From the IMG/VR virus record IMGVR_UViG_3300035659_000049, positions 1-39,788 of that record: a DNA stretch of 39,788 bases, one strand, 5' to 3'. Position 1 is the stretch's first letter, and each line of letters begins with the position of its first letter. The DNA is from a virus. Positions 1-39,788 of this stretch are shown one piece after another. A model generated the notes under the pieces. It saw only the letters and a list, made by a program, of their open reading frames with translations, was not told the origin of the DNA and searched no databases. Position numbers and translations under genes: made by a program.

Positions 1-122
1 GCTTGCGACACCACCACGGTATGCGCATCGCCCTTCAAGAAAATGACGCAATCTCGTCCACGGATGATGTCCAATCCGTGGAAGTCGATCTCGAAGGCTC
101 CGGGAGGCGGGGGAAAAGGCAT
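1..122 (-). CDS. Third tandem paralog of a virion-type protein (partial, N-terminus only)
   Basis: The reading frame starts at the ATG complementary to 120-122 and runs off the left edge, so only about 40 residues are visible. After a proline-rich start (MPFPPPPGAF) it reads RGRDCVIFLKGDAHTVVV. This matches the N-terminus of the two genes just upstream (RNRDLVILAKGDAFTVNV and RTRDVITLVKGSA). It begins 2 bp after the stop of the neighbouring copy, so it is the third member of a tandem family. Function is unknown. A structural or appendage role is inferred only from its place downstream of terminase and from the copy amplification. Confidence 0.75.
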   Translation of the reverse strand, partial: MPFPPPPGAFEIDFHGLDIIRGRDCVIFLKGDAHTVVVSQ

Positions 123-124
123 GG

Positions 125-646
125 TCAGATCGAGGTTTGAAGCATGAGGAAGAAGCTGTTGTTGGTACGCGGAGGCTGAATGATCTGCCCGATGAGCAGG
201 CCATTCGGAGCACGAGGGTCGCCCGAGAGCGACCACTCATCCTCTGGCGTAAAGTAACCCCGGAGACTGAACCGAAGCCGGTCCCCGACGTTGAAGACGT
301 TGGGAACGAGCGGCCCTGGGCCAACCCGTGACGTGTATGTGTACTTCTCGTACGTGCTCGTCGAGATGATCCACGTGCCGGTGCAAACGATCGCGTATTG
401 GTAGGTCGGTTGGCTCCGCGTGAACGCGATGAACTGGTCGGCGGACTCATCCGAACCCCAGAGGAGGAACCCGCCGTAGGTCCCGTCGGAGTACGTGACA
501 CGGAAGTTGTCTCCCGTGGGATCATCCACCCACGTCACACCTTGGCCCCCAGGCCAGCCGTTACCGGCCATGGTCGCGTTGACCATCGCCGGGTTGGCGG
601 ACCCTTTGACCAGGGTAATGACGTCTCTTGTACGGGGGATTTCCAC
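125..646 (-). CDS. Second tandem paralog, uncharacterised virion-type protein (173 aa)
   Basis: A GTG start at 646 has GAGGG about 3-5 bases upstream. The 173-aa product aligns along its whole length with the 172-aa gene upstream. Shared blocks include GW.GGQG, SDG.Y.GF.LWGS.E, TR.QPTY, YEKYT..SR.GPLVP, DRL.FSLRG, EDEWSLSGDPRAPN, IG..IQ.P and a C-terminal LQ(T/I)SI. No signal peptide, membrane segment or catalytic motif is visible. The aromatic and Gly-rich pattern suggests a compact beta-rich domain. Known family: none that I recognise. Inference: a structural component such as a fibre, decoration or host-binding protein, because it follows the packaging genes and exists in three copies. Confidence 0.8.
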   Translation of the reverse strand: MEIPRTRDVITLVKGSANPAMVNATMAGNGWPGGQGVTWVDDPTGDNFRVTYSDGTYGGFLLWGSDESADQFIAFTRSQPTYQYAIVCTGTWIISTSTYEKYTYTSRVGPGPLVPNVFNVGDRLRFSLRGYFTPEDEWSLSGDPRAPNGLLIGQIIQPPRTNNSFFLMLQTSI

Positions 647-652
647 GGGCCC

Positions 653-1171
653 TCAGATCGAGATTTGAATGGTCATGAAGCCCTGACGTGCAAGCGTGGG
701 CGCCTGAATGCAGAACCCGATGAAATAGTTGTTCGGTGCGCGAGGGTCCCCTGAAAGAGACCACTCGTCCTCCTTCGTCCAGAAACCCCGGAGCGAGAAA
801 ACGAGGCGGTCGCTTGCACTGTAGGTGATGGGGACCAGGGGTCCGATCTGGCGCGATGCCCAGGTGTACTTCTCGAACGTAGTCGTCATCACCAGCCACC
901 CACCCGCCCCTAGGACGACGAACTTGTAGGTAGGCTGGTTGCGGGTCATCGACGTGTATTCGTCGGGAACCTCGTTTGAACCCCACAGGGCAAAGCCGGC
1001 GTAGAAGCCGTCAGACCGGGTGACGAGTAGCTCGTCGTTCGGGGATGGCGTGTACTGCAAACCCTGCCCGCCACGCCACCCCTGTGTAGCCGTATTCGCA
1101 TCCACGTTCACCGTGAACGCGTCCCCTTTGGCGAGGATGACCAGATCGCGGTTCCGAGCTTCTTCCAACAT
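653..1171 (-). CDS. First tandem paralog, uncharacterised virion-type protein (172 aa)
   Basis: The ATG at 1171 overlaps the stop of the 84-aa gene upstream (TGATG). The 172-aa protein is the first of three adjacent paralogs and keeps the same landmarks: RNRDLVILAKGDAFTV near the N-terminus, GWRGGQG, SDGFYAGFALWGSNE, TRNQPTYKFVV, FEKYTWASRQIGPLVP, EDEWSLSGDPRAPN and a C-terminal IQISI. The copies diverge most in the linkers between these blocks, as expected of an old duplication. Function is unknown; the context is late or structural genes. Confidence 0.8.
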   Translation of the reverse strand: MLEEARNRDLVILAKGDAFTVNVDANTATQGWRGGQGLQYTPSPNDELLVTRSDGFYAGFALWGSNEVPDEYTSMTRNQPTYKFVVLGAGGWLVMTTTFEKYTWASRQIGPLVPITYSASDRLVFSLRGFWTKEDEWSLSGDPRAPNNYFIGFCIQAPTLARQGFMTIQISI

Positions 1172-1425
1172 CAGATTAGCCTGTCCGACTCTTTTTCACG
1201 GCCGGGCATCTGGCCCCACGCGGTCACCACCTTCTTGAGCAGCTCCAGGTGGACGATATCGCCTTGAGCGAGCTGGCTCCACGAACCACCCAGCGTGCGA
1301 AACACCACACGGATCACCTGGTAGTCATCGAAATTAAGGAGCATGTCCTCGGCCAGCATGTGCTGGACGATCTGCTTGATGACGTGGTTGCCGAAAACCT
1401 TCGGCGGGCTCGGAGAATCGTCCAT
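1171..1425 (-). CDS. Uncharacterised 84-aa protein between terminase and the paralog array
   Basis: The ATG at 1425 lies 30 bp downstream of the terL stop, and the stop overlaps the next start as TGATG, so the gene is translationally coupled to the paralog array. The protein has a helical, hydrophobic-patterned centre (VIKQIVQHMLAED, then DYQVIRVVFRTLGGSW) and a charged C-terminus (GREKESDRLI). There is no cysteine cluster, signal peptide or transmembrane helix. I do not recognise the family. Position suggests a small head or head-tail protein, which is an inference from synteny only. Confidence 0.65.
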   Translation of the reverse strand: MDDSPSPPKVFGNHVIKQIVQHMLAEDMLLNFDDYQVIRVVFRTLGGSWSQLAQGDIVHLELLKKVVTAWGQMPGREKESDRLI

Positions 1426-1455
1426 GACCGCTACAGTCCTCCGACAAGAAGAGCA

Positions 1456-4400
1456 TCAACGCATTCGGCGGGACCGGAGCCCTAAATTGCGGGGAACAGT
1501 GCGGTCCCCGTGCCCTCCGTGGTTGCGGGACCGCATCATTTGGTAGCGAGCAGGCGTCATGGCGGATCCCGCCGCCCTACCCATCCCCGGACGAACCCCG
1601 AAAATGTGCTTCGTGTGGGAAAGTCGCTCGGATGAGAGCCACACGGACCGCACGAAGGCATCGCTCATGTCGTCGTGGTGGCCAACGGCGTCCGGCGCCG
1701 CAACAATGACAATGTTCTTCGACATTTGCTGCGCCTGGAGAGTCAGCAGTTCAGCGATGAACTGAGAGTGCTTGGACCCGTCCGGCCTTGGCCAGTCGTA
1801 AATCGAGAGCTTCCTGTCGAACATGAGCAGCTTCACCGTCTGGTACATCTTCGACGTCGTGTCCCGCTGGAAAAACTCGCTCCTGAACTGGCTCAGGCCC
1901 TTCTTGTGAAGCGCCTGCTCCAACGGGAGCCCGTTCCAACGGTCGAAGATCCCATCAGCGATGAAGAAGCGCTTCGAGAGCTTGACGATCCACTCAGCGA
2001 TCTCGTCGAAGTCGAGCCGCTCCACGTTCGCAAGACCCTTGGCGTAGTCGGTCGAATAGCGTGACCCGAGGTGGGGGTTGGATTCCCTCCAGTCTACACC
2101 TGCCTGCCACAACTCGTGGTAGTCGAGGACGATACGATCGTCCTCGCAATGCGTGATGAAAAGGGCCGTACCGTCGTCCACCAAACCGACGTCGATACCC
2201 ATGCTGTGAGGGTAACGTGGAATCCCAGTCTCGACCGGGCGCCGCTCTTCGTCCACGCACGCCATAAGGTCGACTTCGCGCTCGATCCAACCCCGAACGC
2301 GGTCGGAGAACTCCGCCCCGTGCTCGGTCATGAAGACCATAGGGTCCGAGTGGAACTTCTGCTCGTAGTACGTCGTAGGAACGGTCGGGTTGATCTCCCA
2401 AGTCGGCGCCTGGATGGCCAGGAGGCTCTCCGAACCTCTTCCCTTGCTCATCGCCAGGTGGAACAGCTCGTAGAACTTGCCCGTCTTGTTGAGGGGCGAA
2501 GAGATCAGGATGATGCGGGCTTCGGAGGGCGTATCCGATCCGAAGATGGGCATGCCCGTTTCCTGATTCTTCGGGGAGAAAGCGGCTGTCGACGGCGTGA
2601 CGGCGGAGTAGATGTCCGCAGCGGACGACTGGCCCTTGTCCTGGAAGTGGGCGATCTCATCGAGGATGACAACGAGGTTACCGGCTCCACGAAGGCCCTT
2701 CGCGATACAGCTCTTGAAGGTGACGCGGATCGACGCCTTGCCGTTGAAGCTGACGAACTTGCCGTTTTCGTGACGTGCGGTCGGGCCGTACTTGTCGATG
2801 TCGTACGGCGTCCGGAACTGGATGTACCCCTGGGTGTTGTTCGCGATGAACGGCGTGAAGTACTCGCACTTCGCAAGGTGACTCGTCACCTCATTGAAGA
2901 GCAGACCGGCCTGGTCCTTGTCGGTGGCGACCGAGATGATCTGGATGCGGTTGCCGTTGGGGAGGCCGTAATACCCTTGGGGGTTGTGCAGGTTGAGAAG
3001 CCGGTAAATCTCGTACGACGCAAAGATGCCCGAGAGCGTCGTGTTGTGGTTCGTCATCCCGTTGGCGACGAACGACTCCCCATCCGGCACGGTCAGGTCA
3101 TAGACATGACTCTCCCCCATCTCAACGGAGGCCACGGCGTCGTAAAAGTAATCGAGGCGTAGAAGCTCCTCGAAGTGCGCCGTTTCAACTACGCCCACAT
3201 GTAGCTCCTTAGCGACCCCCAGAGCGCGACGGATCTTTGGGTATGTCAGGTCTTCGCCGCTGCCCTTATGGACGTTACCGGTGGCCTCTCGGAGCTTTGA
3301 GCGCCCCCATCCAAGTTCGCCCCGAGCAGGGTTGCGTTTGGGAACCGACTCCAACCAATCCCGAACGCGCTGACGTTGATGTGGGATGCTTTCGGTGTCA
3401 GATTTACCCTCTTGAGCCACTTCGAGGGCGGCCATCATCGGGAGGCGCTTTTTATCCGAATCGAACCCGACCATCTCCGCGAAACGCTGACGCGAACGAA
3501 CCCCCTTGAGGGAGAGGTTCGCATAGTGCTTCTGGGTCTTGGAGTTCCACTTGCGAGCGACGTTCGAGACGATCCCGAGATTCAGGAGCACCACCTGAAC
3601 CTCGTGGGCCAGACGGAAGCTCGCGGTAGAGAAGGAGATGATCCGACCCCCGCTTTCAGCACACCCGTCCGTCTCGAAGAGCCCACGAAGGAACGCGCAC
3701 ACGACCGGACGTGGTGACCGTAGAATCGCCCACGGGATCATCTTCTCATCCCGCACGCACCCGAGCTTCCAACCCAGGGCATCAAGGAAGCGGCGAGCGC
3801 GGACGCTACAAAACTCCAAGCGCCCCGTGTTAACGGTGCGTTCGTCCATCTGGACTCGGGGTTCCCCGAGAAGCTCCGTGAAGAGACTCCGTAGGTACGC
3901 CCAGGTTTCGGGGTGTTCAACCGTCACGGAGATGGCGTGGTCGTCTCCCCATGTCCCATCACCGACGAGATAGCCAAGCAGGTTCCCCCACTTCTCATCG
4001 AGCACTGTCGGGAGCACGACGTCCTTGCGCCCATCCTCGTTGTGGAAAGGTCGCAGGTCGAGACTCTCAGAGGCCCACAAATCCGTGCTGCGGTTAAGCC
4101 CTACGAAGGTGCCTGGCTGAACTTCGTCCAGGTAGCACCACTCCACATGACCCGAAGGACACATCACTTTGACGCGGTGGTTGGCGGTCCCCGTAACCGT
4201 GTAGCCAGACTCAGTTTTGATCGTGTACGTCGGTTTGACACCACCGTTGTAGAACGCCGTAGCCTGCGCCCTACGACCACCCTCCTGAGCGACGCCGACA
4301 TCTGAGGGTGTGAAGTCTTCTTCGGAGGCGACCCCGAGATCAACGATGCGGATGATGCCTTGGCTGGTAGGGACGAGGGTGTCACCGTCCACGCATTTTC

Positions 4401-4857
4401 CCGCTCTTCGACCGATGGCGAGGATCAACTCGCGGCGCTCGTGGTCCTGCTCTTTGATGTTGCAGCGACCCTCGTTGTAGAGGAACTCCAGGTACTCTTT
4501 CTCCGTGAAGGAGTAGAGCGTCTTCCGGTTGAACATGTCCGTGATCGAGATCGTCTTGTTCCGATCGTCGAGCGGCAGGTGATAGTACAGCTTGATGATG
4601 AAGCGTTGCGCTGGGAAGGGCCGCATCGCGAGACCCCAAGGCGCCTCGATGTACTCCAGGATGTTGAAGATCCTAGGTGAGTACGGGCGGGGACCGGCCA
4701 CCGGCGTAGGGATCGGGTTCCCCTCCGCATCGGTGAGAATGATGCTTGTCCCCTCCGGAAGAGGCGGCGGTAATTCAGCGGTAGCCTTCGCCCGCTGACC
4801 CGCTTCGCGGATCATAGAAGCGAGACCGCCACCCGTAGGCCGAGGCTTGGTGGCCAC
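1456..4857 (-). CDS. terL: Terminase large subunit, interrupted by an intein
   Basis: DNA-packaging motor: an ATPase plus a nuclease that cuts concatemers. The 1133-aa precursor starts at GTG 4857, preceded by GAGGT. The N-extein ends in GRRAGK (149-154) and the C-extein resumes with TTLSGI at 606, so splicing restores a Walker A motif GRRAGKTT. Walker B is VVILDE (729-734). The C-terminal RNase H-like nuclease shows MGIDVG (D889) and GHHDDMSDAF (1059-1068). Removing the 451-aa intein leaves about 682 aa, within the large end of the TerL range. TerL cannot bind ATP properly unless the intein splices, because the P-loop is split. A probable small subunit lies 4 bp upstream. Family assignment is firm. 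Confidence 0.95.
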   Translation of the reverse strand: MATKPRPTGGGLASMIREAGQRAKATAELPPPLPEGTSIILTDAEGNPIPTPVAGPRPYSPRIFNILEYIEAPWGLAMRPFPAQRFIIKLYYHLPLDDRNKTISITDMFNRKTLYSFTEKEYLEFLYNEGRCNIKEQDHERRELILAIGRRAGKCVDGDTLVPTSQGIIRIVDLGVASEEDFTPSDVGVAQEGGRRAQATAFYNGGVKPTYTIKTESGYTVTGTANHRVKVMCPSGHVEWCYLDEVQPGTFVGLNRSTDLWASESLDLRPFHNEDGRKDVVLPTVLDEKWGNLLGYLVGDGTWGDDHAISVTVEHPETWAYLRSLFTELLGEPRVQMDERTVNTGRLEFCSVRARRFLDALGWKLGCVRDEKMIPWAILRSPRPVVCAFLRGLFETDGCAESGGRIISFSTASFRLAHEVQVVLLNLGIVSNVARKWNSKTQKHYANLSLKGVRSRQRFAEMVGFDSDKKRLPMMAALEVAQEGKSDTESIPHQRQRVRDWLESVPKRNPARGELGWGRSKLREATGNVHKGSGEDLTYPKIRRALGVAKELHVGVVETAHFEELLRLDYFYDAVASVEMGESHVYDLTVPDGESFVANGMTNHNTTLSGIFASYEIYRLLNLHNPQGYYGLPNGNRIQIISVATDKDQAGLLFNEVTSHLAKCEYFTPFIANNTQGYIQFRTPYDIDKYGPTARHENGKFVSFNGKASIRVTFKSCIAKGLRGAGNLVVILDEIAHFQDKGQSSAADIYSAVTPSTAAFSPKNQETGMPIFGSDTPSEARIILISSPLNKTGKFYELFHLAMSKGRGSESLLAIQAPTWEINPTVPTTYYEQKFHSDPMVFMTEHGAEFSDRVRGWIEREVDLMACVDEERRPVETGIPRYPHSMGIDVGLVDDGTALFITHCEDDRIVLDYHELWQAGVDWRESNPHLGSRYSTDYAKGLANVERLDFDEIAEWIVKLSKRFFIADGIFDRWNGLPLEQALHKKGLSQFRSEFFQRDTTSKMYQTVKLLMFDRKLSIYDWPRPDGSKHSQFIAELLTLQAQQMSKNIVIVAAPDAVGHHDDMSDAFVRSVWLSSERLSHTKHIFGVRPGMGRAAGSAMTPARYQMMRSRNHGGHGDRTVPRNLGLRSRRMR
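3043..4395 (-). mobile_element. TerL intein with LAGLIDADG homing endonuclease (451 aa)
   Basis: Precursor residues 155-605. The N-terminal splicing block begins with Cys (CVDGDTLVPT); block B is VTGTANHRV with the TxxH histidine. The C-terminal blocks are HVYDLTVPDGESFVANG and the final TNHN, followed by Thr as the +1 nucleophile. Two LAGLIDADG motifs (LLGYLVGDGTW near 293-303 and LRGLFETDGCA near 390-400) indicate a full homing endonuclease domain. A later stretch (about 490-560) is not assigned. All splicing residues look intact, so an active intein is likely. Coordinates follow from the Cys1 and terminal Asn codons. Confidence 0.93.
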
Positions 4858-4860
4858 TGG

Positions 4861-5541
4861 TTACCTCAACGTGGCCGCAACCTTTTCCTCCCAACCCTCC
4901 ATCGAGGTCGAGAGGTGGTTGAAGAACAGGTCGATCTGCTCGGGGGTCATCGTCTGTTCGGCGATCTCACGGATGGTGTTGATCCAGAACTTGAAGACCC
5001 GCTGGAACTTCTCTGAGTGGATGTCGAGAGTGTCTGCCCCGAGCTTCTTGATCTCCAGCTCGATGTCCGCGATCTTCTTGAGTGCATCGATGCGGCGAGT
5101 TGAAACCTGAGCCACGTCGCGACCGTACTTCTCGTTCTCGATGCGTTGGAAGTGGAGAGCCGCAGACTCTTTGGCGACCTCGCCCTTGATGATCTTGAGG
5201 ACATCGAGAGGGTCCGCGTTCTTCTGGGTAGCTCGGACTACGGGGTCCGTATCGACGAACCGACCCCGCTCCTCGGTCATGAGGGCGTGGTATTCGAGGT
5301 CACTTGTCGTCGGCATCCGCTCGACTCGACGAGGACGACCCGCCGTTCGCGTGACCTTGTACGTGTGGCCTTGCTTCCCCTTACCGCCCACCGTTGGGGC
5401 CGCATGCACTGGAAGTAGCTGGACGACATTCCCAACGCGGGCCGACTCGCTCATGTCCGCAGGGCCCAAGGCGATGTCTTCGACAGTGTCGTCGTCATCC
5501 TGATCGGGATCGTTGTCGGGGAGAGGGCTGTCGGAGGTCAT
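4861..5541 (-). CDS. Probable terminase small subunit / DNA-packaging accessory protein
   Basis: I chose ATG 5541 (MTSDSPLPD) because AGGTGA sits about 5 bases upstream; the in-frame GTG 5550 and ATG 5547 have no comparable site. The product is about 226 aa. It has an acidic disordered N-terminus (DNDPDQDDDD), a basic patch (RTAGRPRRVER), and a helical second half with heptad-like spacing (RRIDALKKIADIELEIKKLG) that could drive oligomerisation, then NTIREIAEQTMTPEQIDLFF. It ends 4 bp before terL, the usual place for terS. I see no clear HTH, so the small-subunit call rests mostly on position and the coiled-coil. Confidence 0.55.
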   Translation of the reverse strand: MTSDSPLPDNDPDQDDDDTVEDIALGPADMSESARVGNVVQLLPVHAAPTVGGKGKQGHTYKVTRTAGRPRRVERMPTTSDLEYHALMTEERGRFVDTDPVVRATQKNADPLDVLKIIKGEVAKESAALHFQRIENEKYGRDVAQVSTRRIDALKKIADIELEIKKLGADTLDIHSEKFQRVFKFWINTIREIAEQTMTPEQIDLFFNHLSTSMEGWEEKVAATLR

Positions 5542-5610
5542 GGGCATCACCTGTACTACAGTAGATAGCGCCGGATCAAAGCAACACCAAGTAATTTCAC
5601 TTGATCTTCT

Positions 5611-5997
5611 CTAACCGACCGCTTTCGTACCCCCACCGCCCTCGGTCCGAACGAGGTACTGGGAGAGGTTCTTCACCGTGTCGTACCCCTTGTCTTTGGG
5701 CACCTGATCCCGAAGCGCTTTGTCCTGATCCTTGCCCGTCTGAGCGAGGTTCAAAACGTTCATATTACGGGGTTTTGGCGTGAAAACATCCTTGGGTTGG
5801 ATGTCCTTCCGCTCCGGTTTGACGGTGTCGTCGTGCCCGTCATCATCGGTGTACGCTTGGTCCTTGACCACCCCCCGAGAGATGCCCTTCGGGGGGTTGA
5901 TTGGCTTCGTGAGTTTGTTGACCTCCTTGCGTTGACCTGACTGCTGCGCCGCTTGAAAGCGGGCAGCCACGCGGAGGATGAGGACCTGATCGCTCAT
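5611..5997 (-). CDS. Uncharacterised 128-aa protein with RVAARF N-terminal motif
   Basis: It begins inside the stop of the 671-aa gene upstream (ATGA overlap), so the two are coupled. A short N-terminal helix carries ILRVAARFQAAQQ; the rest is hydrophilic, Lys/Asp-rich and probably disordered, ending TEGGGGTKAVG. A related R-V-x-x-R-F pattern occurs in the 578-aa protein of the same block (RVLGRFL, and RVRIAAQF at its N-terminus). No enzymatic motif is visible. A scaffold or minor virion role is possible but unproven. Confidence 0.6.
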   Translation of the reverse strand: MSDQVLILRVAARFQAAQQSGQRKEVNKLTKPINPPKGISRGVVKDQAYTDDDGHDDTVKPERKDIQPKDVFTPKPRNMNVLNLAQTGKDQDKALRDQVPKDKGYDTVKNLSQYLVRTEGGGGTKAVG

Positions 5998-8009
5998 AGG
6001 TCGGGCTTCTGGTTGTTGAACTCGAAATCGATGGGGCTCAGCACCGAGGCTTCACGAACCTCGACTTCCATGCCCCCGTTCTGCATCTGGTACTCGACCA
6101 TCATCGGAAGCCCACTGTTCATGAGCGACGCTTCGACGGTCTCCGTCGCCGGACCCGAGGCGAGGATCTCGCGCTGCTGAGCGAGCTTGTCGACGTACGG
6201 GGGCTCAACAACAAGTGGCTTGTTGAGCTTCGAGCAGAAGCCGGGGCGGCTCTGGAGCACGCAGCTCCCGCACTTGGACCCGAGCTTGATGTACGGGACG
6301 AGACGGCTCCGATGAAGCCTTGCTGCCTCATCGCAACCCTTGCCGTAGTCGTCGTAGACCGACGCATCGACGTAGTAAATGCCCTGGAGGCCCTGCTCGG
6401 CAATGACCCCTCGGAGGTCTTCTGTTGCCGCCGTGAGGTCGCGCTCCTCGTACCGAGACTTGAGGACGTGAAGGAGGTCTCGCCCGTAGAGACCCTCGTT
6501 CATGAACTTGGAGGCCTGCTTGACGATCTCACGGCGGGTCATACCGCTCGTGATGTGCGAGCTACCCGTCCCGTAGAAGCCCTTCATGACATCCATGCGG
6601 GTTGGTGACTGGTGGACGGCCTGAGGCGCTGAGGCGGCCTTGTGGATGGCCTTAAGGGCCTCCCGTGAGTCCGATCCCCAGAACGAGGCGGCCTTCGTCT
6701 CCCATGCAGGGAGGCGGCCCGCCGTACGGTGCTCGACGAGGACCGCATCGACGGTCTCCGGTGTGTACAGCTCAGCCGCATCCTTGACGAGAGGCTTGCC
6801 GTACATGAGGCAGCGACCCTTCGCATAGATGCACGAGGAGCACTTGTCGCCGGCCACGATCGCTCGAACACCAGGGTTGTACTTCGCGAGGAAGTCTGCC
6901 CCGGTGTGGCAATCGTCGAAGCTGTCCTGGGTCGAGTAGATGACCCCGTAGAGTCCCGCCTCCTTGAAGATCGGTTCCCAGTGGGCACGCGTCTTCTTGA
7001 GATCGTCCTGGTTGAAGGCCAACCGAAGGGACTTGACGAGGTCTTCCGGAGAGAGCCCCTTGACCATCTCGCGCTTCAAGAAAGCGACGACAGGACGAGC
7101 GTAGAAGTCGTCTTGAGTGACCCGGCGGTTCTTCAAGAGAAGATCGTTGGCTTGGATGAGGCGCTCCTGAGCGACCTCCGGGGCCATCGGGATCGGGATC
7201 GATACCATGGGAAGGCCAGAGCCCGTGTAGACGCTGACGGCTGGCGCCATGGTCCCATCCTTGGCCAGCATCGCGAGTCGGATGCGCTCCTTCGGAGAGG
7301 CTGTCGAGGCTTGGACCTCCTTGCCCATGGCTGTTTGGGACGTCTCGACAACCTGAGCGAGAGCATCCGAGTACGGAATTTGGAGCTGGATCTCCTTGTG
7401 GAAGACCGCACACGTCGATCCGCTGGCCTGAGGCTTCCGCGCGTGGATGCACGAGGCACACTCGCCCTTCGCCAAAACGAACTTGGCGTCACCAGCGTAC
7501 CGACGGACGAACTGGGACGGCCCTGCCGAACCCGTGTGACACCCAGGGAAATCCGAGGCGGCAATGTAGTACTTGCCGAGGAGGCCACGCTCCTGAAGGA
7601 CTTCGGCGAGCACCTGCCGGTGATCTTGAAGCGTGTTCAGGTCGAACCTCTTGACGAGCGCGTCCTTCAGCCGATCAGGGTTCGTCGACTGCATGAGCGC
7701 CAGCCGTGCGACCTTGCGGATCTCCTCGGCCCGAGCCCGAAGAGATCCGTGGGCTTGAGACATGTCCCCCATCGTATGGAGTTCGCCCGCACCCTCGAAG
7801 GACGGGACGGGGCCCGTGTTGGGGATGAGGTAGTTCGTCGCGGGCTTGTCTTCCCGCGCCCAGAGCGCTTCGAGATCCGGTTGGATGTCGAGGTTCTGCT
7901 TCGGAAGGGTATCCTCCTTGCGGTACTGTTCCTCGTTGACATCAAGCCACTGGAGGTCGGCGACGCTGCCCTCCTTGAGAAAATCGCTCAGATTACCCAG
8001 GTCACCCAT
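5994..8009 (-). CDS. 671-aa protein with three copies of a cysteine-rich module
   Basis: The start ATG 8009 overlaps the upstream stop by 8 bp. Three homologous modules are visible, at about 113-205, 323-408 and 512-600. Each has a helical lead-in, a G-L-x-G-x-x-Y-x-x-x-S-x-(F/Y) strand, a Cys (C157, C367, C559; followed by HTG in modules 1 and 2), a KCxSC-like pair (C184/C187, C390/C393, C580/C583), and a further Cys (C200, C400, C592) before a K-(E/P) segment. The four-Cys set per module suggests zinc or Fe-S binding. A GSGLPM/NSGLPM motif recurs near 264 and 632. No known domain comes to mind. It lies among virion-type genes upstream of terminase, so a structural or injected protein is plausible. 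Confidence 0.75.
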   Translation of the reverse strand: MGDLGNLSDFLKEGSVADLQWLDVNEEQYRKEDTLPKQNLDIQPDLEALWAREDKPATNYLIPNTGPVPSFEGAGELHTMGDMSQAHGSLRARAEEIRKVARLALMQSTNPDRLKDALVKRFDLNTLQDHRQVLAEVLQERGLLGKYYIAASDFPGCHTGSAGPSQFVRRYAGDAKFVLAKGECASCIHARKPQASGSTCAVFHKEIQLQIPYSDALAQVVETSQTAMGKEVQASTASPKERIRLAMLAKDGTMAPAVSVYTGSGLPMVSIPIPMAPEVAQERLIQANDLLLKNRRVTQDDFYARPVVAFLKREMVKGLSPEDLVKSLRLAFNQDDLKKTRAHWEPIFKEAGLYGVIYSTQDSFDDCHTGADFLAKYNPGVRAIVAGDKCSSCIYAKGRCLMYGKPLVKDAAELYTPETVDAVLVEHRTAGRLPAWETKAASFWGSDSREALKAIHKAASAPQAVHQSPTRMDVMKGFYGTGSSHITSGMTRREIVKQASKFMNEGLYGRDLLHVLKSRYEERDLTAATEDLRGVIAEQGLQGIYYVDASVYDDYGKGCDEAARLHRSRLVPYIKLGSKCGSCVLQSRPGFCSKLNKPLVVEPPYVDKLAQQREILASGPATETVEASLMNSGLPMMVEYQMQNGGMEVEVREASVLSPIDFEFNNQKPDL

Positions 8010-9738
8010 CGGACGGCCTCACAGTTTCAGGCTTGACGTACGGCCCCTGAATAGGGTCGCGTTGATACGTAGGATCGGGACGTTGCTGGTGGGTCGTGGA
8101 ATCCCACTTGATGTACGGCTGATTCATCTGCTCGTAGCGGTACGAGGTGTTGGGACTCAGGCCCTTGTCGAAGTGGTAGTTCACATTCTGGTCCCCAGGC
8201 AGCTCTCCCGTGGCCATGTGTTCGCCAAGATCCTCGGGCATTCCCGTGGCAAACATGTGCTCACCGAGATGCGCCGGTCGCACGGAGAGAGGAGTGTCCT
8301 TCGAGGGGAGCTGTTCACCGGGAAGGCCTGTCGCCCCCACCGTGGTGTTCTGCATGTTGTCGGATTTGGGGCCCGTGTAGTAGTCCGCGCGAGCGACGTC
8401 CTTGGGGCCGACGTCCTGGGGGAGCACTGCGGTGCCGTACCGACGATCATACGAAGCGGCCTTGATCGACGAGGGGAGCGTGTGTCCACCGGATTCGCTC
8501 TCGATCCGACTGATTGAGTCGGACTCTGCCCTGTCGTGCCTTGGAGCGAGGGGGTCCTTCGGCAAGCCGGATTGGGGCCCGTAGACTCCGGGAGTACCTG
8601 GGTTCGCGTTGCCGTAGCCGCCGGCCGCTTGCCCTGTTGCCTGATCGCCATCACCCATGCCGATGCCGAAGTCGAAAGCTTGGGTCGGTGTGGGCTCCGT
8701 AGCCGCGTCCGGGATGGCTGACCCTGCCGACTTCTGGCTGAAGTTACCCGACCAATCGGCGGGGTAGTTGTACTCACCACCGACACCTTGATCGCGCGTC
8801 CATTGGTCGTGGATGCCGGGGTCTTCGCCCTGATTGTAGGAGCCAAAGGGACCCGTCTGGTCACTGTCACCGCGATCGAGGTGATCGACCCGAGGACCAC
8901 CGGGCATAGTCTCCACCGGGAGGGAAGAGTTGGCCTGGAGAAACCGAGCAAGGAGGGCAGGGTTGGACCGGAGGAACCGACCTAGAACGCGTTGAGCAAC
9001 AGGGCTGGCAGAAGCCTGCTTCGTCTGGTTGTTGTGGGTCGCACCGGCCGGGTGGGCGCCTTGACTCGGAAGGGTCTCTTTGTCCCCCGCATCTGGCATC
9101 CCGGACTTAGGATCCTTCTTCGTCTTCTCGTTCTTCAGGACGGCCGGGTGATGCCAAGGAGCACCCTTGTTCTTCCCCTCTTCTTCGTCCTCGGCCATCT
9201 CCTCAGCGTTCCCCTCAGGGTCTTCGAGGATGGTCTCAGCATCGCCAAGGAGGTGCTGAATGTCGGAGATGTCTTGCTTTTCAAGTTCAGCGAGCTTCGG
9301 CTTCCAATGGGCAGCGTTGATCTCGTCGTGAACAGTGTCACATAGCGCGGACATCGCCTCACAAGCGTCATAGAGCGCCTTGCGGATATCCTTGATGCTC
9401 ATGACGTAGCCCTGCCCGCCGACCATCCCGTCCGGGGAGATCGTGGCAGACTTGAGCCTCGTGAACTGCCGGTTCGCCGTGAGAGCGTGCCCGAGGGCCA
9501 CGCTCATCGACCACAGCATCTTCGCCAGGGGCTTGATCGACTTGGGGTCGTACTCATACCCCTCGGGGATGCTCCGCTTCATGTTCGGGTGTTCGTGCCC
9601 GAACCCCCCTGGACCACCACCGCCACCACCGCCCTCTCCGGGGAGCGGAGGCGGCGGAAATTGCGCAGCGATGCGAACACGCCCGGCTTCGCGGTCGTGG
9701 CGATCGAGAGTTGCCCTGGTCTTACGACGAACTTGCAC
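8002..9738 (-). CDS. Large, mostly disordered virion-type protein (578 aa)
   Basis: GTG 9738 has a strong AGGAGG six bases upstream that overlaps the preceding stop. The N-terminus is basic (VRRKTRATLDRHDR) and followed by a Pro then Gly run (about 28-45). Residues about 60-165 form the only folded-looking region, helical, with MLWSMSVALGHALTANRQF and KALYDACEAMSALCDTV. An acidic stretch (EDEEEGKNKG), then VLGRFLRSNPALLARFL, then a long Gly/Pro/Asp-rich low-complexity tail follow. No catalytic motif is seen. The composition resembles scaffold, portal-associated or injected phage proteins, but I cannot assign a function. Confidence 0.65.
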   Translation of the reverse strand: MQVRRKTRATLDRHDREAGRVRIAAQFPPPPLPGEGGGGGGGPGGFGHEHPNMKRSIPEGYEYDPKSIKPLAKMLWSMSVALGHALTANRQFTRLKSATISPDGMVGGQGYVMSIKDIRKALYDACEAMSALCDTVHDEINAAHWKPKLAELEKQDISDIQHLLGDAETILEDPEGNAEEMAEDEEEGKNKGAPWHHPAVLKNEKTKKDPKSGMPDAGDKETLPSQGAHPAGATHNNQTKQASASPVAQRVLGRFLRSNPALLARFLQANSSLPVETMPGGPRVDHLDRGDSDQTGPFGSYNQGEDPGIHDQWTRDQGVGGEYNYPADWSGNFSQKSAGSAIPDAATEPTPTQAFDFGIGMGDGDQATGQAAGGYGNANPGTPGVYGPQSGLPKDPLAPRHDRAESDSISRIESESGGHTLPSSIKAASYDRRYGTAVLPQDVGPKDVARADYYTGPKSDNMQNTTVGATGLPGEQLPSKDTPLSVRPAHLGEHMFATGMPEDLGEHMATGELPGDQNVNYHFDKGLSPNTSYRYEQMNQPYIKWDSTTHQQRPDPTYQRDPIQGPYVKPETVRPSDG

Positions 9739-9752
9739 GGAGGCCCTCCTGA

Positions 9753-10151
9753 TCAGCCCTTGAGGGGCTCCCCGTTGTCATCGAACAGGCGCTCGATGAA
9801 GAAGCCGCCATTGGCGTCCTTCTTGAGCGCCCACAAGTCTCGATCGCTCTTGTGCACGAGCGTCTCGGCCGAGATTCGAACGAAGCTCTGGAGGTCAGTT
9901 ACGGCCGCCACTCGTCGACGATGGGCCGGGTTGACGAGCTGGGGCTCCCGCGTGAAGAGCGCATCGAGGCCTGTCGAACCCGTCACCTGGATCTGGCCGA
10001 CATCGTAGTCGGTGCCGGAAGGCACTCCGATGCTCTGGAGGATCGAGTTCTGCGTGTGGACCCCACCCATCTCGCTCCCCGACGTGGCAAGGAATCCGTC
10101 GATGTCCGAACTTCCCGAGAGGTCAATATCGCCCATTTTGAAGTCGCTCAT
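9753..10151 (-). CDS. Uncharacterised structural-type protein
   Basis: I chose ATG 10151 (MSDFKMGDID) because GAGGAA precedes it by about 5 bases; an in-frame GTG at 10163 overlaps the upstream gene and lacks a site. The product is about 132 aa. The N-terminal half is Gly/Ser/Asp-rich (DIDLSGSSDIDGFLATSGSE); the C-terminal half is compact and charged, with DLQSFVRISAETLVHKSDRD followed by a short WALKKD-type segment and ERLFDDNGEPLKG. No metal site or membrane segment is visible. It lies between the BACON-like protein and the 578-aa protein in the late block; a virion role is inferred from this. Confidence 0.65.
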   Translation of the reverse strand: MSDFKMGDIDLSGSSDIDGFLATSGSEMGGVHTQNSILQSIGVPSGTDYDVGQIQVTGSTGLDALFTREPQLVNPAHRRRVAAVTDLQSFVRISAETLVHKSDRDLWALKKDANGGFFIERLFDDNGEPLKG

Positions 10152-10159
10152 GTGGTTCC

Positions 10160-11062
10160 TCACGAGATGTTGAGCGTAACAGTGATGTCTTGGTAGTAGT
10201 TCTGGCTGTAGCCGCTCACACGGAGCGTCTCCGTGAACGTGCCGACGTACAACGTGTCATCGGGCTGAACGACGACCGTGATGTTCATGGCCGACCCTCC
10301 GTTGACCGAGCCAAAGGCGGGCGTGAAGCCCACGAGCCACGGGGAGTTGTTCGTGAGCTTCTGGACCTGATACTGAAGCACCGAAGCCGGCAGACCCGTG
10401 TTCGAGATCCCGAAGACCTGCGACGGGATCGGCGGGAACGGCCCGGTGATCGGCTTGGTCACGTTGAAGGTCAAGCCAAGGGGTGGACTGAGCGCAATGA
10501 ACGCCCTCGGCCGGACCGTGACCGTGACCGGGATCGACTGCGGGTTGTTCGTAGCATCCGGGTCCTGGATGGTGAGCAGGACCGCGTAGGGGCTTCCAAC
10601 AGCCACAAGGTTCGTCGAGTCAGCCGCGACTTGGAACTGACCCGCCTCGTTCGAGGCAAGCCCGTTGACGTTCGCGGGAGTGGCCGCAACGTAGGACGCC
10701 GACGACGTGATGGCGACCCCCAAGAGGGAGCCGAAGATGCCGTCGTTGGTGACCGAAATCGCTTGAGGCTGGGACACACCCCGGCCTTCGTCGACCAGGA
10801 ACGCCAGCGACAGAGGGGCGAGCAGGATGCTCGGCGCGAAGGAATCCTGGACCTGCGTGATCGAGGACGCCATCGACTGGACGACTTCGCCGGGGATGGG
10901 AATGGTGTCGCGGAGCAGCCCGTACGGCGAAATCACATCCCGGATCTGGAAAACCGGGTTCGCGCCAGACACGTCTACCCGCGTGGTCCACTTCCATGGG
11001 CCAACCGGCAAGAGCACCTCGAACTGGTAGTCCTGAAACTGGAGACGAGAGGGCGTGGGCAA
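10160..11062 (-). CDS. Ig-like (BACON-type) beta-sandwich virion protein
   Basis: TTG start at 11062 with GTGAGGT about 5 bases upstream; 300 aa. After about 80 residues (LQFQDYQFEVLLPVGPW) the protein has two repeats of an Ig-like fold. Repeat 1 (about 82-185) runs from LAFLVDEG through ISVTNDG and ends IPVTVTVRP. Repeat 2 (about 190-300) runs LGLTFNV, VFGISNTG, SPWLVGFTPAFGSVNGG and TLRVSG, ending DITVTLNIS. A conserved strand, an 'xxxNxG' turn, a W followed by a G-rich strand, and a terminal TVTxxIS are typical of BACON and related Ig-like domains that bind carbohydrate or decorate phage particles. It has no signal peptide. A capsid or tail decoration role is likely. Confidence 0.65.
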   Translation of the reverse strand: MPTPSRLQFQDYQFEVLLPVGPWKWTTRVDVSGANPVFQIRDVISPYGLLRDTIPIPGEVVQSMASSITQVQDSFAPSILLAPLSLAFLVDEGRGVSQPQAISVTNDGIFGSLLGVAITSSASYVAATPANVNGLASNEAGQFQVAADSTNLVAVGSPYAVLLTIQDPDATNNPQSIPVTVTVRPRAFIALSPPLGLTFNVTKPITGPFPPIPSQVFGISNTGLPASVLQYQVQKLTNNSPWLVGFTPAFGSVNGGSAMNITVVVQPDDTLYVGTFTETLRVSGYSQNYYQDITVTLNIS

Positions 11063-11169
11063 GTCTACCTCACCCGATCGCGGCCGATAAAAGGAATCCC
11101 CGTCGGTTAGGTTAGGTACTTCACCGCTTCTCGGTGGTCCTCACGGGCTCCCGTAAGGTCACGGACGGC
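11063..11169 (-). promoter_or_regulatory. Spacer between sigma-like gene and late/structural block
   Basis: About 107 bp, the second-largest gap in the window. It holds a perfect 5-bp hairpin CACCG/CGGTG (11122-11126 and 11132-11136, 5-base loop), a weaker ACGG/CCGT hairpin (11143-11154), and a short direct repeat GGTTAGGTTAGG. There is no U-tract, so a classic rho-independent terminator is not supported. No convincing sigma-70 -35/-10 pair is visible. The position, after the sigma-like regulator and before the virion genes, would suit a phage-specific late promoter, but the sequence alone does not show one. Confidence 0.3.
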
Positions 11170-11799
11170 TCAGACGCACTCATCCCCACCGCGATTTGCC
11201 CACTGTGGGAGTTTCACTTCTCTTAAGATGTTGAACTTTTTGCTCGAAATAGCGGAGAAAATACGGTGGTAGGGGTCGTATTTCTCGTCCTTCTCTGCGG
11301 CGTCCTTGAGGAGCGAGACGGACTTGAAGAAGCGGTGGCGCACCCTGCCTTGGGTGAGCCCGAGCTGGGTGGCGACCTCGGATTGGCAGGTCGTCTGCCA
11401 CATGCCGACGAGGATATCGACGTCGATGGCCAGGAAGATGTCCGCGAGGTCTCCCCGTAGCTCATCCTCGGTCACTTGGGGGATGCTCAACAGGAACTTG
11501 ATGCGCTGGAGCCCACGATCGAGTCGGTAGGAGATGGCCGCTTGGGTGACGCCGAAAATCTCGGCTATGTCGGCCTGTCGCTTCTTTTGGATGTAGTAGA
11601 GGTAGATGAGGTCTGCTTCCCTTTGGGGGATGCGATCGAGGAGAGGCCGGATCCGACTTTCGTAGTCGGCACCGACGAGGAAGGTTTCGACCTCCTCTTC
11701 CTCTGCCGCCCGTTCGTCATCGTCCATCTCCTCTGGGGACGAGAAGCGATTCGCGAGTTCCGCTGGATCAATGGGGATGACGTAACCGTTGGCGGCCAT
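11170..11799 (-). CDS. Sigma-70 region-4-like protein with two helix-turn-helix motifs
   Basis: ATG 11799 with GGAGG 8 bases upstream; 209 aa. Residues about 50-103 match sigma-70 region 4: LLDRIPQREADLIYLYY, then ADIAEIFGVTQAAISYRL, then RGLQRIKFL. A second HTH-like segment (about 138-165) reads QSEVATQLGLTQGRVRHRFF and also ends in a hydrophobic helix. The N-terminus is acidic (DDDERAAEEEEVE). There is no recognisable region 2, so it would not melt a promoter like a full sigma factor. Inference: a late-gene transcription regulator or sigma-like adaptor. It sits between replication and virion genes, next to the NusG-containing fusion. Confidence 0.75.
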   Translation of the reverse strand: MAANGYVIPIDPAELANRFSSPEEMDDDERAAEEEEVETFLVGADYESRIRPLLDRIPQREADLIYLYYIQKKRQADIAEIFGVTQAAISYRLDRGLQRIKFLLSIPQVTEDELRGDLADIFLAIDVDILVGMWQTTCQSEVATQLGLTQGRVRHRFFKSVSLLKDAAEKDEKYDPYHRIFSAISSKKFNILREVKLPQWANRGGDECV

Positions 11800-11820
11800 T
11801 TGATACCCTCCTCAAAAGTG

Positions 11821-13758
11821 TCAACCAGCCGCGTTGGCGAAAAAGTTCGCCAGGATACCGTCCGGTTTAATATCCACATCGTGCAGCCGCTCACGGACTG
11901 CGATCTGATTTGGATCTGGGCCGACAAGCGTGAGATGCAAATCATCGTGGAGCCTCATGAGGTCCACATTGAGTCGCACCTGTTTCTCGGCGCTCTTGAG
12001 GTTGTTGTACTGAGCCTTGGTCAGTCCCGCCAAATTGGAAGCGAATATACGATCGACGCTACCATATAGCTTGACGAGCTTCGAGGCGGTTTTCAACCCG
12101 AACCCCAAAGCTCCGGGGATATTGTCAGAGGTGTCCCCACTCAGCGCTCGCACTTGGGTCACCTCAGCAGGTGGGACCCCATATTCCTGAAGCACCGCGT
12201 CAATGTCGTAAACGCGCTCTTTTCCAGCTCCCACGGCCGGCACGAACTGGCGATCGGTTGAGCTAACTAGCTGAAGCATGTCCCGATCGGTGGTCACCAC
12301 CAAGTTCACTTGCCCCTTGAGGGACCCGTGAACGAGCGTCGCGATCACATCGTCCGCTTCCTCTTCTGGGTGCCATGCCTGGTGGACCCCAATCATGGGG
12401 AGCACTTCCCGCAGCCACTCCGTCTCGAAAGCGATGGGGGTACGCTCCGCTCGGTTCGCCTTGTACTCAGCGAATTCTTTGCGCCGACGTTGGGAGGAGG
12501 AGTCCCAAGTCACGTGAAGGGTTGCGTCGGGCCAGCGCTTGTGGAAACCCCCTAGGCTTTGGAGGAAGCCTAGGACAGCGCCCGTCGGTCGTCCTTGGCG
12601 GTCCTTGAGGGTGTTCAGACCTGGAGCCATGAGGCACCGGATGGCCAACTGGGTCCCGTCGATGATGACGTTCTGCACCATCATATCGCCCCCGGCTTTG
12701 AGTGAACGCTCGATGGTTTCCACGTCGGAGCTGACAGCCTCCAAGCGAACAACCATGTCTTGGAACCACGACCACTCAAGATACTTGCTCTCCAGTGGCG
12801 AAAGGGGAGGTGGAGTGTAGGACGAGTACACAATCGGACGCAACTTCTTTCCAGTGTCGGCCCATGCCTGAAGGCGAACCACCTCCTCAGCTTTCGCCTT
12901 CAAAGGTGCGGGATCCAAAGGACGAAGTATGTAACCGATCGGTCGGCCCCTCTCGACCCACGAGGTGAGGTTGGCGAAGGCCCGCAGTTTGACCGCAAGT
13001 GCCTCCGGGTCAAGGACAACCTCATTGGCCTGGATGAATCCGAAGCACGCCTTCCCCACGCGTACCCAAGTATCTAGTTTGACGAAGGTTTCGTACGGGA
13101 GAAGGACACGGAGGATTTCTTCCTTCGGCCACCCAAGCAACGCGCGGGCCCCTCGGAGCCAGTCCCGCAAGCCACTTGCCTGGTCGGCGTACGGAGAGCG
13201 CGGGGCCTTTTCCACAAGACGGAGGCACGCCCGAGGCAGTGTGATGATTGCCTCTTTCGACCGAAGCTTGATGTAGACCTGCACCGCATCCTGCTCGGGG
13301 ATCTCCTCTTCGACGCGAGCCTGGATCTTCCGGTACGGGCCGGACGTGATGAGCACGAGATCCCCGACGCAGATCCCCTGATCGACCTCTTCTCGGATCT
13401 GTCCGCGAAACTTGTCAATTTCGCCGCTCGTTACGAAGGCAATCTGACGGACAGGGCGCGACCCATTCACACGGGTCGTCGTCCGGAGGACGCTGTTGAC
13501 GAACTTGGTGTTTTCGAGACGCAGGTAAATCTGGTCCGCATGACTGCGACGGACGAAGGCGTAGCCCTCCATCAAGTACTGAACAACCCGCTCCTCCCCC
13601 ATTTGCGTTACCGAAGCCGGAATGAAGACATCGGCATCGCGAATGGAATGACGGATTGACGCTCGAATCTCGTCCGGGTCTGCCCCGTCCGCCTTCGGCC
13701 CCAATTCCAAAACGACCCACTGGTCGATCGGCGGTTGCGGAGGGTTCAGCTCAGCCAC
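11821..13758 (-). CDS. Fusion protein: NusG-like (NGN+KOW) domain and 5'-3' exonuclease/flap endonuclease
   Basis: I chose GTG 13758 (GAGGTG six bases upstream, overlapping the dnaX stop as GTGGCTGA), giving 645 aa; an earlier in-frame GTG at 13797 is less likely. Residues about 13-105 resemble a NusG NGN domain (QWVVLELGPKA, EGYAFVRR, YLRLENTKFVNSVLRTT). A KOW segment follows (about 131-183: VGDLVLITSGPY, VQVYIKLRSK). Residues about 197-330 are a linker with LxxW repeats. Residues about 360-645 are a FEN/PolA-type 5' nuclease: VIIDGTQLAIR (D367), HPEEEADD (E465-467, D469, D470), TTDRDML (D491, D493) and GDTSDNIPG (D542, D545), then a helix-hairpin-helix. Known roles: NusG modulates RNA polymerase, and FEN removes RNA primers and flaps. 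Their covalent joining is unusual. Confidence 0.85.
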   Translation of the reverse strand: MAELNPPQPPIDQWVVLELGPKADGADPDEIRASIRHSIRDADVFIPASVTQMGEERVVQYLMEGYAFVRRSHADQIYLRLENTKFVNSVLRTTTRVNGSRPVRQIAFVTSGEIDKFRGQIREEVDQGICVGDLVLITSGPYRKIQARVEEEIPEQDAVQVYIKLRSKEAIITLPRACLRLVEKAPRSPYADQASGLRDWLRGARALLGWPKEEILRVLLPYETFVKLDTWVRVGKACFGFIQANEVVLDPEALAVKLRAFANLTSWVERGRPIGYILRPLDPAPLKAKAEEVVRLQAWADTGKKLRPIVYSSYTPPPLSPLESKYLEWSWFQDMVVRLEAVSSDVETIERSLKAGGDMMVQNVIIDGTQLAIRCLMAPGLNTLKDRQGRPTGAVLGFLQSLGGFHKRWPDATLHVTWDSSSQRRRKEFAEYKANRAERTPIAFETEWLREVLPMIGVHQAWHPEEEADDVIATLVHGSLKGQVNLVVTTDRDMLQLVSSTDRQFVPAVGAGKERVYDIDAVLQEYGVPPAEVTQVRALSGDTSDNIPGALGFGLKTASKLVKLYGSVDRIFASNLAGLTKAQYNNLKSAEKQVRLNVDLMRLHDDLHLTLVGPDPNQIAVRERLHDVDIKPDGILANFFANAAG

Positions 13759-15175
13759 TCGCGTCACCTCGATTGAGCCACAAGCGCTCAAACTCACGCC
13801 GCCACACGTCCGCGTTGAGTGGTTTCATGTCATCCTCGTCCACGTTCTTGCCAGGGAAGACGAGGTGCTGATGTCCGCGTGCGTCCATCCGAGGCATGGG
13901 CGCCGCGTTCATATTTAGCTTCACATCCATCTCCCCAAGGGGAGGGAGATCAGGGGTCGTGAGTTCCTTGACAGGGGGAGGGGCCGGGGCCGGAGCGGCG
14001 GGAGCTGAAGCAGCAGGGGCAGGGGACGCAGGGGCAGGGGATGCGGCCTCCCCAGGCGCAGGGACCGACGCCACGGGGGCAGTAGCAGGAGCAGAACCCC
14101 ATGGAACCAAGACCGGGCGACCCAAAGGTTCGATGGGGGTCTTACCATCCCATTGGGAGAGGACCAGAATGTCGCGGACGAGGCTGACTTCGGAAACGTG
14201 TTTGGCCTTGAGAAAATGGTCGGCGAGATGAATGACGTACGGGCCATACTCCCCGTAGACCCTCTTACCCAACTCACGATCAGCGGAAACGAAGTCAGCG
14301 AACATATTGTTCGCGAGCCGATAGCTGTTCATGGCAGCTTCGGCAAGGCCGGCAGCAACAGCGTCCGGCGAGATTTGCTCACATGCTTGATCTACGAACC
14401 CGATCGCTTTTTTAGGATCTCGGAGGGCAAGCAGGATCTCGTAAAAGAGCGAGACCACGGAGAGCTTGAGGTACTCCCGAACCCCATCGACGGTGATGGG
14501 CCCCAGTTGGGAGATCATCTCCATCTTGTTGAGGATGTCTCGCACGTGACCGCCGGAGTGGTCGATGATGACTAGGACCGCATCATCCTGGTACTCGACT
14601 CCTTCTTGCTGAAGGACGAGTTTCATCCGTCCGAGGATGTCCTCACGTGTCACCTTGCGGATCGTGTACGGCTCGCACCTCGAACGGATCGTCCCACGGA
14701 TCTTGTCCGGCTCCGTTGTGCAGAGGATCGCGATCATCTTCTTCTCTTCAATCGGCTTGAGGAGAACGTCCTGGGCCCCTTGGCCCATTCGGTGCGCCTC
14801 GTCGAAGAGATAGACACGCTTCGATGCGTTGAAGACCGAGAACGGAAGCTCGTTGACGATAGAGCGTATGTTTTCGATGGTGCCCTGGCTGGCAGCATCA
14901 CGCTCTGAGAAGGGGCCGGGCTGGTCGTTGAGGATTGCCAGGCAATTCTCGCACTTGTTACAGGGCTCCGGGTCGGCCTTGTCCAAGTTCAAACAGAGCA
15001 TCGCTCGTGCGTAGATACGGGCCAAGGTCGTCTTCCCTTGGCCGTGACCGCCCTCGAACAAATAGCTCGTATCCAAGGCAGTGCCTTTTTGCAGGCGTGC
15101 CTTAAGGAGCTGGACAGTCCCAGGTTGGCCTAGGACCTCCGCGAATTTCAAGGGTCTGTACTTGGTATCCCACAC
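13751..15175 (-). CDS. dnaX: DNA polymerase III gamma/tau subunit (clamp-loader ATPase)
   Basis: GTG start at 15175 with no clear Shine-Dalgarno; an in-frame stop just upstream limits other choices. The 474-aa product opens with MWDTKYRPLKFAEVLGQ, the classic DnaX N-terminus. It has Walker A GGHGQGKTT (42-50), the zinc-module cysteines C61, C72, C75 and C78, the DEAH box (125-128) and the SRC sensor (165-167). About 40 residues of Ala/Pro-rich linker (near 360-405) precede a short C-terminal region with VWRREFERLW, shorter than the bacterial tau extension. It would drive beta-clamp loading with delta and delta', which are also encoded here. Its stop overlaps the NusG-FEN start. Confidence 0.95.
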   Translation of the reverse strand: MWDTKYRPLKFAEVLGQPGTVQLLKARLQKGTALDTSYLFEGGHGQGKTTLARIYARAMLCLNLDKADPEPCNKCENCLAILNDQPGPFSERDAASQGTIENIRSIVNELPFSVFNASKRVYLFDEAHRMGQGAQDVLLKPIEEKKMIAILCTTEPDKIRGTIRSRCEPYTIRKVTREDILGRMKLVLQQEGVEYQDDAVLVIIDHSGGHVRDILNKMEMISQLGPITVDGVREYLKLSVVSLFYEILLALRDPKKAIGFVDQACEQISPDAVAAGLAEAAMNSYRLANNMFADFVSADRELGKRVYGEYGPYVIHLADHFLKAKHVSEVSLVRDILVLSQWDGKTPIEPLGRPVLVPWGSAPATAPVASVPAPGEAASPAPASPAPAASAPAAPAPAPPPVKELTTPDLPPLGEMDVKLNMNAAPMPRMDARGHQHLVFPGKNVDEDDMKPLNADVWRREFERLWLNRGDASG

Positions 15176-15185
15176 GGCGGTCGTC

Positions 15186-15671
15186 TTAGCTCAGGGTGAC
15201 TTCTTCTGTCTCCCCGTCGACGACCTCTTGAACACGGGCGTCCACTCGGATCGATTGGGCAACCGAGAGGAGGGCCACGAGGTCGTCGTTCCAGGCGCCG
15301 TGACGACGAAGGATCGTGGCGAACTCTTGGACGTCCGGCTCGCGGAGCTTCCACTTCATCTCAGCGGTCTCCTCGTCTTCTTCACCGAAGCAGCGCTCCA
15401 AAAGGTGATCGACGAGAGCTTCGCGTTGAACCGGTGCAAGATCGTTCCACCTGTCCAGGGCGATCTCGACGAGGAAGTCCTTCTCCAGAAGGAACTCACT
15501 CGCGCCCGTGATCTTGCGGACCTTCCCAAGAACGGGTTTACCGTTCTTCATGCTGGCCTTGTCCACGAAGATGTACTTCATCCGAGCAGTGGCCAGCTCC
15601 GAATGGTACGTGGGAAGAAGACGCTCAGCGATCGTCTCGACAGATTCAGCGTTTTCGTAGACCTTAGACAT
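15186..15671 (-). CDS. Phage metallopeptidase-family protein with degenerate active site
   Basis: 161 aa, overlapping the primase stop by 8 bp. It matches the putative phage metallopeptidase family in layout: an N-terminal IAERLLPTYHSELATARMKYIFVD, then NGKPVLGKVRKITG, FLVEIALDRWNDL, and a C-terminal LREPDVQEFATILRRHGAW. In the family the helix after QREALVDH normally continues ELCHC, giving an H-E-x-x-H zinc site. Here it reads VDHLLERC, so the catalytic Glu and second His are absent. Known: the family's substrate is unknown. Inference: a non-catalytic remnant or a binding protein. The family call relies on memory of the motif. Confidence 0.65.
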   Translation of the reverse strand: MSKVYENAESVETIAERLLPTYHSELATARMKYIFVDKASMKNGKPVLGKVRKITGASEFLLEKDFLVEIALDRWNDLAPVQREALVDHLLERCFGEEDEETAEMKWKLREPDVQEFATILRRHGAWNDDLVALLSVAQSIRVDARVQEVVDGETEEVTLS

Positions 15672-16392
15672 GGAACAGCTCCGTTTTGGGATCGGAATGT
15701 ATAACTGACGCTAGAAAAGCAGAGAATTTCTGGTCCCCCCAGGCTTCCCACAAGTCCGACGGGTCCTTGGACAGCTTCCCGTCAACCATGCAGACTCTTG
15801 GGTAGTCCACGATACCTACGTGCCCGAACTCTTCGCCGTGTTGCCGGACAAATCGCGCAGACGCCTTCCGCCCCGTATCGTCCATATCATAGCCAAGCCA
15901 GATACGGTCAACGAGTCGTCGAAGGATCCGCACCAAGGGATCTACGACGCGAGCCGTCAATGTGGCGACCGTGGGGGCGTAGAACCGTTGAACTGGGAAG
16001 AGATCGAAGCCCCCTTCAACCAAGAGGATGGATCGGGTCTCCCAAATGTGGGGGATGGCCTGCCCGAGCCCGAAGAGCACGAGGTCCCCCTTCTCGATGA
16101 AGTCCATGTACCCGGTGCGCTCACGATCGACGTGGCGAAACTGCAACCCGTGGATCTCTCCGAGCGTGTTCGTCAAAGGCAAAACGAAGACGTCATCGAG
16201 CTTTCCACCCCGGAAGGACCAATCGAGGAACCCAGGAGGGAAATCGATGCCATCAGGGAGTTCGCGATCGAGGTAACCGATCTGGAACAGGCTGGTCTGT
16301 TCGTCGGTGACGCCGCGAGCCCAGAGGGCTTCGCGGGCTCTCTCGGTCAAGTTCCCTGCTGCGTGCCCCACAAAGTCGTCAAGCCATGTCAT
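15664..16392 (-). CDS. dnaG: DnaG-type primase catalytic core (TOPRIM)
   Basis: I chose ATG 16392 (MTWLDDFVGH). The longer frame, starting at 16758, overlaps the preceding gene for about 380 bp, and its N-terminal part resembles no primase sequence. The result is 242 aa. The N-terminal part has the primase-core helix (LTERAREALWARGV, FQIGYLDREL) and the fold entry FVLPLTNTLGEIHGLQFR. TOPRIM motif 1 is ILLVEGGFD with its Glu; motif 2 is WLGYDMDDTGRKA with the D-x-D pair. There is no N-terminal zinc finger and no C-terminal DnaB-binding domain, so it is shorter than bacterial DnaG. Role: synthesis of RNA primers for phage replication. Confidence 0.85.
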   Translation of the reverse strand: MTWLDDFVGHAAGNLTERAREALWARGVTDEQTSLFQIGYLDRELPDGIDFPPGFLDWSFRGGKLDDVFVLPLTNTLGEIHGLQFRHVDRERTGYMDFIEKGDLVLFGLGQAIPHIWETRSILLVEGGFDLFPVQRFYAPTVATLTARVVDPLVRILRRLVDRIWLGYDMDDTGRKASARFVRQHGEEFGHVGIVDYPRVCMVDGKLSKDPSDLWEAWGDQKFSAFLASVIHSDPKTELFHV

Positions 16393-16990
16393 GTCGGACC
16401 ACCATGATCGCCCGGTCAACTCGCTGAACGAGCACGCCGAGGTGGTCGCCGACACGCGTGTAAAGCCCCACAACCTCTGGTGCTGCACATACGAGCGCAG
16501 CACCCCCCGGCAGGTTCGAGAGAAGAACGCGGATACCATCGACCACAGCGACGTGCCCTTGCACCGCCATCGAACGACGTGCCGCCTCCAGGTCGCAATC
16601 CGGCCCGCAGACATCCCGAAGCGTTTGCTCTGGGATGACCATACTGCGGGGCTCGAAACCTGAAGATCGAAGACGTTCAATGGCTTGTGTGAGGTCGCTA
16701 CACCGATTCGCCCACCCTTCACGTGTCGAAAGTTCCGTGAGCGCTTGGTACAACGCACTCAGAGCCAAGGGCTCCTCTTCAACGCGACAGGGTGAGAAGC
16801 CGTAGCGACCGATTCCTGCGCCCGATCGCCGCGTCGGGAGGAACGTTCCTCGCATGTTTGACGCGAGGAGGGGCATTGCATCTTCCGGGACCCTCACCTC
16901 CCCCATCGCCGGAACGGAAAAGCCGACGGCCGCCTGTCTCTGACGACGGCGCTCCGTGGTGAAGATGCAGGCAAGCGCAGAGAGGCCCAT
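16379..16990 (-). CDS. Uncharacterised 203-aa protein
   Basis: The ATG at 16990 overlaps the stop of the upstream gene (TAATG), and its C-terminus overlaps the primase start by 14 bp. The C-terminal 90 residues are compact: EPRSMVIPEQTLRDVCGPDC, HVAVVDGIRVLLSNLPGGAALV, then GLYTRVGDHLGVLVQRVDRAIM. This beta-rich G-x-(R/V)-V pattern resembles the C-terminal part of some HK97-fold capsid-like proteins, but the resemblance is weak and the replication context argues against it. No catalytic or metal motif is visible. I assign no function. Confidence 0.6.
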   Translation of the reverse strand: MGLSALACIFTTERRRQRQAAVGFSVPAMGEVRVPEDAMPLLASNMRGTFLPTRRSGAGIGRYGFSPCRVEEEPLALSALYQALTELSTREGWANRCSDLTQAIERLRSSGFEPRSMVIPEQTLRDVCGPDCDLEAARRSMAVQGHVAVVDGIRVLLSNLPGGAALVCAAPEVVGLYTRVGDHLGVLVQRVDRAIMVVRHDMA

Positions 16991-17604
16991 TACGACCGGT
17001 CAGACGGGGGGAGTTGGTGCGGCCCGATACCCAGGAGACGAAGGAGTGCTCTCTTCCACCACGACACAGGCGAAGGCGGGACCGGAGTGACCACATCATC
17101 ATCATCGCCGTCGTTGGTGTCTTCTTCTTGGGGTCCAGACGGGAGCAGGGGCTCTGTCTTTGGTTCCGAAGGCGGAGGCACACTCACGGGCAACTTGTTC
17201 GAGTCCAGCGTCCAAAGCAGCGCGTGGACCTCGGGCAGATTGTCCTTCACCCACCCTACGTCCCGGATCTGCGCTTCCAACGCCTGTTGGATAGCCTCTC
17301 GCGTTATCGAAGGCGTGAAGAAAGGGCAGCGTTGCGCGTCGATGGGGTCTTCGCAGATGTTGCCCTTCCAGTCATCAGGGCTGGAGGCCTCATACATACA
17401 AAGGCCAATCGTCTGCCCATTCTTCCCGATGCGATTGTAATTCTCGTTGGGTTCCCCGTTGACCTGCTTACGACTGTCGAGAGGGTGGCGGTAGTTGTGG
17501 ACGCACCGTTTGGGGAGCTTGACCTCAGCCTCCACGGCACGGCGCTCGAACTCCTGATCAAGCAAGTAACGAATGCGGTCTTGGACCTCAATCTCGGTCT
17601 TCAT
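16990..17604 (-). CDS. Four-cysteine uncharacterised protein with disordered acidic linker
   Basis: 204 aa, start ATG 17604, overlapping the upstream stop (ATGA). The N-terminal half holds C34 (KRCVHNYRHPLD), C69 (IGLCMYEA), C84 (GNICEDPIDA) and C93 (QRCPFF), a spacing suited to a zinc or Fe-S site. A Pro/Glu/Asp-rich stretch (about 143-180) follows, then a basic, hydrophobic tail (WWKRALLRLLGIGP) that could be an amphipathic helix. It lies between the SbcC C-terminal half and the 203-aa gene. I do not recognise the family; a regulatory or repair function is possible from context only. Confidence 0.6.
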   Translation of the reverse strand: MKTEIEVQDRIRYLLDQEFERRAVEAEVKLPKRCVHNYRHPLDSRKQVNGEPNENYNRIGKNGQTIGLCMYEASSPDDWKGNICEDPIDAQRCPFFTPSITREAIQQALEAQIRDVGWVKDNLPEVHALLWTLDSNKLPVSVPPPSEPKTEPLLPSGPQEEDTNDGDDDDVVTPVPPSPVSWWKRALLRLLGIGPHQLPPSDRS

Positions 17605-18293
17605 GTTGCCGCACCTCGTAGCCTTTGGATTTGGATCTGACGCTCGTTCCCGGCGCCTGAGACTTCAGTGCCACTGTACGCAACGGTCGCGTGGTCCGTG
17701 TACGTTTGCTTGTGGGTCACGAGAAGGATGGGGATCCCTGTCGTTGTCGCGAGCTTCTCCAAGAAGCGGCCTGTCTGGTCTACGTAGTCATCCGACACAG
17801 CCGCCAGAGTCTCGTCGAGCAAGAGGATCGGCCAGCGCTTGAGTCGGAGCATCGCGAGAAGGCGGAGGACCAGAGATGCAATCGACGCAGGGCCACCTCC
17901 GAATGCCTCTAGGGGATGCCCCCGGACAGCAATCTTGGTCCCTTCCTGACGAATGAAGAAGTCGATCGCAATGAGGGATCTCCGATGAGCCACCTCAGCC
18001 TCGAAGGAAAGCTCCTGGTCTTGAAAGATGGAATGGAGCCCCTCGGTTACGACCGATTCGATCGACTTGACGTGATCAAGGACGAGCTTATCCATGAGGG
18101 CGCGGAACAGCTCCGAGACCTTGGCCAGCACGTCAATCTTGGTCGCGAGGGCCTCAACCTCCTTGGATCGGATGTCGAGGTCCCCCACGGCCTGATCACG
18201 CACTGCTTGGAGCCGAGCCGCAGACTCTCCGAGAGCCCGGACGCGTTGGGCTGAAGTCAGCCCATGTCCTGCATGATGCGTGTCACCTTGCAT
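17601..18293 (-). CDS. sbcC: SbcC/Rad50-like ATPase, C-terminal lobe encoded separately
   Basis: 230 aa; the ATG 18293 has no clear ribosome site and the start is uncertain (37-bp overlap with the clamp gene). Residues about 14-65 are a coiled coil. An ABC signature AFGGGPASIASLVLRLLA (about 130-147) is followed by Walker B PILLLDE (155-161), a D-loop and a His-switch VTHK (H194). No Walker A is present, so this is half an ATPase; the Walker A half is encoded at 22839-24071. The signature reads FGGGP rather than LSGGQ. Inferred role: it assembles with the N-terminal half and SbcD for DNA end processing. Confidence 0.85.
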   Translation of the reverse strand: MQGDTHHAGHGLTSAQRVRALGESAARLQAVRDQAVGDLDIRSKEVEALATKIDVLAKVSELFRALMDKLVLDHVKSIESVVTEGLHSIFQDQELSFEAEVAHRRSLIAIDFFIRQEGTKIAVRGHPLEAFGGGPASIASLVLRLLAMLRLKRWPILLLDETLAAVSDDYVDQTGRFLEKLATTTGIPILLVTHKQTYTDHATVAYSGTEVSGAGNERQIQIQRLRGAAT

Positions 18294-19543
18294 TTGTAGG
18301 CGTCCTTCGGTTCCTTCCCCGCTTCGATCCCGCTCCCGCCGACGACGTGGCCCTTGTTGTCGAGCCAGAACTCGTCAATCGTGCGGAGCATCACCTTCTC
18401 CTTGCCGTTCTCGGTGGGGACGGTCATGACGCGAAGCTCAACCTTCTCCGACTTCGAGTTCTTGAAGAGTTCGACCAGGTGCTCGATGTTCACGTTGGTC
18501 TGGATGTCGCGACCCTCAGACATGGGCTTCCCATCGGGCCCCACCGGGATCTCCACGGCAACCGAAGGGCTCGTCGATTGACTGTCGGCCTCCGTGACCC
18601 GGAATCGAAGCGCCGGTGCCGTGTGATCGAACTCCACCCGGATCTTGTTCCGCGTCGGGGACAGCTCCGATGCCGTGAAGCTCAAGCTGTTGAGCAGCGG
18701 AGTCTTGTCGACGAGCAGGACCGTCTTGTCGAGCGAGAGCTTGGGGTACGAGAAGCTCGTGTAGGTCTTCTTGTGGTGCGCCCACCCGATGACGCGGCCC
18801 TTCGAGTCTTGCGCGAACGTCTTGTTCGCTCCGGTGAGGACCTTGATGGTGCCCTCACACTTGGCGAGGAACTGGGCGAAGACCGAGAAGTGCTGCCCGT
18901 GGAGTGACAGCGGCTTCCCCTGGAATTCATCGCTGAAGAGGTAGAATGCCTGTACGCCTGTTGACGCGTAGAGGTACCCGTCCCCCTTCGTGAACTCCGG
19001 GTTCGACGCGTCGAAAACCTGGAAGGTCTTGAGGTTCTCCTCGACGTGGGTGTCCTTCTCCTCAGCCGTGAAGGGTTGGCTCAGGCGCATGCCTTCCTTG
19101 AGGAGAGAGACCGGGAACTCGCGCGGATTCGTCGCAGCCTCCAGCTCCTTGTCACACGTCCCGAGAAGCCTTGGGTCGAAGGTCGATCGCTTGCCGCCGG
19201 TGCCCTTACCGAAGTCGTAGGAGACCGTGAAGGCGTCCCCTTCGCTCTGGGCTGTGAAGGAGCCCGTACCATCGACGAACTTGAACGCATCGATGTGTTG
19301 GGCCGGGTAGATGAACGGACCCTCCCCCTCGACATCGGTGATGGGGAAACTCGCACGAGCGACGCGGAGAGCGTCTTGCGAGTAGATGTTGCAGACGTCG
19401 TTGCCCGCCTCGTCCTTCCTCACGACAAGGAGGTAGCCCGTGTTGCCCTGGGGGGTGATCGCCCGAGGTTGGACGATGCGCACCATGTCCACAGCAGCGT
19501 TGAGATCACTTGCCTGAGCCTTGAACTTGATCGTGTTACCCAT
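18257..19543 (-). CDS. dnaN: Sliding clamp (beta/DnaN-like)
   Basis: I chose ATG 19543 (MGNTIKFKA) because AAGGA lies 8 bases upstream; an upstream in-frame start at 19582 falls inside the previous gene. The product is 428 aa, slightly longer than the bacterial beta subunit (about 370). The N-terminus fits a clamp domain: KAQASDLNAAVDMVRIV, then SQDALRVARASFP and IYPAQHIDAFK. Later pieces such as DKTPLLNSLSFTASEL and IEHLVELFKNSKSEKVELRVM fit repeats of the clamp fold. It would be loaded by the clamp loader encoded here and tether the replicative polymerase. Motif-level evidence is moderate; genomic context supports it strongly. Confidence 0.75.
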   Translation of the reverse strand: MGNTIKFKAQASDLNAAVDMVRIVQPRAITPQGNTGYLLVVRKDEAGNDVCNIYSQDALRVARASFPITDVEGEGPFIYPAQHIDAFKFVDGTGSFTAQSEGDAFTVSYDFGKGTGGKRSTFDPRLLGTCDKELEAATNPREFPVSLLKEGMRLSQPFTAEEKDTHVEENLKTFQVFDASNPEFTKGDGYLYASTGVQAFYLFSDEFQGKPLSLHGQHFSVFAQFLAKCEGTIKVLTGANKTFAQDSKGRVIGWAHHKKTYTSFSYPKLSLDKTVLLVDKTPLLNSLSFTASELSPTRNKIRVEFDHTAPALRFRVTEADSQSTSPSVAVEIPVGPDGKPMSEGRDIQTNVNIEHLVELFKNSKSEKVELRVMTVPTENGKEKVMLRTIDEFWLDNKGHVVGGSGIEAGKEPKDAYKCKVTRIMQDMG

Positions 19544-19553
19544 TGTCCATCCT

Positions 19554-19826
19554 TCATTTCTTGTCGAAGGCGGCCACAGCACCCTCGACCTCTACGAGCT
19601 TGGTCTCGAAATCGGTGATCATGGATTCCAGGTCCTTTTGGGCCTTATCCCTCTCACTGGCCAGGTTCTTGGGGTCATACCCCGCCGCCTTTGCTTCCTG
19701 GAGGATCTGAGCCAGTTCCTCCTTCTTCGCCTGAAGCTGCCCACCAAGACCCGCCTTCTTTTTGGTGACGGTATCGTGGCGCTTCAGGAGGTCGTCGATT
19801 TTGCGCTTGATCTCGTCCGGCGTCAT
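19554..19826 (-). CDS. Small coiled-coil protein in the SbcCD cluster
   Basis: ATG 19826 with GGGAGGA about 6-7 bases upstream, just after the Cas4-like gene; 90 aa. It is nearly all charged helix: MTPDEIKRKIDDLLKRHDT, then LGGQLQAKKEELAQILQEAK and KAQKDLESMITDFETKLVEV. The heptad-like spacing predicts a coiled coil with a break at AGYDPKNL. It sits between the two halves of SbcC. Function unknown; it could be a third strand or spacer for the split SbcC coil, which is speculation from position and structure. Confidence 0.7.
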   Translation of the reverse strand: MTPDEIKRKIDDLLKRHDTVTKKKAGLGGQLQAKKEELAQILQEAKAAGYDPKNLASERDKAQKDLESMITDFETKLVEVEGAVAAFDKK

Positions 19827-19846
19827 CTTGCGTTCCTCCCTTCCAA

Positions 19847-20737
19847 TCACAGTCCGAGGTCTTCTACACCCGAGACTGCCTCGATCGACGGAGAATTCGA
19901 CTTTTCGTAAGCCGTCCCCTCGTCGCACATAGCCAGGAAGGGGCATAGCTTGCACTCACGCGTCGGCCGCGTTGGAAAAGCCTCAAACAGCCGCTTCTTC
20001 GGGTCCGAATCCTCTACGCTGAGCCTGCGCCCACCCGCCTCGATGGTCCGAACGACCCCCATCACAGCCTCGTTGAGCACCTCCACGTCGCGTACAGTGC
20101 AATCAACCCAGTCAAGGCTCTCTTCGGGCTCGTACTGCCAGTAGAGAAAGCCGAAGCGATCAGGGAGACTCCCGTGCTTCTTCTGGAAAAGCATCCCGTA
20201 CCACTTGAGTTGCCGCCGATCGACGTACTTGTCCCGCCACCGCGAGCCTTTGCCATCGATGAGAACAAGGTCCCCCTGTGGGTGAAGGCGCTGAATGATG
20301 AAGTCGCACCGTCCTCCTAGGGTGTGGCCGTCGAAATCCGAGTCGAGCCTCACCTCGGGCTCCGCGTCGACACCAACAAGGCGATGGTGACGAATGATCG
20401 CCAACCCACGCGGGATGGTTTTCCGAACATCCGCTTCGACGTCAGCAAAGGACTTGTAGACCTTGGACTGCTTCCAATCCCACGTCCCGCTCTTCGATTC
20501 CTTCTCGATGGTCCGCTTCATCACGCGAGGGACCCGGCTCATGAGCGCCTCAACGGGATCGGGAGCGTGCCAGAGCCGATCCTTGTAGAAGTACTCGAAG
20601 AGTGTCCCCACGACAGCCCCGTAAAGCATCCCCACACGGTTGTCCGGCGCCGGAGGCTTCGTCTTGTTGATGTACCCGTGCCAGTACGATCGCGGACACT
20701 GCTCGTACTTCTTGAAGCCAGAATACGAGAGGTACAT
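19847..20737 (-). CDS. PD-(D/E)XK nuclease with 4Fe-4S cluster (Cas4/AddB-like)
   Basis: 296 aa, start overlapping the SbcD stop (TGATG). The cluster cysteines are C14 (YEQCPRSYW) and C262, C265, C271 (RECKLCPFLAMC), the typical split arrangement of Cas4/AddB/RecB-type exonucleases. The nuclease core shows LGGRCDFIIQ (D145) and LVLIDGKGS (D161, K163), a PD-(D/E)XK motif. QLKWYGMLF follows, as in RecB-family motif III. Inferred role: nuclease acting with SbcCD at DNA ends, generating 3' ends for RecA. It could instead act in phage-encoded host DNA degradation. There are no cas1/cas2 genes, so Cas4-like naming describes the fold only. Confidence 0.85.
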   Translation of the reverse strand: MYLSYSGFKKYEQCPRSYWHGYINKTKPPAPDNRVGMLYGAVVGTLFEYFYKDRLWHAPDPVEALMSRVPRVMKRTIEKESKSGTWDWKQSKVYKSFADVEADVRKTIPRGLAIIRHHRLVGVDAEPEVRLDSDFDGHTLGGRCDFIIQRLHPQGDLVLIDGKGSRWRDKYVDRRQLKWYGMLFQKKHGSLPDRFGFLYWQYEPEESLDWVDCTVRDVEVLNEAVMGVVRTIEAGGRRLSVEDSDPKKRLFEAFPTRPTRECKLCPFLAMCDEGTAYEKSNSPSIEAVSGVEDLGL

Positions 20738-22839
20738 CAGCCGACGCCCCCACGAGCACGTTCGAGGTACTCGACGGCCGTACGTTGGACATCCGTGGCG
20801 AAAGAGAGCGTTGCGATGTTCTCTTCGATCGACTTCTCGGTGTCGATGGATCCGCTCTGCTGAAGCGTGAGGATGAACTGGTCGATGCTCTTACTCTCTT
20901 GCTCGACCCGCTCCTTGCGCTCCATGTCGAACACATCCTCGGGAGGGGCCACGAGGAGCGTTATGGGGGTCACCCGGATGCCATCATGATCGGCTTCGAT
21001 GAAGGCGACCTTGGGTGTCCTTGTGATGTTCTCATGGCTCAGGGCCCCACGACTCACGGCGCCCAGGTTCACGAACGTCTTGCCGAAGACGGTGACGATG
21101 CCCTGGTCCTTGTGCCAATGCCCGAAGCAATTATGGACAAGCACCCCACCCGCCACGTATTCGCCCGTGTCCGTCCGAAAGTTATGGACGGGCCCTTCAT
21201 AATGGAATCGTGACACCTCTCGTACACGGGCATAATACAAGCCACCATCGAAGAAGCCTGCAACTTTGGTTTTACTGCGACAGGGAGGTTGGACCCCAAG
21301 CCTATGGGATATGAGTTCAGCATCGTCCCCGTAAAAGGAGATGACATTACACGGAAAGTTACCCCCGTCCTGGGGGGGTCGTATCGTAAAGTATGGGCGA
21401 AGGCCGACAGATAGCGCCAAGAAGAATACTTGGAAGGCCATCACTTGAGAGACAGTAGCTCCCATCACATCGGTCTTTGATGATCGCGCATGCCCGTCCC
21501 CAAGAAGCCATCCTACTAAAAACTCGGTGCGGGAAATCGCGGACTGTTGCCAGATCCAAGACGAAAGGCTCTTCCGATCGGAATACCGACCGCCATGCTC
21601 TGCAAAGAAGTCGGCGATCTCTCGACCATAGGCGCAAACCTGAATACAGGCACCAGAGGTGGGATGTTCATGCGAGTCTAACCCAAAGAATTGTTTCACA
21701 AGGTCTCGTACGTCCCCACGCAGGTCCGCCTCATCTGCGTGGAAGGACCACGCGACACCAGCTACGGGTTCTTTGTCCCGGTTCGTGATAATATGCCCCT
21801 CCGCTGCGTAGTACCCGAGCAATCGAGCAAGACCTGGTTCGGATGCTGCCCCGGTCGGAATCTGGGGGACGGGCAAGGCGACATAATCCCCGCCCTCAAT
21901 CTGAGCAGCGCCCACCCACGTGGCTTGGACAGCAGGCGCCTTTTCACACCCAGAGCACGGGTATGAAGTGCGCGTCTTGTCCGGGTGACATCGACGAGTT
22001 GAGCGTGACGGTAGAACACAACGTAGATTCCTTGCGACCCAGTAAGGGTGTTCTGCGGTCGTCCCTGGCACCAGAGGTGGCACCCCCTCAATGTCAAGAC
22101 GCACCAAATCTTCGGATACTTGACGAACCGGGTGCGCAGCACCTACGACTGTTGACCCACTTCGACCCAAGACAACAGCGCCTTCGGTGATATGTGCGAT
22201 GGGGATGGGACGGTAAAGCCAATCCAGCACCGGCGTTTCCGGGGGGAAACACCAAACGTCAGGGCCATCCTCCGACGCAAGATCGGAGTAGCGGAAGACG
22301 GGCTCCCCAAAGAACTCTTCAACACGAGCGGGGGGATCATCCCCGGCGAGCTGATGGACAACCGCGATGAGGTACGTGTCCCCTGGTTGTTTCTTGATCG
22401 CCAAGAGATCAGCCAGCGTACGTGTTGGACTGTACGGGGCCCCCACAACCCGGACGCGAAGCTTGCCGTCCTCGAACACCTGGTCCCGGAGTTGTTGGAA
22501 GACCCCGCTCGCGAAGAGGACCCCGAGGGGTTGCTTGTCGATGGTCTCCAGGTTGTTGTAAGCGACGTCGTGGTTCCCCTCGACCTCGAACGTGGGGCAC
22601 GGGTAGCCCTTCTGGATCTGAGCTGATTTCACGACAAGGGCGTGAGAGTTCCGGCTAGCCGACTTCAGGTGGATGTAGTCGCCCCCATCGAGCACCGCCG
22701 CAGCCTCGTGTTCCTTCGCAAACCGACCGATCTGCTCCAGGTTCGACCAAATCTCCGTCGGGTAGTCCGCCTTCCACGAGACAGGGCTCCGATCCGAGAC
22801 GTGGGTGTCCGTCCGGTAGATGAAGGCAATCCTCGGCAT
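20737..22839 (-). CDS. sbcD: SbcD/Mre11-like metallophosphoesterase nuclease, interrupted by an intein
   Basis: 700-aa precursor, ATG 22839 overlapping the SbcC stop (TTTAATG). The N-extein has the metal-binding motifs DTH (D11, H13), GGDY (D51/D54) and EGNHD (N89, H90, D91), plus H162. Its last residues are DGPDVW (191-196); the C-extein resumes with CFGHWHKDQG (571-580), so splicing restores DVWCFGHWH with the GHxH motif. Without splicing the active site is broken. The mature protein is about 326 aa, close to T4 gp47. The partner SbcC halves flank it (N-terminal half immediately upstream). Role: Mre11-type exo/endonuclease for end processing. Confidence 0.93.
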   Translation of the reverse strand: MPRIAFIYRTDTHVSDRSPVSWKADYPTEIWSNLEQIGRFAKEHEAAAVLDGGDYIHLKSASRNSHALVVKSAQIQKGYPCPTFEVEGNHDVAYNNLETIDKQPLGVLFASGVFQQLRDQVFEDGKLRVRVVGAPYSPTRTLADLLAIKKQPGDTYLIAVVHQLAGDDPPARVEEFFGEPVFRYSDLASEDGPDVWCFPPETPVLDWLYRPIPIAHITEGAVVLGRSGSTVVGAAHPVRQVSEDLVRLDIEGVPPLVPGTTAEHPYWVARNLRCVLPSRSTRRCHPDKTRTSYPCSGCEKAPAVQATWVGAAQIEGGDYVALPVPQIPTGAASEPGLARLLGYYAAEGHIITNRDKEPVAGVAWSFHADEADLRGDVRDLVKQFFGLDSHEHPTSGACIQVCAYGREIADFFAEHGGRYSDRKSLSSWIWQQSAISRTEFLVGWLLGDGHARSSKTDVMGATVSQVMAFQVFFLALSVGLRPYFTIRPPQDGGNFPCNVISFYGDDAELISHRLGVQPPCRSKTKVAGFFDGGLYYARVREVSRFHYEGPVHNFRTDTGEYVAGGVLVHNCFGHWHKDQGIVTVFGKTFVNLGAVSRGALSHENITRTPKVAFIEADHDGIRVTPITLLVAPPEDVFDMERKERVEQESKSIDQFILTLQQSGSIDTEKSIEENIATLSFATDVQRTAVEYLERARGGVG
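21130..22251 (-). mobile_element. SbcD intein with LAGLIDADG endonuclease and a zinc-finger-like insert (374 aa)
   Basis: Precursor residues 197-570. It begins CFPPETPVLD; block B is GTTAEHPYWV with the TxxH histidine; it ends EYVAGGVLVHN, followed by Cys as the +1 residue. LAGLIDADG motifs are RLLGYYAAEGHI (about 339-350) and FLVGWLLGDGHA (about 440-451). Between the splicing N-domain and the endonuclease is a cysteine cluster, C274, C284, C295 and C298 (ending SYPCSGCEKAP), which could form a zinc finger that helps bind DNA. All splicing residues look intact. Coordinates follow from the Cys1 and terminal Asn codons. Confidence 0.93.
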
Positions 22840-24071
22840 TAAACGCCCGCTACACCGGCATGTGTGTGACGTTCCGAGCTAATCGGCTGGGTGCACATGG
22901 GGCAAAGGCCAAGGGTGTCGATCTCCCCCGCTACCGCCACCTCTTCCACCGCCGCCTCTTGGTATTCGGCCTCCAAAGCCCCCACTGTCTTCGTGGTGGC
23001 CGCGTAGCGTTGTGCCAGGGCCGCGAGCCCCTGAAGGTGCTCGGCAGCCCCAGACAGCCCCTCAGTGTCAGGGATAGGTGTCGCTTCGAGCACCTTCCAC
23101 CGGGTGAGGATGTCTTTCGATGACCGGAGCTTCTCCATCCACCCGTGGAGCTGTGTGAACGTGCCCTGCTTCTCTCGAACCAAGTCCGCGTCGGGGATCA
23201 CGATCGTGGCCACATCCTCCAAACTCTCAATGGCCGTTTGATGCTTGGCGACCGACACCGCTAACCGGCACACGTTCGTGAAGGCTTGGTCCTGATCTTG
23301 GATCGGCACAATTTCTGGGACGACAACCGCGTTCGTTTTCGCAAGACTCTTGATGTCCCGTGCCAACGAAAACGCCGTGGTCAGGATGCGATCGATCTCA
23401 TCGAGCTTCATGCGGGCCATGTCGAGCGCACGTTGGCTCGTTTCAACAGCCCTGACCCTGACCATCACCGCGTCAAGGCCATCGTAAGCCATCACCCGGA
23501 GCTTCAGTTCGAGAACGTCTTTCTCCCGGAGCTTCCGGTTCGACGCTGCCTCTTTGCGATCTTTTTCTACGAGGCGCATCGCGACATTGATGCTGTCTAG
23601 CCGAGCAACATCGGAGAGAACGTCCGCTACAACCGTCCCGGACTGATCAAGAAGGAAAATGGGGCTGAACTGATCCGACACTTGGATCAGTTCCTTACCC
23701 TCCGCGATCTTGACGAGACCGAAGGAATCCTGGAGGAAGTCCGGGGTTCCTTTTCCAGCGACCGTGTACTCCTTGCCGTTGAAGACATAACGATTGACGG
23801 AATCACCCTTCTCCCAAAAGAGGTCGAAGTCCTTTGCACGGATGTGCACAGAACAGGCGCACTTGCAGGTCTTGGTGTCCTTGAGGTGACGAGAGCACTC
23901 CGACCCGTGCCGCACCAACGCGTCGACGGGAGCGCCCGTGAGGGCCGCCTTCACGGCCCTCACGATAGCGCTCTTACCGATGTTGGACTTCCCCACAAGA
24001 GCGGTGAACCCGTCGATGTTGACGGTCACGTGCCCAATGCTCTGGAAGTTGCGGATCTCGACTTCGACCAT
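22839..24071 (-). CDS. sbcC: SbcC/Rad50-like protein, N-terminal lobe ending at the zinc hook
   Basis: I chose ATG 24071 (MVEVEIRNFQSIG), 4 bp after the recA stop; the longer frame from 24185 reads as Arg-rich shadow of recA. The product is 410 aa. The N-terminal ATPase lobe starts with the Rad50-type strand VEIRNFQSIGHVTVN and holds Walker A GKSNIGKSAIV (27-37). A four-Cys insert (C59, C67, C69, C71; ends KTCKCACSVH) follows. Residues about 165-385 are coiled coil. The protein stops 17 residues after a zinc-hook CPMC (390-393). Walker B and the ABC signature are absent; the matching half lies 4.5 kb downstream at 17601-18293. Confidence 0.88.
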   Translation of the reverse strand: MVEVEIRNFQSIGHVTVNIDGFTALVGKSNIGKSAIVRAVKAALTGAPVDALVRHGSECSRHLKDTKTCKCACSVHIRAKDFDLFWEKGDSVNRYVFNGKEYTVAGKGTPDFLQDSFGLVKIAEGKELIQVSDQFSPIFLLDQSGTVVADVLSDVARLDSINVAMRLVEKDRKEAASNRKLREKDVLELKLRVMAYDGLDAVMVRVRAVETSQRALDMARMKLDEIDRILTTAFSLARDIKSLAKTNAVVVPEIVPIQDQDQAFTNVCRLAVSVAKHQTAIESLEDVATIVIPDADLVREKQGTFTQLHGWMEKLRSSKDILTRWKVLEATPIPDTEGLSGAAEHLQGLAALAQRYAATTKTVGALEAEYQEAAVEEVAVAGEIDTLGLCPMCTQPISSERHTHAGVAGV

Positions 24072-24075
24072 GGCC

Positions 24076-25428
24076 CTAGTTCTTGGGCTCAGCCTCGTCG
24101 GCCTCAGGTGCCTCAATGACGGCATCCTCTTCTGAGACCGTCTCCTCCGTCGCTTCGACCGCCGACTGTGCCTCCAGCTCCTCATCGTCCATGTCGTTGA
24201 TCTCGACAGACGTTAGGTCGGCTGCCTCATCCAGCTCGTCCAACTCCTCCGGCTTGAGTGGCTCAGCGGACCTGCTGATAGCCTCCGTGATCTTGTGACG
24301 AAGTTCGTCGAAGACCTTCGGGTTCTCCATGAGGTACTTGCGGAACTTTTCCTTCCCCTGGGTGCGATGGGCCCCAAACGCAAAGTAGGCCCCTTCCTTC
24401 TTGATGAAGCGGTTGACGACGCCAGCCTCGATGATCGACAAAAAGTCGTCGATGCCGTAGCCGTAGCGGATAAACATTGAGGTCGAGTGGTTCTGCTTCC
24501 CATCGATCCCCGACTTCACGCACTTGACATCGGTGAGGTTGCCGTAAGGCCGCTTCACCTTCCGGCCCGTCAGGGCATCCTTGACCTCGACGAACTCCGA
24601 CTTGATGCGGCTCGTCCGAAGTCGCAAGGAGCAGTGGAACTTGAGGGCCTTACCGCCTGCCGTGTTCTCCTTCTCCCCACCGTGACCGCCGCCGGTATCG
24701 ATGACGGCTCGCGTTTGGTTGAGCAGAACAAGTGCTGTCCCCGCGTGACCCTTGATCGTCCTCTTCGAGTCATCGACCGGATACTGCCGGAGCCACTGGC
24801 AGTACTTCTTGAGGGCGTCCGTCAGCTTCCCGGCCACGGCGCCGACCTTCGCCGCATCCGTGAACTTCTTCACTAGCTCGGCTTCCGGGTTCATCGCAGC
24901 AATCGAATCGATCACGATGATGTCGACGCCCACCATGATGGCGACGCGGATCATCTCGAAGCCCTCTTCCATGCTGTTCGGTTGGAAGCACTGGAACGAC
25001 TCCCTGTCGTTGATGACTCCGAGCTTCCTCGCGTACTGGAGATCGACCTTGTTCTCAAAGTCGAGGAAGAGGCCAACACCCCCTGCCTTTTGCACTTGAG
25101 CCATGGCCGACAGTGCCAGGGTGGTCTTGCCACTCCCCTCGGGCCCGAAGACTTCCGTGATACGCCGACGCGGAAAGCCAGGACAGATCGGGAGCCCATC
25201 CGGGCCCAGTGTCCCGCCGATGAGGTTGTCGACCGCGAGAGAGCCCGTCGGTACGAACCCCAAGGTCTCGTGTGCAATCGGCTTGTGTCCGTACGTCTTG
25301 AGGATCCACGCACTTGCACGGGCGAGACGAGCCTTCTGATCGGCCGCCGTCATTGTGGACTTCGCTTTGGCCGGAGCCGCTACGGTCTTTGCTGCTTTGG
25401 GTGTCTTTTCTTTGGCGTTCGTCATCAT
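24076..25428 (-). CDS. recA: RecA recombinase
   Basis: Two adjacent ATGs (25428, 25425) follow GGAGA, and the start overlaps the ruvC-like stop (ATGA); either is possible. The product is about 450 aa, longer than bacterial RecA (about 350). An Ala/Lys-rich N-terminal extension (1-30) and an acidic C-terminal tail (about 395-450, with DEAADLTS and DMDDEELEAQ) account for the excess. Core: Walker A GPEGSGKT (95-102), Walker B IIVIDS (D174), and an L2-like GGHGGEKENTAGGKALKF. Role: strand exchange with the SSB and SbcCD encoded here. The acidic tail may modulate filament formation, as in E. coli. Confidence 0.95.
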   Translation of the reverse strand: MMTNAKEKTPKAAKTVAAPAKAKSTMTAADQKARLARASAWILKTYGHKPIAHETLGFVPTGSLAVDNLIGGTLGPDGLPICPGFPRRRITEVFGPEGSGKTTLALSAMAQVQKAGGVGLFLDFENKVDLQYARKLGVINDRESFQCFQPNSMEEGFEMIRVAIMVGVDIIVIDSIAAMNPEAELVKKFTDAAKVGAVAGKLTDALKKYCQWLRQYPVDDSKRTIKGHAGTALVLLNQTRAVIDTGGGHGGEKENTAGGKALKFHCSLRLRTSRIKSEFVEVKDALTGRKVKRPYGNLTDVKCVKSGIDGKQNHSTSMFIRYGYGIDDFLSIIEAGVVNRFIKKEGAYFAFGAHRTQGKEKFRKYLMENPKVFDELRHKITEAISRSAEPLKPEELDELDEAADLTSVEINDMDDEELEAQSAVEATEETVSEEDAVIEAPEADEAEPKN

Positions 25429-26075
25429 GAAGTCTCCGTGGAAGAGAACCTGAAAAACCGGTGGTTCTCCTTGAAAATGGCTCCCGATTTGACCTCTAGC
25501 CCCGCCCTTGGACCACGCGTGATCTTGTGGATCTTCGCGAAGGCTTTGAATTCGGATGGCGTGAGGTCGGCCTCTGCGATTACCCCGCGAAGGAGTAGCC
25601 AGAACCGGGCTGCGTATCTGGCGATGTGATAGGCGTCTGCCTCGTTGTGGTTGAGTACCCCCCGGAGGCCGGTGTCCGCCTTGACGGCGTCCACCATGTC
25701 ACTCTTGAACATTTTGCCCTTACGGACTTGGGGATCTTCCTTGACGAGCATTTTGAGGGTGCCGGGGTCAAAGAAAACCACATCCCTGCGACGCTTCCAG
25801 ATCGCCTCGTTCACCATGAGGAAGAGGCCGTAGAGCCCTTCCGACCACAGCTCGCCGAAGGGTGGCGATTCAACCCCAACGGCTTGGACGAGGAGGTACT
25901 TGTCGAGCAGCGATCCTACGCTTTCTCGCATGTCCACATAGCGCTTGACCCACAGGGTCTTCGGCGATGAGACAAAGATCCCCTTCGCCACAATCCGAGC
26001 GGTACCAACCGCCTCCGAATCGTGGACACACCAACCGAAGCCGGTGAGTGACGGATCGAGGCCAAGGGTGATCAT
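25425..26075 (-). CDS. ruvC: RuvC-like Holliday-junction resolvase
   Basis: I chose ATG 26075 (MITLGLDPSL), which puts the first catalytic Asp at residue 7 as in RuvC; an in-frame ATG at 26099 lies right beside a hairpin and has no ribosome site. The product is 216 aa. RuvC/RNase H-like acidic residues are D7 (GLDPSLTGFGW), E69 (VGVESPPFG) and the ADAY-type segment (NHNEADAY, E145 and D147). The C-terminal half is less conserved. It lies between the SSB-like gene and recA. Role: cleavage of recombination junctions or branched replication intermediates before packaging. Confidence 0.85.
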   Translation of the reverse strand: MITLGLDPSLTGFGWCVHDSEAVGTARIVAKGIFVSSPKTLWVKRYVDMRESVGSLLDKYLLVQAVGVESPPFGELWSEGLYGLFLMVNEAIWKRRRDVVFFDPGTLKMLVKEDPQVRKGKMFKSDMVDAVKADTGLRGVLNHNEADAYHIARYAARFWLLLRGVIAEADLTPSEFKAFAKIHKITRGPRAGLEVKSGAIFKENHRFFRFSSTETS

Positions 26076-26100
26076 GGACGTCTCGGCGAACCGAGTCATT

Positions 26101-26136
26101 GAGGCACGGTCCGAGGCGAACCCCAGACCGTGCCTC
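26101..26136 (-). terminator. Perfect 11-bp inverted repeat between SSB-like and RuvC-like genes
   Basis: Arms GAGGCACGGTC (26101-26111) and GACCGTGCCTC (26126-26136), 14-base loop. It lies directly after the SSB-like stop (26148) and before the RuvC-like start. There is no U-run on the transcribed strand, so it may be a 3' stabilising or attenuating hairpin rather than an intrinsic terminator. It would let the SSB-like gene be expressed or processed separately from recA. Confidence 0.55.
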
Positions 26137-26147
26137 GATTCCTTCGA

Positions 26148-27029
26148 TCAGACCTGGTCGAGCAGATCGGTAAAGTCGCCGCCGCTCACGTCCTGAACGA
26201 CCGATCCGCCCAGTCCGAGCTTCGCCCGGAGTTGATCGGTGGTCATCTCACGGAATGGGACGAGCTTCGCGTAGAAGGGGACTGCTTTCGCGAGGACCTG
26301 AGCCTTGAAGTTCTCGGACTTCTGCCAGATGGCAGCGCCGACGAACGAGACGCCGATCTTCTGGAACTGCGGATCCTTGCACTCCAGCTTGATGTCCTGG
26401 CCAGCGAGCGACAGGCCGTTCTCGCGAAGACCTTCGTTCTGCTTCCAGATGTCCTCGTAGATTTGCTTCGAGAAACGCCACGGGGTGACACGCCACTCCC
26501 CGCGCTTGATGCCCTCTCGATCGATGTTCCCCTCACGGTCAGTCGGGTAGACCAGGAGGAGGGTCGAGAAGTACAGCTTGGGCTCGGGGAGGCGCTTCCA
26601 GATTGCGTCCCCTTCCGGGCCATCCTTGCCGAGACGGGAAAGGGCGAAACCGAGCCCCTCCTGGTAGTGGGCCATCATCTTCTTGAAGTGGACCGACCCA
26701 AGGTCCAGTTTCTCGATCTCGGTGAGCGTGTCGACCGCGCGTGCCTTCTCGGCTGTGCTGAGGGTCTTGGCCCGCTCTTCGAGTGCAGCCTTGGCCACCG
26801 CGATGATCTCGTCCTTGGTGAGCGTCTTGGAGTCCTTCTTCGCCGTCGCACGTGCCGTCGCCACCGCGTTGGCATCGACCGGGTGGAAGTAGAGGAAGGC
26901 GGCACGAAGGATCTGACCCTTCGTCATCTTCAGCCACTCTTCACGCTGCCCGAAGAACTTCTTGCCGTCCGCATCGAGGCCGACATCGTCTTCGAACTCG
27001 CCGTAATCGTAATTCGTATCTGCTGACAT
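26148..27029 (-). CDS. Putative single-stranded DNA-binding protein (gp32-like)
   Basis: ATG 27029 has a strong AAAGGAG about 7 bases upstream; 293 aa. The central region (YFSTLLLVYPTDREG, then EWRVTPWRFSKQIYEDIW) resembles the T4 gp32 OB-fold core stretch (YWANILVV...YRFGKKIWDKI), from memory. The C-terminus is a short acidic tail (GGDFTDLLDQV), as in SSB proteins, where it binds partner proteins. The N-terminal third has an LKMTKGQILRAAFLYF helix and an Ala/Lys-rich helical region. It is preceded by the largest non-coding gap of the window and followed by a hairpin, consistent with independent regulation. Family call is moderate. Confidence 0.6.
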   Translation of the reverse strand: MSADTNYDYGEFEDDVGLDADGKKFFGQREEWLKMTKGQILRAAFLYFHPVDANAVATARATAKKDSKTLTKDEIIAVAKAALEERAKTLSTAEKARAVDTLTEIEKLDLGSVHFKKMMAHYQEGLGFALSRLGKDGPEGDAIWKRLPEPKLYFSTLLLVYPTDREGNIDREGIKRGEWRVTPWRFSKQIYEDIWKQNEGLRENGLSLAGQDIKLECKDPQFQKIGVSFVGAAIWQKSENFKAQVLAKAVPFYAKLVPFREMTTDQLRAKLGLGGSVVQDVSGGDFTDLLDQV

Positions 27030-27219
27030 GACCGTTTCTCCTTTAGGAACGCCTCGACCACGAGTGCTGTTTAGGCGGGAGGTCGAAGCGAACGTTTTCG
27101 GTTTTGGGATGGGAACGAAACGGCGGACCTACAGGACAGGAGGCATGAGCTTTTGAAGGGCTCGGGCTTTTGGTCTGGTAGATCCGCCGAACGGGCCACT
27201 ACACCGAAAATAATCAAAA
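27030..27219 (-). promoter_or_regulatory. 190-bp structured leader of the SSB-like gene
   Basis: The largest non-coding gap in the window. Arms 27122-27132 and 27178-27188 (GGCGGATCTAC and GTAGGTCCGCC on the transcribed strand) pair over 11 bp, with one G-U wobble that works only in minus-strand RNA; a flanking C-G extends it. The 45-base loop contains a smaller GAGC/GCTC hairpin. A strong AAAGGAG lies before the start codon. No clear sigma-70 promoter is visible. It may be an autoregulated leader, as in T4 gene 32. Confidence 0.45.
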
Positions 27220-28041
27220 CTAAAGAGAATCGAGAAAATCGGAAAGGTCGTCTTCTTCCGCAGGCTTGGCTGCCTTTTTGGCGGACTTCGACTCTTCCCC
27301 GGCGTCGAGAAACTGTCGGATTACAGCTTCCTCGTCTTGATTGGGGGAAGCGACTGTAGCTGCCGGGCTCGGGGGAGCTTCGGGAACAGGCGTCGCGGGC
27401 TCAGAAGGGGCTTCAGGGACCGGGGGTGAGGCTTCTTCGACCCCAGAGCCATCCAGCGCTTCGGGAGCCGCCTCAGGGTCGGCAGGCGGTGCCTTCCCGG
27501 TGAGCAGAGCGTCCAACTCGTCCTGATCGATATCCTTGAAGATCCCCGGTTCCGTTCGTTCGTCGCCGTACATGGCACCCGTCTGGATGTCCGTGTTCAT
27601 CAGCCGACGCTCTTCCTTGAGGATGTCCATGGTCGCGTGCAGCTCACGGCTCCGGTGAACGACAACCTTGAGAGAGGCTTCCAGAGCGGTGGCGAGCCGG
27701 CGTGCGCTGTTGATCTCCATCTGGGCATCTCGAAGCATGTGAGAGACCGTTGATTTACGATCCTCAATGCTACCGAGCCGGCGAACAGATTCATCGGTGG
27801 CGAGTGCCGCGTCGTATTCGAGCTTGTAGGTGTCTTCGAGGGCTCGAAGATCCGCCGCCGCAGACGCCTTCTCACGGCTCACCTCACTGAAGAGCAGGCT
27901 AACCCGGTTGAGGTGATTGCGGCACACGGCCATACGCTCTTGGAGATACGCAGGCCCCAACGTCCGAGGCTCCTCCATGATGTCGATGATGTAATGATCC
28001 AGCTCGATGTAGATTGCGTCGATACGCGCCTGATCGATCAT
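27220..28041 (-). CDS. Coiled-coil protein with acidic SSB-like tail (possible recombination mediator)
   Basis: 273 aa, ATG 28041 overlapping the upstream stop (ATGA). The first 160 residues are helical and probably coiled coil (AYLQERMAVCRNHLNRVS, KASAAADLRALEDTYKLEYD, ESVRRLGSIEDRKSTVS). A Pro/Ala/Glu-rich stretch (about 175-245) links to a C-terminal tail EEDDLSDFLDSL. That tail resembles the GGDFTDLLDQV end of the SSB-like protein encoded next. A UvsY-like mediator that loads RecA on SSB-coated DNA is a reasonable guess from helical content and neighbours, but no family match is established. Confidence 0.6.
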   Translation of the reverse strand: MIDQARIDAIYIELDHYIIDIMEEPRTLGPAYLQERMAVCRNHLNRVSLLFSEVSREKASAAADLRALEDTYKLEYDAALATDESVRRLGSIEDRKSTVSHMLRDAQMEINSARRLATALEASLKVVVHRSRELHATMDILKEERRLMNTDIQTGAMYGDERTEPGIFKDIDQDELDALLTGKAPPADPEAAPEALDGSGVEEASPPVPEAPSEPATPVPEAPPSPAATVASPNQDEEAVIRQFLDAGEESKSAKKAAKPAEEDDLSDFLDSL

Positions 28042-28439
28042 TGCGAAACCTCACCCGCAAGCAGCCTCGCGATTTGATTGTCGTACGCTTCAAGGATGGG
28101 TCGGAGTTCGTCTTTGGCCGAGCTACCATTGAGCATCCCTCGCTTCACCGCGTCATCGTAGACGGTTGCAACGACCTGCTTTGAGATAACGCATCGAACG
28201 AGCCGGATCTCCTCCTGGTTGAAACCCACTGGACTGTCCGTTTCGTCCGTGGCCTTCCGGGAGCACCCCAACGAGTAGAACGCGCTCCTCTTCCGCCCGT
28301 TCATGTCCTTCTCATCGAGAGAGAACGACACCGTTATACGGTCGAAGGAGATATCAGCCGAGAGGTTCTGGAGCCTCGCCCGCTGTTCCGGTGTCAGGCG
28401 CTCGAACAGGCTCTTCTTCTCGTTCTCGTTCTCGCTCAT
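28038..28439 (-). CDS. Uncharacterised 133-aa protein
   Basis: ATG 28439 with AGAGG six bases upstream, inside the 3' end of the helicase gene (86-bp overlap in another frame). It begins MSENENEKKSLFERLTPEQRARLQNL and continues with a beta-strand pattern (ITVSFSLDEKDMNGRKRSAFYS), then a helical C-terminus (IRLVRCVISKQVVATVYDDAV, ELRPILEAYDNQIARLLAGE). No catalytic or metal motif is visible. It is coupled to the coiled-coil gene downstream. Function unknown; the recombination context suggests an accessory role. Confidence 0.65.
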   Translation of the reverse strand: MSENENEKKSLFERLTPEQRARLQNLSADISFDRITVSFSLDEKDMNGRKRSAFYSLGCSRKATDETDSPVGFNQEEIRLVRCVISKQVVATVYDDAVKRGMLNGSSAKDELRPILEAYDNQIARLLAGEVSQ

Positions 28440-30672
28440 GGGGGGCCTCTAGCGCCCTTACTACACCGGATGCGATCAGCCGGGCCTCATCTGTAACAGC
28501 CCGTCCAAACATGGTATTTCGCTGGACAACGTTGTCGTTGGCGATGGCTTTCAGCACAGCGTTCACATCGCCCAAGAGCCAAACCTTCCGGCGAGCCCTC
28601 GTGACGGCTGTGTAGAACAGGTTCCGTTGGAGCATCCGACCTTGGGTCTTCACGATGGGCATGAGGATGGTGTCGAACTCCGACCCCTGACTCTTATGCA
28701 CGGTGATCGCGTACGCGAGCTTCAGCACCTCTGGGGCATCGGTCTTTGGGATGTCGACGTGGATGTCCATAGACCCCGGCCCAATCCCGTGGATGCGTAA
28801 GGTCAGAGCCGTCTTGCTGATCGTGACGAGCTTCCCCATATCCCCGTTGTAGACGTTCAGGTCGTAGTTGTTCTTAACGACCATGAGCCGGTCCCCCTCA
28901 CGAACGTGAAGGTGCCCGGCTTTCCATTCTTCCTGTCCTAGTGTCTCTGGGTTGAGCTTGTCCCGAAGGCGTCCGTTCAAATTGTTGACGCCGACGATAC
29001 CGTCATACTTGGGGCTAAGGACCTGAAAGTTGGCATCCCGTGCCTTCAGCTTACCCGCCGCCTCGACGATGAATTCTACGATTCGTTCCTCATCCACCAA
29101 CGAGACGAACTGAAACTCCGAGTCGGCTTGCCGAACATCCGGTATCGGGGAGACGCCTCGATTGATGTTGTGGGATGCGACGACGATGGCGCTCGTTTGA
29201 GCCTGTCGAAAGATTTGGGTGAGGCGGACGTTGGGGACCTCGGGACAAGCAATCAGCTCTCGAAGGACATTACCTGGGCCGACCGACGGCAACTGCGCAT
29301 CATCCCCCACGAGGACGAGCATCGTGGAGGGGTGGAGGGCATCCACGATGCGGAAGAACAGCTCTTGATCCACCATCGACATCTCGTCAACGATGACGGC
29401 CCCCGTGTTGAACTTATTCGAGCTGTCGTAGCCCCATTCTTCACCCGTGTACCCGAACGTCCGATGGATCGTTCCCGCCTCTTCTTCGGTCACCGAAGCC
29501 AGCCGCTTGGCTGCGATGCCGGTGGGTGCCATGAGCTTGAACGGAATCCTCGCGCTCTTGAAGAGCCGCACGAAGGTCCGAATAGTTGTTGTCTTACCGG
29601 TACCGGGGAGGCCTGTGAGGACGAGGACGTGGTTCTCAACAAGACGCCGCACGGCATCGCGTTGAGCTTCGGACAGCTCAATTTGGTTCGAGCGCTGGTA
29701 GTCCGTGAGGAATAGATCGAGGTCGATGTCGATCTTCGACGGAACCAAGAAGTCGGCGAGCTTTGCCGCAGCTTGGCGCTCGAAGTTGAACAACTCAGGG
29801 AGGTAGACCCCGACCGTCGGATCAACTCGGACGGCCCCCTGTTCATGAAGACTCCGGACCGCATTCAGAATGTCACCGTTGAAGTCGTCGGTCTCGAACG
29901 GCTCGATATGCTCGGCCTCCTCCATCGCCCGCAAGAGCGGAGGCAACTCCCCACGCTTGAGGTAGAGATGGCCTTGTTGGGACCCAACTCGAATGAGCCA
30001 AAGAACCGCCCCCTGAAGCCGTCGCGGATCGCTTGAGGAGATCCCCATCCGATTCGCGATACGGTCTGCTTTCGCAAAGGTGAAGCTATCGACGGCGAGG
30101 AGTCGGTAGGGGTTGTCGGAGATGATTTGGATGGCTTCGCGACCGAACTTGGCGAAGACACCCGTGACGGCCTCAGGCCCCAACTCATAGTTCTGAAGGA
30201 AAATCGACAGGTCGGATAGAGCGCGAGCAGCCCCCCATTGGATGATCGCGAAGTCAAGAACGGTCCGAAGGGGGTCCTCAGGTTGGAGGAGAGCTTGAAC
30301 CCGACCTGGTTCTCTCGACAAGACCTCGAAGGTGTCCTTGTCGAAGGCATTTGAGACCAACCGACAGAGATTCCAATCCTCGAACCCACTCGCGCATTCG
30401 TTCAGAAACCGAGGGATGTCGTGAACCGACTTTGCCCACGGGAACCAGCCTCGGGGAGCGAATTGCCGACCCCACTTCGGATGGTTGATCCAATCGCCGA
30501 CGATCTGGATGGTCACCCCGGAGCGGATCTTGGGTAACCCGCAGATGTGCCCGGAAACCTTGGCATTCGAATCACGGATGGCGAAGTCGGTCTCGTCTAC
30601 CTTGATGGCAAGAACGAAGTACGTCCCGCTTTGGTGGAGCACACGGTCCACCCGTCCTCGAATGTAAGGCAT
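28354..30672 (-). CDS. recD2: RecD2-type superfamily 1B DNA helicase
   Basis: I chose ATG 30672 (MPYIRGRVD): GGAGGAG lies 4-5 bases upstream and the ligase stop is 1 bp away; the longer frame overlaps the ligase. The product is 772 aa. An N-terminal OB-like region (1-75) precedes helical repeats typical of RecD2. Motor motifs: Walker A GLPGTGKTT (354-362), DEMS (429-432), GDDAQLPSVG (456-465), FRQ (488-490), AYAITVHKSQGSEF (653-666) and FYTAVTRAR (686-694). The last 28 residues, read over the next gene, are low-complexity (HEREREREEE). Role: 5'-3' unwinding in recombination or repair. Confidence 0.93.
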   Translation of the reverse strand: MPYIRGRVDRVLHQSGTYFVLAIKVDETDFAIRDSNAKVSGHICGLPKIRSGVTIQIVGDWINHPKWGRQFAPRGWFPWAKSVHDIPRFLNECASGFEDWNLCRLVSNAFDKDTFEVLSREPGRVQALLQPEDPLRTVLDFAIIQWGAARALSDLSIFLQNYELGPEAVTGVFAKFGREAIQIISDNPYRLLAVDSFTFAKADRIANRMGISSSDPRRLQGAVLWLIRVGSQQGHLYLKRGELPPLLRAMEEAEHIEPFETDDFNGDILNAVRSLHEQGAVRVDPTVGVYLPELFNFERQAAAKLADFLVPSKIDIDLDLFLTDYQRSNQIELSEAQRDAVRRLVENHVLVLTGLPGTGKTTTIRTFVRLFKSARIPFKLMAPTGIAAKRLASVTEEEAGTIHRTFGYTGEEWGYDSSNKFNTGAVIVDEMSMVDQELFFRIVDALHPSTMLVLVGDDAQLPSVGPGNVLRELIACPEVPNVRLTQIFRQAQTSAIVVASHNINRGVSPIPDVRQADSEFQFVSLVDEERIVEFIVEAAGKLKARDANFQVLSPKYDGIVGVNNLNGRLRDKLNPETLGQEEWKAGHLHVREGDRLMVVKNNYDLNVYNGDMGKLVTISKTALTLRIHGIGPGSMDIHVDIPKTDAPEVLKLAYAITVHKSQGSEFDTILMPIVKTQGRMLQRNLFYTAVTRARRKVWLLGDVNAVLKAIANDNVVQRNTMFGRAVTDEARLIASGVVRALEAPHEREREREEEPVRAPDTGTAGEAPEPLG

Positions 30673-30673
30673 T

Positions 30674-32641
30674 TCACTCCTCCCCGACCATACGGAGGAA
30701 GTCTGCTTCACCGAGAACTTTCGTGCCGTTCTTCCGGGCCGCCTGTGCCTTCGTGGTGGTCGAGTTTGCATCCGCCATGACAAGGTACGTCAGCTTCTTT
30801 GTGACCGATGCCTTCACCTCGCCACCTGCCGCACGGACAAGGTCCTCCAGTTCCCCTCTTGGACGACTGGAAGCCCCCGTGAAACAGAACGAGAGCCCCG
30901 AGAGGGAGCCCCTGATCTTTTCCTTGATCTTGACACCCGCCGCGAGCAGGTCGTCGATGATGTCCCCGTGGTCGTGGAACCACTTCCACATCGCTTGGGC
31001 CTTCACGGGACCCAAACCAGAGACGCGCCCGAGGGACCCCGCGTCCGCCACCTTGAGCTTGTCGAGGGTGTCGAAGCCGGCATCCATCGCCATCTTCACG
31101 GTGGTCGACGCGCAGAGAGGGATGCTACACGCCCCTAGGAGGTTCTCCAGTGAGATGGGGTTTCGGTCCCAGAGCGTCTTCAAGACGTTCTGAGCGCTCT
31201 TCTTCCCCATCCGCTCCACACCCGCAAGCTGGTCCTCCGAGAGCTTGTAGAGGTCGCTGACGCGCTTCACGAGGCCACCTTCGACAAGCTTCTCGATGAG
31301 AGTCTCCCCCCACTCCTTGATATCCAGCTCCTTCACGTACCGCTTGATGCGACCAACCGTCTGGGCGGAACAATCCGCCGTGTTCGGGCAAATGAGGTAT
31401 TCCCCGTCCATCATGGTCCCAGAGCCACACGTCGGACAGTGCGCAGGGGCCTCTTCAACCACCGAGGGTGGTCGACGGACCGAAACAACGCGCGGGATGA
31501 CATCGTTCGCTCGGGCGATGAGGACGTGAGCACCGACGCCAACCCCAAGGTCTTGGATGTATTTCAGGTTGTAAAGGCTGGCATTGGTGACCTCAGCACC
31601 CATGACCTGAACAGGAGCGAAGACAGCAACAGGAGTGATACGACCCGTGCCCCCTACCTGCCAGTCGATACGCCTGATCGTCGTTTCACGGGTGATGGCT
31701 GCGAACTTGAAGGCGACGGCTCCTGTGGGACGACCATCCTTCTCCCCAAGGGAGATTTGCTTGGCGATGTTGTTGAGGCGGACCACCAGACCGTCGATGT
31801 CGTAATCTAGCTCCGCTCGCTTCGTCTGCTGGTACTCAACCCACAAATCGTGTGGGGTTCTGATCCCCGGCGCCATTGCGGTGACATACCAGTTGGGGAT
31901 GCGTAGACCCTGCTCACGAAGCCACTCGAACTGTTCCCCCTCACTCTCGAAATCCTTACCCTCGACGACTTGATAGAACATGATCGAGAGGTGTTCACAC
32001 CCCTTCCCATCAAAGCGTTTCGAGATCCCGCCGGCCGCGTTCCGAGTGTTTGCGTAGTCCGCGAAGTGCTTCAAGTGATCGCCCTTCAAAAGCACGATCT
32101 CACCACGTAGAGACCCGGAGAACTTCCGGTCAACCAAACGGGCAGGGATGCCTTTCATCCTGACGACGTTATTGGAGATATCCTCCCCAATGGACCCATC
32201 GCCTCGGGTGATGGCTTGCGAGAACCCACCCTTCTCGTACTTCACGTGGATCGAGATCCCATCGAGCTTCTCGGTGACAAGAAGGGGTTCCATCTTGTCA
32301 CCGCACACACCCATGATCCAGGCGGTCATCTCTTCCAAGGTGTTGACCTTGTCGAGACTCCCCATCGAGATCCCGTGTGCAGCCTTCTTCCATTCCGAAG
32401 TGGCTGGGGGTGGGGCCCCGATCGCAGTGACGGCCGGGGAATCAGCCTTCAGCTCCGACAGCTCATCGGTCCACGCATCGTAGACCTCATCTGGAATGTC
32501 GTAGAGGGGCAGGCCACCCGTCGGGTTGTAGTACGCCTCCCGAGCCTTCGTGATGAGACCCTCAAGCTCCTTGATTCGAGCTTGGCTGGCCTGGGCTACG
32601 ACTTCATCAAGCGTGGGCATCGGCCGGTAGTACACCGACAC
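30674..32641 (-). CDS. ligA: NAD+-dependent DNA ligase
   Basis: The start is unsettled: GTG 32641 gives 655 aa, while ATG 32620 is seven residues shorter; neither has a clear ribosome site. Domains in order: Ia-like N-terminus, nucleotidyltransferase with EKLDG (K125), OB fold (near 325-400), a four-Cys zinc finger (CPTCGSG...CPNTADC), helix-hairpin-helix domain, and C-terminal BRCT (GLSFCFTGASSRPRGELE to the end). This is the full bacterial-type layout at nearly full length (about 670 usual). Role: sealing Okazaki fragments and recombination nicks. Many phages carry ATP ligases instead. Confidence 0.95.
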   Translation of the reverse strand: MSVYYRPMPTLDEVVAQASQARIKELEGLITKAREAYYNPTGGLPLYDIPDEVYDAWTDELSELKADSPAVTAIGAPPPATSEWKKAAHGISMGSLDKVNTLEEMTAWIMGVCGDKMEPLLVTEKLDGISIHVKYEKGGFSQAITRGDGSIGEDISNNVVRMKGIPARLVDRKFSGSLRGEIVLLKGDHLKHFADYANTRNAAGGISKRFDGKGCEHLSIMFYQVVEGKDFESEGEQFEWLREQGLRIPNWYVTAMAPGIRTPHDLWVEYQQTKRAELDYDIDGLVVRLNNIAKQISLGEKDGRPTGAVAFKFAAITRETTIRRIDWQVGGTGRITPVAVFAPVQVMGAEVTNASLYNLKYIQDLGVGVGAHVLIARANDVIPRVVSVRRPPSVVEEAPAHCPTCGSGTMMDGEYLICPNTADCSAQTVGRIKRYVKELDIKEWGETLIEKLVEGGLVKRVSDLYKLSEDQLAGVERMGKKSAQNVLKTLWDRNPISLENLLGACSIPLCASTTVKMAMDAGFDTLDKLKVADAGSLGRVSGLGPVKAQAMWKWFHDHGDIIDDLLAAGVKIKEKIRGSLSGLSFCFTGASSRPRGELEDLVRAAGGEVKASVTKKLTYLVMADANSTTTKAQAARKNGTKVLGEADFLRMVGEE

Positions 32642-32659
32642 GGCCGACGGAACCAGCGC

Positions 32660-32932
32660 TTACGAGGACGTCCCCTGCGGCCGTAAAACCGGGACTTGAT
32701 CGAGGGTAATCTCGCCTTTGTCTACCATTTCGGCGAGCTGACTGATCGATTCTTGAGGCGTAACGATGAAGCGGACCTCTTTCCCGAGGTACTTCTCCAG
32801 GTTCGCTTGAACGTCGATGTATTCGTTGGAGCCATCGTCCCCGATGACCCGGACGACCATGCGTCCGGTCATCGGGTCAAGTTCGACAACACCCTCGGCA
32901 ACGATGCCCAGGTCAAGTTCTTTGGTGGGCAT
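32660..32932 (-). CDS. Small uncharacterised protein (90 aa)
   Basis: ATG 32932, 3 bp after the nrdJ stop. The product has a beta-strand pattern (LGIVAEGVVELDPMTGRMVVRVI, then EYIDVQANLEKYLGKEVRFIV) followed by a helical end (SQLAEMVDKGEITLDQVPVL). It has no Cys, signal peptide or membrane segment. It lies between the RNR and ligase genes. I do not recognise a family and assign no function. Confidence 0.6.
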   Translation of the reverse strand: MPTKELDLGIVAEGVVELDPMTGRMVVRVIGDDGSNEYIDVQANLEKYLGKEVRFIVTPQESISQLAEMVDKGEITLDQVPVLRPQGTSS

Positions 32933-32935
32933 GGT

Positions 32936-34879
32936 TCACCTTACCGGACATACCCCGCTAGTGCACTCCTCGACCTCGAACTCGCTTCCGCGCACGAGCT
33001 GGTGACCGTGGTTGATGCGAGCGTACGACTCGTTGAAGGTAGACTCGTCGATCTCCTCGTAGGGAGCCTGAACGTAGCCGTGTGCCTTGGCGAGCATGGC
33101 CGTGGACTTGAACCGAGGGACGTACTCCTTGAGACAGCGAGCTGTCTCCTCCCGCTCGGTCTCGGGGTCGAACGAGAGTGTGGCACTGACGGCGTTGTCC
33201 GCCCACCACTCCTGAACCTGAGCCTGACGCTCGAACTGGTCCCGGATGGTCTCGGTCTTGACCGTGTAGCGTGTGTGGGTCGCCTTCGTCGGGAACTCGA
33301 AGACAAGGGTATGCCCCGTCTTGTCGTACTGATCGGCCTCCCACCTGACCCCAGCCTCCTGGAGTGCAGGGACCATAGGATCGTTCTTCGCGAGACGAGC
33401 CCGTCGGATGTAGAACGGGGCGAAAGGGGCGTGGATGCCAGGGCTCGACCCGTTGATGAGGCTGATCGTGCCACTCGGCTTGACCGTGGTGACGGTGATG
33501 GGCGAGGCGACGTGGAGTTCGCGAGCATAGTCGCTCGCCTCCTTACGGCAGTGATGGAACCAGCGGCCGAGTTGGGGTCCCGTCCATGGGAAGTCGCACA
33601 AGCCGCCGAGGCCTACGCCGACACGCATGTTGCGCATTCCGACATCGTGGCTCTGGGGATCGCTCAGGGGGGTGAGCCGCTGACGAAGCGTGTACCGTGT
33701 GACGAGCCGGAAGGCCATCTCGGCGTCCGTCCCTTCCTCGAACAGACCTGGGAAGACCTCGGCGAGATTGCACGCCTCGCGGTCATGGAGGGTCTGTTCT
33801 CCGCAAGGGTTGACACCCTTAGCGCCGGGGTCCGTCTTCCAGGCCGCCGGGAGGTTCAGAATGCCCGGCTCGCCGTACTGGATGTTGTCGTTGACGAGAG
33901 CGGTCCAGTCGAAGTCAGCGATCTGCTCCCAAGAGCGGAAGACGATTGAGTTGTTCGACGTGTGCCGGTGGCTGAGGACCTTCTCGAAGTCCTTCTTGGC
34001 GTCCCGGAACGGCTGGTCGTTGGCATCCCCAAGAACGATGAGGGCCGATCTGCGAACGTTGCCAGACTTCACGCAGAAGCCAATCATGTTCGTGATGTCG
34101 AGGCACTCCACCGACGTCAGACGACGCCCCTGAGCCCCGCGAATGATCTCCCACGTCGAGCGAAGGAGATGAGTGAGCGGACCAGGGCCGCACGCGATGC
34201 CTCCGAAAGTACGGATCGGAAGCCCACGCTGACGGATCGATGAGACATCGACGATGAGGTCCCGTCCCTCGTAAGCCGCAACGAAGACACGGCGAAGGGC
34301 TTCGATCCACCCCTCACGCGAATCGGGCGCCTGGAAGATGGGCGTTTGACCGTTGAGGAAGGACTTGTCGTTCGGCTTGACCTCACTGAAGTCGGGGTGC
34401 TCGGAGCGGCACCATACGGCGAAGCGAGCCTCGGGGCGTTGGGCAACGAACGGGAGATCGTGGATGTCACTGAGCCCTACGCCGACACCGCCGCCGAGCA
34501 TGAGCTGGTTCATTACCCAGCACCAGTCTTCGGTGCCGTGGAGGGTTGTGTACCAACAATTGTACCGCGCGTCCGCAGGAATGTTGTCGATACCACCTAC
34601 CCAAAGGCCGCGCCCTGGGGGGAGTGCTTGACCAGTCCAGAAGAGGTGGAACAGAAGTTCAGCCTCGCGCTCCTCAGAGTTGTTGACGAGGGACAAGTTG
34701 CCCTCGACGACTCGACGAATGGTGTCCGTCCAAGCCTCACCGTTACGCGAGTACTTGCTCAGATACGTCGAGCGAGCGAGGAGCGTTTTGAACGGGTCGC
34801 TCCGCTTGTAGTAGGGCTCCAGGAACGACTCGCGGAGTCGAAGCCTACGGGGTTGGGTGATAGTTTGGACGATCTCCAT
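32936..34879 (-). CDS. nrdJ: Adenosylcobalamin-dependent (class II) ribonucleotide reductase
   Basis: 647 aa, ATG 34879 with GGAGGAG 8 bases upstream. It converts ribonucleotides to deoxyribonucleotides for phage DNA synthesis, using a cob(II)alamin-generated radical. Matching features: N-terminal FLEPYYKRSDPFKTLLARSTY, a Cys in ARYNCWYT (C108), the active-site loop NPCGEQT (C359, E361) and EACNLAE (C370), GTISLI near the C-terminal half, and the C-terminal redox pair ECTSGVCPVR (C639, C644). The pattern fits the monomeric triphosphate-reductase type; it is shorter than the Lactobacillus enzyme (739 aa). B12 must come from the host or medium. Confidence 0.92.
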   Translation of the reverse strand: MEIVQTITQPRRLRLRESFLEPYYKRSDPFKTLLARSTYLSKYSRNGEAWTDTIRRVVEGNLSLVNNSEEREAELLFHLFWTGQALPPGRGLWVGGIDNIPADARYNCWYTTLHGTEDWCWVMNQLMLGGGVGVGLSDIHDLPFVAQRPEARFAVWCRSEHPDFSEVKPNDKSFLNGQTPIFQAPDSREGWIEALRRVFVAAYEGRDLIVDVSSIRQRGLPIRTFGGIACGPGPLTHLLRSTWEIIRGAQGRRLTSVECLDITNMIGFCVKSGNVRRSALIVLGDANDQPFRDAKKDFEKVLSHRHTSNNSIVFRSWEQIADFDWTALVNDNIQYGEPGILNLPAAWKTDPGAKGVNPCGEQTLHDREACNLAEVFPGLFEEGTDAEMAFRLVTRYTLRQRLTPLSDPQSHDVGMRNMRVGVGLGGLCDFPWTGPQLGRWFHHCRKEASDYARELHVASPITVTTVKPSGTISLINGSSPGIHAPFAPFYIRRARLAKNDPMVPALQEAGVRWEADQYDKTGHTLVFEFPTKATHTRYTVKTETIRDQFERQAQVQEWWADNAVSATLSFDPETEREETARCLKEYVPRFKSTAMLAKAHGYVQAPYEEIDESTFNESYARINHGHQLVRGSEFEVEECTSGVCPVR

Positions 34880-34893
34880 GAAGCCGACTCCTC

Positions 34894-35862
34894 CTACGAA
34901 GCGAGAGCGAGAACCGCTAGTTCGATGAGCGTCCTCTTCGAGCGTGCGGGACCTTTAACATCCACATCCAATTTGCAAAGCCGTTCCATCTGGCGAACCA
35001 GATTCCCAGAGTCGTGCTTCCGCGCGACCGGAAGAGCGAAGTTCTTGAACGGCCATGGCTTCATACCGACCGCCGATGCGATCTCGTCCTCAGCTACACC
35101 TTTGTCGAGAAGGCGCCGTATAATGAGCGTCTTTTCGACCTGTTTCATGAGCGCGTGAACGACCGGGACGAACGCGTCATCACCTTCGTTTTTGTATAGA
35201 ACGGATAGGGCGTTCATCGCCCTCTTGGGGTCCTTTGAAATGGACGCCTCGGCCACCTGAAATGGATCCGTCGTAGGGGACGGTGACGTAACAAGCAGAA
35301 GGTGCTTCTTGGTCACCTTTTCTTTGGGATCCACCAAGATGGCGAGCTTGCGAAGCTCGCTTGCCAAGCGATACAGGTCACCGCCCACGCTCTGGTAAAA
35401 GAGCTTGTCCATGTCCTTTTCGAAGGTGACACCAACTCGGGCGGCCTCTTCGGCCAGCCACTTGAGGACCTCGTTGTTCGTGTCCCAAGTCTTGAGCTTC
35501 TTCCGCTCGTAAACCTTTGCCTTGGGCCCCAACGAGGACCAAAGTTCGGGGAGCTTCTCCCCTCGGATGATCCCGACGAGGACTACCGAAAGGTCGGTCT
35601 TGGCCTTCAGCTCGAAGAACTCACGTAAGGACTTGTCACCCTTGATCTTCTGGGCATCATCAACGATGATCGTCCTCGGAACTTCGGCCCGCTCCTCACA
35701 GAGAGAGACGAGCTTGTAGTCCGTCAGGGTTGTCCCGTCGTGAAGCTCAGGCTTGCGGTTGGCCCAATGGCGGGCCCGCTCGATGTCCCGGTCCAGGAAG
35801 AAATTCTCGCTCCCGAAGGCGACAAGAAAAGGGAGAACAGGGGATCGGGGGGTGCTTGCCAT
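34894..35862 (-). CDS. holA: DNA polymerase III delta subunit (clamp-loader opener)
   Basis: I chose ATG 35862 (MASTPRSPVLPF), 2 bp after the delta' stop; the longer frame would overlap delta'. The product is 322 aa, close to the family (about 330-345). The N-terminal domain shows LVAFGSENFFLDRDIERA and a Rossmann-like DDAQKIKG, VVLVGI (no P-loop). The C-terminal part contains YQSVGGDLYRLASELRKL and LIIRRLLDKGVAEDEIASAVGM, typical of the collar domain. Role: binds and opens the beta clamp with DnaX and delta'. Neighbours delta' and the clamp support the call. Confidence 0.88.
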   Translation of the reverse strand: MASTPRSPVLPFLVAFGSENFFLDRDIERARHWANRKPELHDGTTLTDYKLVSLCEERAEVPRTIIVDDAQKIKGDKSLREFFELKAKTDLSVVLVGIIRGEKLPELWSSLGPKAKVYERKKLKTWDTNNEVLKWLAEEAARVGVTFEKDMDKLFYQSVGGDLYRLASELRKLAILVDPKEKVTKKHLLLVTSPSPTTDPFQVAEASISKDPKRAMNALSVLYKNEGDDAFVPVVHALMKQVEKTLIIRRLLDKGVAEDEIASAVGMKPWPFKNFALPVARKHDSGNLVRQMERLCKLDVDVKGPARSKRTLIELAVLALAS

Positions 35863-35864
35863 GA

Positions 35865-36824
35865 TCAAACACCAGCGAACGTCTGAGCAAAAAGCGTCTT
35901 CACGTGGAAAGACAGATTGATGCGCGTCATCCGATGACGATCCCGCACTGCCTTCAACCCCACGGCGAACTTGGACCACACCTTGAAGGTCCTCGACCCC
36001 GCAAGTTTGGCGAGACCTTCCGAGAGGTCTTGGTGAATCAGGCGGTCAGGGACGTAGGCAACCATGAGGATGTCGTGTAGGAGCTGTTCGAGGAACCGAA
36101 GGGCGAGCGGAAGATCCTGAGAGAAGCCGTCAATTGACGGGAAAAAACCAGCCACATCCCCGCCCAGAGCAAGCTGGAGGAGAGAAACAACACGATCGCG
36201 CAAGCCTAGCCGACCAGCGCCCCAGTATCGGATGGCCCGGCCTATCGATCCTTCACTCATCCTCGCATAGACAAGAGCTTTAGCGTGATCGTGCTCGTGA
36301 CGTTGAAGCACTGATAGGACGAAGTCCTCGGGTAGCGAGCGATAAGAAACTTTTCCAGTTCGCGAGCGAATCGTGGGTAGAATTCGGTCGTCGGACTCGG
36401 CCAGTAGAAAGAACCTCAAACTCTGAGGGGGTTCCTCCAAGGTCTTGAGGAGGGCGTTCGCCGCTGGGATCGTCATACGGTCAACCCCATCGATCAAGAC
36501 GCAGCGCAGGGGAGCCATCAACGGGGCGTTGTCCGCATTCGCGACGATCTCACGAATGGCGTCTACCCCGATGTCCTTGTCATCGGGGACCGAAAGCGAC
36601 GTGAAGTCCGGGTGCATGCTCTGATCGAGCTGGTGGCAGTCCACACAAGGACAACCCTTCTCCCGTGTTCCAGAGCAGAACAACTCCTTGATCGCCTGGA
36701 CGACGGAAAACCGCCGGCCCGTCCCTTCATCACCTACGAAGAGCAATGGCGACGTGAGTTTCCCTTCGACAACCCGTCGGAGGAAACGAACGCCTTCTTC
36801 TTGCCCTTGTACTTCAGCCAGCAT
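35865..36824 (-). CDS. holB: DNA polymerase III delta' subunit
   Basis: I chose ATG 36824 (MLAEVQGQEEGVRFL), which overlaps the upstream stop by 11 bp. The product is 319 aa. It has the AAA+ fold with a degenerate P-loop GDEGTGRR (31-38), as expected for a non-ATPase delta'. Cysteines C50, C58, C60 and C63 (FCSGTREKGCPCVDC) form the zinc module. IDGVDRM replaces the DEAH box, followed by ANALLKTLEEPP and an IRSRT sensor (SRT instead of SRC). Role: stator in the clamp loader, paired with delta and DnaX. Confidence 0.92.
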   Translation of the reverse strand: MLAEVQGQEEGVRFLRRVVEGKLTSPLLFVGDEGTGRRFSVVQAIKELFCSGTREKGCPCVDCHQLDQSMHPDFTSLSVPDDKDIGVDAIREIVANADNAPLMAPLRCVLIDGVDRMTIPAANALLKTLEEPPQSLRFFLLAESDDRILPTIRSRTGKVSYRSLPEDFVLSVLQRHEHDHAKALVYARMSEGSIGRAIRYWGAGRLGLRDRVVSLLQLALGGDVAGFFPSIDGFSQDLPLALRFLEQLLHDILMVAYVPDRLIHQDLSEGLAKLAGSRTFKVWSKFAVGLKAVRDRHRMTRINLSFHVKTLFAQTFAGV

Positions 36825-37017
36825 CTTTCCCCGGTTCGAGTAGCAACTCCGACCGACGGGGAGGTGGATCCACGGGCACGAACTGGAGGACGGCGTGGTA
36901 ATGCTGGCCGCAACCTTCACAGATGTGCCGATGGGGTTCTATCCCGCTCGGCTGGAGCTGCCCTCTACACCGAGGACAGCGGGCGAAACCGGACGAAGTG
37001 GCGGGCTCGTCAGGCAT
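36814..37017 (-). CDS. Small zinc-ribbon protein (67 aa)
   Basis: ATG 37017 (MPDEPATSSGF), 1 bp from the stop of the membrane peptidase gene; a longer frame upstream overlaps that gene. Two Cys pairs, CPRC (positions 14-17) and CEGC (34-37), with HRH and HYH near the second pair, form a zinc ribbon of rubredoxin type. The tail is basic and charged. The gene's end overlaps the delta' start, so they are coupled. Such small zinc ribbons in phages may bind RNA polymerase or nucleic acid; function unknown here. Confidence 0.7.
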   Translation of the reverse strand: MPDEPATSSGFARCPRCRGQLQPSGIEPHRHICEGCGQHYHAVLQFVPVDPPPRRSELLLEPGKDAG

Positions 37018-37018
37018 G

Positions 37019-37834
37019 TCAGCCCTTTCGAAGCTCGCCCTTGGCCGCAAGGAAATCGTAGACGATACCGTACGGGCGATCTTTCTGAAGTTCCCCGTTT
37101 TGCGCTTGCTCGATGGCCGCATCGAGCTTGTCGCTTGGCCCTTGTTTTGACCACGACATGAAGTAGTAGTCCGAACGGACGAAGTGCTTGACCGTGATGT
37201 CCTTGATGACCGACGGCGGAGGGCCGTATGTCCACGTAAGGACCGCCATGTTCATCGCGTAGCCGCGCACCTCCCAATACGCCCGACCCGGTGAGGCCCA
37301 CGGACCCAGGAAGAGGGCGCCCCCGAAGAAGAGGGCCGCCCACCATCCGGTCAAGTAGATAGCCAAGGTTGACACGGCAGCAAACGTCAGGCCGAGGGTT
37401 ATCCACAGTGTCGCCTGAGAGATTTTCCCGAACAGACAAGCAAGTACCAACCCACCGAAGAACACCGCCAACGGCCAGGCGTGTCTCCCAACTTCGATGC
37501 CGTACGCGACGAAGAAGAGCGGGGCGATCACTTGCGGGAACGCGTACGTGAATTGGTACCAGATCGGGTACTTCTTGTTGTCCAACATGTGGACCATCTC
37601 GTGAGCGAGGACCGTGAGGCTCGACTTGGGTTGCGCCTCGTAATAACTCTTCGAGGGGAAGTACACCGTTGTGTTGAGCGTGGTCGTGTACCGCGTCATG
37701 AAGTCCGGGTTGAAGAGCACCGCGAAGAAGCCGAGGAGCTTCATCAACTTCGATTCGTCTTTGTAGGCCAGCTTGAATTTGGGGACGACCTTACGGACCT
37801 CGTCCTCAAAGGCGTGAAGGGTGTCGAGATTCAT
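37019..37834 (-). CDS. Membrane-embedded zinc metallopeptidase
   Basis: 271 aa, ATG 37834 with GGAGG about 6-7 bases upstream. The HExxH motif is LAHEMVHML (H78, E79, H82), and a third ligand candidate is E188 in YWEVRGYAMNM. Three hydrophobic segments (about 98-113, 118-135 and 141-178, the last possibly two helices) predict an integral membrane protein. The C-terminal part (about 205-271) is soluble. No signal peptide is visible. Known: HExxH proteases of this general type act at membranes. Inference: it may cleave a host or phage membrane protein; substrate unknown. It stands apart from the replication genes that surround it. Confidence 0.8.
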   Translation of the reverse strand: MNLDTLHAFEDEVRKVVPKFKLAYKDESKLMKLLGFFAVLFNPDFMTRYTTTLNTTVYFPSKSYYEAQPKSSLTVLAHEMVHMLDNKKYPIWYQFTYAFPQVIAPLFFVAYGIEVGRHAWPLAVFFGGLVLACLFGKISQATLWITLGLTFAAVSTLAIYLTGWWAALFFGGALFLGPWASPGRAYWEVRGYAMNMAVLTWTYGPPPSVIKDITVKHFVRSDYYFMSWSKQGPSDKLDAAIEQAQNGELQKDRPYGIVYDFLAAKGELRKG

Positions 37835-37850
37835 CGCGGTCCTCCTCCTC

Positions 37851-37866
37851 GCCCCCGTTAGGGGGC
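37851..37866 (-). terminator. Short hairpin before the membrane peptidase gene
   Basis: GCCCCC/GGGGGC with a 4-base loop (37851-37856 and 37861-37866), between the 71-aa zinc-ribbon stop (37868) and the peptidase ribosome site. It has no U-tract. It may reduce read-through or tune translation of the next gene. Confidence 0.4.
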
Positions 37867-37867
37867 A

Positions 37868-38083
37868 CTACCCAAGATCGACAGAACCCCCTGTCATAAC
37901 TCCCCAACTCGTGTGGCACTTCACGCATCGGTAAAGGTGTCGCCCAGGGTTGTTGGGCAGATGGACTTCGACCACGCTGATCGAGTCACAACTCGGATTC
38001 TTGCACTTCATGTGGAGGTGCTTGGGCTCTTCGGGAACTTGCCCCGTGAGTCCAGGGGCCGTGCCAGTGGGATCGATCGGCAT
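37868..38083 (-). CDS. Small zinc-ribbon protein (71 aa)
   Basis: ATG 38083 (MPIDPTGTAPG). A disordered N-terminal third precedes CKNPSC (27-32) and a second pair CVKC (53-56) in the ribbon YRCVKCHTSWGV. The pattern C-x4-C...C-x2-C fits a zinc ribbon of the sort seen in many small phage proteins. The C-terminus is Gly-rich (MTGGSVDLG). It lies between the Pro-rich gene and the peptidase gene. Function unknown; nucleic-acid or RNA polymerase binding is possible. Confidence 0.7.
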   Translation of the reverse strand: MPIDPTGTAPGLTGQVPEEPKHLHMKCKNPSCDSISVVEVHLPNNPGRHLYRCVKCHTSWGVMTGGSVDLG

Positions 38084-38102
38084 GTGAGTCTCCTTTTCAT
38101 CT

Positions 38103-38699
38103 TCATAGAAACGACGTTGGGAAGCGCTCCGGGAAGAGAGCGTTCAAAAGGTCGAGTGTCTTCTGATAGAACCGCTGCTCGTTGAAATTCAGTGCCCCGA
38201 CAGATGCCACCGGGGGTGAAAGAGACGGAGGGGTGGGTTTCGGGTTCAAGATGCCCGCGCCGGGGGAGGCGATGTCCTGGCCGCTGATTTGCTCCGTCGA
38301 GAGAAGACCTTGAATCTGGCTGAGGGTCGGGAAGTCGAACCCCTCCAAGAACGACGTCAGCCCGTTCGCCGGCAGTGGCGGGGGCGGCTGCATCATCGTT
38401 TTGGGTTGTGGGGAGGGGATCGGTGGGGGCGGGTACGCGGGGGGCGGTGGCGGTGGGGTGAAAGCTGTAGTCGAGTTCCGAAGGAACGGGACGATCTTCG
38501 CCCAGTCTTCACCGAGGACAACGATGTCGTAGGTGTTTTTTTTGTGGATGTTGACGAAGGAAGCACCCCGCACGTGCCCCACACGGACCTCGGCCCGGCC
38601 CAGCTCCGCATCGACGATAGCTTGGGCTACTTGGGGCAGATCGTTACGCCGCAGCTTTGAAGGCCGCCTACCGTTGACCCGCCAAAGTCGAGAGTCCAT
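38103..38699 (-). CDS. Proline-rich protein (198 aa)
   Basis: ATG 38699, with GAGGTGA directly upstream. The N-terminal domain (1-78) is basic at first (RVNGRRPSKLRRND) then beta-like (AEVRVGHVRGASFVNIHKKNTYDIVVLGEDW). A Pro-rich linker (about 82-110) leads to a helical region (TSFLEGFDFPTLSQIQGLLSTE) and a C-terminal helix (FYQKTLDLLNALFPERF). I do not recognise a family. The two-domain layout with a Pro linker suggests an adaptor protein. It follows the groEL gene. Confidence 0.6.
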   Translation of the reverse strand: MDSRLWRVNGRRPSKLRRNDLPQVAQAIVDAELGRAEVRVGHVRGASFVNIHKKNTYDIVVLGEDWAKIVPFLRNSTTAFTPPPPPPAYPPPPIPSPQPKTMMQPPPPLPANGLTSFLEGFDFPTLSQIQGLLSTEQISGQDIASPGAGILNPKPTPPSLSPPVASVGALNFNEQRFYQKTLDLLNALFPERFPTSFL

Positions 38700-38742
38700 T
38701 CACCTCACGGATCGAAGAAGAAGATCCGCGAAGCCTCACGCC

Positions 38743-39788
38743 TCAGTGTCGGTGACCCATCGGCAAGATACCCTCGGACGCCTTGGGGCCGGGCTTGCGG
38801 ACAATGGCTTCCGTCGTGAGCAACGTGCCGATGATCGAGACCGCGTTCGTGATGGCGCTTCGGGCAACCTTCGTGGGGTCGACGATACCGGCCTCGAACA
38901 TGTTCTTGATGGTCAGGTCGGTAGCGTCAATCCCGAGGAGGTCGTCTTCCAAGTCCCTGACCTTCTCGACGAAGACGTCACCCACCCGACCCGCGTTCTC
39001 GACGATCTGCCGAAGAGGCTCGTCACACGCCCGAAGAACGAGGGCGAAACCTGCCTTCTCCTCCTCCGATTCGGGAAGGCGGTATCCTTCGAGGGAGGTG
39101 TCGCCCTCGGTCCTGGCCTCCAGAAGCTCCTGGACGCGCTGTGCGGCTCTCAAGTAGACAGTCCCGCCTCCAGGGACCACCCCCTCGTCGATCGACGCCT
39201 TGGTGGCGAATAGGGCGTCTTCCATCCGAGCCTTCAGTTCCTTCATCGCCAGCTCGGACGCCGCGCCGACTCGGATGACGCAGATACCCCCGAGGAGCTT
39301 GCCGAGGCGCTCCTTGAGCTTGTCCTTGTCGTACTCCGACCCCGTGCGCTCAGCCGTTTGGCGGAGCTGGCGGAGCCGGCCTTCGAGGGCTTCCGGCTTA
39401 CCCCCACCATCCACGATGGTCGTGTTCTTGGACGTGACCCGGACCTGACGAGCCGACCCGAGCAGCTCACCCGTGATCTGATCGTTCAAGGACATCCCCA
39501 TGTCCTTCGAGATGAGCGTCGCACCCGTGAGGATGGCGATGTCTTCGAGGATGTCCCGCTGGTTCGATCCGAATCCGGGCGACTTCACGAGCTGGGTGAT
39601 GAGGTTCCCCGCCGTCAAGTTGCCGTAGAAGAGCGGGATAGACTCACCGCTGAAGTCCGGGGCGACGATGAGGAGCGGTCGCTTCTCTTTCACCAACCAC
39701 TCCAAGAGCGGGAGCATCTGCCGGACCGCCGAGACGTGATGGTCTGTCACGAGGACGTACGGGTTTTCCAGGACGCTTTCCTGACGCT
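38743..39788 (-). CDS. groEL: GroEL-type chaperonin (partial, N-terminus beyond window)
   Basis: The frame continues upstream of GTG 39750, reading ESVLENPYVLVTDHHVS, which matches the GroEL apical-domain segment before the DLLPLLE-like motif; therefore the true start lies outside the window. Visible are apical-domain pieces (ILEDIAILTGATLISKD), the intermediate domain (GGICVIRVGAASELAMKE), the helix with EGVVPGGGTVYLRAA, and DPTKVARSAITNAVSI in the equatorial domain. About 347 C-terminal codons are shown. The tail ends SEGILPMGHRH and lacks the GGM repeats of bacterial GroEL. Role: likely folds phage virion or replication proteins; no groES is visible. Confidence 0.93.
   Translation of the reverse strand, partial: RQESVLENPYVLVTDHHVSAVRQMLPLLEWLVKEKRPLLIVAPDFSGESIPLFYGNLTAGNLITQLVKSPGFGSNQRDILEDIAILTGATLISKDMGMSLNDQITGELLGSARQVRVTSKNTTIVDGGGKPEALEGRLRQLRQTAERTGSEYDKDKLKERLGKLLGGICVIRVGAASELAMKELKARMEDALFATKASIDEGVVPGGGTVYLRAAQRVQELLEARTEGDTSLEGYRLPESEEEKAGFALVLRACDEPLRQIVENAGRVGDVFVEKVRDLEDDLLGIDATDLTIKNMFEAGIVDPTKVARSAITNAVSIIGTLLTTEAIVRKPGPKASEGILPMGHRH

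Follow-up and report, generated by a model that had tools for sequence, protein, structure and literature searches.

The window analysed here is the whole of a metagenomic virus record of 39,788 nucleotides (39.8 kb; IMGVR_UViG_3300035659_000049), which also carries huge-phage-like genes (GroEL, RNR, NAD ligase, RecA, clamp loaders, primase and terminase). A single gene of the minus strand (11821..13758) encodes a protein of 645 aa with three successive parts: (i) a NusG-like part, i.e., NGN + KOW domains (residues 11-184); (ii) a helical repeat spacer (residues 185-358); (iii) a complete FEN-type 5' nuclease (residues 360-640). The frame is devoid of any internal stop over 11821..13797 (−). 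The gene likely starts at the GTG at 13758, which overlaps the 3' end of dnaX and is preceded by a GAGGTGA motif, and stops at 11821, in agreement with the coordinates of the initial annotation. Its two neighbours are conserved in synteny: upstream, a dnaX-like clamp loader gene (13751..15175, −; PHROG 5846, 2e-53; PF13177) and downstream, a sigma-region-4-like gene (11170..11799, −; PF04545, 3e-14). The product of the latter contains region 4 at residues 53-101 and an apparent second HTH near residues 137-156, with no recognisable region 2. It is possibly a sigma-4 mimic or a split sigma and not a full sigma factor.

The NusG half is made of an NGN domain (residues 11-123; 13390..13728, −) followed by a KOW domain (residues 127-184; 13207..13380, −). 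Taken as a single sequence, the NusG half of the window protein is below the reach of Pfam and gives weak matches only (phrog_6386, 6e-5; T. maritima NusG in the PDB, 4e-4; TIGR00922, 2e-5). A profile built from 21 relatives matches NusG proteins only in the PDB, the best match (1.5e-10) spanning NGN + KOW. AlphaFold2, run on 71 aligned phage proteins, assigns residues 11-184 a pLDDT of about 95. The whole protein has a mean pLDDT of 89 and a pTM of 0.63, i.e., the mutual placement of the domains is not reliable. When modelled alone, the NusG half matches NusG, RfaH and Spt5 structures (Z 8-10 for NGN). With VIA-align, NGN and KOW each match separately: Z 10.3 and rmsd 1.2 Å over 56 residues for the KOW of T. 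maritima NusG, Z 9.9 and rmsd 3.1 Å over 97 for the NGN of RfaH. The KOW assignment is also supported by the profile alignment and by the loop counts. The N-terminal part thus has the NGN-then-KOW organization of the NusG/RfaH/Spt5 family, and this fold is the one predicted for the N-terminus by AlphaFold2.

The protein does not look like an orthologue of bacterial NusG: it scores 24.5 bits for the TIGR00922 equivalog (cut-off 135.7 bits), and the KOW loop that contacts Rho and S10 in E. coli NusG (I164-F165-G166) is replaced by L-R-S. This L-R-S is found in 42 of 46 fused proteins (see below). The loss of I-F-G was also an early step in the evolution of RfaH (PMC7593976). The GY-x-F motif of the NGN domain is kept in 45/46 fused proteins, with invariant W and Y, and its Phe appears from the alignment to correspond to RfaH F56. 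RfaH cannot bind RNA polymerase without this residue, and it outcompetes NusG (PMC7593976). The phage family resembles bacterial NusG and RfaH by its NGN and KOW folds and by the GY-x-F motif, a putative counterpart of the hydrophobic patch with which the known proteins hold the beta' clamp helices, and differs from them by its divergence, by L-R-S instead of I-F-G and by the nuclease carried on its C-terminus. The predicted target of the NGN domain is the beta' clamp helices of RNA polymerase. Taken together, the RfaH-like Phe and the L-R-S loop suggest that the protein would dock on the host enzyme and would do so without Rho. It should be noted that NusG-like phage proteins are already a listed family (PHROG 6386, transcription antiterminators); a fusion to FEN is not described there.

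The spacer (residues 185-358; 12685..13206, −) is predicted by AlphaFold2 to be all-helical, with a pLDDT of 65-80. Within it lie three degenerate repeats, each some 36-41 aa long (residues 225-265, 261-297 and 293-333; 12760..13086, −). A repeat HMM built from the linkers of other phages, the window being left out, scores 19.6, 12.4 and 11.6 bits on the window protein, and at most 5.0 on 500 shuffles. Such repeats occur in the linkers of several phages, the window included. Among the fused phages, the shortest linker has about 107 aa and the longest about 211 aa; since linker length is weakly correlated with the number of repeat matches (0.21), repeat copy number alone is not claimed to explain this variation. 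In close pairs, dN/dS is 0.11 or less for the NusG and FEN parts and 0.09-0.31 for the linker (the maximum of the linker comes from a nearly identical pair, and pairs with saturated synonymous sites were left unscored). The linker is thus read as protein and constrained, although less so than the domains. The helical repeat spacer was not part of the initial annotation.

The FEN part (PIN + H3TH; residues 360-645; 11824..12681, −) is recognized by Pfam far over the cut-offs (PF02739, 1e-26; PF01367, 3e-17). Its AlphaFold2 pLDDT is about 97 for residues 361-640, and Foldseek matches it to M. smegmatis FEN (8e-18). It has both the PIN-like domain and the H3TH/SAM-fold C-terminal domain of the FEN family. 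Nine carboxylates (D367, D419, E467, D469, D470, D491, D493, D542 and D545), which we take to be the known FEN catalytic metal-binding set, do not vary in any of the 46 fused proteins, and their conservation in 26 free relatives is at least 96 percent. From this conservation the nuclease should be active. The PIN + H3TH fold and all catalytic carboxylates are shared with the N-terminal domain of PolA, M. smegmatis FEN, E. coli ExoIX and T5 D15. Known FENs and 5'-3' exonucleases, however, are stand-alone proteins or fused to a DNA polymerase, whereas the nuclease is here fused to a transcription factor.

The initial annotation had also proposed that an internal ATG near 12681 could give FEN alone. 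Two adjacent ATG codons are indeed found at 12684 and 12681. The second one (12679..12681, −; residue 360) would give a FEN of 286 aa and is preceded by a Shine-Dalgarno-like GGGGGCG (12687..12693, −), with a duplex energy of −10.9, the mean along the ORF being near −3. Among relatives, ATG, GTG or TTG lies three codons before the N of N-x-I-x-D-G in 25/35 protein clusters (background 7 percent per codon; 16 for the next-best position). Where the aligned residue is Val, it is encoded by GTG in 6 of 7 distinct fused proteins, the short-linker subclade being excluded (usage 0.32); where it is Leu, it is encoded by TTG in both of the two distinct fused proteins concerned (usage 0.21). The mean Shine-Dalgarno duplex energy is −6.4 kcal/mol at the internal start and −2.8 at the other in-frame start codons (p = 5e-9, a value that is too small as the sequences are related).

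Comparison with the free FENs leads to the same site. Seven of them (L016, L039, L048, L051, L055, L064 and L069) start at the same residue. The free FENs that start farther upstream have a start codon at that site in only 1 of about 16 cases (a TTG), so a Met there is not needed by the protein. Exceptions are of three kinds: (i) two lineages (L026/L132 and L027/L162) plainly depart from the rule; (ii) in the short-linker subclade the standard codon is not a start, and an ATG with a weaker Shine-Dalgarno lies some 6-9 codons upstream; (iii) the Shine-Dalgarno is weak in some fused members. A conserved in-frame start with a ribosome-binding sequence is thus found outside these lineages, at the very residue where several free FENs begin and where natural splits occur. 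This supports the proposed internal start, the use of which is strongly indicated by sequence comparison, and the gene probably makes both the fusion and FEN alone. In T7, gp4A and gp4B are such an internal-start pair, i.e., a long product and its C-terminal product from one frame. In the case of the pair predicted here, the two products would differ by a whole transcription-factor module.

Relatives were searched for in IMG/VR with alignments of the sigma and NusG proteins, which recovered about 120 loci in a first round and 56 additional ones in a second, some of the latter lying on contigs already found. Short exact peptides of the fused protein gave no match in viral contigs; the alignments of the sigma gene and of the NusG domain did recover relatives. 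The fused set amounts to 46 distinct proteins (36 clusters at 80 percent identity), all from metagenomic huge-phage contigs, with an open frame and the same architecture. Named phage genomes yielded ordinary FENs only, plus a single stand-alone NusG in the huge phage LR745208 (485 kb). No other named phage record has a strong related NusG; in LR745208 the gene lies by itself, flanked by dnaX and sigma, and the genome gave no FEN. In bacterial and archaeal genomes, a scan for the NusG domain with two peptide patterns only, i.e., a weak negative, confirmed no relative.

The starting point being a single metagenomic contig, an assembly error or a missed stop or frameshift had to be considered. 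The 46 distinct fused proteins, mostly at about 40-50 percent identity to the window protein, and the purifying selection on all three parts make this explanation wholly improbable. Chance or artefact is rejected as the source of the fusion on the basis of these 46 proteins, and a stop or frameshift missed in the linker is ruled out since the frame is open in all of them. AlphaFold2, Foldseek and the profile searches, together with the conservation across a phage clade, thus bear out the one-frame NGN + KOW + FEN fusion put forward in the initial annotation, and the same fusion has been recovered from metagenomic phages.

The interval from dnaX to sigma shows three arrangements: (i) no FEN; (ii) a separate FEN after nusG, often with a 4-nt overlap; (iii) the fusion. 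This dnaX-nusG-FEN-sigma cluster as the birthplace of the fusion was likewise missing from the initial annotation. In a tree of dnaX + sigma (89 representatives), 28 fused loci and the split locus L016 form one clade (SH-aLRT 100 percent), in which L016 is sister to the fused locus L005 (SH-aLRT 99). As L016 is nested among fused loci in one supported clade, a single origin of the fusion followed by the later coming apart of L016 is the simplest history. The tree, being unrooted, gives the two unfused arrangements no order in time. The fusion of the two neighbouring phage genes arose once, most likely when nusG and FEN overlapped and the frame break separating them was lost. In L016, nusG-linker and FEN are separated at the same junction, with an ATGA overlap. 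L172, found later and thus not on the tree, is also split at that junction (3650-3705), beside an A7 run; a true fission, a homopolymer error and a slippage site are all possible in this case. These two re-split loci suggest that the phages can do without the covalent link.

The fused genomes sampled each contain a single FEN and a single NusG of this kind, both in the fusion gene (a split pair in the case of L016). A family-A DNA polymerase is present in every one of them. Neither RNA polymerase beta/beta' (the controls being detected in 14/14) nor RNase HI was found in these genomes, the records of which may be incomplete. The NusG part would thus need the RNA polymerase of the host as its partner, and no flap/primer nuclease other than this FEN was found.

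On this basis, the reading retained here is that of a two-product gene: NGN-KOW would dock on host RNA polymerase and place FEN at R-loops or flaps, and the free FEN would serve for primer removal. We hold it tentatively, at a little less than an even chance. The full-length protein and the FEN made from the internal start would then have separate roles. The NGN-KOW part of the former would dock on the host RNA polymerase elongation complex used by the phage, would compete there with host NusG and would not bind Rho. The helical repeat spacer would keep the nuclease at a distance. The tethered FEN could then cut RNA or DNA flaps, as well as the junctions of R-loops, at sites where replication and phage transcription come together. 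The free FEN would carry out ordinary primer removal and Okazaki fragment maturation, with the phage family-A polymerase and, in the window phage, with the NAD ligase. Both the R-loop/flap cutting and the Okazaki roles are suggested by the known activities of the NusG and FEN families, and the docking by the motifs described above. The roles proposed in the initial annotation, i.e., that the protein may bring a nuclease to R-loops or transcription complexes, or may couple transcription and replication, are compatible with this evidence.

The fusion could also be a matter of expression only, i.e., one message would give, at a fixed ratio, two proteins with independent activities. The internal start would then supply additional free FEN, and the spacer would just separate the domains. 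In relatives, nusG and FEN are already adjacent and often overlap by 4 nt, the internal start is conserved and two members have re-split, all of which agree with this explanation. However, such co-expression is achievable by separate overlapping genes without any fusion, and the covalent link with its constrained helical spacer has outlasted deep divergence, with just two splits in about 48 proteins. It is considered less likely.

The reverse direction is more doubtful still. According to it, FEN at the fork or on nicked DNA would bring the NusG part, so that late genes would be transcribed from replicating DNA in a T4-like manner, by host RNA polymerase and the sigma-like protein of the phage. 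The position of the gene is in its favour, since it lies between the clamp loader gene dnaX and the sigma-region-4-like gene (89 representative loci, of which nearly all contain nusG), as is the precedent of T4, where late transcription is coupled to replication through parts of the replisome (PMC2988020, PMC7892883). Nevertheless, NusG works on the elongating polymerase and not at promoters, and the FEN-less relatives still have nusG beside dnaX and sigma, so coupling there needs no FEN. As to the T4 gp33/gp55/gp45 late module, sigma-like and clamp/clamp-loader functions are joined in one transcription-replication system, and the corresponding genes adjoin here; the T4 system has no nuclease and no NusG, thus the likeness is an analogy only.

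Returning to the docked two-product reading, its extension to a clade of huge phages is put forward with still more reserve, as a possible rather than a probable one: a covalent bridge would seat a flap nuclease on the transcribing host RNA polymerase, with a spacer of variable length and a free form of the nuclease, and would couple elongation to flap/R-loop cutting or to replication.

NusG-FEN is a real and well-conserved new domain architecture: its component families are known, their combination is absent from the sources searched, and no description of a NusG-FEN fusion, or of NusG in huge phages, was found in the openly licensed literature. Its maintenance in dozens of related huge phages suggests a physical link of transcription to DNA replication or repair. 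NusG/Spt5 is the one transcription factor common to all cellular life, and it usually works via the partners recruited by its KOW end. That its natural fusion to a flap nuclease was kept for so long suggests an advantage of having the nuclease on the polymerase. The fusion would be a genetically encoded, testable case of transcription coupled to replication or to R-loop removal. As a Rosetta-stone prediction, NusG and FEN may also interact in the sister phages where they are separate neighbours. Moreover, the locus shows how genes fuse and split again in steps while the internal start is kept: DnaX/NusG/sigma and DnaX/NusG/FEN/sigma as separate genes, then the fusion, and the re-split forms.

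Some other features of these phages can be mentioned. DnaX is unusually long (628-912 aa) in several huge phages (L003:18817-20703; L029:3326-6040; L015:1833-4571), and the extra sequence in the ATPase domain of the LR745208 DnaX looks like an intein. Besides dnaX, the window contains two more adjacent clamp-loader-like genes, which overlap each other (34894-36920, −). The GroEL-like ORF (38743-39750, −) covers profile positions 223-532 only, and the record runs 38 bases on; this ORF is either truncated by the contig end or split. The 1133-aa product of 1456-4857 (−) matches the terminase large subunit over its C-terminal half, with helicase-like matches upstream of these, and is perhaps an intein-bearing or fused terminase. 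An SbcD-like protein (20737-22839, −) has a LAGLIDADG match at residues 337-395, which suggests an intein or an embedded homing endonuclease.
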